From NCBI GenBank assembly GCA_029006135.1, contig JAQXGE010000036.1, positions 1 through 42,687 of the forward strand: DNA of 42,687 nt. Direction: 5' to 3'. The translations under genes and the position numbers were made by a program. This DNA comes from Oscillospiraceae bacterium. Its GTDB lineage: Bacteria; Bacillota; Clostridia; Oscillospirales; Ruminococcaceae. The notes beneath the pieces are model-generated. The model was not told the origin of the DNA. It did not search any database and was given only the letters and a program-made list of their open reading frames with translations. This document shows, in pieces, positions 1-42,687 of this stretch (positions within the stretch are counted from its first letter, which is position 1; each line of letters opens with the position of its first letter).

Positions 1-870
1 CTCGGCAGCACGGCGGACAATGATCTGGCAACTCTCCAGCGTGTCCATATCAAAGGCGTGCATGGGCTGGCCGATCTCCAGCATGACGTAGTTGGTGATG
101 TCCACCACGTTGGAGATGCTGCGCAGGCCGCACAGCGCCAAGCGGCGGCGCATCCAGCGGGGGGATTCCCCGGTGGTGATGTTGCGCACATAGTGGCCGA
201 TGTAGCGCGGGCAGAGGTCGGGCGCTTCCACCGTGATGTTCAGGCGCGGGTCCTGATAATCGCTTGTGGTGTAATCAGTAGCGGGCATCTTGAGGGGCTT
301 ATCCAACACAGCGGCAACCTCACGGGCGATGCCGAGAACGCTCTGGCAGTCCGCACGGTTGGCGGTGATGGAGATGTCAAAGATGTAATCGTCCAGTCCG
401 ACCACCTGCTGAATGGGGGTGCCGGGGACGGTATCTTTGGGCAGGTCGAGCAGTCCGTAAACCTCGGCGCCGGGATAGAGGTCCTCATTGAGGCCCAGTT
501 CCTCACCGGAGCAGAGCATACCGTTGGACTCAACGCCCATCAGGGGTTTGGCCTTAATCTTGATGCCGCCGGGCAGCGTAGAGCCGTCCAGCGCGGCAGG
601 GGTGTGCATACCGGCATAAACGTTGGGTGCACCGGTGGAAATCTGAATGTCATGGCCGTAATCGCCGCAGTCCACCTTGCAGATGTGCAGGTGGGTGCCC
701 TCCTGGGGCACGCACTCGGTGACAACGCCGACAACGACTTTGGAAATTTCGGCGGAGAGGTCAATGAGTTCCTCAACCTCGAAACCGCAGTCAAACAGCT
801 TCTTTTCCAGTTCCTCGGCGGAAACGTCAATATCCACATACTGTTTGAGCCAGCTGAATGGTACTTTCAT
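1..870 (-). CDS. pheT: Phenylalanyl-tRNA synthetase beta subunit, N-terminal 290 residues (cut by window edge)
   Basis: This is the beta chain of the alpha2-beta2 enzyme that charges tRNA-Phe in the cytosol. Only the first 290 codons are inside the window, and the reading frame is open to base 1. The protein starts MKVPFSWLKQYVDID, the usual PheT opening. An EMAP/tRNA-binding OB-fold segment follows at about residues 40-150 (ending in GVESNGMLCSGEELGL), and then the start of the B3/4 editing region (ITANRADCQSVLGIARE). The start at 870 is supported by AGGAGG 8 nt upstream. It lies 15 bp after the pheS stop, so the two subunits are cotranscribed and under the same T-box. The full-length family is about 790-800 residues; the missing part is to the left of the window. 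Confidence 0.96.
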   Translation of the reverse strand, partial: MKVPFSWLKQYVDIDVSAEELEKKLFDCGFEVEELIDLSAEISKVVVGVVTECVPQEGTHLHICKVDCGDYGHDIQISTGAPNVYAGMHTPAALDGSTLPGGIKIKAKPLMGVESNGMLCSGEELGLNEDLYPGAEVYGLLDLPKDTVPGTPIQQVVGLDDYIFDISITANRADCQSVLGIAREVAAVLDKPLKMPATDYTTSDYQDPRLNITVEAPDLCPRYIGHYVRNITTGESPRWMRRRLALCGLRSISNVVDITNYVMLEIGQPMHAFDMDTLESCQIIVRRAAE

Positions 871-885
871 CTTCGTTCCCTCCTC

Positions 886-1908
886 TTAGTTCTTGAACTG
901 CTTCAAGAAGCGCAGATCGTTCTCGGTCATCAGGCCGATGTTGTTGATGCCGTACTTGAGCATGGCAATACGCTCGATGCCGATGCCGAAAGCAAAGCCG
1001 GAATAGACCTCGGGGTCGATGTTGCAGTTGCGCAGAACCTGCTGATGCACCACGCCGGCACCCAGGACCTCAATCCAGCCGGTGTGCTTGCACAGCGGGC
1101 AGCCCTTGCCGCCGCAGGCAAAACAGGAGACGTCAACCTCAACGCTGGGCTCGGTGAACGGGAAATAGCTCGGGCGCAGACGGGTCCGGACGCCTTCACC
1201 GAACAGTTCCTGAACGAACTTGTCGAGCATACCCTGAAGGTCGCAGAGCGTGATGCCCTTATCCACAACAAGACCTTCCATCTGATGGAACATCGGGGAG
1301 TGGGTGGCATCGGAGTCAGAGCGGAACACGCGGCCGGGAACAAGGACCTTGATGGGCGGTTTTTCCATATCCATCACACGGATCTGACCGCCGCTGGTCT
1401 GAGTGCGCAGAACAATATCGTCCGCAACATAGAATGTATCCTGCATATCGCGGGCAGGATGATTTTTCGGAACATTCAGCCGGGTGAAGTTGTGATCATC
1501 GTCCTCAATTTCGGGCCCTTCAAAAATCTCAAAGCCCATGCCGGCAAAAACATCGATAATCTCGTTTTTGACCAGCGTGATGGGATGGAGCGCGCCGGTT
1601 TCACAATGTGTGCCAGGCAGCGTGATGTCCACAGCCTCGGCACGGTTGCGCTCTGCGAGTTCGGCCGCTTCAATCTCATCGGAAAGAGCCTTGTACTCCC
1701 CTTCTGCCCAGACCTTGAACTCGTTGATGGTCTTGCCGGCGGCAGGGCGCTCCTCTTTGGGCACATCGCGCAGCGACTTGGTCAGGCCGGTCACGCTGCC
1801 GTTCTTGCTCAAATACTTCTGCCAGAATGCAGAGAGTTCCTCTTTGTTGTGCACAGCGGCGCGGTCGGCTTCCAGTTCCGCGCGCAGTGCCGCGATTTTT
1901 TCTTCCAT
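886..1908 (-). CDS. pheS: Phenylalanyl-tRNA synthetase alpha subunit
   Basis: This is the catalytic alpha subunit of phenylalanyl-tRNA synthetase: ATP + Phe + tRNA-Phe give Phe-tRNA-Phe. The 340-residue length is normal for the family. The N-terminal ~90 residues form the coiled-coil tRNA-binding arm (MEEKIAALRAELEADRAA). Class II core motifs follow: motif 2 around FHQMEGLVVDKG and motif 3 as GFAFGIGIERIAML near the C-terminus. The start at 1908 was chosen because GAGGTG precedes it and the family begins there; a longer in-frame extension to 1974 would run back into the leader terminator. It is the first gene of pheS-pheT, with pheT beginning 15 bp downstream. The T-box and promoter upstream point to control by uncharged tRNA-Phe. 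Confidence 0.97.
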   Translation of the reverse strand: MEEKIAALRAELEADRAAVHNKEELSAFWQKYLSKNGSVTGLTKSLRDVPKEERPAAGKTINEFKVWAEGEYKALSDEIEAAELAERNRAEAVDITLPGTHCETGALHPITLVKNEIIDVFAGMGFEIFEGPEIEDDDHNFTRLNVPKNHPARDMQDTFYVADDIVLRTQTSGGQIRVMDMEKPPIKVLVPGRVFRSDSDATHSPMFHQMEGLVVDKGITLCDLQGMLDKFVQELFGEGVRTRLRPSYFPFTEPSVEVDVSCFACGGKGCPLCKHTGWIEVLGAGVVHQQVLRNCNIDPEVYSGFAFGIGIERIAMLKYGINNIGLMTENDLRFLKQFKN

Positions 1909-1947
1909 AATACACCTCTTTGAATCACTCACGGGGCAGGGCTGCAT

Positions 1948-1988
1948 GAAAAAAGCTCCGTCCCTGAAATGCAATCAGGGACGAAGCT
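1948..1988 (-). terminator. Regulated terminator of the pheST T-box
   Basis: On the minus strand a long stem (1975-1988 pairing with 1954-1967, sequence AGCTTCGTCCCTGA and its partner) is followed by a run of six T before pheS. It competes with the T-box antiterminator. Confidence 0.9.
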
Positions 1989-2228
1989 GCAAAACTCCGC
2001 GGTACCACCCGTGTTCCGCCGGATATTCCGGCGGCACTCGATGCGCTGTAACGGGGCAAACCGTTCCGCACTACTCGGCAGGGGTGTGAAATACCCGGCC
2101 TTTCCCGCAGACCACTCGGGAGGGAACTTCCGCACAGCAAACTTTCGGGGCGGCTTTCAGCCGGTGACCGCCCTCTCTTTGCCGGAAATGCTGACGTACT
2201 TTCTCCGTCAATGTGTTTGACTTTCATA
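1948..2228 (-). promoter_or_regulatory. T-box leader of pheST (tRNA-Phe sensing)
   Basis: The minus strand carries the T-box sequence GGGTGGTACCGCGG at 1997-2010, directly before an intrinsic terminator. Upstream are features of Stem I: an AGTA-type loop sequence near the 5' end, AGAGAG, and GC-rich apical pairs. A probable specifier codon TTC (Phe) lies at 2124-2126 in the context GAAGTTCCC, matching the downstream gene. In this class of RNA, uncharged tRNA pairs with the specifier and with the T-box bulge to favour the antiterminator. A second TTC near 2087 is an alternative specifier. Boundaries are approximate. Confidence 0.93.
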
Positions 2229-2236
2229 CGCGGAAT

Positions 2237-2265
2237 ATTATAGGCTTTTTCCGGAAGTTTGTCAA
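2237..2265 (-). promoter_or_regulatory. Sigma-A promoter of pheST
   Basis: A consensus TTGACA (2260-2265) and TATAAT (2237-2242) are separated by exactly 17 bp on the minus strand, directly upstream of the T-box leader. Confidence 0.93.
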
Positions 2266-2268
2266 CCG

Positions 2269-2313
2269 AAAAATACCGGGCCGTGTCCGTCAAAGGCACC
2301 GCCCGGTATTTCA
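2269..2313 (-). terminator. Intrinsic terminator after the Bax-inhibitor-1-like gene
   Basis: AATACCGGGC (around 2302-2311) pairs with GCCCGGTATT (2272-2281). The hairpin is followed on the minus strand by a T-run at 2269-2273. It ends the upstream membrane-protein gene just before the pheST promoter. Confidence 0.85.
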
Positions 2314-2342
2314 GGAAATCTTATGAGAAGTTAAACGCCGCC

Positions 2343-3068
2343 TCAGTTGTCGCGGCGGGTGCGGGAGAAAATCCGCAGAACGTAGAGGAAGATGTTGATA
2401 TAGTCGAGATACAGTGCCAGCGCGCCCATGATGGAGGACTTATGCAGCATAGCCGCATCGCCGCCGAAGTAGGCGTAGTAGTATTTGAGTTTCTGGGTAT
2501 CATAGGCGGTAAAGAGCATGAACACGACCAAGGACACCGCACAGATGGCAAGGTCCACAATGCCAAACACCGTACCGCTGAAGAAGCCAATCAGCATCCC
2601 GACAACACTGGTCAGCAAAATAGCGCAAAGCCCGGCCATCAGGTTGGGGCCCCAGCCGGTCAGGTCACGGTCGGTGCGCCAGCCGTAAAACGCCATCACA
2701 CCGAAGTAGACGGTGCCGACAAGGAAGGCAAGAATCAGCGTGGACAGGTCATAGACGATAAAATAGGTGCCGAAGTTCAGCCCGTTCAAAACCGCATACA
2801 CAAAAAACATCGTTGTAGCCGTGGAGGGCTGCAGGTATTCAATACGCGCCGAGAGCACACCAACCAGCACGAGTTCTGCGATAGAAAGCAAAAACACAAG
2901 TCCGGTTGTATAAAGCGGGACAATGAGTCCTGTTGCTACCGTGGCAATCGCAGTGGCAAAAGTGACGAGCAGACCGGCAAACATCCAGACATAGGTGCGC
3001 GTCATATATTGGTTCAGCGTTCCAAAGGGACTTTCTGCATAAGAAATGTTATAATATTTTTGGTCCAT
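2343..3068 (-). CDS. Bax inhibitor-1 / YccA family membrane protein
   Basis: This is a 241-residue integral membrane protein with about seven hydrophobic segments (first at about residues 28-48, then regularly to about 225). The order and spacing of helices and motifs such as YLDYINIFLYVLRIF at the C-terminus and FTAYDTQKLK before the last helices are those of the BI-1 (UPF0005) family. Some bacterial members are pH-sensitive calcium leak channels; others touch membrane-protease quality control. Nothing in the sequence tells which role applies here. The gene is monocistronic: it has its own promoter (3095-3123) and terminator (2269-2313). It is divergent from hemW, whose start is 119 bp away. 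The start ATG is preceded by GAAAGGGG. Confidence 0.88.
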   Translation of the reverse strand: MDQKYYNISYAESPFGTLNQYMTRTYVWMFAGLLVTFATAIATVATGLIVPLYTTGLVFLLSIAELVLVGVLSARIEYLQPSTATTMFFVYAVLNGLNFGTYFIVYDLSTLILAFLVGTVYFGVMAFYGWRTDRDLTGWGPNLMAGLCAILLTSVVGMLIGFFSGTVFGIVDLAICAVSLVVFMLFTAYDTQKLKYYYAYFGGDAAMLHKSSIMGALALYLDYINIFLYVLRIFSRTRRDN

Positions 3069-3094
3069 AAAACAGACCCCTTTCTTTTTCAGTG

Positions 3095-3123
3095 ATTCTA
3101 TTATATACTCAGAATTGAGTCAA
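3095..3123 (-). promoter_or_regulatory. Promoter of the Bax-inhibitor-1-like gene
   Basis: TTGACT (3118-3123), a 17-bp spacer and TAGAAT (3095-3100) on the minus strand. A TATAAT overlapping the spacer end gives a poorer spacing (12 bp). Confidence 0.65.
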
Positions 3124-3186
3124 ATGTGTAAATGATGTATGAAATCTTTTTTATCTTTTCCAAAATAATGAACAGGAGGGGCAATT

Positions 3187-4269
3187 TTGTCCATTAATGA
3201 TACCTTTGGCATCTATCTTCATGTTCCCTATTGCAGAAGCAAGTGCCGGTACTGTGATTTCTATTCCGCGCCCGGCTCCGGCGGTGTGCCGCAGAGTTAT
3301 GTGGACGCACTGCTCCGCGAACTGAAGAAAAATACCCGCCGGCCGGACACCGTCTATTTCGGCGGCGGCACCCCTGCCCTGCTCAGTCCTGCGCAGGTCA
3401 AATGTCTGATTGAAGCCGCCGACCCGAAACCGGGTGCGGAGATTACGCTCGAGGCCAATCCCGATGTGGTCACGCAGGAGAGTCTTTGCGGATTTGCGGA
3501 GGCCGGCGTGACACGCATCAGCTTCGGCGTACAGAGTGCGGATGATGCACAGCTCCGCCGCCTTGGCCGGACCCACAATGCAGAGAGCGCCGCCCGCGCA
3601 CTGGAGTGGGCGCGGGCGGCAGAGTTTTCTCAAATTTGCGGTGACATCATGCTGGCACTCCCCTACTATTCAAACGGGGAATTTGACCGCACGATGGAAC
3701 TGCTTGTGCGGGGCGGCTGCACGCACATCTCGGCTTATCTGCTCAAAATCGAACCGGGCACGGCTTTCTGGCAGTACCCGCCCGATGGACTGCCCGATGC
3801 GGATGCGGCGGCGGAGTTCTACCTTTACGCCGTAAAGCGCCTTGAGGAAGCTGGCTACCGCCAATATGAAATCAGCAACTTTGCCCTTCCGGGGTGCGAG
3901 GGTCGGCACAATCTGCTTTACTGGAACTGCCAAGACTATCTGGGCATTGGCCCGGCGGCACACAGCTGCATGGACGGCGTGCGCCGCTTCTGGCCGAATG
4001 ACACTGCCGGATTCATTGCAGGAACGGTGCAGGAGCAGGACGAGGGCATCTGTGATGCGGAGGATTTTCTCATCATGCAGCTGCGGCTTCGTTCCGGGCT
4101 GGACACCGATGAATACGCCGCTCGGTATGGAATCAGATTCACTGAGGAGCAGCAGGATTTTCTGCGCCAGTGTGTGCGGCATGGCTATGCCGAATGGGAC
4201 GAGCATCGGCTGCGGCTGACCCCTGCCGGGATGATTGTGCAAAACGCCATTCTGGAAGAACTGATTTGA
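3187..4269 (+). CDS. hemW: HemW-type radical SAM protein (heme chaperone, CPO-III-like)
   Basis: This 360-residue radical SAM enzyme of the HemN/HemW group carries the cluster motif C16-X3-C20-X2-C23 (CRSKCRYC), then YFGGGTP near residue 60, the SAM-binding region, and RHNLLYW, the HNxxYW signature of HemW heme chaperones. True HemN (coproporphyrinogen dehydrogenase) is longer and lacks that context, so HemW is preferred. HemW is known to bind heme and deliver it to membrane respiratory proteins; in a fermentative anaerobe the client is unclear. The start is TTG at 3187, chosen because AGGAGG sits 7 nt upstream (3174-3179). The gene ends 3 bp from the stop of the convergent mazF with no terminator between, so the two transcripts probably overlap. 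Confidence 0.9.
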   Translation: MSINDTFGIYLHVPYCRSKCRYCDFYSAPGSGGVPQSYVDALLRELKKNTRRPDTVYFGGGTPALLSPAQVKCLIEAADPKPGAEITLEANPDVVTQESLCGFAEAGVTRISFGVQSADDAQLRRLGRTHNAESAARALEWARAAEFSQICGDIMLALPYYSNGEFDRTMELLVRGGCTHISAYLLKIEPGTAFWQYPPDGLPDADAAAEFYLYAVKRLEEAGYRQYEISNFALPGCEGRHNLLYWNCQDYLGIGPAAHSCMDGVRRFWPNDTAGFIAGTVQEQDEGICDAEDFLIMQLRLRSGLDTDEYAARYGIRFTEEQQDFLRQCVRHGYAEWDEHRLRLTPAGMIVQNAILEELI

Positions 4270-4272
4270 GCG

Positions 4273-4662
4273 TCAAAACCAGCTGCCGTCCTCGTGGATG
4301 CTCTGCGCCGTCGGTTGGTCATGAAGCCCCATCGAAACGCCCAGTGCTTCATCCACGCGGCGCATATCATCCTCAGGGATACGCCCGGCACGCTCGCGAA
4401 GGCGGCGCTTATCCAGTGTGCGGATTTGTTCGGTGAGGACGATACTGTCCTTTGCCAGACCGCATCGGTCCGCCCGAACGCTGATATGTGTGGGCAGGCG
4501 GTTTTTGTCCTGCCGGCTCGTGATGGCGGCCGCAATAACCGTGGGGCTGTGCCGGTTGCCGATGTCATTTTGTATGATAAGTACCGGCCGAACCCCACCC
4601 TGTTCCGAGCCTACTACGGGACTCAAATCCGCATAAAAAACTTCACCTCTGTGCACTTCCAT
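4273..4662 (-). CDS. mazF: MazF/PemK-family endoribonuclease toxin (no adjacent antitoxin seen)
   Basis: This 129-residue protein opens MEVHRGEVFYADLSPVVGSEQGG. It contains VRPVLIIQNDIGN, SPTVIAAAITS and LTEQIRTLDKRRL, in the order and spacing of the NdoA/MazF fold. MazF enzymes cut mRNA at short motifs and are normally held by an antitoxin. Here the upstream neighbour is acpS, not an antitoxin. In Bacillus the order is acpS, a lipoprotein gene, alanine racemase, antitoxin, toxin, so this looks like a reduced version of that locus. The start is set by GGGAGG 7 nt upstream, but that site is inside a strong hairpin (4670-4712), which suggests restricted translation. A trans-acting antitoxin elsewhere cannot be excluded. 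Confidence 0.92.
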   Translation of the reverse strand: MEVHRGEVFYADLSPVVGSEQGGVRPVLIIQNDIGNRHSPTVIAAAITSRQDKNRLPTHISVRADRCGLAKDSIVLTEQIRTLDKRRLRERAGRIPEDDMRRVDEALGVSMGLHDQPTAQSIHEDGSWF

Positions 4663-4669
4663 AACAATA

Positions 4670-4712
4670 CCTCCCTGCTTAAACTGTTCTGATTACAGTA
4701 TAAGCAGGGAGG
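4670..4712. promoter_or_regulatory. Long inverted repeat covering the mazF ribosome binding site
   Basis: Arms 4670-4687 and 4695-4712 are 18 nt with one mismatch and a 7-nt loop. Read on minus, the 3' arm contains GGGAGG, the mazF Shine-Dalgarno (4670-4675). Read on plus, the hairpin is followed by CTTCTTTTT and would act as a terminator for rightward transcripts, for example read-through from hemW. It lies between the acpS stop (4720) and the mazF start (4662). Confidence 0.85.
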
Positions 4713-4719
4713 CTTCTTT

Positions 4720-5115
4720 TTAATCATCTGAATTGCACGGTGCCGCAGATTCAAGAATCACAAATGCGGCGGCCAGACCGGATTCATGCGTCAGGCTGAG
4801 GTGCGCCGTCAGGCCGTTTTGTTCGATAAACGCGGCCGCTTTGCCGGTGAAAGACAGATACGGCGCACCGTGTTCATTGCGCAGGGCAGACACTTCCGCA
4901 AGGGCAAAACCTGCCAGCCCCGTCCCACAGGCTTTGAGGAAGGCCTCCTTGGCGGCAAAGTTGGCGGCAGCCGTCTGTGTGCGCGCCGCCCCTTTGCGGG
5001 AATCGAGAAGCTGCTGTTCCTGCTCGGAGAAAACGCGCTGTACAAACGCCTGCCGGGTCAGGCTGCGCTCCATGCGTGCGACTTCGCAAAGATCGGTTCC
5101 AATTCCATAAATCAT
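4720..5115 (-). CDS. acpS: Holo-[acyl-carrier-protein] synthase
   Basis: AcpS moves the 4'-phosphopantetheine arm from CoA onto a serine of apo-ACP and so activates fatty acid synthesis. The 131-residue protein opens MIYGIGTDLCEVARMERSL; Asp8 is the metal ligand. It has the FAAKEAFLKACGTG helix, whose Glu is the second ligand, and LSLTHESGLAAAFVIL at the end. This matches the short trimeric AcpS type. The start ATG overlaps the stop of cca by 4 bp (ATGA), so translation is coupled. It is third in the apparent operon of an unknown gene, cca, acpS and mazF. The C-terminal tail (ESAAPCNSDD) is slightly longer than usual. Confidence 0.95.
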   Translation of the reverse strand: MIYGIGTDLCEVARMERSLTRQAFVQRVFSEQEQQLLDSRKGAARTQTAAANFAAKEAFLKACGTGLAGFALAEVSALRNEHGAPYLSFTGKAAAFIEQNGLTAHLSLTHESGLAAAFVILESAAPCNSDD

Positions 5116-6494
5116 GACTGCTGCTCCTTGAGAATTGCGGGAAGTTCAGCCAACAGCGCCGCTTTCTCGTTCGGCACACGCTGTGCCATTACGGCCTGAA
5201 GAAGTTCGTTGAGTGTGCGTCCAACCGCAGGGCCGGGCGCAACGCCGGCGGCCATCAGGTCGCTGCCGTTGACGGCCAAACTGCTCAGCGTATAGCAGGC
5301 CGTGGCGGAAAGTTCCAGCACGCGGCTTTCAAACCGGCGGACTTCCCTTGTGCGGTTTTCCACCGCCGCGTTGTTGGCATGGGCTGCCAAATCCGCCCGC
5401 TTGACCCGGCACAGACGCTGCAAAAACGGCGCGCCGCTGCGGTTCATCATCTGCAAAATGCCGAAACGGTCGTTCGGCAGCGGACAGTCATGTACAGAAA
5501 TCAGCCCGCAGGCGCCCTCAATCAGGTAGGCCGGTGCTTTAAGCCGGGTAAGGATAGTCCGTGCCATCCTGCCGCCGCGCTGGTTATGGCCGGGGAAATG
5601 TGCCGCGCCGTCCGGACCGACTGTGCGGCATTCCGGTTTGGCAATATCGTGAAGGAAAACGGCCCAGCGCAGCACGCGGGTACTTTTTTCATCCATGCCG
5701 GTCACGTCCAGTGCTTCCACGGCCTTGGCTGTGTGCTGCCAGACATCATAGCAGTGCCATTTTCCGGGTTGGGTGCAGCCAATGCAGGGTGCAATCTCGG
5801 GAATCACGCCGGTGAGGATGCGCCCCTGTGCCGCCAAAACACGGCCCGCTGCCGGACCGGCCAGCAGTTTATCCAGTTCAGCAAAAATACGCTCGGCAGA
5901 AATCTGTGCCACCGTTCCCCGTGCCGCATAGGCCGCCGCTTCGGTAGCGCTGTTCAGCGTAAAATCCAGCTGTGCGGCAAAGCGAAGCGTACGCAGGATG
6001 CGCAGAGCATCCTCCGCAAACCGCTGTGCGGGGTCCCCCACGCAGCGGATAATCCCCGCCTGCAAATCTGCCCGGCCGCCGAAGGCATCTACCAGCCCTT
6101 CGCCGGGGGCGTAGGCCATCGCATTGATTGTGAGGTCCCGCCGGGCCAAATCCTGCCGAATGTCGGGCACAAACCGCACGGCATCCGGGTGTCGGCCATC
6201 GTGGTATTCCCCATCCAGGCGGTAGGTCGTAATCTCATAGGGAACACCGCCCACAATGACGGCAACCGTACCGTGCTTTTCGCCCGTCAGAATCTGGCGG
6301 CAGGAGGAAAAGACGCGGCGGATTTCCTCCGGGCGGGCGGAGGTGCAGATATCCCAGTCGCCCGGGGTTCGTCCCATCAGGCTGTCCCGCACGCAGCCGC
6401 CCACCACATAGGCGGTGAAGCCCGCGCGGCGCAGTCCTCCGAGCAGGCGGGATACCACAGCGGGCAGCGGTATTCTTACATTGGGGTCGCGCAC
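5112..6494 (-). CDS. cca: CCA-adding / poly(A)-polymerase-type tRNA nucleotidyltransferase with HD domain
   Basis: This 460-residue class II nucleotidyltransferase builds or repairs the 3' CCA end of tRNAs. The active-site block VGGCVRDSLMGRTPGDWD places catalytic Asp46 and Asp48. RRDLTINAMA and the GEGLVDAFGG/EDALRILRTLRF block (nucleotide selection and neck) follow. An HD segment (FLHDIAKP) lies in the C-terminal half. The start is GTG at 6494, because GGAGG stands 9 nt upstream and the ATG at 6501 is out of frame. Downstream acpS overlaps by 4 bp; the unknown 129-residue gene lies 34 bp upstream. At least the tRNA-Ser in this window encodes its own CCA, so repair is a plausible main role, though this is inference. 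Confidence 0.95.
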   Translation of the reverse strand: MRDPNVRIPLPAVVSRLLGGLRRAGFTAYVVGGCVRDSLMGRTPGDWDICTSARPEEIRRVFSSCRQILTGEKHGTVAVIVGGVPYEITTYRLDGEYHDGRHPDAVRFVPDIRQDLARRDLTINAMAYAPGEGLVDAFGGRADLQAGIIRCVGDPAQRFAEDALRILRTLRFAAQLDFTLNSATEAAAYAARGTVAQISAERIFAELDKLLAGPAAGRVLAAQGRILTGVIPEIAPCIGCTQPGKWHCYDVWQHTAKAVEALDVTGMDEKSTRVLRWAVFLHDIAKPECRTVGPDGAAHFPGHNQRGGRMARTILTRLKAPAYLIEGACGLISVHDCPLPNDRFGILQMMNRSGAPFLQRLCRVKRADLAAHANNAAVENRTREVRRFESRVLELSATACYTLSSLAVNGSDLMAAGVAPGPAVGRTLNELLQAVMAQRVPNEKAALLAELPAILKEQQS

Positions 6495-6528
6495 GGGTCA
6501 TCACCTCCGTTTCAGTCTCTATGCAAAA

Positions 6529-6918
6529 TCAGTTATACTGCCACTGCTGCGCCAAATCCACCCGACAGGCCACGCAGTCCCCCTCCTCACGCAGAGAGGC
6601 CACTTTGGCATCCGCCGCAGCCTCGTCCGGCATCCAGGTCACAAGGAAGAAATTTTCTGCGGGAACGCCGTAATAGACCCAGGCGCCGTCCGCGCGGACA
6701 AGGTCGGTCAGATGATCCAGTTCCTCGCCGTCCGTCAGGCCCTGGCCTTCCTCGGCATAAATCATCTCCGGCTGAATCTGAATGGATACAATGACATTGA
6801 TGCTGCTCGTGATGTAGGTATCACGGTCCACTTCCTTTGCGCCGCTTTCCCACGCGGTGGCAAAAGCCTTGATAAGAAGTTCGCGGACTTCCAGCATTTT
6901 ATCTCCCAACTGATACAT
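6529..6918 (-). CDS. Protein of unknown function, 129 residues, first gene of the cca operon
   Basis: The function is not recognised. The protein is soluble and acidic, with an N-terminal helix (MYQLGDKMLEVRELLIKAF), a central beta-rich stretch (SSINVIVSIQIQPEMIY) and a tryptophan/tyrosine-rich middle (DGAWVYYGVP, FLVTWMP). There is no signal peptide, membrane helix or metal motif. ATG 6918 follows a GGAAAAACC leader with only a modest ribosome binding site (GGCAGGA). An extended -10 promoter lies 32-40 bp upstream, and cca starts 34 bp downstream, so it probably heads the operon with cca, acpS and mazF. The codon use resembles neighbouring genes, which supports a real gene. Confidence 0.75.
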   Translation of the reverse strand: MYQLGDKMLEVRELLIKAFATAWESGAKEVDRDTYITSSINVIVSIQIQPEMIYAEEGQGLTDGEELDHLTDLVRADGAWVYYGVPAENFFLVTWMPDEAAADAKVASLREEGDCVACRVDLAQQWQYN

Positions 6919-6949
6919 GGTTTTTCCTGCCTTTCACTAAACTGATACC

Positions 6950-6958
6950 AGTATACCA
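6950..6958 (-). promoter_or_regulatory. Extended -10 promoter of the unknown gene-cca-acpS-mazF operon
   Basis: TGG followed by TATACT on the minus strand (6950-6958) gives a TGn extended -10. No good -35 is visible at 17 bp. Confidence 0.6.
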
Positions 6959-6997
6959 CGAATCCGGTCAATGTGCTATAAAACAGAGCAGAAAGAT

Positions 6998-7042
6998 AAA
7001 AAAATGACCGTCCCGGCCCGGCAAGGTGCCGGCGGACGGTCA
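6998..7042 (-). terminator. Terminator after the glycosyltransferase gene
   Basis: TGACCGTCC (7034-7042, minus) pairs with GGACGGTCA (7005-7013), with an inner GCCGG/CCGGC stem, then seven T. It separates the HAD-glycosyltransferase pair from the cca operon promoter. Confidence 0.9.
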
Positions 7043-7056
7043 AAGGGGGTTCCGAA

Positions 7057-8076
7057 TCAGTTGAACTTAAAAATTTTCTGTGCGACATGGTAGCCCCAGA
7101 GGGTCAGCTTATGTCCCACCTTGCCGGGCAGATTGCAGGCACCGGCGACAGAATGACAGCATTTTTTGTAAACGCGCTCATCGTGTTTTTTGAGGTATTC
7201 CCAGAGTTCGGCCTTTTTGGCAAATGCCTCGTCACTGCCATCCATCGTGAGGAACACACTGGAGATTGTCATCATCATTGAGAGATAGCTGAGCATATAG
7301 GCTTTGAGCTTTTTCTGGTTTTCGGGCAGCGCATAGAGGTCTACGGCATCAATCATAATTTTTGTGATGCGCACCTGCTGATCCACACGCTTGACCATGA
7401 CGGCCTCGTTGACGCTTTGATCCTCACGGCCGATGAAATAGCGGTACAAATCAATATTCATATAGTACAGCCGTTCGCAGCAGGGCAGCGGCTGGTAGAC
7501 AAAGATGTTGTCCACATAGAAAGTGTGCTTGGGCAGTTCGAGGCCGCTCTTGCGCAGCACCTCAGTGCGGTAGATGACCGTGTGCATCAGAATATTCTGG
7601 CTCGGCGGGAACTTGCCAATCTCATCCCAGCCAAAGACCCGATCCTGCGGCAGAATACCTTTGTAGCCAACCGTGTGGTGGGTGTTGTCGAGAACGTGCT
7701 CATAGACATAGTTGCACATGAGCAGATCGACCGGCTTGTCCATCTTGGCAAACTCCCGCAGCGCAGTCATCACTTTCTGCAGTGCATCGCCGTCCAGCCA
7801 GTCATCAGAGTCCACGACCTTGAAATACATACCGGACGCATTGCGCACGCCCTGGTTGACGCCCTCACCATGGCCGCCGTTTTCCTGATGGATAACCCGC
7901 ACGATGGTGGGATATTTTTCGGCGTAGGAATCGGCAATCTTGCCGGTTTCATCGGTCGAGCCGTCATCCACCAGAATGATCTCCGCTTCCTCCCCGGCAG
8001 GGAGAAGCGTTTCAATGCAGTGGCTCATATAGGCAGCAGAGTTGTAGCAGGGTACGGTAAATGTAATCAGTTTCAT
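7057..8076 (-). CDS. Family 2 glycosyltransferase
   Basis: This 339-residue cytosolic or membrane-associated GT-A transferase opens MKLITFTVPCYNSAAYM. It has the nucleotide-sugar motif VDDGSTDETG (Asp37, Asp38), a conserved ENGGHGEGVNQG and the metal-binding DSDDW near residue 90. It lacks clear membrane helices, and its C-terminus is basic and aromatic (VAQKIFKFN). Such enzymes add sugars to cell-surface polysaccharide, teichoic-acid-like polymers or lipids; the acceptor cannot be read from sequence. It starts 9 bp after the HAD phosphatase gene, with GAGGA upstream, so the two are cotranscribed. The terminator at 6998-7042 closes the unit. The neighbourhood contains no other polysaccharide genes, so this is not a capsule cluster. 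Confidence 0.88.
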   Translation of the reverse strand: MKLITFTVPCYNSAAYMSHCIETLLPAGEEAEIILVDDGSTDETGKIADSYAEKYPTIVRVIHQENGGHGEGVNQGVRNASGMYFKVVDSDDWLDGDALQKVMTALREFAKMDKPVDLLMCNYVYEHVLDNTHHTVGYKGILPQDRVFGWDEIGKFPPSQNILMHTVIYRTEVLRKSGLELPKHTFYVDNIFVYQPLPCCERLYYMNIDLYRYFIGREDQSVNEAVMVKRVDQQVRITKIMIDAVDLYALPENQKKLKAYMLSYLSMMMTISSVFLTMDGSDEAFAKKAELWEYLKKHDERVYKKCCHSVAGACNLPGKVGHKLTLWGYHVAQKIFKFN

Positions 8077-8085
8077 ATATTGTCC

Positions 8086-8760
8086 TCAATTCTTTTTTGC
8101 GTTTTCCCCTTTTTCCCAGGTCAGCCAGTCCTGCCAGCTTCTGCAGGCCAGGTCTGAAGCCGCCTGCACCCGGGGCCAGCAGCCATCAAGCGATGCGTCA
8201 TAGATGCCAACCGTGCAGAAACCTGCCGCACGGGCTGTTTCAAGTGCCGTAGGGGAATCCTCAAAAATCGTAATGTCCTTTGCCTGCGGATTGCCGAAAC
8301 GGCGCTGCGCTTCCAGGTAGACATCGGGCTTTTCCTTGCCTTCAGGGTTTTCGCAGGAAATCGTGAATTCAAAATTGTCAAGAATACCGTGTGCGCCGAG
8401 CGCCGCATCAACGAGCGGTTTCTCGGTTCCGGACGCCACGCAGAGCCGCACACCCCGCGCGCGCAGAGCAGCAATCACCTCACGCACACCGGGCTTGACG
8501 GAGGATTCCTGCGCATAACCGGCGCGGGCCTCCGTGCGGATGAGTTCCGCGCACTGCGCTGTGGTCAGCGGCACACCGAGCCGCTCCACAAACAAAGCCG
8601 CCGTACCGTCGATGGTCAGCGTCATATTTTCGAGCCGCTGGGACGGCGTGATGGAGACGCCGAACCGGTCAAGCACCCGGTCAGTGACGTGTTCCCACAT
8701 TCCGGAGGAATCCAAAAGCGTGCCGTCCATATCAAAAATCACGAAGGGCGTCAGTCTCAT
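8086..8760 (-). CDS. HAD-superfamily hydrolase, beta-phosphoglucomutase-like subfamily
   Basis: This 224-residue phosphatase or mutase has all four HAD motifs. Motif I is DMDGTLLDS with nucleophile Asp10 and acid/base Asp12; motif II is VASGTEK; motif III is the Lys of GKEKPDVY; motif IV is FEDSPTALE. The helical cap between motifs I and II (about residues 17-85) is the type found in PGMB and phosphatase members that act on small sugar phosphates. The substrate is unknown. The gene is first of a two-gene unit with the GT2 gene, so a sugar-phosphate role is plausible but inferred. The start at 8760 has GGGAG upstream. Confidence 0.88.
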   Translation of the reverse strand: MRLTPFVIFDMDGTLLDSSGMWEHVTDRVLDRFGVSITPSQRLENMTLTIDGTAALFVERLGVPLTTAQCAELIRTEARAGYAQESSVKPGVREVIAALRARGVRLCVASGTEKPLVDAALGAHGILDNFEFTISCENPEGKEKPDVYLEAQRRFGNPQAKDITIFEDSPTALETARAAGFCTVGIYDASLDGCWPRVQAASDLACRSWQDWLTWEKGENAKKN

Positions 8761-8792
8761 TTTTATTTCTCCCTATACAAGGATACGAAAAT

Positions 8793-8821
8793 AGAATACA
8801 GGATTTTGCAGAAAAAAACAA
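8793..8821 (-). promoter_or_regulatory. Possible promoter of the HAD-glycosyltransferase pair
   Basis: TTGTTT (8816-8821), 17 bp, TATTCT (8793-8798) on the minus strand. The -35 overlaps the T-run of the preceding terminator, so this is tentative. Confidence 0.4.
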
Positions 8822-8855
8822 CCCCTTTCGGTCTTTTGCGGCCGAAAGGGGTTGT
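8812..8855 (-). terminator. Strong intrinsic terminator after the small ORFs
   Basis: A 14-bp stem (8842-8855 with 8818-8831, ACAACCCCTTTCGG and its complement) is followed by seven T on the minus strand. It ends transcription coming from the small ORFs at 8967-9370. Confidence 0.92.
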
Positions 8856-8966
8856 GCCGTGCGGGGACGTGTGCCTGCTTTTGGGGGTACAGCGAACGTC
8901 CGCCGCCCCTCCCCCGCAGGACATTTACCATGTCCTGTTTTGATGCGGAGGAGTGCGGACTTTCAG

Positions 8967-9101
8967 TTAGAATTCATCCCGATTGAAATCGTGGACGCCC
9001 GACGGGATCACGTCGTTGTAAACATCTTCAGACAGTCCATAGTTCTGTTCTTTTACGAAAATGCCGCGCATCCACTTTGCGATCGTATGCAGGTTCAACA
9101 T
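8967..9101 (-). CDS. Small ORF, 44 residues, unknown function
   Basis: The predicted product begins MLNLHTIAKWMRGIFVKEQN and ends HDFNRDEF. It has an amphipathic, basic N-terminal helix and an acidic C-terminal half; no family was recognised. The case for a real gene rests on context. A 17-bp-spaced TTGCAA/TATAAT promoter lies at 9128-9156, AAAGGAGAT is about 9 nt before the ATG, and a strong terminator lies at 8812-8855 with no other gene between. It could be a small regulatory or membrane-associated peptide. The alternative is a short non-coding transcript that happens to carry an ORF. Confidence 0.55.
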   Translation of the reverse strand: MLNLHTIAKWMRGIFVKEQNYGLSEDVYNDVIPSGVHDFNRDEF

Positions 9102-9127
9102 GGCAACCCCATCTCCTTTCTGCTTTC

Positions 9128-9156
9128 ATTATATCCGCAGAGAGAAAAGATTGCAA
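9128..9156 (-). promoter_or_regulatory. Promoter of the 44-residue ORF
   Basis: TTGCAA (9151-9156), a 17-bp spacer and TATAAT (9128-9133) on the minus strand. A perfect palindrome ATTGTACAAT (9164-9173) and a wider AAGATTG/CAATCTT dyad (9148-9176) overlap and flank the -35. Confidence 0.75.
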
Positions 9157-9244
9157 GCTGCATATTGTACAATCTTACAAAAGTTTTTTGTTTATTTTCC
9201 ACCATTTCGTCATAGTGTACATAGTCCATTCACGTTTGTGCGCG

Positions 9245-9370
9245 TCACGCGGACATTTCTGCTCGATAGTCCTCCCACGCCTCCTGCATGGTATCTGCGG
9301 AGAACAAGAACTCGCCCGCAGCGGAAAAGACTTCAATGTGTCCGGAAACATACTTGAACTGAGCGGTCAT
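9245..9370 (-). CDS. Small ORF, 41 residues, unknown function
   Basis: The predicted product starts MTAQFKYVSGHIEVFSAAGE, continues FLFSADTMQEAWEDYRAE and ends MSA. The alternation of beta-strand-like and helical pattern (FKYVSGHIEVFSAAGEFLF, then an acidic helix) looks like a compact folded mini-protein and not a random frame. AGGGG lies 5 nt before the ATG at 9370. No signal, membrane helix or known family was recognised. It lies 143 bp upstream of the other small ORF, whose own promoter is in between. The -10-like TATGAT upstream has no convincing -35. The call remains provisional. Confidence 0.5.
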   Translation of the reverse strand: MTAQFKYVSGHIEVFSAAGEFLFSADTMQEAWEDYRAEMSA

Positions 9371-9506
9371 AAGAACCCCTGCCTTTCCTTTGGTGTATCT
9401 GTATCATACCGAAAGTCAAGGGTATTAAACAGGACTTTTGTTCTTATCCCGGAAAGTTCAGGTCCATTATTAAGGACTCATTCAAGACATTTCTGAACGC
9501 TGACGC

Positions 9507-9923
9507 TCATATTTTCACGGTTCTTTTCTGCGGCAAAGTGCGCTGAAGAGCGTCCATAACAGCCATCAGCCAAAAACTGAGCACAAACCAGAGTGCCGTA
9601 TACTTTGGGCAGATCAGTCCCGCCACATTCCCCCATTCCCCGCTGTAATCCCACACCTTTTGATGCAGTACCCTATTGCAAATCAGTCCAACCGCCAATT
9701 CTACGGCGGAAACGCTCACTGCGCCAAGAGCCGCGCGCGCCGCAAGCGGCAGCGGCACGCGATCCAGTTCATCCAATGCACACAGGCACAGCCCGCCTGC
9801 AAAAAACATCGTCCAGTGGGTTGTCCCCCGCCAGGCAATCTCGAGTGCCAGATAAGCAGTCCCGCCTAAGGGGAACATGGCAAGCAATTCTTCCGTTTTT
9901 ACCCTGTCTCTTTTTCGTCTCAT
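9507..9923 (-). CDS. Small membrane protein, putative ABC transporter permease (CmpB/type IV-like)
   Basis: This 138-residue protein has about four hydrophobic segments (near residues 20-30, 36-52, 62-82 and 108-125). The block VWDYSGEWGNVAGLICPKYTALW resembles the WDYS...G.ICP.Y...W signature of the CmpB family (PF06541), small four-helix membrane proteins annotated as putative ABC transporter permeases without solid functional proof. No ATPase gene is adjacent. The start ATG 9923 has AGGAGG 7 nt upstream, but that site lies inside the pncB terminator hairpin. An internal ATG at codon 15 (MFPLGG) is a possible alternative start with a weaker site. No separate promoter is visible. Confidence 0.65.
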   Translation of the reverse strand: MRRKRDRVKTEELLAMFPLGGTAYLALEIAWRGTTHWTMFFAGGLCLCALDELDRVPLPLAARAALGAVSVSAVELAVGLICNRVLHQKVWDYSGEWGNVAGLICPKYTALWFVLSFWLMAVMDALQRTLPQKRTVKI

Positions 9924-9930
9924 ACAAAAA

Positions 9931-9972
9931 CCTCCTGCACAGAAGTAAGATACCCTTAGTCTGTGCAGGAGG
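9931..9972 (-). terminator. pncB terminator that also contains the next gene's ribosome binding site
   Basis: A perfect 13-bp stem (9960-9972 with 9931-9943, CCTCCTGCACAGA and its complement) with a 16-nt loop is followed by TTTTTG on the minus strand. The 3' arm contains AGGAGG, the Shine-Dalgarno of the gene starting at 9923. Confidence 0.88.
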
Positions 9973-9999
9973 CGTTCTTTGTAACCGTTTTGTAAGATT

Positions 10000-11445
10000 T
10001 TATTTGGAGAGCTGCTTGAGCAGGTCGCTGCGGGTCTGCCAAAGTTTGGAACTCAGGTCAACGTAATAGCGGTGCGGGTTTTCAAAGCGCTTGACCTCGT
10101 CCCAGAGCGTGCCGACCTGCGCTTTGCAGAACTTCCTGATGTCGTCAAGGCAGGGGCTTGTGTAAACGCGTTTGCCGTTCACATAGATTGGCGTGGACAG
10201 GCACCGTGCGGTGCAGTTGACGTAGGTACATTCTTTCCAGGTCTCAATGGGGTCAAAGAGCGTGATGCCGTGCTGGGTATCCACTTCCTCATCCGCCATT
10301 GTAATGAGATCCGCCTGTGCTTTGCCGTCCTCATCGTAGATACGCCAGACTTTTTTCAGGCAGGGCGTTGTCATCTTCTCCACCGACTCGGAAAGCTTCA
10401 TCTTGGGCGTGTAGCTGCCGTCCGCCTCTTTGACGGCGGCCAGCTTGTAGACGCCGCCGAAAACAGGGTCAGACTTGGCGGTAATCATGTTTTCACCGAT
10501 ACCGAAGCTGTCCACCCGCGCGCCCTGAAGAATCAAGTCGCGGACAATGTACTCATCGAGTGAGTTGGAAGCGCAGATGGTGCAGTCGGGATAGCCTGCA
10601 TCATCAAGCATTTTGCGGGCTTTTTTGGAGAGATAGGCAATATCGCCGGAGTCGATGCGGATGCCTTTGGGGCGCTTGCCCATCGGTTTGAGGACTTCAT
10701 CAAAGACGCGGATTGCATCAGGAACACCGTGCTTGAGGACGTTGTAGGTGTCCACGAGCAGAACGCAGTTGTCAGGATACAGCTCGGCGTATTTTTTGAA
10801 AGCATCATACTCGCTGGGGAACATCTGAACCCAGGAGTGTGCCATCGTGCCGGAGGCCGGGATACCGAAATCCCTTGCTGCCATCACGCAGGACGTGGAG
10901 CCGCAGCCGCCGATGTAGGAAGCACGGGCGCCAAAGTACGCAGCATCATAGCCTTGTGCGCGGCGGGCGCCAAACTCCATGACCGGGCGGCCGGCTGCGG
11001 CGCGGCAGATGCGGTTGGCCTTGGTTGCAATCAGGCACTGATGGTTAAAGGTGACGAGAAGCAGAGTTTCAAGAAGCTGACACTCAATAGCCGGGCCTTC
11101 CACCGTCACGATCGGTTCCTGGGGGAAGATCGGCATACCTTCCTCGATTGCCCAGATATTGCAATGGAGTTCAAAATTTTTAAGGTAATCGAGAAACGCC
11201 TCGTTGAACGCACCGGTCGAACGCAGGTATTCGATATCCTCATCGGTAAATTTCAGGTTGTCCACCGCATTGATAAACTGTTCAAGACCGGCCATGATGG
11301 CATAACCGCCGCCATCCGGTACCCGGCGGAAGAACATATCAAAGACAGATACTTTGTCCTTGTAGCCTTCATCGAGGTATCCGGCAGACATTGTCAGTTC
11401 ATAGAAATCGGTCATCGTGGTCAGGTTGCGTTTGACATCCAGCAT
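10000..11445 (-). CDS. pncB: Nicotinate phosphoribosyltransferase
   Basis: This NAPRTase converts nicotinate + PRPP (with ATP) to nicotinate mononucleotide in NAD salvage. The 481-residue protein opens MLDVKRNLTTMTDFYELTMS, the standard N-terminus. It has FGARRAQGYDAA with the conserved FGxRR, the SYIGGCGSTSCVMAA and GTMAHSWVQMF blocks (the His of GTMAHS is the regulatory/phosphorylated type), LVDTYNVLKHGVPDAI, and GIRIDSGDIAYLSK. The length is normal for the Firmicutes form. It lies between dacF-like (11533) and the CmpB-like gene, and has its own terminator at 9931-9972. The ribosome binding site GGGGG is 12 nt from the ATG, rather distant. No strong promoter was seen, only a TATAAT at 11489-11494 without a -35. 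Confidence 0.96.
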   Translation of the reverse strand: MLDVKRNLTTMTDFYELTMSAGYLDEGYKDKVSVFDMFFRRVPDGGGYAIMAGLEQFINAVDNLKFTDEDIEYLRSTGAFNEAFLDYLKNFELHCNIWAIEEGMPIFPQEPIVTVEGPAIECQLLETLLLVTFNHQCLIATKANRICRAAAGRPVMEFGARRAQGYDAAYFGARASYIGGCGSTSCVMAARDFGIPASGTMAHSWVQMFPSEYDAFKKYAELYPDNCVLLVDTYNVLKHGVPDAIRVFDEVLKPMGKRPKGIRIDSGDIAYLSKKARKMLDDAGYPDCTICASNSLDEYIVRDLILQGARVDSFGIGENMITAKSDPVFGGVYKLAAVKEADGSYTPKMKLSESVEKMTTPCLKKVWRIYDEDGKAQADLITMADEEVDTQHGITLFDPIETWKECTYVNCTARCLSTPIYVNGKRVYTSPCLDDIRKFCKAQVGTLWDEVKRFENPHRYYVDLSSKLWQTRSDLLKQLSK

Positions 11446-11499
11446 AGTAAACAGTTACCCCCTTGCAGGCTCCTTTGAGAAGCCCAGGATTATATTTAT

Positions 11500-11519
11500 T
11501 TTAATCCGCCCGCGGCGGA
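11500..11519 (-). terminator. Weak terminator-like hairpin after the DD-carboxypeptidase gene
   Basis: TCCGCC/GGCGGA (11505-11519) with a 3-nt loop is followed on the minus strand by TTAAAATAAA, a poor U-tract. It would only partly separate the carboxypeptidase gene from pncB. Confidence 0.4.
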
Positions 11520-11532
11520 CTGGGGAACAAAA

Positions 11533-12849
11533 TCAGTGCTTGCGGTGATTGCTGTCTCCTGCGCGGCTGATGGTGAGCAGCATTGCCACCACCCACAGGA
11601 AAATACAAATTCCCGCGGCAATCATTGTGAGAATGACAACGACCTTGAAGTAGGTGCTTGAGAAAAACTCCCCAACGCGGGACAGCGTGTAGAGGACCTG
11701 GTTGCGTTCAACCGTGCTGCCTGCAAGCAGATCCACTGTACCAATGTGCTGTCCTTCAATCGTGAGGGTGACGGTTCCCACCACGTCTCCCTGTTCAATC
11801 GGTGCCGTGAGGCGCTCCGGGACATGGAAGGTTTTTTCGGTCAGATCGGCACCGCCTTCCCGCGGGAGAAGCGTCTGCATATCGCTGGCGGGGTAAATCA
11901 TGACGGTGTCGGTCTGTGTTGAATAGGCAATGGGAAGTTCGGTGATTGGCTGGGTGGTATCGAGCGCCGGGGCCACCGTGTAGGCCGAGAAAGCCCAGTC
12001 CATCAGGGTCGCCGTTTCGGTCAGTGCGGGGCGCGGGTCTTCATCCGTTTTGGGGGAATGGAGGACAACGCTTATATAGGTTTCTCCGTCCTGGGTATGC
12101 CAGCCGGCAAAGTTCATCCAGTTTTCAAGGCTTCCCGTCTTGCCGCCCTGCGTATAGGAGCGGTAGTAGCCGGTATTGGTGATCATCTTGTTGGTGCTCA
12201 AAATGGTATAGGGCTGCTCGTGGGAGGCCGCAGCGGGCATCTGATAGCTCGAGGAACCGGCCGCCTGCACAAACGCATCGTAGCCCATAGCCACGCGGAG
12301 CAGCAGGTAGGCATCCCGTGCGGTGGTCTGATTACCGGGGTCAAGGCCGCAGGGGTCGGTAAAAACGGTCCCGGTGCATCCGATGCGGGCCGCCTCGTCA
12401 TTCATCATGGCGATAAAATTTTCCATGCTGCCGCCGCCTAAGTAATCCGCGACAATATACGCCGCCTCATTGGCGGAAGGCAGTTCCATGGCATAGAGCA
12501 GGCTGCGCAGCGTGTGTGTCTCGCCGCGGCGGATGTCAGCCGTAGAGGCATCCCGGGTCTGTTCCCAAATCAGGTCATAAATATAGGAGGGTGCCGTCAG
12601 GGTCACGGTATCCAGCTGATCCTGGTAGTTTTCAAGCAGCAGAATCATCGTCATCAGCTTGGTCAGGCTTGCGGCGGTCATGGACGTTTCACTGTTTTTC
12701 TCATAGACCACCAGCCCGGTATCCAGATTGACAACATAGGCTGCTTCAGCGGATATTTCAGGGGCTGGTGAAGCTTGTTCCGCTGCGGTGGGCAGAGCCA
12801 GTGCCGCAATCAGAAGAATGGCCAGAAGGGCCGGGAAAATTCGTTTCAT
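11533..12849 (-). CDS. D-alanyl-D-alanine carboxypeptidase (peptidase S11, DacF/PBP5-like)
   Basis: This 438-residue exported penicillin-binding protein trims the terminal D-Ala from peptidoglycan stem peptides. A signal peptide covers residues 1-23 (hydrophobic core 5-20, cleavage after TAA). The three active-site motifs are complete: S61-LTK64, S125-A-N127 and K237-T-G239. After the catalytic domain comes the beta-rich PBP5 C-terminal domain (about residues 290-385). A hydrophobic helix at about 400-425 and a short basic tail follow, so the enzyme is membrane-anchored facing outward. In spore formers several paralogues exist (vegetative DacA, sporulation DacF/DacB) and the sequence alone does not choose between them, so no symbol is given. 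It is transcribed from an extended -10 promoter at 12959-12967, downstream of recG. Confidence 0.93.
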   Translation of the reverse strand: MKRIFPALLAILLIAALALPTAAEQASPAPEISAEAAYVVNLDTGLVVYEKNSETSMTAASLTKLMTMILLLENYQDQLDTVTLTAPSYIYDLIWEQTRDASTADIRRGETHTLRSLLYAMELPSANEAAYIVADYLGGGSMENFIAMMNDEAARIGCTGTVFTDPCGLDPGNQTTARDAYLLLRVAMGYDAFVQAAGSSSYQMPAAASHEQPYTILSTNKMITNTGYYRSYTQGGKTGSLENWMNFAGWHTQDGETYISVVLHSPKTDEDPRPALTETATLMDWAFSAYTVAPALDTTQPITELPIAYSTQTDTVMIYPASDMQTLLPREGGADLTEKTFHVPERLTAPIEQGDVVGTVTLTIEGQHIGTVDLLAGSTVERNQVLYTLSRVGEFFSSTYFKVVVILTMIAAGICIFLWVVAMLLTISRAGDSNHRKH

Positions 12850-12958
12850 GGCTTGTCCTTTACAAAAAGGGAGTCCCGTCTGCGAATGGCAGGACGGTTC
12901 TTTGCAAAAAGCGCGGTACCGAAACGGCAGCCACGCACTTTCCCTATGGGATTACTTT

Positions 12959-12967
12959 AGTATAGCA
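12959..12967 (-). promoter_or_regulatory. Extended -10 promoter of the DD-carboxypeptidase gene
   Basis: TGC plus TATACT on the minus strand, with a poor TTTCAA -35 at 17 bp. A GC-rich hairpin (12876-12897) followed after a few bases by TTTTTG lies in the ~100-nt leader. Confidence 0.55.
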
Positions 12968-13038
12968 AATTCTTCCCTGCTTTGAAAGAGGAAAATCAAA
13001 TTCTTCACCGAATCGAAATCTTTCTTTGTTCGGTCAGG

Positions 13039-15081
13039 TCAGTTCATGGCCCCCGCCGTGGAGAACAGGCGTTCCACCTCATCCGAGAGCGCCTTGTGTT
13101 CCGGAAAGCTCAGGGTCGGGTCCTGTTCGAGCAGTGCCTTTGCCTCCGCCTGTGCCACCGTGAGGGTACGGGTGTCCTGCACAAGGTCGGCAATGCGCAA
13201 AGTCGGCAGGCCGTGCTGTGCTTCCCCGAAAAAGTCACCGGGTCCGCGCGTCTCAAGGTCATATTTGGCCACGGCAAATCCGTCTGACGTTCGGCAGAGG
13301 AAGTTCAAGCGGCTGCGGACATTCTCGCTCTCATTGTCCGAGACAAGGATACAGCAGGATTCCGCCGCGCCGCGTCCTACGCGTCCCCGCAGCTGATGGA
13401 GCGAGGACAGGCCGAAACGTTCAGCATTCTCAATGACCATGACCGTCGCATTGGGAACATCCACGCCCACTTCAATGACCGTTGTGCTCACAAGGACATC
13501 GAGTTCACCATTTTTGAAATGCTGCATAACCTCGTCTTTTTCCTTCGGCTTCATCTTGCCGTGGAGCAGACCGATGCGGCGGCCTGGCAGCATGGGGCAG
13601 ACCGTTTCCTCGCAGTATTTTTTGACTGCCTTCATCCCGGCATCCATCTCGTTTTCCTCAATGGCGGGGCACACAATATAGACCTGATGGCCGGCGGCAA
13701 TCTGCTTTTCCAGATAGCCGTACATATCGCGGCGCTTGCGGCCCGTAATGAACCAGGTCCGCACCGGTTTGCGCCCGGGGGGCAGCTCATCCAGCACCGA
13801 GATATCCAAGTCCCCGTACATCAGCAGTCCGAGTGTGCGCGGGATAGGCGTGGCACTCATGACCAGCAGATGCGGGTTGCGCGCCTTGCCTGCAAGCAGA
13901 CCGCGCTGACGCACACCGAAGCGGTGCTGTTCGTCCACAATCGCAAGCCCCAGGTTGCGGAAAATCACCGAGTCGGTCAAAACCGCATGGGTTCCGACCA
14001 CCAGCCCGGCGCGGCCATCCGCAATCGCGGCGAGCGCCACTTTCTTCTCTCCAGCTTTCATGCCGCCGACCAGCAGTGTGACATTGATGCCGAAAGGCTC
14101 CAGCAAATCCGCCAGGTTGGCGGCGTGCTGACGGGCAAGGATTTCGGTGGGAGCAAGCATGGCGCTCTGCCACCCGTTTTGAGCGGCAAACCAGATTGCG
14201 GCAGCCGCCACCAGCGTTTTGCCGCTGCCCACGTCCCCCTGCAGCAGCCGGTTCATCGGGGCATCGCCGGTGAGATCTGCCGTGATCTCCGCAGCTGCGC
14301 GGCGCTGGGCGCCGGTGGGTTCATAGGGCAGGCTGCGCCAGAACGGTGCAAGGTCAATCGGGCGCATCGGTGCGCCGGTCTGCTGCCGGCCGTGGCCGCG
14401 CAGGAGGAAAATTCCCAGCTGCAAAAGGTACAGTTCCTCAAAAATCAGCCGTCTGCGCGCCGCCGCGGCATCCGCTGCATCCCGGGGGCTGTGGATTGCC
14501 CGCACGGCCTGTGCTTTGGTGGGCATCCGGTACCGCGTCAGGAGTTCAGGAGGCAGCGGGTCCTCAAGCGCATCGGCACAGGGCAGCGCCGCCTGAACAC
14601 AGCGCGCAATGCGCGAGGCCGGCAAGCCTTCCGTTGCACCGTAAACCGGCATCAGCGGCACGGCGGCCACCTGTTCCGCCGTGCGGATCACCGGGTGCAG
14701 AATTTCCCGATGGGTAAGGTTCCCCCCTACCCTGCCTTCAAAATAGTATTCCGTTCCGGGTTCGAGTTTTTGCGCGGCATAGGAGGCGTTAAACCAAGAC
14801 AGCGTCAGCAGTCCGGTATCGTCTGCCGCCGTCACGCGGGTGAGAATGCGTCCGCCCTTGATGCGCCGGTCAGGTTCGCGCTGAAGCACCGTCGCCTTGA
14901 CACAGCAGTCTGCATCGTAGGGCGCGGACGCCACCGTGTACGGTTTTGAGTAGTCCACATACCGCCTTGGGTAATGCAGCAGCAGGTCCCGGACTGTATA
15001 GATGCCGAGTTTGGAAAACTTTTTGGCGAAGGCGGGGCCAACGCCTTTGAGGTACTGTATATCGCTGTTCAGTTCCGGCAT
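13039..15081 (-). CDS. recG: ATP-dependent DNA helicase RecG
   Basis: This 680-residue branch-migration helicase remodels stalled replication forks and recombination intermediates. An N-terminal wedge/OB region (about residues 1-170, with a helix-hairpin-helix-like start QYLKGVGPAFAKKFSKLGI) precedes the superfamily 2 core. Walker A is GDVGSGKT (282-289), motif II is DEQH (383-386), motif III is SATP (409-412), and motif VI is QLRGRVGRG (563-571). The C-terminal segment (ETRGPGDFFGEAQHG) is the usual RecG block. The start ATG 15081 has GGAGG 8 nt upstream. It follows fakA in many Firmicutes, as here, but a terminator lies between them (15114-15152), so it may rely on partial read-through or an unseen promoter. 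Confidence 0.97.
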   Translation of the reverse strand: MPELNSDIQYLKGVGPAFAKKFSKLGIYTVRDLLLHYPRRYVDYSKPYTVASAPYDADCCVKATVLQREPDRRIKGGRILTRVTAADDTGLLTLSWFNASYAAQKLEPGTEYYFEGRVGGNLTHREILHPVIRTAEQVAAVPLMPVYGATEGLPASRIARCVQAALPCADALEDPLPPELLTRYRMPTKAQAVRAIHSPRDAADAAAARRRLIFEELYLLQLGIFLLRGHGRQQTGAPMRPIDLAPFWRSLPYEPTGAQRRAAAEITADLTGDAPMNRLLQGDVGSGKTLVAAAAIWFAAQNGWQSAMLAPTEILARQHAANLADLLEPFGINVTLLVGGMKAGEKKVALAAIADGRAGLVVGTHAVLTDSVIFRNLGLAIVDEQHRFGVRQRGLLAGKARNPHLLVMSATPIPRTLGLLMYGDLDISVLDELPPGRKPVRTWFITGRKRRDMYGYLEKQIAAGHQVYIVCPAIEENEMDAGMKAVKKYCEETVCPMLPGRRIGLLHGKMKPKEKDEVMQHFKNGELDVLVSTTVIEVGVDVPNATVMVIENAERFGLSSLHQLRGRVGRGAAESCCILVSDNESENVRSRLNFLCRTSDGFAVAKYDLETRGPGDFFGEAQHGLPTLRIADLVQDTRTLTVAQAEAKALLEQDPTLSFPEHKALSDEVERLFSTAGAMN

Positions 15082-15113
15082 AGGTCCGCCTCCTTCCTGC
15101 GGTATAAATGACC

Positions 15114-15152
15114 AAAAAGGACGAACGTGCGAGACTCACAGGTTCGTCCTTT
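15114..15152 (-). terminator. Terminator between fakA and recG
   Basis: AAGGACGAAC (about 15142-15151) pairs with GTTCGTCCTT (15117-15126), followed by a T-run on the minus strand. It is 20 nt upstream of the recG ribosome binding site and does not include it. Confidence 0.85.
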
Positions 15153-15171
15153 CTGCAATAGAAATCCCTTA

Positions 15172-16863
15172 TTATTCCACGCTGATCATGTAATAGTAGA
15201 CCGGCTGGCCGCCCTTGATATGGCTGACTTCCACGCTGGAGCCGCACTTGGACTGAACCAGTTCAGTGGTGCGCTCCGCTTCCTCATCGGAAACGTCTGC
15301 ACCGGAGATGACCGTGATAAACTGGCTGTCCTTCTTTTTCATCGAACGGGCCAGACGGTAGGTCATTTTGGTGATGTCGGAGCCTGTGGCAACGATTTTG
15401 CCATTTTCAAGCGCCATAATCTCGCCCTTGCGGATGGGCTTGCCATCGAATTCACTGTCGCGCGCAGCGTAGGTGATGAGGCCGGTGGAGACCTTGCTTG
15501 CCGCCTCCATCATATTGACGGCGTTCTGTTCGGGATCCGTGTCCGGGTCAAAGTTCAGCATGGCAGTCATACCCTGCGGCACCGTGCGGGTGGGCAGCAC
15601 GAGAACCTTGCGGTCAGCAAGTTTCTGGGCCTGTTCGGCAGCCATGATGATGTTCTTGTTGTTGGGCAGAACAAGGACCGTCTTGGCAGGTACGCTCTGA
15701 ATCGCGGCAAGAATGTCCTCCGTTGCAGGGTTCATGGTCTGACCGCCCGAAACAATCGCGTCCACACCGAGATCCTCAAAGACCGAACGCAGTCCGTCAC
15801 CGGCCGCCACAGCCACAAAGCCATAGTCACGGTCGGGGTCCACAGCGGCATAGACAAATTTTTCACCTGCGGCAGCCTTTTCTTCGGCTTCCGCCTGCTT
15901 CTCAAGGCCCTTTGCCTGCTTCTGGCGGGCAAGGAACTGCTCGTGCATATTCTCAATCTTGAAATCGGTGAGGTAGCCGTACTTGATGGCCTCGCTAAGC
16001 ATCATGCCGGGGTCGGAGGTGTGCACATGGCAGTTTGCCACATCGTCATCCTCGATAACAACCACCGAGTCGCCGTTGGATTCAAGGAAGGCGCGCAGGC
16101 GGGTGACGCTGGCATTCTCATTTTTGTGGAGAAGGAACTGGGTGCAGTAGCCGTTCTTGATGTCCTCAACTTTCATGAGGTCATCGGCGAAGACGCCCTT
16201 GCCGGCAGCGCTGGAATCCAGCTTGGGCTTGGCAGCCACTTCGGCACTTGCGATCATCTCGCCGCCCTCAAAGACCTGACGCATACCTTCAAAGACCAGC
16301 ATAATGCCCTGACCGCCTGCATCCACAACGCCGGCCTTTTTCAGGACGGGCAGCAGGTTGGGTGTATCCTCAAGCGCAGCCTGACCGGCGGTGCAGACTG
16401 CGGCCCACAGGGTGGGAACATCATCTGTTTCGCAGGCGCTGCCGGCCTCAGCTGCCAGACGGGTAACGGTGAGGATGGTGCCTTCGGTCGGCTTCATAAC
16501 CGCCTTGTAAGCGGCTTCCACGCCCATCTGAAGTGCGCGGGCCAAATCAGAGGCCTCGGCATTTGTCTTGCCGGACAGCGCCTTGGAGAAGCCGCGGAAC
16601 AGAAGGCTGGTGATAACGCCGGAGTTTCCGCGTGCACCGCGCAGCATGGCGGAAGCGGCCGCTTTGCTGGCCTCAGCCACCGTGCAGGAATCCGGCATAG
16701 CGCTCAGTTCCTTGACCGCAGCACCGATGGTCATGCTCATGTTGGTGCCGGTATCGCCGTCAGGAACCGGGAAAACATTCAGCTCATCCACGCGGGTGCG
16801 CTGGTTGGAAATATTGTTGGCGCCGGAAAGAATGGCGTCGCGCAGAATCTTACCTGTAATCAT
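15172..16863 (-). CDS. fakA: Fatty acid kinase catalytic protein FakA (DAK2/YloV)
   Basis: FakA phosphorylates fatty acids bound to FakB proteins, feeding exogenous fatty acids into phospholipid synthesis. The 563-residue protein has an N-terminal DhaL/DAK2 kinase domain (about residues 1-200). Its Mg/ATP signature NVFPVPDGDTGTNM includes Asp35 and Asp37, and MLRGARGNSGV follows. A central domain and a C-terminal DegV-like domain complete the protein (about 310-563, with ADVSDEEAERT and GGQPVYYYMISVE at the end). The start at 16863 was chosen because AGGAG precedes it at proper spacing and the family begins MITGKILRDAIL; a longer in-frame reading would overlap the upstream gene. It lies 25 bp after the Asp23-family gene, the classic yloU-yloV order. 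No FakB gene is in the window. Confidence 0.95.
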   Translation of the reverse strand: MITGKILRDAILSGANNISNQRTRVDELNVFPVPDGDTGTNMSMTIGAAVKELSAMPDSCTVAEASKAAASAMLRGARGNSGVITSLLFRGFSKALSGKTNAEASDLARALQMGVEAAYKAVMKPTEGTILTVTRLAAEAGSACETDDVPTLWAAVCTAGQAALEDTPNLLPVLKKAGVVDAGGQGIMLVFEGMRQVFEGGEMIASAEVAAKPKLDSSAAGKGVFADDLMKVEDIKNGYCTQFLLHKNENASVTRLRAFLESNGDSVVVIEDDDVANCHVHTSDPGMMLSEAIKYGYLTDFKIENMHEQFLARQKQAKGLEKQAEAEEKAAAGEKFVYAAVDPDRDYGFVAVAAGDGLRSVFEDLGVDAIVSGGQTMNPATEDILAAIQSVPAKTVLVLPNNKNIIMAAEQAQKLADRKVLVLPTRTVPQGMTAMLNFDPDTDPEQNAVNMMEAASKVSTGLITYAARDSEFDGKPIRKGEIMALENGKIVATGSDITKMTYRLARSMKKKDSQFITVISGADVSDEEAERTTELVQSKCGSSVEVSHIKGGQPVYYYMISVE

Positions 16864-16888
16864 TAAAAAAAGCTCCTCATTTCTGTTT

Positions 16889-17242
16889 TCAATCGTCGAT
16901 AATATCATCGACGAAAACGTCGATGCGGGCCACCTTCAGGCCGGTTGCGTGTTCCACTTCATCCTTGACGCGGTGGGTGATGCTTTGGGTGATGGACGAA
17001 ATATTCAGCCCATACCCAACCTTAATGTGCAGCGTGATGACCAGCTGGCCGTCCTGCTGGCTGACCGTAACGCCCTGTTCAGGCAGAGAGCCGTTGCGCA
17101 GCGCCTCTTTCACAGTGCGGGACGCAGGGTTCTGGCCCATTGCGGCAATACCGTAGCAGTTTTTGGCAGCCTCGGCCACGAGACCGGAAAAGTAATCATT
17201 GGTGAGCGAAATATGTCCCAAAGGATTCACTTTTGTAATCAT
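16889..17242 (-). CDS. Asp23/Gls24 family protein (YloU)
   Basis: This 117-residue protein starts MITKVNPLGHISLTNDYFSGL and contains the conserved ECGVxGMxxxxx-like stretch in the form AAKNCYGIAAMGQN. It is followed by beta strands DGQLVITLHIKVGYG and a C-terminal helix with HRVKDEVEHATGLKVARIDVFV. Asp23 proteins are small membrane- or envelope-associated proteins linked to alkaline and cell-envelope stress; biochemical function is poorly defined. The start at 17242 is set by AAGGAGG 7-8 nt upstream. It forms an operon with fakA (25-bp gap), an arrangement conserved in many Firmicutes, which suggests a link to membrane lipid status. Confidence 0.93.
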   Translation of the reverse strand: MITKVNPLGHISLTNDYFSGLVAEAAKNCYGIAAMGQNPASRTVKEALRNGSLPEQGVTVSQQDGQLVITLHIKVGYGLNISSITQSITHRVKDEVEHATGLKVARIDVFVDDIIDD

Positions 17243-17297
17243 TGGCGATCCTCCTTGTTGGCAGCGCAAAATGCCATATTACAGTTTATGCGATTTT

Positions 17298-17303
17298 ATT
17301 ATA
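17298..17303 (-). promoter_or_regulatory. -10 box of the yloU-fakA operon
   Basis: A perfect TATAAT on the minus strand lies 55 bp before the Asp23-family start. The -35 region (TGTTCA/TTCAAA) is weak. The rest of the 17243-17491 divergent gap holds only this and a possible TATACT for the CBS gene on plus. Confidence 0.6.
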
Positions 17304-17491
17304 CACCATTTTTCCCGCTTTGAACAGGCCTTTTTTCCAAAACAGAGTACAAAATTTGCCCTCTGATTTTTTACATCCGTTTTTACAATCCATTCACAAA
17401 GTTGCCACGAACAGCGCGTATACTAAAGATACAAAAGCAATCTGCAAGGTTGCTTCACCATACACAGGCACCCGCAAAGGAGTTTTCCGAC

Positions 17492-17938
17492 ATGAATTTG
17501 TTGTTTTTTCTGACACCGAAACAGGATGTTTTATTTATTTATGAGGATTTCACGCTGCGCCAGACGCTGGAAAAGTGGTCAAACCAGCGTTTTGCTACCA
17601 TTCCCGTGCTGCGCCGGGACGGACAGTATCTGGGCACCATCACGGAAGGGGACATTCTCTGGGGCATCAAAAATCTGCACGGCCTCGACCTGGATGCCAG
17701 CGAGGATGTGCCAATCTCAAGTTTCCCCCGCCGCCGGGATTACAAGGCTGTTCCGGTAACCACCGATATGCAGGCACTGGTTCATGCCGCGATTGACCAG
17801 AACTTTGTGCCGGTCGTGGATGACCGCAATGTATTTATCGGCATTGTGCGCCGTACTTCCATCCTTCAGCAGGTCGCCCGCCAGTATGAGGAGCCCGTCC
17901 CTGCTGAGGCATCCTCCCGCCAGCACGCAGCGCTCTGA
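17492..17938 (+). CDS. CBS-pair domain protein
   Basis: This 148-residue protein consists of one Bateman module with two CBS motifs. The first is about residues 10-70 (RFATIPVLRRDGQYLGTITEGDILW) and the second about 80-135 (QNFVPVVDDRNVFIGIVRRTSIL). CBS pairs bind adenine nucleotides or c-di-AMP and usually act as sensors. Stand-alone Firmicutes members such as CbpB/DarB bind c-di-AMP and touch (p)ppGpp and pyruvate carboxylase control; whether this one does is inference from size and domain layout only. The start at 17492 has AAAGGAG 9-10 nt upstream; a reading from 17402 would add residues unlike the family. It is monocistronic, divergent from yloU-fakA, and ends at a bidirectional terminator shared with the surface-protein gene. 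Confidence 0.85.
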   Translation: MNLLFFLTPKQDVLFIYEDFTLRQTLEKWSNQRFATIPVLRRDGQYLGTITEGDILWGIKNLHGLDLDASEDVPISSFPRRRDYKAVPVTTDMQALVHAAIDQNFVPVVDDRNVFIGIVRRTSILQQVARQYEEPVPAEASSRQHAAL

Positions 17939-17970
17939 CTCATTACCTAATAGTTTCTCTCCTCCATACC

Positions 17971-18018
17971 AAAATCATCCCCCGGTTGGCAGTCAAATGC
18001 CGGCCGGGGGATGATTTT
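17971..18018. terminator. Bidirectional terminator between the CBS gene and the GLUG-protein gene
   Basis: AAAATCATCCCCCGG (17971-17985) pairs with CCGGGGGATGATTTT (18004-18018), with further pairs inside. A/T tracts on both sides serve the convergent genes. Confidence 0.92.
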
Positions 18019-18025
18019 ATTGATT

Positions 18026-21000
18026 TTATTTTGCGTTTGCCACAGCTGCGCGTTTCTTTTTGCGGTGGGATACCACGGCAAAAATGCAGAGCAGCAGTGC
18101 CGCCGCAAGGCCGCCAATCAGCAGCGGAAGCGGGATTCCGGCGCTGGGCTGTTCCGCAAAGGTTGTCTCCCCTGCGTTAAGGTTAAAGACAAGGTAGCTG
18201 CCGTCCTCACCGGTCGGCACCTCCCGCCAGTTTCCGTCCGCACCAAGGACAAGAATCGTCGGGCTGTTCTTTGTCTCAGCAGGCAGATAATGTACCGTGT
18301 GCGGTTCCGTTCCGTCACCGGGCAGAGCAAGCTGCCAGGTTTCTGCGGCCCCATCCGGCCCATCCTCCATCAAAGTCAGGGTGACAGCGTCCTGCGGGCC
18401 GAAGTTTCCTTCGATAAGCACAACAGCGCGTCCATCCTCCCTGCGGTCAGTACTTTCCAGGACATTGCTCTGGCGGGTATAAACCGCCTTGACGGTCTGA
18501 TCAAAACGGACCGCATCGCTCTCGTATTCCTCCCAGGCGCCGGTACAGCCGGACACCTGCGGAACCTCCGGCTCATTGGCTCGGTCAAACGCGGCATCAT
18601 AGTCCAGCGTAAACGCTGCCACCGTCTCCTCATCCGTCACAAAACGAAGCGTGAACGTGCGGAATGTTTCCGGAAGGCCGTCATTTTCGGTTACAGTTTT
18701 CCAAGTCTCATAGTCAAGCGGTTCCGCCTGACCCGCATAGCTGATGCCGTCAATGCCGCCCATCTCACTGCCGAGGAAACAGTTTCCGCTGATTGTCTCG
18801 CTCTGCGAGGCAAGGTCATTTTCCCCGCTCTCGGTTCCGCCCAGAACCGCTCCGACCTTTTCGTTTCCATCCGTCAGGACCAGACTGCGGCAGTCCGTTA
18901 CCGTCGCGCCGCTGCCTGCAATGCCGCCCACATAGTCGGCTCCTGACAGTTTTGCCTTGACGGCGCACTGACGGATGACCGCTTTGCTGCGGCCCGCGAT
19001 GCCGCCCACATAGTCGGCGCTCTCACTATCCATATCCGCATAGCTGGTGCACGCAAGCACTGTGCCCATATCCATCAGGCCTACAATGCCGCCCATGCAC
19101 TGCTTCTTTGCCGTCACTTCGCCGTTGTTGATGCAGTCACGCACCACAACACGTCTTTTGTAGGTAAAGTTGAGGGAATCGCTGCCTTTGACCTGAATAT
19201 CGTCCTCGGGATCAAGATCATTTTCACGAGCCATCGCGCCGGTAATGCCGCCCGCATTGATGTCCGCCTGAACACTGCCCTCATTGATGCAGTTGAAGAC
19301 TTTGCCTTCCGTGTCACCCTCGGTGTCCTCATCGGAAATATCCTCAAACACATCATCCTGCGAATCCTGTGACGCGCCAACAAGCGTGTTGGCGATTTTA
19401 TTAAGCTGTTTGGTGATGTCCTGAATATCCTGAATCAGTGCCTGTGTGTAACTTCCTGAACTGCTGTTGAGACTGCCCACACTGTCAACAATCGAAGCCA
19501 TGCTTCCGTTAAGGCTATTGCGGGCCGCAGAGATGGCATCCCGGTTGGTCAGTTCCACGCTGGGGACTTCAATGGTCAGCTGGCTGTCAATCTGTCCGTT
19601 GGCGTTGTGCTGTGCATCACCGGAAATTTCAAACTCGCCCTCGGCACTCTGGTTGGCCTCGTAGTCGGTGCGCAGAGCAGGCAGACTGCGTTTCGGGCGC
19701 TGCTGAGCTTCACCGGCGCGGGAGACATCAGTTCCGGCATCTGCGCCGGCTTCTTCTGTGGGAGTCACTGTTTCCTCTGCACCGGATTGCTCAGCCGGTT
19801 CCGGCTCGGGAGTCGGTTCTTCGGCAGGCTCCTGTGTCTGCGCAGGTTCCTGTGTCTCAGTAGGTTCCGTCGTTTGCTCTGGCTGCTCTGTTTCCTCCGG
19901 CTTCGGGGTGGGCAGAGGAATCAGAGGCTTGCCGGGCACAAGGCCCGTCTCAAGGGATGCATCCTGGCTGCTTTCCGCTTCCCCGCTGCCGGAGATGCTT
20001 CCCGAGCTCCCGCTTGCGCCGGTGAGTTGGGTCAGATCCGTAATGGTGACGGTGGAGGTGCCCTCTGTAATTCCGTTTGCGGCGTTGGTAATCAGGGTAT
20101 CCACTGCCTTGCGGGCTTCATCCACCCGATTTTTGAGGTCGTTGATTTGGCTGGTCACTTCGCTGGAGCAGGCAGCCGCATCGCTGCAGGTGCGGTCCAC
20201 CAGCGTTTGGAGGGTATCAAGCTGACCATCCAGAATCTGAAGGGTATCCGGCGTATATTGCAAAATGCTGGACGGCTCCATCTGCCCCACAATACCGCCC
20301 GCTTCCTTGCGGGCATGGACGGTTCCGTAGTTGACGCAGCCCTCAATATAGCCCGTCTGGCTGCCGGCGATGCCGCCCACATTGTACCCAATGTGCTGAT
20401 ACCCCACCGCGCCGCGGTTGACGCAGGCGCGGATAACACCGGCGGAAGCACCGGCGATACCGCCGATGTCCGTTGTGTCACTGGCATTCTCTGTGTTCAG
20501 CAGATCATCCAGCGTGAGATCGCCGAGGTCAACCTCATTCTGGCTGACCGTTGTATTGATGGTGCTGTCATTGGTGCAGTTAGTAATCACACCATCGTTT
20601 TGACCGGCAACGCCGCCGACAAAATGATTGCCGTAGATGCTGCCGTTCGATGCGCAGCCTGTAATCACGCCGGTCACGGTATTGTCCCCGGCAAAGCCTC
20701 CCACGCGGGTGCTGCCCGATACGATTCCACGGAATGTGCAGTTTTCGATTGTTCCTGCGTTTATCCCGGCAAAACCGCCTGCATCGGCGCGGGTTCCCGC
20801 AGGTGAAATCTGCCCGCTGAGGGTGAGATTGCGCACCACAGCCCCTTCCTGGATGTAGCGGAAAAAGCCCTGTACGCTTCCGTCCTGTTCGAGTTTGATA
20901 TTCTGAATCGTATGTCCCTGGCCCTCAAATGTACCTCCGAAGGTAGGGATTCCGGAAAAGCTACTTGTGCGAAGGTCGATGTCACAGTCCAGCACCACGA

Positions 21001-21187
21001 TACGGCCGCGGCTCCAGCTGTCCAGCCGGCAGTTTTCCGCCAGCTGTTCCAGATCCTCCGCGTCGGATATGTGGATGGTCGGCACAAGGTCCTCCTCCCC
21101 TTCCGCCAGTGCCGTGAGCGGCAGCATAGCAAAGAGCAGGCTCAGGCCGAGAAATGCCGGGAGGATTTTACGGATGATTTTTTTCAT
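18026..21187 (-). CDS. Large GLUG-repeat surface protein, membrane-anchored, partner of the MMPL pump
   Basis: This 1053-residue exported protein has a signal peptide at 1-28 (basic start, hydrophobic core, LPLTALA-EG). Short repeats of the type VGGIAG...I..C.N.G.V, the GLUG pattern of a right-handed beta-helix, occur in two blocks, at about 130-300 and about 630-765; ten C-N-x-G-like rungs can be counted. Between them is an insert with helical, coiled-coil-like stretches (about 315-375 and 545-605) and a Pro/Thr/Glu-rich linker (417-490). Beta-rich C-terminal domains (about 845-1010) precede one membrane helix (about 1017-1040) and a basic tail HRKKKR; no LPXTG sorting signal is present. The start overlaps the stop of the MMPL gene by 4 bp (ATGA), so translation is coupled. 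The function is unknown; it could be an extracellular partner or ligand-binding part of the pump. Confidence 0.85.
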   Translation of the reverse strand: MKKIIRKILPAFLGLSLLFAMLPLTALAEGEEDLVPTIHISDAEDLEQLAENCRLDSWSRGRIVVLDCDIDLRTSSFSGIPTFGGTFEGQGHTIQNIKLEQDGSVQGFFRYIQEGAVVRNLTLSGQISPAGTRADAGGFAGINAGTIENCTFRGIVSGSTRVGGFAGDNTVTGVITGCASNGSIYGNHFVGGVAGQNDGVITNCTNDSTINTTVSQNEVDLGDLTLDDLLNTENASDTTDIGGIAGASAGVIRACVNRGAVGYQHIGYNVGGIAGSQTGYIEGCVNYGTVHARKEAGGIVGQMEPSSILQYTPDTLQILDGQLDTLQTLVDRTCSDAAACSSEVTSQINDLKNRVDEARKAVDTLITNAANGITEGTSTVTITDLTQLTGASGSSGSISGSGEAESSQDASLETGLVPGKPLIPLPTPKPEETEQPEQTTEPTETQEPAQTQEPAEEPTPEPEPAEQSGAEETVTPTEEAGADAGTDVSRAGEAQQRPKRSLPALRTDYEANQSAEGEFEISGDAQHNANGQIDSQLTIEVPSVELTNRDAISAARNSLNGSMASIVDSVGSLNSSSGSYTQALIQDIQDITKQLNKIANTLVGASQDSQDDVFEDISDEDTEGDTEGKVFNCINEGSVQADINAGGITGAMARENDLDPEDDIQVKGSDSLNFTYKRRVVVRDCINNGEVTAKKQCMGGIVGLMDMGTVLACTSYADMDSESADYVGGIAGRSKAVIRQCAVKAKLSGADYVGGIAGSGATVTDCRSLVLTDGNEKVGAVLGGTESGENDLASQSETISGNCFLGSEMGGIDGISYAGQAEPLDYETWKTVTENDGLPETFRTFTLRFVTDEETVAAFTLDYDAAFDRANEPEVPQVSGCTGAWEEYESDAVRFDQTVKAVYTRQSNVLESTDRREDGRAVVLIEGNFGPQDAVTLTLMEDGPDGAAETWQLALPGDGTEPHTVHYLPAETKNSPTILVLGADGNWREVPTGEDGSYLVFNLNAGETTFAEQPSAGIPLPLLIGGLAAALLLCIFAVVSHRKKKRAAVANAK

Positions 21188-23718
21188 TGCTGGGTTTCCT
21201 CCCTCTTGTTTGTTTCCTGTGTTTTGGATGACGGCTGCGGTTCCGGGCCATCCGGCGCGGGCTGCGTGTCAGGCAGGTAGTAGTCCTGTTCTTCCACGGT
21301 CACCGCTGTGCCGTTGCTGACCGCCGCATTGATTGTGCCGCGCAGTGTACCGTTGATTTCGGCATCCACCACGCCGCTCACATAGCCGCGGACCCGGCCG
21401 TTGACGCGGACGGTTCCGGTGGCCGAGTGATTGTATGCGGTCAGGTCCAGGCCGCGCATCTCAAAGCTCGTGCGCTCAACGATGGAATCGCCCACAAGCA
21501 GGATCTGCGGCAGGACCGCCAGAACCAGCACAATGGAGATGATTGTGCCGCGGCCCAGACAGGTACCGACCGCCGCGATAACAGCGTTGGAACTCATCAT
21601 GCCAATCAGGGTGCCTGCCGCCGCCAGCATGGCGCCGGAGGTCAGGATTGTGGGGAACGCCTCATTGAGGGCGGTAATCATGGCCTCTTTGATGGGCATC
21701 CGCTTTTTCAAATCATTGTAGTGGCTGGAAATAACAATTGCATAGTCAATATTGGCGCCCATCTGGATGGCGTTGACAACGAGGTAGCCAAGGAAATACA
21801 GCGGTTCGCCCTGGATATACGGCACAGAGAAGTTGATCCAGATACTTCCCTGAATGACAAGAATCAGGAGAACCGGCAGACCGGCGGACTTAAAGGTGAA
21901 CAGCAGAATGATAATGACAAAGAGCGCGGACAAAACACTGATGACCACGTTATCCTGCTCAAAAGATGCTGCCAGGTCCTTGGCACTGGTGGAATTACCC
22001 ACCACATAGTAATCGCCGTCATAATGCCGGGCAAGAATGGTATGGATTTGGTCAAGGAAAGCCATGGTTTCATCGCTCTCCTCGGGCAGGTTCAGGTAAA
22101 CAACCAGGCGGCTGTACCGGTCGTTCTGAAGCTGTGCCTGCGCCTTATCAAGCTGTGCAAACAGTTCGTCAATCTGTTCCTGCTGGTCACCCTCCAGCGT
22201 GATGTTCCCGTTCTGCATTTCCTGCTTGACGTACATAAACATATCAAACAGCGGAACTTTGTATTCGGACAGGCCATTGAGGAGTTCACCGTACTGATCC
22301 TGGTTCACCGCATACGCCCCATACAGTGCCTTTGCGACCTCATAATCGACGCCAACCAGTTCGGAGAGCTGTCGCGGCGTCAGGGCATCGGCCAGCATAT
22401 AGCCGTCCATTGCCTCAATATTGGCAAGGCCCATTGTGGACTTGACTTCGGGGCAGGCGTCCAGTTCCTCGAGGACTTCACGCTCGGCGTTATAGTCACC
22501 CGACGGGACAATGACCGCCACCATGTTGGAGTTTCCGAAAGTTTTCTTGATGGTCTGGTGTGCAATCTGTGTCTCGTTCTGCTTGGCCGTAGTCAGATCA
22601 TTAAAGCTGTAGCAGTACGGGCATTTGCTGGAAAATACCGCGGCAACCACAACCACCGCGACAAAAATAGGCGGTACGACATACCGTGTTTTTACATCGA
22701 ATTTGCCGAGCGCGGTGATTTTGGGAACAAGATTTCTGTGCTTGGTCTCGTCAATTTTCTTGCTGAACACCATCAGCAGTCCGGGCATCAGCGTGAACAC
22801 GGACAGCAGGCTGAAAAAGATTGCCTTGATCAGGACTACCGCCATATCGCGGCCGATGCCGAACTTCATGAAAGACAGGGCGGCCAGGCCGCAAATTGTT
22901 GTGAGGGAGGAGGAACTGATTTCCGGAATGGCCTTTGCAAGTGCTGCAATGCAGGCTTCCCGCGCGCCTTTTGTTTCATGTTCATCGCTGAAACGGTGAC
23001 AGAGGATAATCGCATAGTCGATGGCCAGTGCAAGCTGAAGCACAACCGTGACGGAGTTAGAAATAAAGGAAATTTTACCGCACAGGAAATTGGTTCCCAT
23101 GTTGAGAACAGCCGCCACGATAAACGTGACGAGAAGGACCGGAACCTCGGCATACGAGCGGGACGTAAGGGTCAAAACCACCACGATAATGACCGCAGCG
23201 ACCGCCAGAATCCCACCCATCTCACTGGCCAGTTCCGCGGAGGCATCCTGCCCCACCTCACTGTCTATATAGCTGTCATAGCCGGAGAGAAGCGACTCGA
23301 TTTCATGCCGGGCATCGATGCTCACCGTGTCAGTCGCCGTTCCGTCAAATCCAACCGTGTAGAGTGCGGAAGCGTTTTTATAATGGTCCTCGGTGTCATC
23401 AAATTCCACCGAGTCCACGCCTTCGATTTCCTCAATCTGTTCACGGAGTTCTTCCGCCGTGTCGTAGGTGATGTTGGAAACCATCACTCGCGCGGAACCG
23501 AGTGTGACGAAATTATCGTTCATCACGGTCAGGCCCTGCCGCGTCTCGGTATCATCGGGCAGATAGGTGGTAAGGTCATTTTCCACCTCGACCCAGCCCA
23601 TCGCAAACACACTGAATATCAGAGCAAAAATATAGAGCAGGAAGAAAAGGCTGCGCTTATCCACAATAAACGTGGCAACCTTTTCCATTCCGTTCGGCTG
23701 GTTTTTCTTTTCCTTCAT
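21184..23718 (-). CDS. MMPL/RND-family membrane transporter
   Basis: This 844-residue RND-superfamily protein is duplicated internally: each half has one membrane helix, a large outside loop, then five helices. Helix 1 is at about residues 24-43, followed by the loop with NDLTTYLPDDTETRQG. The Asp-Tyr proton-relay motif appears twice, as LAIDYAIILCHRFSD and ANIDYAIVISSHYND. Family members export lipids, fatty acids or drugs using the proton gradient; the substrate here is unknown. The start at 23718 is preferred because AAGGAGG lies upstream and the in-frame ATG at 23754 falls inside a TATAAT -10 box. After the last helix is an unusual tail with glycine-spaced beta-like repeats (VNGRVRGYVSGVVDAEIN, then GTLRGTINAAVSNG) and a Pro/Gln-rich end. 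It is first of a two-gene operon with the GLUG protein. Confidence 0.93.
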   Translation of the reverse strand: MKEKKNQPNGMEKVATFIVDKRSLFFLLYIFALIFSVFAMGWVEVENDLTTYLPDDTETRQGLTVMNDNFVTLGSARVMVSNITYDTAEELREQIEEIEGVDSVEFDDTEDHYKNASALYTVGFDGTATDTVSIDARHEIESLLSGYDSYIDSEVGQDASAELASEMGGILAVAAVIIVVVLTLTSRSYAEVPVLLVTFIVAAVLNMGTNFLCGKISFISNSVTVVLQLALAIDYAIILCHRFSDEHETKGAREACIAALAKAIPEISSSSLTTICGLAALSFMKFGIGRDMAVVLIKAIFFSLLSVFTLMPGLLMVFSKKIDETKHRNLVPKITALGKFDVKTRYVVPPIFVAVVVVAAVFSSKCPYCYSFNDLTTAKQNETQIAHQTIKKTFGNSNMVAVIVPSGDYNAEREVLEELDACPEVKSTMGLANIEAMDGYMLADALTPRQLSELVGVDYEVAKALYGAYAVNQDQYGELLNGLSEYKVPLFDMFMYVKQEMQNGNITLEGDQQEQIDELFAQLDKAQAQLQNDRYSRLVVYLNLPEESDETMAFLDQIHTILARHYDGDYYVVGNSTSAKDLAASFEQDNVVISVLSALFVIIILLFTFKSAGLPVLLILVIQGSIWINFSVPYIQGEPLYFLGYLVVNAIQMGANIDYAIVISSHYNDLKKRMPIKEAMITALNEAFPTILTSGAMLAAAGTLIGMMSSNAVIAAVGTCLGRGTIISIVLVLAVLPQILLVGDSIVERTSFEMRGLDLTAYNHSATGTVRVNGRVRGYVSGVVDAEINGTLRGTINAAVSNGTAVTVEEQDYYLPDTQPAPDGPEPQPSSKTQETNKREETQQ

Positions 23719-23752
23719 TGCCGGGTTATCCTCCTTGTCAATTTCGTATTCC

Positions 23753-23758
23753 ATTATA
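23753..23758 (-). promoter_or_regulatory. -10 box of the MMPL-GLUG operon
   Basis: A perfect TATAAT on the minus strand, 34 bp before the chosen MMPL start. The -35 is not consensus, which fits an activator- or repressor-controlled promoter. Confidence 0.65.
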
Positions 23759-23760
23759 GC

Positions 23761-23779
23761 GAATTGGCCCTTCCAATTC
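23761..23779. promoter_or_regulatory. Dyad GAATTGG-N5-CCAATTC in the MMPL promoter spacer
   Basis: A perfect 7-bp inverted repeat immediately upstream of the -10 box, placed where a repressor would block RNA polymerase. The bound protein is unknown. Confidence 0.55.
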
Positions 23780-23793
23780 CATAGCCAAATTAT

Positions 23794-23823
23794 GAACAGC
23801 TGTATAAAAATGTACAGTTGTTC
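23794..23823. promoter_or_regulatory. Operator-like dyad upstream of the MMPL promoter
   Basis: GAACAGCTGTA (23794-23804) and TACAGTTGTTC (23813-23823) form 11-12 bp arms with one mismatch around an 8-bp spacer. It is 35-65 bp upstream of the -10 box and is not followed by a T-run, so a DNA-binding site is more likely than a terminator. Confidence 0.55.
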
Positions 23824-23901
23824 ACGATTTCAGCATTCCGGCAAATCAAATCTCTCAAAAGCGGAATATTTTTGTGGATTATTCATGCAGTGTTTTGGAA
23901 G

Positions 23902-23937
23902 AAAAAAGGAGCGTTCCGCACAAATGCGGAACGCTCC
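23902..23937 (-). terminator. Strong terminator after rplL
   Basis: A perfect 13-bp stem (GGAGCGTTCCGCA and complement, 23925-23937 with 23908-23920), a 4-nt loop, then six T on the minus strand. It closes the rplJL unit. Confidence 0.95.
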
Positions 23938-23959
23938 GAAAGTATCAGAAAAAGGGAAA

Positions 23960-24334
23960 TTACTTCAGCTCGATCTTGGCGCCGACGTCTTCCAGCTTCT
24001 TCTTCATATCCTCAGCGTCAGCCTTGGAAGCCTGCTCCTTCAGCTTAGCGTTGGGAGTCTCAACGAGCTTCTTAGCGTCCATCAGGGAAGCGCCGGTCAG
24101 CTCCTTGACAGCCTTGATGACCTGCATCTTGTTGGCGCCGACATCAGCCAGGATGACGTCGAACTCGGTCTTCTCCTCCTCAGCGGGAGCAGCAGCAGCG
24201 GCAGCAGCGGGAGCAGCAGCGGCAACAGCGGAAACGCCGAACTCCTCGCAGATGGTATCAACGAGCTCTTTCAGCTCAAGAACAGTCATAGTCTTGACAG
24301 ACTCGACAATGGCAGTGATCTTTTCAGAAGCCAT
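23960..24334 (-). CDS. rplL: 50S ribosomal protein L7/L12
   Basis: This 124-residue stalk protein recruits and activates translational GTPases. The N-terminal dimerisation domain ([23 protein letters not shown]) is followed by an alanine-rich hinge at about residues 37-52 and the globular C-terminal domain with [21 protein letters not shown]. The start at 24334 was chosen as the family N-terminus MASEKI; GGAGG lies 10 nt upstream, and an ATG five codons earlier overlaps that site. It follows rplJ by 76 bp in the same transcript and is followed by a strong terminator, not by rpoB. Confidence 0.97.
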
Positions 24335-24410
24335 GGTAGTTACCTCCATAAATTTTGTATGTGTCGCGGCGGTTTTAAGAGGTTACGCCGCATTCCTCAT
24401 GCTGCACAAA

Positions 24411-24926
24411 TCAGGCAGCGGGGGTCTCTTCCTGCTTGTCGACGATTCCCTGAATCGCAACAGCCAGACCGCCGATAATCCCGTTGAGGGAGCCGGCCAG
24501 CATGGAAAGCAGGCCTTCGCGGTTCGGCATGGTAGACAGGCTCTTGACGCCATTGGCATCCAGCACCTGGCCATCGCAGAAGCCGCCCTTGACGGCGAAG
24601 CGCTTAGTCTTGTCAGCGTCAGCGACTTTGCAGAGGATGCGAGCGGCAGCAGCCGGGTCCTCAGCAGACAGAGCAATCGCGGTATCGCCCTTAAAGCACT
24701 CGGCGAGAGCCTCATAGGGGGTGCCAACGACAGCGCGGCGCAGCATGGTGTTCTTGACAACCATGTATTCAACACCGGCCTCGCGCATCTCCTTACGCAT
24801 CTTGGTATCGGCGGCAACGCTGATGCCGTTGTAGGAAACGACAACACCGGCCAGAGAACCAGAGATTTTCGCGTTCAGTTCTGCAACCTGAGCCTTCTTG
24901 GAATCCAGAATCTTTGCACTGGGCAT
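24411..24926 (-). CDS. rplJ: 50S ribosomal protein L10
   Basis: L10 anchors L7/L12 dimers on 23S rRNA to form the stalk. The 171-residue protein begins MPSAKILDSKKAQVAELNAK and has VVVSYNGISVAADTKMRKEMREAG (RNA-binding domain). The C-terminal alpha-helix that carries L12 dimers (LLSMLAGSLNGIIGGLAVAIQGI) is followed by a short tail. It is expressed from the promoter at 25110-25138 through an L10 leader with an attenuator, so its own protein complex probably represses it. GAGGTG lies 9-10 nt before the ATG. Confidence 0.97.
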   Translation of the reverse strand: MPSAKILDSKKAQVAELNAKISGSLAGVVVSYNGISVAADTKMRKEMREAGVEYMVVKNTMLRRAVVGTPYEALAECFKGDTAIALSAEDPAAAARILCKVADADKTKRFAVKGGFCDGQVLDANGVKSLSTMPNREGLLSMLAGSLNGIIGGLAVAIQGIVDKQEETPAA

Positions 24927-24984
24927 TTCTTTTTCACCTCATTCCGCTTGTAAGTTAGAAACAGGCAAGCGGCTTTTTCATAGG

Positions 24985-25020
24985 AAAAAGCCCCTGACCC
25001 GTTGCCGGGAAAGGGGCTTT
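24985..25020 (-). terminator. Attenuator hairpin of the L10 leader
   Basis: AAAGCCCCTTTCCCG pairs with CGGGTCAGGGGCTTT (25006-25020 with 24987-25001), followed by a T-run on the minus strand, before rplJ. An alternative pairing of GGCTTTTTC (24984-24992, minus) with GAAAAAGCC (24971-24979) would disrupt it. Confidence 0.85.
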
Positions 25021-25040
25021 GAAGCAAATTCAAAACGCAC

Positions 25041-25105
25041 GTTTCTCGGCAGGTGGGTTTAACCCGTTAGGCCCTTGCGGGCGCCTGCTGTCTTAAAAAC
25101 AGCTT
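25041..25105 (-). ncRNA. L10 leader (ribosomal protein L10-L12 autoregulatory RNA)
   Basis: The minus strand has AAGACAGCAGGCGC, then a stem with GCCCGCAAGGGC, and CCACCTGCCGAG, the conserved parts of the Firmicutes L10 leader that imitates the L10-binding site on 23S rRNA. It stands between the promoter and the attenuator of rplJL. Confidence 0.9.
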
Positions 25106-25109
25106 AGTT

Positions 25110-25138
25110 AGTATAGCACGCAAACGTGCGTTTGTCAA
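25110..25138 (-). promoter_or_regulatory. Promoter of rplJ-rplL
   Basis: TTGACA (25133-25138), 17 bp, TATACT (25110-25115). The spacer contains the dyad ACGCA-CGTT-TGCGT, and a 12-bp element in it recurs inverted at 25033-25044. Confidence 0.9.
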
Positions 25139-25150
25139 GAGTTAATTTGC

Positions 25151-25843
25151 TCAGACACCGTACTTATTGGTGGCAACGCGGATGCCAGGGCCCATGGTGG
25201 TGGCCACAGTTGCGCTCTTGAAGTACTGGCCCTTAGCAGCGGCGGGCTTTGCCTTCGCGATGGCTTCCAGGACGGTGTCCAGGTTGACCATCAGCTTCTC
25301 AGCGCCGAAGGAAGCCTTGCCAACGGGCACATGGATGATGTTCTGCTTGTCGAGACGGTACTCGATCTTACCGGCCTTTGCCTCGGTGACGGCCTTGCCG
25401 ACATCGGGGGTAACAGTACCGGCCTTGGGGTTGGGCATCAGGCCACGGGGTCCGAGGATTTTACCGAGGCGGCCAACGCGGCCCATCATGTCAGGAGTGG
25501 TGACCAGGACATCGAAATCGAGGTAACCGCCCAGAATCTTGGCGATCAGATCGTCATCGCCAACTTCCTGAGCGCCGGCAGCCTCAGCGGCCTTGGCGGC
25601 ATCGCCCTTGCAGATTGCGACAACGCGAACATTCTTGCCGGTGCCGTTGGGCAGAACAACAGCGCCGCGGACCTGCTGGTCAGCATGGCGGCTGTCAACG
25701 CCCAGACGGACGTGCAGCTCGACGGTCTCATCGAACTTGGCCTTAGCGGTCTTGCAGCAGAGCTCCAGGGCTTCCTGAGGCTCGTAGGTCTTGGTACGGT
25801 CGACCAGCTTGGCGCTGTCGACATAATGTTTCCCGTGATTCAT
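25151..25843 (-). CDS. rplA: 50S ribosomal protein L1
   Basis: L1 forms the mobile L1 stalk near the E site and in many bacteria represses its own operon. The 230-residue length is normal. Signatures are [49 protein letters not shown] and [14 protein letters not shown] near the end. ATG 25843 is preceded by GGAGGA. It follows rplK by 58 bp in the rpmG-secE-nusG-rplK-rplA transcript. The rplJ promoter begins just downstream of its stop. Confidence 0.98.
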
Positions 25844-25901
25844 TCTTTATTCCTCCATTGTGGTAGTTATCGGATTTATCCTCCCACTGAAAAGGGGCTT
25901 A

Positions 25902-26327
25902 TCAGCCCTCAACGGTGACGCCCATGCTGCGGGCAGTGCCCTTAATCATGCTGACAGCAGCTTCCAGAGAAGCAGCGTTCAGGTCAGGCATCTTGGTCTT
26001 GGCAATCTCCTCGGCCTGAGCCAGAGTGATGGAGCCAACCTTGTTCTTGTTGGGCGCGCCGGAGGCGGTGTCGATACCGGCAGCCTTCTTGATGAGGACG
26101 GGAGCCGGCGGGGTCTTGGTGATAAAGCTGAAAGAACGGTCCGCATAAACGGTGATGACGACGGGGATGATCATGCCCATCTGGCCCTTGGTACGTTCAT
26201 TGAACTCCTTGGTGAAAGCCATGATGTTGACGCCCTTCTGACCCAGAGCAGGGCCAACAGGGGGAGCCGGAGTCGCCTTGCCGGCGGGGATTTGCAGCTT
26301 GATGTAGCCAGTGATTTTCTGTGCCAT
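25902..26327 (-). CDS. rplK: 50S ribosomal protein L11
   Basis: L11 sits at the GTPase-associated centre and is needed for stringent-response sensing by RelA-type enzymes. The 141-residue protein has the standard [25 protein letters not shown] start, [10 protein letters not shown] and the RNA-binding C-terminal domain ([20 protein letters not shown]). The start at 26327 was chosen by family alignment and GGAGGTG upstream; an in-frame extension to 26405 would run through the structured leader. It lies 131 bp after nusG, a gap that holds a weak terminator and a conserved-looking RNA structure. Confidence 0.98.
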
Positions 26328-26345
26328 GATATTTGCACCTCCAAA

Positions 26346-26407
26346 ATTTGTGGTGAGTTGCGGCCTGCGGCGCAGGCCTCCCACGAGTGTGCGAACCCCG
26401 CACACTC
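26346..26407 (-). promoter_or_regulatory. Structured leader before rplK, possible r-protein autoregulatory RNA
   Basis: On minus, a stem GAGTGTGCG/CGCACACTC (26385-26407) is followed by GTGGGAGG, a stem GGCCTGC/GCAGGCC (26362-26378) and CACCAC, just before the rplK ribosome binding site. The GTGGGAGG...CACCAC frame can pair around the inner stem. The layout looks like a ribosomal-protein binding site; L11 or L1 as ligand is inference. Confidence 0.55.
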
Positions 26408-26410
26408 TAT

Positions 26411-26435
26411 AAAAACCGCTGAAGCGCGGCTCTTA
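26411..26435 (-). terminator. Weak terminator after nusG
   Basis: CCGC-GCTTCA-GCGG followed by TTTTTA on the minus strand. The stem is short (4 bp plus G-U/A-U extension), so partial read-through into rplK is expected. Confidence 0.5.
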
Positions 26436-26458
26436 CCGGAAATCGTCTGCGTGATGAA

Positions 26459-27001
26459 TCACAGCAGCTTGACCTCATGCAGAGCAAGCTCTGCCGGGAT
26501 CTCGCGGCCAAACATATTGATCCGCACACGCACTTTGCGCTCGTCGAGATTGATCTCCTCCACGGTGGCCACGGAGCCTTCCATGGGGCCGGAAGTGATC
26601 TCAACGCTGTCGCCCACTGCGTACTCGACCTCAGGCGCGGCAACGCCATTATCGACACCCAGTTTGGCGACTTCCTCCTCCGAGAGGGGCTCCGGCTTGG
26701 AAGCCGGGCCGACAAAGCCAGTGCAGCCGCGGGTATTGCGGACAATGTACCAGGTATTGTCGTTCATGACCATTTTGACAAAGACATCGCCCGGGTAAAT
26801 CTTACGCTGGACTTCCTTCTCGCCGGTCTTGTTGCCGGACTTGTCAAACTGATCCTCAAGAACAGTCTCGGTGGGGACTTTGACATCGCAGATGAGGTCC
26901 TGGATGTGACGGTTTTCCACCATCGTCATCAGGTCCGTTGCGACTTTGTTTTCATAGCCGGAATAGGTATGCACTACATACCAGTATGCTTGTTCAGCCA
27001 T
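26459..27001 (-). CDS. nusG: Transcription termination/antitermination factor NusG
   Basis: NusG binds RNA polymerase and couples transcription to translation. The 180-residue protein has the NGN domain (AYWYVVHTYSGYENKVATDL, then YPGDVFVKMVMNDNTWYIVRNTRGCTGFVG) and a C-terminal KOW domain (GDSVEITSGPMEGSVATVEEIN). The start ATG 27001 follows GGAGGCAAC. It lies 24 bp after secE, the near-universal secE-nusG order, within the rpmG-secE-nusG-rplK-rplA operon. Confidence 0.98.
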   Translation of the reverse strand: MAEQAYWYVVHTYSGYENKVATDLMTMVENRHIQDLICDVKVPTETVLEDQFDKSGNKTGEKEVQRKIYPGDVFVKMVMNDNTWYIVRNTRGCTGFVGPASKPEPLSEEEVAKLGVDNGVAAPEVEYAVGDSVEITSGPMEGSVATVEEINLDERKVRVRINMFGREIPAELALHEVKLL

Positions 27002-27025
27002 TGTTGCCTCCGCTCAAAAGCCGGT

Positions 27026-27337
27026 TCACGCGCCAATCAGCAGCTGGATGATCCCGCCGAAGGCGAGGTCAATCAGGATGAGGGATACCGCCGCGATCGC
27101 AACCACCACGAGCACCGTGATGGTGTTGGTCCGAATATCCTTCTTGCTGGGCCACACAACCTTTTTCAGCTCGCTCTTCGTATCACGGAAATACTTAATG
27201 ATGCGGCCGAAGAAGTTTTTGACCTTGGTGGTGAAGGGAACTTTCTTTTTGCCGTTGTCAGCCTTTTTGGCCTTTTTCTCGGTCTTGGCTTCCTCAGGCT
27301 TGGCGGCAGCGTTATTAACCGCTTTCTTATCTGCCAT
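27026..27337 (-). CDS. secE: Preprotein translocase subunit SecE
   Basis: SecE is the clamp-like subunit of the SecYEG channel. The 103-residue protein has a long charged Lys/Ala-rich N-terminus (about residues 1-40) and an amphipathic helix with FFGRIIKYFRDTKSELKKVVWPSKKD, the SecE signature. One membrane helix follows (about 73-97, ITVLVVVAIAAVSLILIDLAFG). The N-terminal extension is longer than in Bacillus but common in Clostridia. It starts 18 bp after rpmG and precedes nusG. Confidence 0.96.
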   Translation of the reverse strand: MADKKAVNNAAAKPEEAKTEKKAKKADNGKKKVPFTTKVKNFFGRIIKYFRDTKSELKKVVWPSKKDIRTNTITVLVVVAIAAVSLILIDLAFGGIIQLLIGA

Positions 27338-27355
27338 CTTAAAAGCTCCTTAAAC

Positions 27356-27505
27356 TCACTTGGTTTCGCGGTGAACAGTATGCTTCTTGCAGAAACGGCA
27401 ATACTTCTTCATCTCAAGGCGATCAGGGTTGTTCTTCTTGTTCTTTTCCTTGTTGTAGTTGCGCTGCTTGCACTCCGTGCAGGCCAGGGTGATCTTGACA
27501 GTCAT
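27356..27505 (-). CDS. rpmG: 50S ribosomal protein L33
   Basis: This 49-residue protein starts [20 protein letters not shown] and has zinc-binding CxxC pairs (CTEC at 9-12 and CRFC at 36-39). It is therefore the zinc-containing C+ form of L33, usually expressed under zinc-sufficient conditions. GGAGGTG lies upstream of ATG 27505. It is the first gene of the operon with secE, nusG, rplK and rplA. Confidence 0.96.
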
Positions 27506-27633
27506 TGTTCGGCACCTCCAATTAACGGTTTATTAAGCCTCCCTCGTTGCACAGCGGTTTGCCGACTGCTGCGCCTGCGGGCCCGTCCCTAAAAATGGGC
27601 ACAAAAAAATAAACCCGCAAAAGAGGTACTATC

Positions 27634-27662
27634 ATAATAGCATACCCGCCCCCGTGCGTCAA
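27634..27662 (-). promoter_or_regulatory. Promoter of the rpmG-secE-nusG-rplKA operon
   Basis: TTGACG (27657-27662), 17 bp, TATTAT (27634-27639) on the minus strand. It is followed by a roughly 120-nt leader with GC-rich pairing potential and an 8-bp inverted repeat (27527-27534 with 27608-27615). Confidence 0.8.
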
Positions 27663-27744
27663 GAGGGCGGGCAATAAAATTTCACAGGATACAGCGCGGC
27701 TTTTTTCTTATATATAATTATAATAAGGAAAAGCAGCCCGGGCA

Positions 27745-30700
27745 TCATTCCCCTTCAAGAGGCACATCAATCTCCTGCGAGAGCGCAAACGAGTAAATGG
27801 TCAATTTTGTGACGGGGACCCGGAACCGCATGGCAAAGGCATAGCGGTAAAGACGCAGCTGGGCGCCGTACTCCTGAACGTAATAATTCGGATTTTTACT
27901 TTGATCGGTTTTATAATCAAGAATCTCAGCGTGATCATCAAATACCAGGACAAGGTCAGCAATTCCCTGAACCAGCACCTGTGCCTGTGCCGCCGGGCCG
28001 GACGCCCCCGCAAGGGCAGGCACCGCACGGCAGGCCGGCAGAGACGTGATAAACGGTGTTTCCCGCAGCACCTCATCGGCCTGGGAAATGCGCCGCCATA
28101 CAGCGCTTTCAAAAAACGGACGCACAACGTCCAGATCCAGTGCCTGTGCCAACGCCGGGTCGAGCAGCTTGAGCCGGATTTGACGCGCCTTTTCCTCTTC
28201 CAAATCAACCGTCTTTTCATCGAACGGCACACTCTGCAAAAAGGCGTGGATTGCCGTGCCGCGCTCCGCTCCGGTGAGGCCGGATTTTTGCAGGAAAGCC
28301 GGACGCTGGGCTACAGCCTGTGCCGCCGCATGGGTCACGGCGCTGACACTGACCTTGACGGGTACTTCCCGCAGTGCTTCCCCGGGGCTGTGCCAGTCAA
28401 AGCGTTCAAGAACCGCCTGTTCAAATTCCTCGTCCGGTTCGGCTGCGGCAGTCGGTTCCGCCGGTTCCAGTTCCTCGGGCGGTTCAACAAGGCGGATGGT
28501 GAGCGGCGCATCAGTTTTGACATGGTGCGGAAGAAGTTCGCTGTACTGCCAGAGTTCATCGCTGTCCGGGTGAAGCAGCGCCGCCGTGAGCAGCCAGAAA
28601 GACCAGCTTCCTGCGCCTTGAAGAAGCGCCGGGCCAACCGCACCCGAGCAGGCGCAGAGTGCCGGAAGTTTGAGCTCACTCTCCGGTTTTTTCATCGGCA
28701 CCGTGATGATCAGGGCATCTTTTGCGCGGGTCAGTGCAACGTAAAGGATTCGCATTTCCTCGCTCAGCGTCTCACTTGTGATGGTCTGCGCGAGCGCCGC
28801 GTAGGGCAGTGTCTTATAGCGTTCCGTCCCGTTCCCCGCGCGGAGCATCAGCCCTACGCCGAGTTCCCTGTGGCAGAGCACTGGCCGATTCGTATCGCTG
28901 AGGTTGAATTTATGGGACGTTCCCGCCACAAACACCACCGGAAACTCAAGGCCCTTGGAGCGGTGTACCGTCATAATTGTAACGCACCCGGGCCGGGTCT
29001 GCCCAGACGCCGAGGGATTCGGCACCCCGCCGCCCGCCTTGGCGGCATCCATGGCGCGAATCAGTGCAGGCAGTCCCCGCGCGCCGGCCTGTGCTGCCCA
29101 GGCCGCAAAGCCGCGCAGGTCTTCCCGGCAGCGCTCGCCGTCCGGCATTGCGCCGACTGCGGCCAGATAGCCGGTCCGGGCAAACAGTTCCCCGATCAGT
29201 TCCCCCACCGGAAGCGTGCGCGCCAACCGGCGGTAGACAGCCATATCCCGCAAAAACGGCGCAAAGCGTTCCCCGCCCTGATGAAGCACCGCCGCATACA
29301 GACTTCCGCCCCGCGCGGTGCTTCGCAGCTGTACCAAATCATCCGGCGTATACGGATACATCGGGCTGAGCAGGACGGCGGCCAGCTCCACATCCTGTGC
29401 GGGATTGTCCAGTATGCGGAGCAGTGAGGCAAAGGGACGCACATGGGGAGCATCCAGCAGATCCGCCGCCGTGTCGGCATAAACAGGAATTCCGCAGTCG
29501 GTGAGTGCCGCCTCATACACCGGGAAATCACCTCTGCTGCGCAGGAGGATGCAGAAATCCCCATAATCGCAGCCGCGGGTTGTTCCCGGTGCAGCGTCCC
29601 GAACGGCAAAGCCGTCTTTCACCATTGCTGCAATGCGCGCCGCAATGGTGCGGGCCTCGCCGGCCGCATCGGCGCCTGCAATCGCATCCAGTTCGCAAAG
29701 TCCCTGATAGCTCTCCCCTGCCCGGCCCACCACAAGGCGCTGACCGTCACCGTAATCTATACCGCCCAGTTCACGGGAAAACAGCAGTTCAAAGAAATAG
29801 TTGATTCCCCGGATGACGCCCGGTGCGCTGCGGAAATTGGCATCAAGCGCAATGGTGGACGATTCCCGATACGGCACCGTAACCTGTTCCGGATAAGGTT
29901 GCCAATCGGTCTGCTTGGCAATAAAGACCGAAGGATCCGCCTGACGGAAACGATAGATGCTCTGCTTGATATCCCCCACGAAAAACAGGTTGGAGGCATC
30001 CGGCGAAGCGAGAGAAAAATAGATGGCATCCTGAAGCGCGTTGGTGTCCTGATATTCATCCACAAGAACGGCCGCATAGCGGGCGCTGACGGTTTTGCAC
30101 AGCGGCGTGCGCGTGCCGTCCGGCATCTGGAGAAGTTCAAGCGTCAGATGTTCCAAATCGGCGTAGTCCAGCACTTTTTCAGCCTTTCGTGCCTCGAAAA
30201 AGGCCGTACGGAAGTTTTCAACCGTGCGCACCAGTGCATCCACCAGCGGTGCGGCGCGTCGGCGGTCCTCATCATACTCGGCAGCCGTGCAGACAAGGAT
30301 ATTATCCTGAATGGCCGCCACCTGCTTTTTGGCCCGGTCGCGCAAATCTGAGGCAGCAACTGCGGCCGCGCTGGAGCTTTTCCCGCCCGGCACGCGGCCG
30401 GCTCTGCGCCAGTGTCCTGCTTCTTCGAGTGCGGGCAGAACGCTGTCCCATCCGCCGCGGTTCAGATGGTCCGCCAGCAGGCGCAGTCGGTCCTCATCAT
30501 CAAAAAGCACGGCGGTCAGTGCGCGGTCAGCCGCCAGATCCTGCGCGGCAATCCGCTGCGCCGCACGGATCAGTTCGAGCGCACTCTGTGTCCGGGCGGC
30601 AGCGGATTTGAGCAGCGTTTGCCCCCAGGGAGTTTCCTCGGGAGGGACATTGCCGTGCCACATGGCCGCGAACTCCTCCAGCGCAGCCGCCGGGTGCGGC

Positions 30701-31257
30701 AGGGACTGCGTGAAATCGTAGAGCTGCTCGACCGTGCGGCTGGCCGTATCATCGGTGCGGCCGCGGTCATACAAATCGGCAAAAGCGCAGAAATCCGGGT
30801 CAGTATAAGCCTGTTCGAGCACAGAAGAGAGCGTTTCCTGCCGCAGCCGGGTAAGGGTAGCATCATCGGCCACCGTAAAGTCCGGCGGAATATCCAGCGA
30901 TGAAAAATTCTGCTGTACAAAGTGCAGGCAGAAAGAGTCCACCGTGCCGATGGAGGCGCGCTGCAGGCGCATCTGCTGGCGGCGAAGGTTGGTGTCTCCG
31001 GGGCGGGCGCGGATCTCATCGGTCAGGCGGCGGGCAATATCCGCACGCAGTTTGGCGGCCGCCGCATTGGTAAAGGTCATAATGAGGAGGCGGTCAGCGT
31101 CCGCCGGGTTTTCGGGGTCCGCAATCAGACCCACCACACGCTCGACCAGAACCCTCGTCTTGCCGGAGCCTGCCGCCGCGGAGACGAGCAGGCTCCCGCC
31201 GCGCGCATGGATTGCCGCCGACTGAGCCGGGGTAAACTGAACTTTTTCTTCCGCCAT
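27745..31257 (-). CDS. addA: ATP-dependent helicase/nuclease subunit A (AddA)
   Basis: AddA is the main helicase-nuclease subunit of AddAB, which resects double-strand breaks for RecA loading. The 1170-residue length is normal. It is a UvrD-like helicase with Walker A AAAGSGKT (27-34), IMTFTNAAAAKLR (Ia), VDEYQDTN (II), GDIKQSIYRFR (III) and VTIMTVHRSKGLEFPVVFVAG (V). The C-terminal PD-(D/E)XK nuclease has GIADLVLVFDD...ILDYKTDQS. The start ATG 31257 has AAAGGAA upstream. It follows addB by 68 bp, with an intrinsic terminator in the gap, so part of the transcription stops between the two subunits. Confidence 0.97.
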   Translation of the reverse strand: MAEEKVQFTPAQSAAIHARGGSLLVSAAAGSGKTRVLVERVVGLIADPENPADADRLLIMTFTNAAAAKLRADIARRLTDEIRARPGDTNLRRQQMRLQRASIGTVDSFCLHFVQQNFSSLDIPPDFTVADDATLTRLRQETLSSVLEQAYTDPDFCAFADLYDRGRTDDTASRTVEQLYDFTQSLPHPAAALEEFAAMWHGNVPPEETPWGQTLLKSAAARTQSALELIRAAQRIAAQDLAADRALTAVLFDDEDRLRLLADHLNRGGWDSVLPALEEAGHWRRAGRVPGGKSSSAAAVAASDLRDRAKKQVAAIQDNILVCTAAEYDEDRRRAAPLVDALVRTVENFRTAFFEARKAEKVLDYADLEHLTLELLQMPDGTRTPLCKTVSARYAAVLVDEYQDTNALQDAIYFSLASPDASNLFFVGDIKQSIYRFRQADPSVFIAKQTDWQPYPEQVTVPYRESSTIALDANFRSAPGVIRGINYFFELLFSRELGGIDYGDGQRLVVGRAGESYQGLCELDAIAGADAAGEARTIAARIAAMVKDGFAVRDAAPGTTRGCDYGDFCILLRSRGDFPVYEAALTDCGIPVYADTAADLLDAPHVRPFASLLRILDNPAQDVELAAVLLSPMYPYTPDDLVQLRSTARGGSLYAAVLHQGGERFAPFLRDMAVYRRLARTLPVGELIGELFARTGYLAAVGAMPDGERCREDLRGFAAWAAQAGARGLPALIRAMDAAKAGGGVPNPSASGQTRPGCVTIMTVHRSKGLEFPVVFVAGTSHKFNLSDTNRPVLCHRELGVGLMLRAGNGTERYKTLPYAALAQTITSETLSEEMRILYVALTRAKDALIITVPMKKPESELKLPALCACSGAVGPALLQGAGSWSFWLLTAALLHPDSDELWQYSELLPHHVKTDAPLTIRLVEPPEELEPAEPTAAAEPDEEFEQAVLERFDWHSPGEALREVPVKVSVSAVTHAAAQAVAQRPAFLQKSGLTGAERGTAIHAFLQSVPFDEKTVDLEEEKARQIRLKLLDPALAQALDLDVVRPFFESAVWRRISQADEVLRETPFITSLPACRAVPALAGASGPAAQAQVLVQGIADLVLVFDDHAEILDYKTDQSKNPNYYVQEYGAQLRLYRYAFAMRFRVPVTKLTIYSFALSQEIDVPLEGE

Positions 31258-31275
31258 GGCGTTTTTCCTTTCACT

Positions 31276-31297
31276 AAAAAGCCGGGCAGCACCCGGC
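31276..31297 (-). terminator. Terminator between addB and addA
   Basis: GCCGGG-TGCTG-CCCGGC followed by TTTTT on the minus strand. It ends about 20 nt before the addA start and probably attenuates addA relative to addB. Confidence 0.8.
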
Positions 31298-31325
31298 CGG
31301 TCCTTTGAACGGAAATGTCAGAGTT

Positions 31326-34300
31326 TTATGATTCCTGAGCATCGGTTTTTTCAAAAGGGTCACCGCTCACCGTGACGGTTCGCTCCCCTTCCCCGTCCAT
31401 GTGACGGCAAACCGCACGGTAATCACACCAGGCACAGGGGCTTTTGCCGCCAGGAGCCAGCGGAGAGGCCTCGATTTTCCCGCTGTAAAGGCTGCGGGCC
31501 ATCTCGAGCAGCAGTTCATCCAAGTGGTCCCGGATGCGTTCCAGCTTTTCCCTGTCCGCAAGTCCCTTTTTGGCGCTGGCAGTGGTCGGCTCGCCGGTTT
31601 TATTGCTGAAGGCAAGTGGGACAAAATTCCCGGAGGCATGGGTATCCATGGCGTGATAAATGCTCGGTTCATCGAGGAGCAAACCTTCGAGCGGGTAGGT
31701 GCGCGCAGGCTTGCCGGCCTCCGTGTCCTCTTTGGGGCGCGCTGCGCTTTTCTGCGATGGGTCAGCCAGCAGATACTCAACACCGGCAGCGGTGGCTCCG
31801 GGGAACAGCGGTTCCCCATTGCGCTCAAGGGTAAACAGGTAGAGCAACATCTGGCAATCCAGTCCGCAGTAAACCTCGCGCAGGTCAAATTCCTTGCTGC
31901 CGGTCTTGTAGTCCACCACACGCAGGTAGGTTTTTTCCCCGAGCGTCATAGCATCCACCCTGTCCACCGTGCCGACTACCCGCACAGTGTGGCCGGCGCC
32001 GTCTTCAAGCGTAACAGGGTCCACGCGGGGTGCGTCCGGATTTTTCTCGTCAGGGCGGTCATCAATGCGCAATTCAAATGCCACGGGGCGGAACCCGGAC
32101 TGGCGCATATCGCGCTGAATGAAGCCGAGAAGTTCCTCGAGGTTCCGGGAGATGCGCTGCAGAAGATACTGCATCCGCGTACCTGCGCCGGGAAGGTTGG
32201 CATCCGCGTATTCCTTTACAAGAGCCTCGACCAGTGCATGAATCTGCTCAGGAGAGAGAGAAACAAATCGTTCGCCCTCGCGCCGCAGAGCCTTTTCCAG
32301 TACCCAGTGCGTGAGTGTGCCGCTGATGTTGGGGGCAAGCTCCGCTTTCTGGCGGGGGCGCACGCCCAGAACATACTGCATAAAGTAGCCGAACGGACAG
32401 CTCACATACTTTTCAAACCGCGTGGGGCTGATACGGATCCCGGAACCAAGCAGGCGTTCCAGCGTCCGGGTATCGTCCACCTTTTCCGGTTCCCGCTCAG
32501 CCGCACGCTGAACGGCGGCAAAGCCGGGCACCGACCGGGATGTTCCCTCCAGCTTTTTCAGTGCATCCTCCACTGCCGCACGGCGGGGTGTGTTGTGCTG
32601 CCACTCACTGCCCAGCAAATCCAGCGCAGCGGCAGGGGTCGCCGCCATATCTGCTGGATTCACCGCGGCCTGCGGCACATTCAGCAGTTCCAGAACCGGA
32701 GCCAGCACGGCGCTCACCGGCATTCCGGCCGCGCCGCCCGGCCAGCTCAGCCACAAAAAGTGCCGGGGTGCCGTGAGAGCCTTATAAAAGCAGACCTGTT
32801 CGCGTATGACACGGTTCTCAAAACAGTCGGGCAGTTCCGCACCCTGTGCAATCATGGCATCACGGTCCGAATGGGTCAAAAGGCCGGTGTCACCGGGGGT
32901 TTGGGGGAATTCTCCTTCCGCAAGCCCGAGCACAAATACCGCCTCGGTCTCGGGCAGGCGCATCCGGCCGGCCGTGGTAAAGATTACGCTGTCCATGCTC
33001 TGCGGAATATGGCCCAAATCCGTTGTGCGGAGCAGGAGTGTGAACAGGTCATCGTACTCTGCGGGCGTTATCGGGTCATCCCCGGGGAGCAGGCGAACCA
33101 TCTGGTCAAGCAGAAACGTCACAACGTTCCATTCCCGCAGTGCTTCCTCTGCGCCGGGGAGCTCGCCTTGGCTGCGGAGTTCTTCCGTCAGCGAGGTGAT
33201 TGCCTGCTCTGCGCCCAGTTCCTGCAGGAAGAAATAAATCTGGCGGGTAAGCCGTTCCACGCCGGCATCCCTGCTGCGTTCCATGAACGTTTCGATTTTG
33301 GGGATGAGAAAACTGCGGGCCTCCTCGGCATTTTTTAAATCGGACTGATCCTGTTCGCTGAACCGATCGGTGTAGCCGGAAGGATTGCGGGTGAAAGGCT
33401 GACGCCAGTCGGACGTGCGGAGCGGCCAGGTATAGGCATAGTTTTCCAGCGCGCAGAGAGACTCCTCACTCAGAGAGGTCAGTCCGGTTTTGACCAGCCG
33501 CAGCACAGCCCCGGTGGTGATGCCGCCGCGCAGAAGTTCGAGTGCCGCATGAACGGCACGAGCGGGCGCGGTATTTTCCGGCGTGGTTGGTTCATCAAAA
33601 AAGAGCGGAATGTCCTGCAGGCGGAATTCATACTGGATGGCCGGCAGATAGGTTTCCGCCGTGCGGCAGACAACGGCCATTTTCCCATAAGGAATCCCGG
33701 CACGGGCTTTTGCTTTGACGGCGGCGGCCACGGCCTTCGCTTCCTGCTGACGGCTGTCCGCGCAGTAATACACGATGGAAGGTTCTTTTTCCTGTGCCGT
33801 TTGCTCGGGCAGATAGGTCGGGTCCGCAAGAAGCAGGGAAAGTTCCGTCAGTGCCGGGGAATCCTTGTGACGCAAGTCCTCACTCAGATGTTCAACATGA
33901 CAGGGAACCCCGGCGCGCTGTGCCATTGCCATCAGCCCATTTGCCACGCGGCGGGCGCCGCTGAACAGTCCCATGCCTCCGTCCCGTTCACTCAGTCCGT
34001 CACAGCAGAGTGCCACCGTTACATCCGCCGCGGCAAGCATTGCCGAAACCAGTGCGCGCTTGGACTCGTTAAACGTATCAAATTCATCAATGTACACAGC
34101 GCACCCTGCAAAGAAATCCGGCTCTGCCACCTGTGCCGCGCGGCGCACCTGATCGCTGGGGTCCATGGCCGTTCCCGCCAGAAGGCTCTCATAGCTGCCA
34201 TAGATGAGCGCCAGTTCCGACAGTTTATCGTGATCGGCGCCGGGCGCAGACGCATAGACGGCCAGCGTTTCAGGCCGGATTCCTGCGCTTTTCAGTTCGT

Positions 34301-34670
34301 CAATCGTCTCGGCCGCTTTCTGGCAAAATGCCGTGCTGCGGCGCTGGCGGCTGTAATACACGACTTTATCGAGCATTTCGTCCATCGCACGGCGCACCAG
34401 CACGGTGCGGCCGGCCTCCGTCAGCGTGGGCACTGCCGCACCGCCGTAGCGCCGAAGAAGCGTCTGGGCCAAAGATGTAAAAGAATAACTCTCCACATAG
34501 CCGGAAAGCGTATCACCCAGTGTATGGTAGAGTGCGCCCTCCGTTGAGGAAGTGAATTGTTCCGGCACAATGAGAATACTGCGTTTTCCCGCTTCGGCAC
34601 GCAGGCGCAGTTCTTCCCGCAAACGAACCGACTTGCCGCTGCCCGAAGGGCCGAGAATCAGTGTCAGCAT
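31326..34670 (-). CDS. addB: ATP-dependent helicase/nuclease subunit B (AddB)
   Basis: AddB is the second subunit of AddAB; it recognises Chi and cuts the opposite strand. The 1114-residue protein has an N-terminal Walker A GPSGSGKS (7-14), a degenerate helicase core and a C-terminal nuclease domain with VDYKTGSKEF. Cysteines for the 4Fe-4S staple are present: one before the nuclease domain (YVSCPFGYFMQYVLG) and three at the end (CAWCDYRAVC). The start ATG 34670 has AGAGG 9 nt upstream. It is 68 bp downstream of spoIIR and precedes addA, the normal addB-addA order. Confidence 0.97.
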   Translation of the reverse strand: MLTLILGPSGSGKSVRLREELRLRAEAGKRSILIVPEQFTSSTEGALYHTLGDTLSGYVESYSFTSLAQTLLRRYGGAAVPTLTEAGRTVLVRRAMDEMLDKVVYYSRQRRSTAFCQKAAETIDELKSAGIRPETLAVYASAPGADHDKLSELALIYGSYESLLAGTAMDPSDQVRRAAQVAEPDFFAGCAVYIDEFDTFNESKRALVSAMLAAADVTVALCCDGLSERDGGMGLFSGARRVANGLMAMAQRAGVPCHVEHLSEDLRHKDSPALTELSLLLADPTYLPEQTAQEKEPSIVYYCADSRQQEAKAVAAAVKAKARAGIPYGKMAVVCRTAETYLPAIQYEFRLQDIPLFFDEPTTPENTAPARAVHAALELLRGGITTGAVLRLVKTGLTSLSEESLCALENYAYTWPLRTSDWRQPFTRNPSGYTDRFSEQDQSDLKNAEEARSFLIPKIETFMERSRDAGVERLTRQIYFFLQELGAEQAITSLTEELRSQGELPGAEEALREWNVVTFLLDQMVRLLPGDDPITPAEYDDLFTLLLRTTDLGHIPQSMDSVIFTTAGRMRLPETEAVFVLGLAEGEFPQTPGDTGLLTHSDRDAMIAQGAELPDCFENRVIREQVCFYKALTAPRHFLWLSWPGGAAGMPVSAVLAPVLELLNVPQAAVNPADMAATPAAALDLLGSEWQHNTPRRAAVEDALKKLEGTSRSVPGFAAVQRAAEREPEKVDDTRTLERLLGSGIRISPTRFEKYVSCPFGYFMQYVLGVRPRQKAELAPNISGTLTHWVLEKALRREGERFVSLSPEQIHALVEALVKEYADANLPGAGTRMQYLLQRISRNLEELLGFIQRDMRQSGFRPVAFELRIDDRPDEKNPDAPRVDPVTLEDGAGHTVRVVGTVDRVDAMTLGEKTYLRVVDYKTGSKEFDLREVYCGLDCQMLLYLFTLERNGEPLFPGATAAGVEYLLADPSQKSAARPKEDTEAGKPARTYPLEGLLLDEPSIYHAMDTHASGNFVPLAFSNKTGEPTTASAKKGLADREKLERIRDHLDELLLEMARSLYSGKIEASPLAPGGKSPCAWCDYRAVCRHMDGEGERTVTVSGDPFEKTDAQES

Positions 34671-34738
34671 AAATTCATTCCTCTCTTTCGTACATCTTCA
34701 GGGCACGGTTCCCAAGGCATCAGCGGCGCAAAAACCGT

Positions 34739-35371
34739 TCACGCCGACACTTTCCGCCAAAATGCGCGGAGGGAATCCGCAAGGGCGAAGCGGACCTCGT
34801 ACTCACCGAAAACCAGCGCATTTTCCTCTGCCGTTTCATACCTTGCAGTGCTTGCCCCTGCGCAGAGTGACGGGTAAAGCACACAAAACCAGTTGTGCCC
34901 CTCCGCGCGCCCCAATTCAATGCGCAGTGCTGTGAACTCGCCGGATGGCAGACGGAACGTCCCGTAATCCTTTGCCTCAAACCAATCCTGTTCAACGCTG
35001 CAGCGAACGCTTTGACTGCTGTGCGCAGAGCGAAGCGCCTGCCGTGCCACAGCTTCGAGTTCCGGCAAAGCGTTTCGGACAGCCGTTTCCGCTTCCTGCT
35101 TGTCGGCGGCTTCACCGATAATGGCATCAAAGTGCGCAAGGACGGCATCGCGGACTTTCAGTTTCAAAATCTGGTCCTCCAGCGTATCGCTGTTGGCGAG
35201 GATGTGCAGCCGCAGCGTCCCGGCGCAGACCTCATTGCAGACCGTGCGGTACTGTGCCGCCGCAGCACTAAGTAGGATGGATAAAACGAGCGCCAGACAG
35301 CAGCCGATTTCAAAAGCAGTTCGCAGCCGTTCCTGCGGCGCATGGACGGACAGCTGGAATTTTCCCTTCAT
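34739..35371 (-). CDS. spoIIR: Stage II sporulation protein R
   Basis: SpoIIR is the forespore-made signal that crosses to the intermembrane space and triggers SpoIIGA to process pro-sigma-E in the mother cell. The 210-residue protein has an N-terminal hydrophobic segment (about residues 24-42, signal/anchor), the conserved LRLHILANSDTLEDQILKLKVRDAV block, and a C-terminal NWFCVLYPSLC region with the paired cysteines. EYEVRFALADSLRAFW ends the protein. The start at 35371 was chosen because GGGGAG is 6 nt upstream and the longer reading to 35425 has no site. Presence of this gene argues for an endospore-forming or recently sporulating lineage. Its ribosome binding site lies inside the ispE terminator. 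Confidence 0.92.
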   Translation of the reverse strand: MKGKFQLSVHAPQERLRTAFEIGCCLALVLSILLSAAAAQYRTVCNEVCAGTLRLHILANSDTLEDQILKLKVRDAVLAHFDAIIGEAADKQEAETAVRNALPELEAVARQALRSAHSSQSVRCSVEQDWFEAKDYGTFRLPSGEFTALRIELGRAEGHNWFCVLYPSLCAGASTARYETAEENALVFGEYEVRFALADSLRAFWRKVSA

Positions 35372-35414
35372 AAAAAACTCCCCTTTCGCCCCAAAGTATG
35401 GGCAAAGGGGAGTT
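35372..35414 (-). terminator. ispE terminator that also contains the spoIIR ribosome binding site
   Basis: AACTCCCCTTT pairs with AAAGGGGAGTT (35404-35414 with 35376-35386), extended by GCC/GGC pairs, followed by six T that touch the spoIIR ATG. It starts 8 bp after the ispE stop. The 3' arm holds GGGGAG (35378-35383). Confidence 0.9.
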
Positions 35415-35421
35415 CGCACAA

Positions 35422-36339
35422 TCATTTTTTCCCTCTGCGCCGGGCAGGTTTTGCGCCGTGGGATGCCACCACACGGGCGCCTCCCCGGGTCGGTCCGGCC
35501 AGGTATACCTGTTCGTAGCTTTCACGCAGAACTGCGGCAGCGTGCTCGGCTTTTTCCGCATCGTCAAAAACGCCGAACACTGCTGCGCCGGAGCCTGTCA
35601 TCAGGCTGGTCACCGCACCGCAGGCGTTGAGTTTTTCACAGATTGCCGGCGTTTCCACCGCGCCGCTGCAGTATTCAAGCGCATTGCCCGCGGCGGCGCA
35701 GACGGCCTTGAGATTTTCCTCCCGGATGGCCTTTTCCTGCTCTTCGCAGTTTGGATGAACCGGGCTGCCCATTGTGTCATACCGTTTGAACGCCTCGGGA
35801 GTCGAGATGCCAACGCTGGGCATGACCACGACAAAACGGCAGTCCGGGCAGGGCGGCAGGGGTTTGAGCAGGTCCCCCACCCCTTGCACACGGCAGGTGC
35901 CGCCCATCAGAGCAAACGGAACATCAGCACCAATCTGCGAGCCCAGCGCGCACAGCTCACTCATGGAAAGTCCCGCATTGTACAGCTCATTCAGTCCCAC
36001 AAGCACCCCAGCCGCATCGGCACTTCCGCCAGCCATTCCGGCGCGCACGGGCACCTGTTTGCGGATGGTGATTTTCGCGCCCGCAAGCAGGCCGGTGTAC
36101 TGGAAAAAGGCAACTGCCGCCTTGTAGGCTGTATTTTTTTCGTTCGCGGGAACAAAGCTTCCCGGCAGGCAAAGGTCCAGATACTCACTTCGGCTGACGG
36201 TAATGTGCTCATACAGATCAATGGTCTGCATCACCATATCGAGGTCATGGTAGCCGTTGGGCAAAAGTCCGACAACATCGAGGGAGAGGTTCAGTTTGGC
36301 CGGAGCCAGCACAGTGACCGATTGTTTTTGAAACGACAT
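35422..36339 (-). CDS. ispE: 4-diphosphocytidyl-2-C-methyl-D-erythritol kinase
   Basis: IspE phosphorylates CDP-methylerythritol in the non-mevalonate isoprenoid pathway. The 305-residue GHMP kinase has LAPAKLNLSLDVVGLLPNGYH (motif 1, substrate-binding Lys), VPVRAGMAGGSADAAGVL (motif 2, ATP loop) and SLMTGSGAAVFGVF (motif 3). The C-terminal tail after ARVVASH is basic (GAKPARRRGKK), which is longer than typical. ATG 36339 has GGGAGG upstream. It follows the aminotransferase gene by 30 bp and likely shares the lrp-aminotransferase promoter. It ends at the hairpin that also guards spoIIR. Confidence 0.96.
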   Translation of the reverse strand: MSFQKQSVTVLAPAKLNLSLDVVGLLPNGYHDLDMVMQTIDLYEHITVSRSEYLDLCLPGSFVPANEKNTAYKAAVAFFQYTGLLAGAKITIRKQVPVRAGMAGGSADAAGVLVGLNELYNAGLSMSELCALGSQIGADVPFALMGGTCRVQGVGDLLKPLPPCPDCRFVVVMPSVGISTPEAFKRYDTMGSPVHPNCEEQEKAIREENLKAVCAAAGNALEYCSGAVETPAICEKLNACGAVTSLMTGSGAAVFGVFDDAEKAEHAAAVLRESYEQVYLAGPTRGGARVVASHGAKPARRRGKK

Positions 36340-36369
36340 AAACGTTCCTCCCTGTTTTCGGCGCAGCGG

Positions 36370-37548
36370 TCAGACCGTCAGCCAGCCGTGTTCCTTTAAG
36401 AACATCCGAATGCGGCGCATGGCCGTCTCAAGATGCTCAACGCTGTACGCATAGCTGATGCGGGCATAGCCTTCCCCGCTCTCACCAAAAGCATCGCCGG
36501 GAACGATGGCGACCTGCTGTTCCTTGAGCAGCATTTCGCAGAATTCCTGGCTCGTCAGGCCGCTGCACTTGATGGAGGGAAACACATAGAACGCCCCACG
36601 CGGTTCAAAGCAGGTCAGTCCCATATCGTTGAGAGCCTTGACCACATAACGGCGGCGGCGGTTGTACTCATCGCGCATCATCTCGATGGAGTCATCACAG
36701 GAGCGCAGTGCCACGATGGCCGCATATTGGCTGGTCGTGGGCGCCGACATAATGCAGCTCTGATGGATTTTCGTCATCACTTTGATGACCGGCTTCGGTC
36801 CGGCCGCATAGCCCAGACGCCAGCCCGTCATGGCATACGCCTTAGAAAATCCATTTACAACGATGGTGCGTTCTTTCATTCCAGGCAAAGAGGCGATACT
36901 GATATGGCGGTCAAGTCCATAGGTCAGCTCCGCATAGATTTCATCGGAGAGAACCATAATGTTCGTACCGCGCAGCACCTCCGCAATGGCTTCAAGGTCT
37001 TTCTGGCCCATCACGCCGCCGGTGGGGTTGTTGGGGTACGGCAGAATCAGCAGTTTGGTGCGGGGCGTGATGGCTGCTTTGAGCTGATCCGCGGTCAGGC
37101 GGAAATCATCCTCCGCCCGGGTCGCAATGTGGACCGGGATGCCGCCCGTCAGGGAGGTAATCGGCTCATAGCAGACAAAGCACGGTTCCGGGATGATGAC
37201 CTCGTCCCCGGGTTTGACCAGAGCGCGGATGGTCATATCAATGGCCTCGCTGCCGCCCACAGTCACAAGGACCTCATCCGGCTGATAGTCCAGTTCCATG
37301 CGGCGGGATAAGTAACGGCAGATTTCTTCCCGCAGTTCCTTGAGGCCTGCGTTGGCCGTATAGCGGGTACGCCCCTGTTCAAGGCTGCGGATACCCGCAT
37401 CGCGGATGCTCCATGGGGTCTTGAAATCCGGTTCGCCCACGCCAAGGCTGATGCAGTTGGGCATTTCAGCTGCCAAATCGAAGAATTTTCGGATTCCCGA
37501 AGGGCGCATTGCCTTGGCCGCCGGCGCAAGAAGTTCATCGTAGTTCAT
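36370..37548 (-). CDS. Class I/II pyridoxal-phosphate aminotransferase
   Basis: This 392-residue fold-type I aminotransferase of the aspartate/aromatic (AspC/PatA) group has ISLGVGEPDF at the N-terminus, LPYPNNPTGGV (Asn/Pro-loop), VLSDEIYAELTY (Asp that binds the pyridine nitrogen), and VNGFSKAYAMTGWRLGY with the PLP Lys. The substrate cannot be assigned by eye; members of this group handle Asp, aromatic amino acids or N-acetyl-diaminopimelate. The start at 37548 overlaps the lrp stop by one base (TGATG), so translation is coupled; a GTG reading from 37563 would overlap lrp further. Co-location with an Lrp regulator suggests amino-acid-responsive control. Confidence 0.92.
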   Translation of the reverse strand: MNYDELLAPAAKAMRPSGIRKFFDLAAEMPNCISLGVGEPDFKTPWSIRDAGIRSLEQGRTRYTANAGLKELREEICRYLSRRMELDYQPDEVLVTVGGSEAIDMTIRALVKPGDEVIIPEPCFVCYEPITSLTGGIPVHIATRAEDDFRLTADQLKAAITPRTKLLILPYPNNPTGGVMGQKDLEAIAEVLRGTNIMVLSDEIYAELTYGLDRHISIASLPGMKERTIVVNGFSKAYAMTGWRLGYAAGPKPVIKVMTKIHQSCIMSAPTTSQYAAIVALRSCDDSIEMMRDEYNRRRRYVVKALNDMGLTCFEPRGAFYVFPSIKCSGLTSQEFCEMLLKEQQVAIVPGDAFGESGEGYARISYAYSVEHLETAMRRIRMFLKEHGWLTV

Positions 37549-38027
37549 CACAGCACGGTACACTCTCTTTCGTCGGCTTCTTCATTCTGATACAGTTTGC
37601 CGCCGCGCTTGTAAGTGCGCAGCACAAAGCTGGTGGCAGTGGACAGAACATCGTCAAGCGGAGAAAGGCGCTTGGCGACAAAGAGCGCAATTTCCTGGAA
37701 GCTGCGGCCCTTGATGGTAACCTGAAGGTCATAGCCGCCGCTCATCAGCAGGACGCTGTCCACCTCGTCAAAGCCGGCAATGACCGAGGCAATCTCATCA
37801 AAGCCGCGGCTCTTGCGGGGGGAAACGTGAAGTTCAATCACGGCCTCCACCACGTTGATACCGGCCTGTTCCCAGTCAATCATTGCTTCATATCCGCGGA
37901 TATAGCCTTTTTCGGCCGCTTCATCCATCATGGCAGCGACTTCATCCGGGGTTTTATCCATCATGGCGGCAATATCTTCAAGGGGCAGACGTGCGTTTTT
38001 TTCCAAAATACGAAGCAGTTCTTCCAT
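37548..38027 (-). CDS. Lrp/AsnC family transcriptional regulator
   Basis: This 159-residue protein has an N-terminal winged helix-turn-helix (MEELLRILEKNARLPLEDIAAMM and DEVAAMMDEAAEKGYIRGYEA) and a C-terminal RAM ligand-binding domain (VEAVIELHVSPRK, SGGYDLQVTIKG). Lrp-family proteins form octamer-type discs and sense amino acids. Because it is translationally coupled to an aminotransferase, it probably controls that gene and itself. The leader contains a perfect CTGAATTCAG palindrome (38045-38054). ATG 38027 has GGGAG 9-10 nt upstream. The first helix is short, but the domain order is intact. Confidence 0.92.
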   Translation of the reverse strand: MEELLRILEKNARLPLEDIAAMMDKTPDEVAAMMDEAAEKGYIRGYEAMIDWEQAGINVVEAVIELHVSPRKSRGFDEIASVIAGFDEVDSVLLMSGGYDLQVTIKGRSFQEIALFVAKRLSPLDDVLSTATSFVLRTYKRGGKLYQNEEADERECTVL

Positions 38028-38070
38028 TATACCAATCTCCCATCCTGAATTCAGTCCAGTATATGAAGGT

Positions 38071-38079
38071 ATTATACCA
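38071..38079 (-). promoter_or_regulatory. Extended -10 promoter of lrp-aminotransferase
   Basis: TGG plus TATAAT on the minus strand (38071-38079). The -35 (TGTGCA) is weak. A perfect 10-bp palindrome CTGAATTCAG lies just downstream at 38045-38054. Confidence 0.7.
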
Positions 38080-38117
38080 TAAATGTCCCGGTCTGCACAG
38101 AGGGAACAGCAGAATTT

Positions 38118-38879
38118 TTACCCTTTGCGCGGCGCCATTTCGCACATATCCCGCCAGTAGCGTTTGGGGGCATGATTCATCTGGCGTTTCTTGTCGCACC
38201 GTTCTTCGATAGTGACGGCATCAAAGAATTTTTTCCACAAAGTCTGCCAGTCCAGTTCTTCCTCACCCGCGTGCGGGTCATAATGTTCCATCGTGAGATA
38301 CTGCACCCGCCCGTTTTGGCGCAGCAAGGCCATGCCGTGGGTCGCATCAAAAATAAGGAAATCCTCATCCGGCAGCCGGTCGCAGAAGTGCGCCCGCAGC
38401 AGCGGCAGGATGTTATTTTTAGGGTGAATCTCGGTACCCAGCATGGTACCGCGCTGTTCAAAGCGGATAAACTCAAGATATTTTCCCGCCTCATTTGCCA
38501 CGCTGCGCGCTAAGTCAAACGCTGCACAAACGTCCGGGTCGCCAGTCATGTGCACCGTGCCCGGGCCGTGTTCAAAACACAGGCGCACAAAGCGGAGCAA
38601 AATCAATTCTTTTTCCGGCTCACAGGAAAGAAAACCTTTCGTGACGCGGTCCTGCACCTCAGAACCGAGCCTGCGCAGCCCCGCCGCAACGCGGCGTGCC
38701 TTTGCCGAGTCCGTAACAATCTCAAGGGAATCAAAAAACGTCATCTGGCCGCGTTCGGGGGACCAGATTCCAGCCGGAATTTCTTTGCGGGAAAAGCTCG
38801 CAAAAACACAGCACAGATATCCCTGAAAGGTGCCGTCATAGCGATAGACCGTATCGGTCACATTCGTCTGGTAATGCAT
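38118..38879 (-). CDS. TIGR03915-like putative DNA metabolism protein
   Basis: This 253-residue protein opens MHYQTNVTDTVYRYDGTFQGYLCCVF. The internal blocks GFLSCEPEKELILLRFVRL, GTMLGTEIHPKNNILPLLRAHF and FLIFDATHGMALL, and the C-terminal basic APKRYWRDMCE, fit the TIGR03915 / DUF4130 family, which is almost always paired with a radical SAM protein of the TIGR03916 type. This is exactly the arrangement here: the start at 38879 lies inside the end of the upstream gene (22-bp overlap). AGGAGG is 7-8 nt before the ATG. The biochemical activity of the family is not established; a DNA repair or modification role is inferred from the partner. Confidence 0.85.
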   Translation of the reverse strand: MHYQTNVTDTVYRYDGTFQGYLCCVFASFSRKEIPAGIWSPERGQMTFFDSLEIVTDSAKARRVAAGLRRLGSEVQDRVTKGFLSCEPEKELILLRFVRLCFEHGPGTVHMTGDPDVCAAFDLARSVANEAGKYLEFIRFEQRGTMLGTEIHPKNNILPLLRAHFCDRLPDEDFLIFDATHGMALLRQNGRVQYLTMEHYDPHAGEEELDWQTLWKKFFDAVTIEERCDKKRQMNHAPKRYWRDMCEMAPRKG

Positions 38880-40222
38880 TGTACGGCCTCCTGTCTGACT
38901 TCTTGAACCGCGCAGCACGGGTCCATTCCCTCCCCTATCAGCTTGTGGACAACGGGCGAAGCATCCGGGAGCGGGCGAAAAATATAATCATCGAGTGAGA
39001 GCTGATGAACCTCAAGACCCACCGCCGTTTTATCCAGCAGAGCCTCCGCAATCTGCTGGCGGGCAGCACGCACAGGCGCGCGCCCGTCACAGGTGATGAA
39101 AAACTGTGCCCGTTTAAGCACAACGCCCATACGCTTCAGTTCCGGCATTCCAAGATGCTGCCAGCGCCGTGCCGACAGAATCCGCCGCACGCTTTTGACA
39201 CCGATGCCCGGCACGCGGAGCAGCGTTTCCCTTGGTGCTGTATTCACTTCAACAGGGAAAAATTCAGGATGGCTGACCGCCCATGCCGCTTTTGGGTCCA
39301 AGTAGGGGTCAAAATTGGGGCAGTCCTCACTGAGCAGTTCCGACGCGGAAAAATGGTAATAACGCATTAGCCAGTCCGCCTGATAGAGCCGATGTTCCCG
39401 CAGCAGCGGCGGCTGAACAGAACGGGCCGGCAGCCGGGAATCCGTATTGATGGGCAGATAGGCGGAATAAAACACACGCTTCAAATCATATTTTTTGTAA
39501 AGCGCCTCGCTCAGGTTCATAATGTGCAGGTCCGTTTCCGGACTGGCTCCTATAATCATCTGGGTGCTTTGCCCGGCCGGTGCAAAAGAAGGGGCGTGCC
39601 GGTAGACTGCCATTTCCCGGCGGCTTTGCGCGCTCTGAGCGGCAATTTGACCCATAGGACGCAGGATGGCGCTTCGTTTTTTGTCCGGAGCAAGACGGCT
39701 GAGGCTTGCCTCACTGGGCAATTCGATGTTGACAGAGAGGCGGTCCGCCAAAAGTCCCAGCTGCCATACCAGTTCCGGGGATGCACCGGGGATGGTCTTG
39801 GCATGAATATAGCCGTGGAAGCGATACTCCTCACGCAGGAGCCGCAGGGTTTCAATCATCAATTCCATCGTGCGGTCCGGCGTTCCCAATACGGCGCTGG
39901 AAAGAAAAAGTCCCTCAATATAATTGCGGCGGTAAAATCCTATTGTCAGTTCGGCCAGTTCCCGCGGTTCAAACGTTGCGCGGGGAACGTCATTGGACTT
40001 GCGGTTGACACAGTAGCTGCAATCATAACAGCAGGCGTTGGAATACAAAACCTTGAGCAGAGAAACGCACCGTCCATCCGGCGTAAAGCTATGGCAGACG
40101 CCCACAAACCTGCAATTTCCCACACGGCCTCTTTCACCGGAGCGGTCCACGCCGCTGGAGGTGCAGGCCACATCATATTTGGCGCTGTCTGCAAGAATCT
40201 CCAGTTTTTCCGCCAGTTCCAT
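38858..40222 (-). CDS. Putative DNA modification/repair radical SAM protein (TIGR03916-like)
   Basis: This 454-residue radical SAM enzyme has the cluster motif C64-X3-C68-X2-C71 (CCYDCSYC), preceded by additional conserved cysteines (C20, C37, C43, C52). The C-terminal helix-hairpin-helix LLRVPGIGVKSVRRILSARR typically binds DNA. The N-terminus MELAEKLEILADSAKYDVACTSSG is the usual start; GGAGG lies 8 nt before it, so the start was set at 40222 and not at a possible upstream extension to 40309. It shares a transcript with the TIGR03915-like gene. Family names suggest repair or modification of DNA, but the reaction is unknown. It is transcribed from the region at 40362-40386, immediately beyond the repressor gene. 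Confidence 0.9.
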   Translation of the reverse strand: MELAEKLEILADSAKYDVACTSSGVDRSGERGRVGNCRFVGVCHSFTPDGRCVSLLKVLYSNACCYDCSYCVNRKSNDVPRATFEPRELAELTIGFYRRNYIEGLFLSSAVLGTPDRTMELMIETLRLLREEYRFHGYIHAKTIPGASPELVWQLGLLADRLSVNIELPSEASLSRLAPDKKRSAILRPMGQIAAQSAQSRREMAVYRHAPSFAPAGQSTQMIIGASPETDLHIMNLSEALYKKYDLKRVFYSAYLPINTDSRLPARSVQPPLLREHRLYQADWLMRYYHFSASELLSEDCPNFDPYLDPKAAWAVSHPEFFPVEVNTAPRETLLRVPGIGVKSVRRILSARRWQHLGMPELKRMGVVLKRAQFFITCDGRAPVRAARQQIAEALLDKTAVGLEVHQLSLDDYIFRPLPDASPVVHKLIGEGMDPCCAVQEVRQEAVQCITRRM

Positions 40223-40361
40223 CTGTTTTTCCTCCAAAAGGGTATAAGAAACACACCCCGCCGTTTTTTGGTGAACCGTGAGGTCCTGATTCACGGCGGC
40301 GTGTGACAAAAAGTGTATTAAACGGGATTCTTCATTATTCCCTATCGCGCAGAACGTCCGG

Positions 40362-40386
40362 TTTATAGTGCTTTTATGCTACTATA
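40362..40386 (-). promoter_or_regulatory. Candidate promoter and dyad of the radical SAM operon
   Basis: TATAAA (40362-40367, minus) is the best -10, with a weak TTTATT 18 bp upstream. An imperfect dyad TATAGTGC...GCTACTATA spans 40364-40386 over the -10/spacer. It does not match the ACAAC-N5-GTTGT sites nearby. Confidence 0.4.
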
Positions 40387-40405
40387 ATAAAGTTACCGGT
40401 TCAGG

Positions 40406-40433
40406 AAAAAGCCAAAAGTTCTTACCACTTGGC
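40406..40433 (-). terminator. Terminator overlapping the end of the repressor gene
   Basis: GCCAA (40429-40433, minus) pairs with TTGGC (40411-40415) around the stop codon, then TTTTT. The stem is weak to moderate and includes the last codons of the repressor gene. Confidence 0.6.
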
Positions 40434-41054
40434 CTTGGTCTCGACTACCTTGCCTGCAATATAAAGATGATCAAGATCCTCACCGCGGATGATCAGATCT
40501 TCATAGCTGGGATTGAAGGGGTGCAGCACCACCGCGTTGCCTCTGACCATGTATTTTTTGAGTGTGCCGTTCCCATCGGTTCCATAAACCATAACGCCAA
40601 GGTCACCGTTTTCAAGTGTGTTCTGACGGTGAACCAGAGCAAGGTCCCCATCCGAGATGCGCGGTTCCATGCTGTCGCCCTTGACTACAAGATAAAAGTA
40701 GTTTTCCGGGTCCTTAACGCTGGCATACTCACTGCCATAGTCTTCCTCAAAAGCGAGAGAATCGTAACCGGCGCGCACCGTACCAACAACAGGAATCAGA
40801 CACTGGGTATAGCGGCTGAACGCGCTGCGGCCCACTGCCCCGCGCGGCTCCGGAGCGCTGTTTTGCAGGCCAAGCAGTGCATCCGCAGTGGTATCCAGAA
40901 TTTCCGCGAGGCGGGCGATGGTCTGCGGGTCGGGGGTGGAACGTCCCGTTTCCCACTTGCCCACAGCCTGCTGTGTTACCCCCAAAAGCTTTGAGACTTC
41001 AGCCTGACTGTAACGCTTGGCTTTCCTGGCTGCTTTCAATCGTTCAGCAAACAT
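40422..41054 (-). CDS. XRE-S24 self-cleaving LexA/CI-like repressor
   Basis: This 210-residue repressor has an XRE/Cro helix-turn-helix at about residues 3-58 (YSQAEVSKLLGVTQQAVGKWETG) and an S24 peptidase domain. The A95-G96 cleavage site in VGTVRAGYDS, nucleophile Ser128 in VKGDSMEP and general-base Lys166 in GTLKKY are all in place. RecA filaments trigger self-cleavage in such proteins. Unlike true LexA it carries a Cro-type HTH, so it is closer to phage CI or HdiR-like regulators, yet no phage genes are nearby. The start at 41054 was chosen because the HTH begins there and AGAGG lies upstream. It is divergent from a small membrane-protein gene, with three ACAAC-N5-GTTGT dyads in the shared promoter region, one over its own promoter. 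Confidence 0.9.
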   Translation of the reverse strand: MFAERLKAARKAKRYSQAEVSKLLGVTQQAVGKWETGRSTPDPQTIARLAEILDTTADALLGLQNSAPEPRGAVGRSAFSRYTQCLIPVVGTVRAGYDSLAFEEDYGSEYASVKDPENYFYLVVKGDSMEPRISDGDLALVHRQNTLENGDLGVMVYGTDGNGTLKKYMVRGNAVVLHPFNPSYEDLIIRGEDLDHLYIAGKVVETKAKW

Positions 41055-41120
41055 TGCGTTTAACCTCTGCTTTCTTTCCGGCAGAATACCAAAGGTACCC
41101 TTACCGGCTTCGTTTTCTTC

Positions 41121-41149
41121 ATTATACAACCAAAAGTAGTTCCTGTAAA
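41121..41149 (-). promoter_or_regulatory. Promoter of the XRE-S24 repressor gene
   Basis: TTTACA (41144-41149), 17 bp, TATAAT (41121-41126) on the minus strand. Dyad site 3 (41126-41140) lies in the spacer, consistent with autorepression. Confidence 0.85.
41126..41140. promoter_or_regulatory. Operator-like dyad 3, ACAAC-N5-GTAGT
   Basis: One mismatch from the perfect dyads at 41200-41214 and 41234-41248. It occupies the spacer and the first -10 base of the repressor promoter. Confidence 0.65.
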
Positions 41150-41193
41150 GAGGATTTTTCAAAAAATTTTTGCTTCAAAGTTGTTTTTTCAGC

Positions 41194-41222
41194 TTGACAA
41201 CAACCGTCAGTTGTATTATTAT
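41194..41222 (+). promoter_or_regulatory. Promoter of the small membrane-protein gene
   Basis: TTGACA (41194-41199), 17 bp, TATTAT (41217-41222). Operator 1 fills almost the whole spacer. Confidence 0.88.
41200..41214. promoter_or_regulatory. Operator-like dyad 1, ACAAC-N5-GTTGT
   Basis: Perfect 5-bp arms (ACAACCGTCAGTTGT) directly after the -35 of the membrane-protein promoter. It is the likely binding site of the XRE-S24 repressor. Confidence 0.75.
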
Positions 41223-41233
41223 GAAATTATTAA

Positions 41234-41248
41234 ACAACCACACGTTGT
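41234..41248. promoter_or_regulatory. Operator-like dyad 2, ACAAC-N5-GTTGT
   Basis: Perfect arms, extendable to AACAAC/GTTGTT, near or just downstream of the expected transcription start. Its centre is 34 bp from that of dyad 1, a distance suited to cooperative binding. Confidence 0.75.
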
Positions 41249-41310
41249 TCGTTAGACCGTGTGCAGCAGATTGAATTTCTGTCAAAGTTTTTATTTCGGG
41301 AGGTTTTCTT

Positions 41311-41586
41311 ATGAACTGCAAAACCTTTAAAACCGTCATCTGCAAGTTTCTTCTCGTCTTTTTGGCATTTTCCGGGCTGATGCTCGTATGCAGTGCGGCG
41401 CAAAGCGAAATTACACTGGCCGCTGCGCTGGGCGGTGAGGTTCTGATTCTGATGGGTATAAATATTCTGCTGGGCGTGCTTGAAGAGAAAGATGCCCGGG
41501 CCGAGAAAGCCGGTTCCCGCAGAGCTGCGGCCGACGTGCAATGCCCGCCGCAGCTTCGGGTAGTCCGCGGCGGAAAGGCCGCTTAA
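41311..41586 (+). CDS. Small two-helix membrane protein controlled by the divergent repressor
   Basis: This 91-residue protein, not assigned to a family, has two hydrophobic segments (about residues 9-30, VICKFLLVFLAFSGLMLVCSA, and 36-57, AALGGEVLILMGINILLGVL) separated by a short polar loop. A basic cytoplasmic-type tail of about 33 residues follows. GGGAGG lies 7 nt before ATG 41311. It has a consensus promoter with two operator-like dyads and sits opposite a self-cleaving repressor, so it is probably silent until the repressor is cleaved. The position recalls yneA opposite lexA in Bacillus (an SOS division inhibitor), but there is no LysM domain and no sequence evidence for that function. 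Confidence 0.75.
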   Translation: MNCKTFKTVICKFLLVFLAFSGLMLVCSAAQSEITLAAALGGEVLILMGINILLGVLEEKDARAEKAGSRRAAADVQCPPQLRVVRGGKAA

Positions 41587-41647
41587 TAAGCCCACCCTGC
41601 CGGGAATGTTTTGCCGCAGGCACCGGTTAGGCTGAGGCCTATTAGCG

Positions 41648-41676
41648 TTGTGTCTTTTTCCAAACCGTGCTATACT
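41648..41676 (+). promoter_or_regulatory. Promoter of cutC
   Basis: TTGTGT (41648-41653), 17 bp, TATACT (41671-41676), with TGC giving an extended -10. Confidence 0.75.
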
Positions 41677-41719
41677 GAAGATATTGTATTCTGATACATT
41701 TTTCAGGGAGGCTGCGGAC

Positions 41720-42478
41720 ATGAAAAAACTTTTGGAAGTTTGCGTAGACAGTCTTGCTTCTGCGCGCGCCGCCATTGCGGGCGGTGCCGACCGTCTGGAG
41801 CTTTGCAGTGCGCTGCTTGCCGGCGGACTGACGCCTTATCCGGAGCTTCTGTGCCAAATTCGCAGGGAAAGCGACATTCCTGTGCGCTGTCTGATGCGTC
41901 CCCGCCCCGGAGATTTTCTGTACAGCCCGGACGAAATTGCTCTGCTGTGCAGCCAGATAGATGCCCTTCGCCGTGCCGGCGCAAACGGTTTTGTGATTGG
42001 ATGCCTGACGCCGGACGGAGATTTGGACCGGGATGCAATGGAAAAACTTATCGATGCGTGCGGTGTATGCGGTTTGACGCTCCACCGTGCCATTGATGTT
42101 TCCCGGGAGCCTTTGCAGACTTACCGGGAAGCAGCGGCTCTCGGTATTGATACGGTACTTACGAGCGGTGCAGCAGCCAGCTGCATCGAGGGGCAGAAAA
42201 CGCTGTCGCTGCTGATTGAAGAGCGGGACCGCATCGGTGGGCCGGAAATCCTCATCGGAGCCGGGGTCAATGCCCATGTGATTCAAAAACTGCTCTGTGC
42301 ATTGCCGGGGGCGCGGGCCTTCCACATGAGCGGGAAAACCGAGGTTGAGAGCCGCATGAAGTTCCGGCGCAATGGAGTGCCCATGGGGCTGCCTGGGCTG
42401 GACGAATGGCACATTCAGCAGACGGATCCCGCGGCAATTCGGGCCGCCCGAGCTGTTCTGGATGGGAGCGGCGCATAG
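41720..42478 (+). CDS. cutC: CutC-family TIM-barrel protein
   Basis: This 252-residue protein of the CutC family opens MKKLLEVCVDSLASARAAIAGGADRLELCS. It also contains PVRCLMRPRPGDF, GANGFVIGCLTPDGDLD, LTLHRAIDVSREP and GAGVNAHVIQKLL, the conserved barrel strands. CutC was first linked to copper tolerance and cytosolic copper handling, but the biochemical role is uncertain and some members may be small-molecule enzymes. The start at 41720 has GGGAGG 8 nt upstream; a longer reading from 41648 would begin inside the promoter. It is monocistronic and precedes a tRNA-Ser gene. Confidence 0.9.
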   Translation: MKKLLEVCVDSLASARAAIAGGADRLELCSALLAGGLTPYPELLCQIRRESDIPVRCLMRPRPGDFLYSPDEIALLCSQIDALRRAGANGFVIGCLTPDGDLDRDAMEKLIDACGVCGLTLHRAIDVSREPLQTYREAAALGIDTVLTSGAAASCIEGQKTLSLLIEERDRIGGPEILIGAGVNAHVIQKLLCALPGARAFHMSGKTEVESRMKFRRNGVPMGLPGLDEWHIQQTDPAAIRAARAVLDGSGA

Positions 42479-42514
42479 TTTTTCCAAATTTTCAGACTTT
42501 TTTCGGTTTTGCTC

Positions 42515-42543
42515 TTGACAGAGCGGAAGTCTTGTGGTAAGAT
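42515..42543 (+). promoter_or_regulatory. Promoter of tRNA-Ser
   Basis: TTGACA (42515-42520), 17 bp, TAAGAT (42538-42543) preceded by TGG, about 30 bp before the tRNA. Confidence 0.75.
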
Positions 42544-42571
42544 AATTCTCGCACTTGGTGGTGACCACTGT

Positions 42572-42662
42572 GGAGAGGTGTCCGAGTGGTTTATGGAACT
42601 GGTCTTGAAAACCAGCGATTCGCGTGAGCGGACCATGGGTTCGAATCCCATCCTCTCCGCCA
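42572..42662 (+). tRNA. tRNA-Ser (anticodon TGA)
   Basis: Acceptor arms GGAGAGG/CCTCTCC pair, and an anticodon loop CTTGAAA (42604-42610) gives anticodon TGA at 42606-42608, reading UCA and related Ser codons. A long variable arm (about 42616-42633) is typical of class II tRNA-Ser. The T arm contains GGTTCGAATCCC. A G discriminator at 42659 and the CCA end (42660-42662) are encoded in the DNA. Confidence 0.97.
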
Positions 42663-42687
42663 TTTTTGCAAAAAGTGAATATTTTAA

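Follow-up and report, generated by a model that had tools for sequence, protein, structure and literature searches.

A phage-type, self-cleaving repressor appears to have replaced LexA as the DNA-damage master switch in Gemmiger, Faecalibacterium and their relatives. The gene of such a repressor lies in the window, by which we mean the whole analysed stretch of 42,687 nucleotides, and the explanation that best fits the data as a whole, which we consider very probable, is that the gene product acts in this lineage as the SOS master repressor and is a non-canonical LexA of the phage-repressor type. Rather than a local switch, the circuit around it seems to be the main SOS regulon.

The repressor gene (40422..41054, reverse strand) encodes an XRE (HTH_3)-S24 protein of 210 aa, proposed here as the SOS master repressor from its Pfam domains, HTH_3 and Peptidase_S24, and its invariant cleavage residues. 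The listed open reading frame spans 40422-41162 (246 aa, TTG start); the true start is most likely the ATG at 41054, which is also the start in 20 aligned relatives, and with this start the dyad at 41126-41140 lies upstream of the gene and not within it. All 81 repressors aligned have A95-G96, S128 and K166 as well as Q28-Q29-A30-V31-G32-W34-E35, and 80 of them have K33, so that both the cleavage residues and the recognition helix are kept. The best sequence match among solved structures is a LexA (3k2z). The Pfam search returned HTH_3 and related XRE models and no LexA N-domain model at E<=0.001, and against TIGR00498 the protein scores 68 bits, below the curated cut-off of 110.95, with the S24 half alone aligning.

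Three dyads of the form ACAAC-N5-GTTGT are placed between the repressor gene and a divergent small gene, and they are the sole matches with at most one mismatch in the whole window. Putative operator O1 (41126..41140, ACAAC-N5-GTAGT, one mismatch) sits in the spacer of the leftward promoter of the repressor gene (41121..41149, reverse strand; TTTACA at 41149-41144, N17, TATAAT at 41126-41121), O2 (41200..41214, exact) in the spacer of the rightward promoter (41194..41222, forward strand; TTGACA at 41194-41199, N17, TATTAT at 41217-41222), and O3 (41234..41248, exact) just 3' of the expected rightward start site. Their number in the window is weak by itself, as shuffles give a mean of 1.06 and 6 of 100 reach three. 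A chance origin is nevertheless disfavoured by their clustering in 123 bases, their placement at promoters and their conservation: at least one dyad with at most one mismatch is found within 350 bases 5' of the repressor gene in 79 of 80 relatives (one locus, L018, offering just 120 bases upstream), an exact one in 65 and two or more in 58. A dyad near the repressor start, like O1, is common in relatives, and in the F. prausnitzii group six loci have just one dyad at the repressor promoter, with one mismatch. Despite the non-significant window count, we reject a chance origin on the conservation at recA, at uvrB and at the repressor promoter.

The divergent gene (41311..41586, forward strand) encodes a small protein of 91 aa with two hydrophobic segments, ending in -GGKAA. 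No Pfam, PHROG or NCBIfam family was matched over its cut-off, a LysE match falling below its own. Of 80 relatives, 70 have a gene picked as its equivalent by position, and the products of 66 of these 70 end in Ala, 48 of them in Ala-Ala; at 10 of the 80 loci, six of them from the F. prausnitzii group, none was picked. We propose that this small membrane protein is a checkpoint of cell division in the SOS response and that its C-terminus serves as a degradation tail. On the other side, the next gene downstream of the repressor matches the NCBIfam model TIGR03916 (rSAM_link_UDG, putative DNA modification/repair protein; 38858..40225, reverse strand), which we take to correspond to COG4277, and its partner matches TIGR03915 (putative DNA repair protein; 38118..38918, reverse strand). 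The radical-SAM repair gene is near the repressor at 66 of 80 loci (on the same strand downstream at 63, behind the divergent gene at 3) and is absent at 8 loci having 3-5 kb of downstream sequence. This pair and cutC form the flanks of the locus. An earlier note on this DNA had described an XRE-S24 repressor with an Ala-Gly site and a Ser/Lys dyad, a divergent membrane protein, two divergent promoters with a dyad in the spacer of each and a third dyad 3' of the rightward one, and flanks free of phage genes. All of this is borne out by the alignments, the gene neighbours and the reading of the promoters, and the window scan returned the same dyads at 41126 (one mismatch), 41200 and 41234 (both exact).

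The search motif was derived from the repressor promoter alone and was then applied genome-wide. The exact motif occurs at 8 places of the bacterium's own genome, against 0 for the reversed control and about 1.4 expected. Two of these are at the repressor locus, and the six outlying dyads precede recA, uvrB-uvrA, rmuC, a parE/gyrB-type topoisomerase gene, an SRAP-like gene and a phage-type cluster. No enrichment was seen when one mismatch was allowed in this genome (34 matches against 51 in the control). Exact sites clearly exceed the control in ten Gemmiger-type genomes, the own one included (55 against 17), and slightly in the other 31 carriers of the repressor (71 against 57); at least 4 of the exact sites in relatives fall within long ORFs, and no gene could be assigned to 12 of 32.

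Carriers of the repressor have an exact dyad at recA in 23 of 30 loci and a dyad with one mismatch in 1 of 30, and in all 23 exact loci the first base of a TATAAT or TATACT lies 23-24 bases beyond the first base of GTTGT. The six recA loci lacking a dyad with at most one mismatch come from Ruthenibacterium (2), Anaerofilum (2), Pygmaiobacter (1) and Fournierella (1). At uvrB the exact site stands just behind the -10 element in 7 of 7 examined places, with an identical offset in six and 6 bases further in the seventh; when the closest Gemmiger are set aside, no dyad is present at 15 of 27 uvrB loci. The 40 carrier genomes, many of which are MAGs, gave no LexA above the family cut-off, and neither did the own genome, which is 84% complete; 101 of 147 genomes of the order have one. 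In 8 stretches from other genomes of the order with no LexA above the cut-off, the S24-type/XRE loci differ in their recognition helices, and the 260 bases upstream of them contain no exact ACAAC-N5-GTTGT. The earlier note had suggested that the locus could belong to a chromosomal SOS-like circuit of the lineage and that the dyad be sought across the genome and beside the repressor in relatives. This proposal is supported and extended by the dyads at recA, uvrBA, rmuC, the topoisomerase gene and the SRAP-like gene, by the recA or uvrB sites of many relatives, by the conservation upstream of the repressor and by the lack of LexA over the cut-off in the 40 carriers.

From the DNA we infer dyad binding, self-cleavage, induction by damage and the checkpoint function, and the circuit could work as follows. 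A repressor dimer would bind ACAAC-N5-GTTGT through its cI-type HTH and would shut the promoters of its own gene together with the DNA-repair pair and of the divergent small membrane protein, as well as those of recA, uvrBA, rmuC, the type II topoisomerase, the SRAP-like gene and, in some Gemmiger, the phage-type cluster. DNA damage would lead to RecA filaments, which would trigger self-cleavage of the repressor between Ala95 and Gly96 (Ser128/Lys166); with this the regulon would be turned on. The small membrane protein would then most likely delay division until it is removed via its conserved C-terminal Ala tail.

Since the dyads were read from DNA only, they might be bound by another regulator, the S24 protein being merely one of its targets; many carriers have further S24 proteins, and an exact dyad also precedes one XRE-type gene (L208, G190:C26). 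However, two or more dyads stand at the repressor promoter in 58 of 80 carriers, the recognition helix and the motif are both conserved, and in the wider family 26 of 30 recA loci are without the motif, although LexA and repressor content was covered for a minority of those genomes and at least one of the 26 (G155, whose recA locus is the L163 locus) comes from a carrier. We consider such a regulator very unlikely. The repressor could also be an immunity repressor of a prophage or ICE, a CI left behind by a mobile element that has decayed, with the other dyads due to chance or to other elements. Its best PHROG match, phrog_4, is a phage transcriptional repressor (1.2e-43), and its N-domain resembles those of the P22 C2 and 434 repressors. 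Yet the flanks are without phage genes, and chromosomal neighbours recur in relatives; the closest phage records are at most 38% identical, the one exception (67%) being an unannotated 4.6-kb record that holds the same two repair genes, and relatives in IMG/VR reach at most 37% over the full length. The recA dyads in 23 of 30 loci and the uvrB sites strain this explanation further. On the phage-record identities, the chromosomal neighbours and the recA dyads we reject it as extremely unlikely.

The least likely of these alternatives, to our judgment, is an accessory damage or heat regulon of the HdiR kind, with the main SOS system elsewhere. The XRE-S24 architecture is that of HdiR, some relatives have few sites, and, according to PMC8565304, cinA-recA is under HdiR control in S. 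thermophilus. Here, however, recA and uvrB are among the putative targets, 40 of 40 carriers are without LexA over the cut-off, and the HdiR operator, ATCAG...CTGAT (PMC1592510), is unlike ACAAC-N5-GTTGT.

A GTA-like phage-type cluster with the dyad operator was found in six Gemmiger-type genomes, and a cls-like gene (named by eye) lies upstream of it in four of the six. The PHROG scan of 18 cluster ORFs from three genomes returned head, tail, connector, packaging and regulator families or unknowns, and no integrase was among these 18, which are a subset of the cluster ORFs. In PMC12946183, FpGTA of Faecalibacterium is described as a chromosomally located cluster of phage-like head and packaging genes, and GTA-like DNA packaging as observed in Gemmiger formicilis, with no gene cluster assigned and no operon homologous to FpGTA found in Gemmiger. 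The Gemmiger cluster is similar to FpGTA in its phage-like head/packaging genes, its chromosomal locus and its family, but carries the putative SOS operator, which was not found, with at most one mismatch, upstream of the presumed FpGTA I terminase genes. Control of FpGTA by the same operator is unsupported: taking as presumed FpGTA I seven TerL genes, mutually 86-97% identical, from 7 of 8 Faecalibacterium genomes, we found no dyad with at most one mismatch in the 1.5 kb upstream of any of them, and only scattered dyads with two mismatches; three of the seven loci have a one-mismatch dyad downstream of the terminase. Weak phrog_2 matches in the TerL search, in open frames of about 740-840 aa, were dropped, since by eye they resembled a RecD2-type helicase. 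Tentatively, the branch of Gemmiger and Faecalibacterium could have recruited a phage repressor as its SOS master, perhaps in an event separate from that in Bacteroidetes, and the Gemmiger cluster (regulator, terminase, head, tail and probable lysis genes, with one or two SOS operators) could be domesticated and be the Gemmiger gene transfer agent. If this is true, DNA damage would directly activate repair, a division checkpoint and DNA export.

Gemmiger is common in the gut. Faecalibacterium is likewise a highly abundant human gut genus (PMC12946183), and no description of its SOS regulator was found in the literature searched. The operator sequence makes it possible to predict, in these bacteria, damage-induced genes as well as prophages and GTA-like clusters, and the small membrane protein is offered as a candidate division checkpoint. 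With respect to recA, SRAP, a type II topoisomerase and the UDG-linked repair pair, the regulon converges in content with that of Bacteroidetes. PMC8565304 proposes that SOS control can pass to phage repressors, and this idea would gain support from another broad SOS regulon governed by a repressor of phage type.

With canonical LexA (COG1974, TIGR00498) the repressor shares the C-terminal S24 domain, the Ala-Gly and Ser/Lys residues and a putative place at the top of an SOS regulon; it differs in that no winged-helix LexA N-domain was found, in its TIGR00498 score (68 against 110.95) and in its operator. Its HTH domain is related in sequence to those of the phage 434 and P22 C2 repressors. 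Gln28-Gln29 opens the recognition helix of the 434 repressor, whose half-site is ACAA, and the same pair opens the helix here; however, the 434 operator is ACAA-N6-TTGT, and the dyad here is ACAA-N7-TTGT in a chromosomal regulon. HdiR of Streptococcaceae is similarly an XRE-S24 repressor in a LexA-less Gram-positive group, with the different operator given above; its regulon is small, mostly error-prone polymerases plus cinA-recA in S. thermophilus (PMC8565304), although its control of recA has been argued against (PMC1592510). The divergent small gene has a parallel in the lexA-sosA pair of canonical systems (PMC6851548). Like SosA/YneA, its product is a small membrane protein encoded divergently from the SOS repressor gene, under its putative operators. 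SosA has one TM and an extracellular C-terminus proposed as a proteolysis signal (PMC6851548), whereas here two hydrophobic segments are followed by a basic tail that ends in -AA and is probably cytosolic.

The closest parallel is the non-canonical LexA of Bacteroidetes, which, as described in PMC8565304, combines HTH_3 and S24 domains with Ala-Gly and Ser-Lys residues in the absence of canonical LexA, acts on a fixed N5-spaced dyad (GGA-N5-TCC or CTAA-N5-TTAG), and controls recA, SRAP (COG2135), topoisomerase IV, the UDG repair operon (COG1573-COG4277) and Y-family polymerases; BLASTP placed that family in Bacteroidetes only (PMC8565304). The domains with their cleavage residues, the lack of canonical LexA over the cut-off and the N5 dyad at its own gene and at recA are common to both. 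On the other hand, the phylum is another one, the operator is ACAAC-N5-GTTGT, a small membrane protein is encoded divergently, and the uvrBA and rmuC targets are not named for Bacteroidetes in the available part of PMC8565304. From its sequence we conclude that the repressor is probably a non-canonical LexA, in the functional sense of PMC8565304, of the kind known from Bacteroidetes, in another lineage and with another operator.

The window ends with a divergent gene pair. The repressor (40422-41054, 210 aa, Pfam HTH_3 and Peptidase_S24) is encoded leftward, and a small protein of 91 aa with two hydrophobic segments (41311-41586) is encoded rightward. A 246-aa version of the repressor ORF with a TTG start was discarded, as relatives give it no support. 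One copy of the putative operator, the dyad ACAAC-N5-GTTGT, lies within the spacer of the leftward promoter (TTTACA-N17-TATAAT), one within the spacer of the rightward promoter (TTGACA-N17-TATTAT), and the third just past the expected start of the rightward transcript. TIGR03916 (rSAM_link_UDG) and then TIGR03915, a putative DNA-repair pair, follow downstream of the repressor, and cutC (Pfam) is found downstream of the small gene. Two big adjoining nuclease/helicase-like genes at 27745-34670, addA and addB by eye, have no dyad ahead of them, the three at the repressor locus being the only ones in the window.

Within the window alone the number of dyads is no better than chance: 6 of 100 shuffles give three matches with one mismatch. 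A search of the whole source genome (2.01 Mb in 87 contigs, 84% complete) finds the exact dyad at 8 places, compared with 0 for the reversed control pattern; base composition would predict 1.4 (Poisson P about 9e-5). One-mismatch dyads show no excess there (34 places versus 51 for the control), therefore only exact or near-exact sites backed by relatives are to be read. Six of the exact places lie outside the window; here contigs carry the prefix C, and genes were named by an NCBIfam scan where scanned. The dyad stands ahead of recA (C72:8094), of uvrB followed by uvrA (C45:20610; by eye for uvrA and for the preceding recQ), of rmuC (C1:10107; by eye, NCBIfam gave no family) and of a parE/gyrB-type topoisomerase gene (C33:83655; NCBIfam matches under cut-offs), where it fills the spacer of TTGATA-N17-TATACT. 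It also precedes, with a one-mismatch copy 29 bases on, an SRAP/YedK-like gene (C83:18001; one weak NCBIfam match, name otherwise by eye), and it occupies the spacer of the perfect TTGACA-N17-TATAAT promoter of a phage-type cluster (C61:16197). Because the motif was derived from the repressor promoter, these targets are a prediction come true, and they support the chromosomal SOS-like circuit suggested in the earlier note.

A contig scan of other genomes found 127 relatives of the repressor, and the best 80 loci (60-88% identity; mostly Gemmiger, Faecalibacterium, Fournierella, Pygmaiobacter, Ruthenibacterium and Anaerofilum) were kept. In 79 of these 80 loci the 350 bases upstream of the repressor contain one or more dyads with no more than one mismatch, with only 120 bases available at locus L018; an exact dyad is present in 65, and two or more non-overlapping dyads in 58. 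In the F. prausnitzii group, six loci (L035, L037, L038, L040, L041, L044) have a single one-mismatch dyad. The sole dyad-less locus, L047 of Gemmiger sp. An194, has a transposase-like gene upstream (by eye), and its promoter is perhaps naturally disrupted. In 81 aligned repressors A95-G96, S128 and K166 are invariant, as are Q28, Q29, A30, V31, G32, W34 and E35 of the recognition helix, K33 being kept in 80. In 63 of the 80 loci the repressor is followed, on its own strand, by the radical-SAM/UDG gene, in some after a gap of several hundred bases; in three Pygmaiobacter loci (L073, L074, L079) it is behind the divergent small gene, so still beside the same operator region. It was not found in 14 loci, six with about 1.1 kb or less of downstream sequence and eight with 3-5 kb.

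A recA match was obtained in 36 of the 40 genomes carrying a relative of the repressor (34 over cut-off), and 30 of these recA loci were loaded. Within 500 bases upstream, 23 of the 30 have an exact dyad, one has a one-mismatch dyad and six have none (two Ruthenibacterium, two Anaerofilum, one Pygmaiobacter, one Fournierella). In all 23 exact loci the GTTGT half-site doubles as the -35 region, and TATAAT or TATACT begins 23-24 bases after its first base. The search in relatives that the earlier note proposed is positive: the dyad recurs in many of them at recA and also at uvrB. In the wider family 30 recA loci, counting that of the own genome, were compared, and the dyad is present at four: that of the own genome, two with 93-97% DNA identity to carriers, and L129, whose best carrier match covers part of it at 84%. 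Of the other 26, one has an exact GAAC-N4-GTTC within 120 bases of the match and five have it there with one mismatch; at least one of these 26 belongs to a carrier (same locus as L163).

The LexA family TIGR00498 is over cut-off in none of the 40 carriers, nor in the own genome, and in 101 of 147 genomes of the order. The repressor, matched at E<=1e-30 in only two of these 147 genomes (the own genome and one 41% match), accordingly belongs to one branch of the order. Four genomes of genus g4 of the same family (G055, G091, G112, G132) lack a TIGR00498 match at E<=0.001 and a fifth, G146, has one of 4.6e-6 only; no relative of the window repressor at E<=1e-30 was found in these genomes. Family f7 of the order (L329, L331, L332) has a further conserved protein of XRE-S24 type; it occurs in genomes without LexA over cut-off and has repeated TTTACA/TTGTC-like elements upstream of its gene (by eye); it is possibly another LexA replacement.

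Exact sites number 55 versus 17 for the control in ten Gemmiger-type genomes including the own one, 71 versus 57 in the other 31 carriers, and 6 versus 13 in 12 genomes from other genera of the family. A survey of uvrB covered 30 carriers other than the closest Gemmiger; 29 stretches were returned and 27 read, two partial matches being excluded. A dyad with up to one mismatch lies within 300 bases in 12 of the 27 (3 exact) and is absent from that distance in 15, the background in random 300-base windows from the analysed loci, target loci included, being 6%. Faecalibacterium has it in 8 of 9, between -51 and -67 relative to the family match. By these counts and the uvrB survey, the regulon appears broadest in Gemmiger and, in some of the relatives, small.

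We read 31 further stretches (32 sites) around exact sites among those listed, recA and repressor sites excluded and later genomes missing. Seven sites are ahead of uvrB, immediately after the -10, with one common offset in six and 6 bases more in L211; three, probably four counting L212, precede the topoisomerase gene, and four precede phage-cluster genes (L213, L217, L225, L228). In L221 (G177:C1:123900-128000) the operator follows TTGACA-N17-TATACT, 8 bases upstream of the longest ORF, a Y-family polymerase-like gene (NCBIfam matches under cut-off). At least four sites are inside long ORFs (L203, L205, L224, L231) and look like chance; 12 of the 32 are without target assignment. L208 (G190:C26:21100-25200) has a second gene of XRE-S24 type, whose recognition helix differs; an exact ACAAC-N5-GTTGT lies 127 bases upstream of its ORF.

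The operator on C61 is followed by a phrog_36 transcriptional regulator, terminase large subunit, portal, major head protein, connector and tail genes, and two G. formicilis have fuller versions. Phage structural clusters with exact operators are L232 (G000:C61:12000-31900), L234 and L295-L298. When 41 genomes were searched with the C61 terminase, matches came up at 21 places in 17 of them. For the six closest terminases (at least 76%, all Gemmiger-type, the own one among them) an exact operator is found no more than 1.4 kb upstream (two in L246); the other 15 (up to 73%) have no dyad with up to one mismatch in the upstream sequence available, 1.4 kb for 12, 0.6 kb for one and practically none for two. 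Four of the six clusters have a cls-like gene (by eye) upstream in the same orientation; in G176 the terminase is the only cluster gene recognised in the stretch. PMC12946183 describes packaging like that of a gene transfer agent in G. formicilis but found no operon like FpGTA, the agent of Faecalibacterium, in Gemmiger. The cluster is a candidate gene transfer agent; a decayed prophage or PBSX-like element is just as possible, and no integrase was seen among the 18 cluster ORFs scanned.

With start codon, ribosome site and hydrophobicity as criteria, 70 of the 80 relatives gave a positional equivalent of the small protein (L083 doubtful); none was picked at L018 (little flank), L047, L066, L081 and six F. 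prausnitzii-group loci. Identity to the window protein is 13-42% (16 compared). The C-terminal residue is Ala in 66 of 70 and the end Ala-Ala in 48 (RAA 29, HAA 11), against 17% Ala in the preceding tail; after clustering at 60% similarity, Ala is the last residue in 43 of the 45 sequences. Such a basic tail, closed by small hydrophobic residues, suggests a ClpX-type degron at the C-terminus. According to passages of PMC6851548, the gene of S. aureus SosA is divergent from lexA, as the small gene is from the repressor gene, and SosA turnover is governed by its C-terminus. Purely by analogy, we propose that the small membrane protein may be an SOS checkpoint.

Judged from sequence, the repressor is very probably, in function, a non-canonical LexA. 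The terminase-control, uvrB-layout and family-recA counts soften details and leave the recA and LexA evidence as it was. No description of such a system was found in the literature on SOS/LexA in Faecalibacterium, Gemmiger, Ruminococcaceae, Clostridia and Firmicutes (titles and abstract openings; open-licence papers). The words Faecalibacterium, Subdoligranulum and Clostridia are absent from the main text of the gut SOS meta-regulon study (PMC3998124), and the passages seen of the Francisella FddR paper (PMC13148647) mention neither Faecalibacterium nor Firmicutes. As far as the literature was searched, the lineage, the operator, the content of genes and the connection to a phage cluster are new. 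The non-canonical LexA as a kind is already known, and the regulon of its Bacteroidetes representative, in the passages seen of PMC8565304, likewise includes a UDG-linked two-gene repair system.
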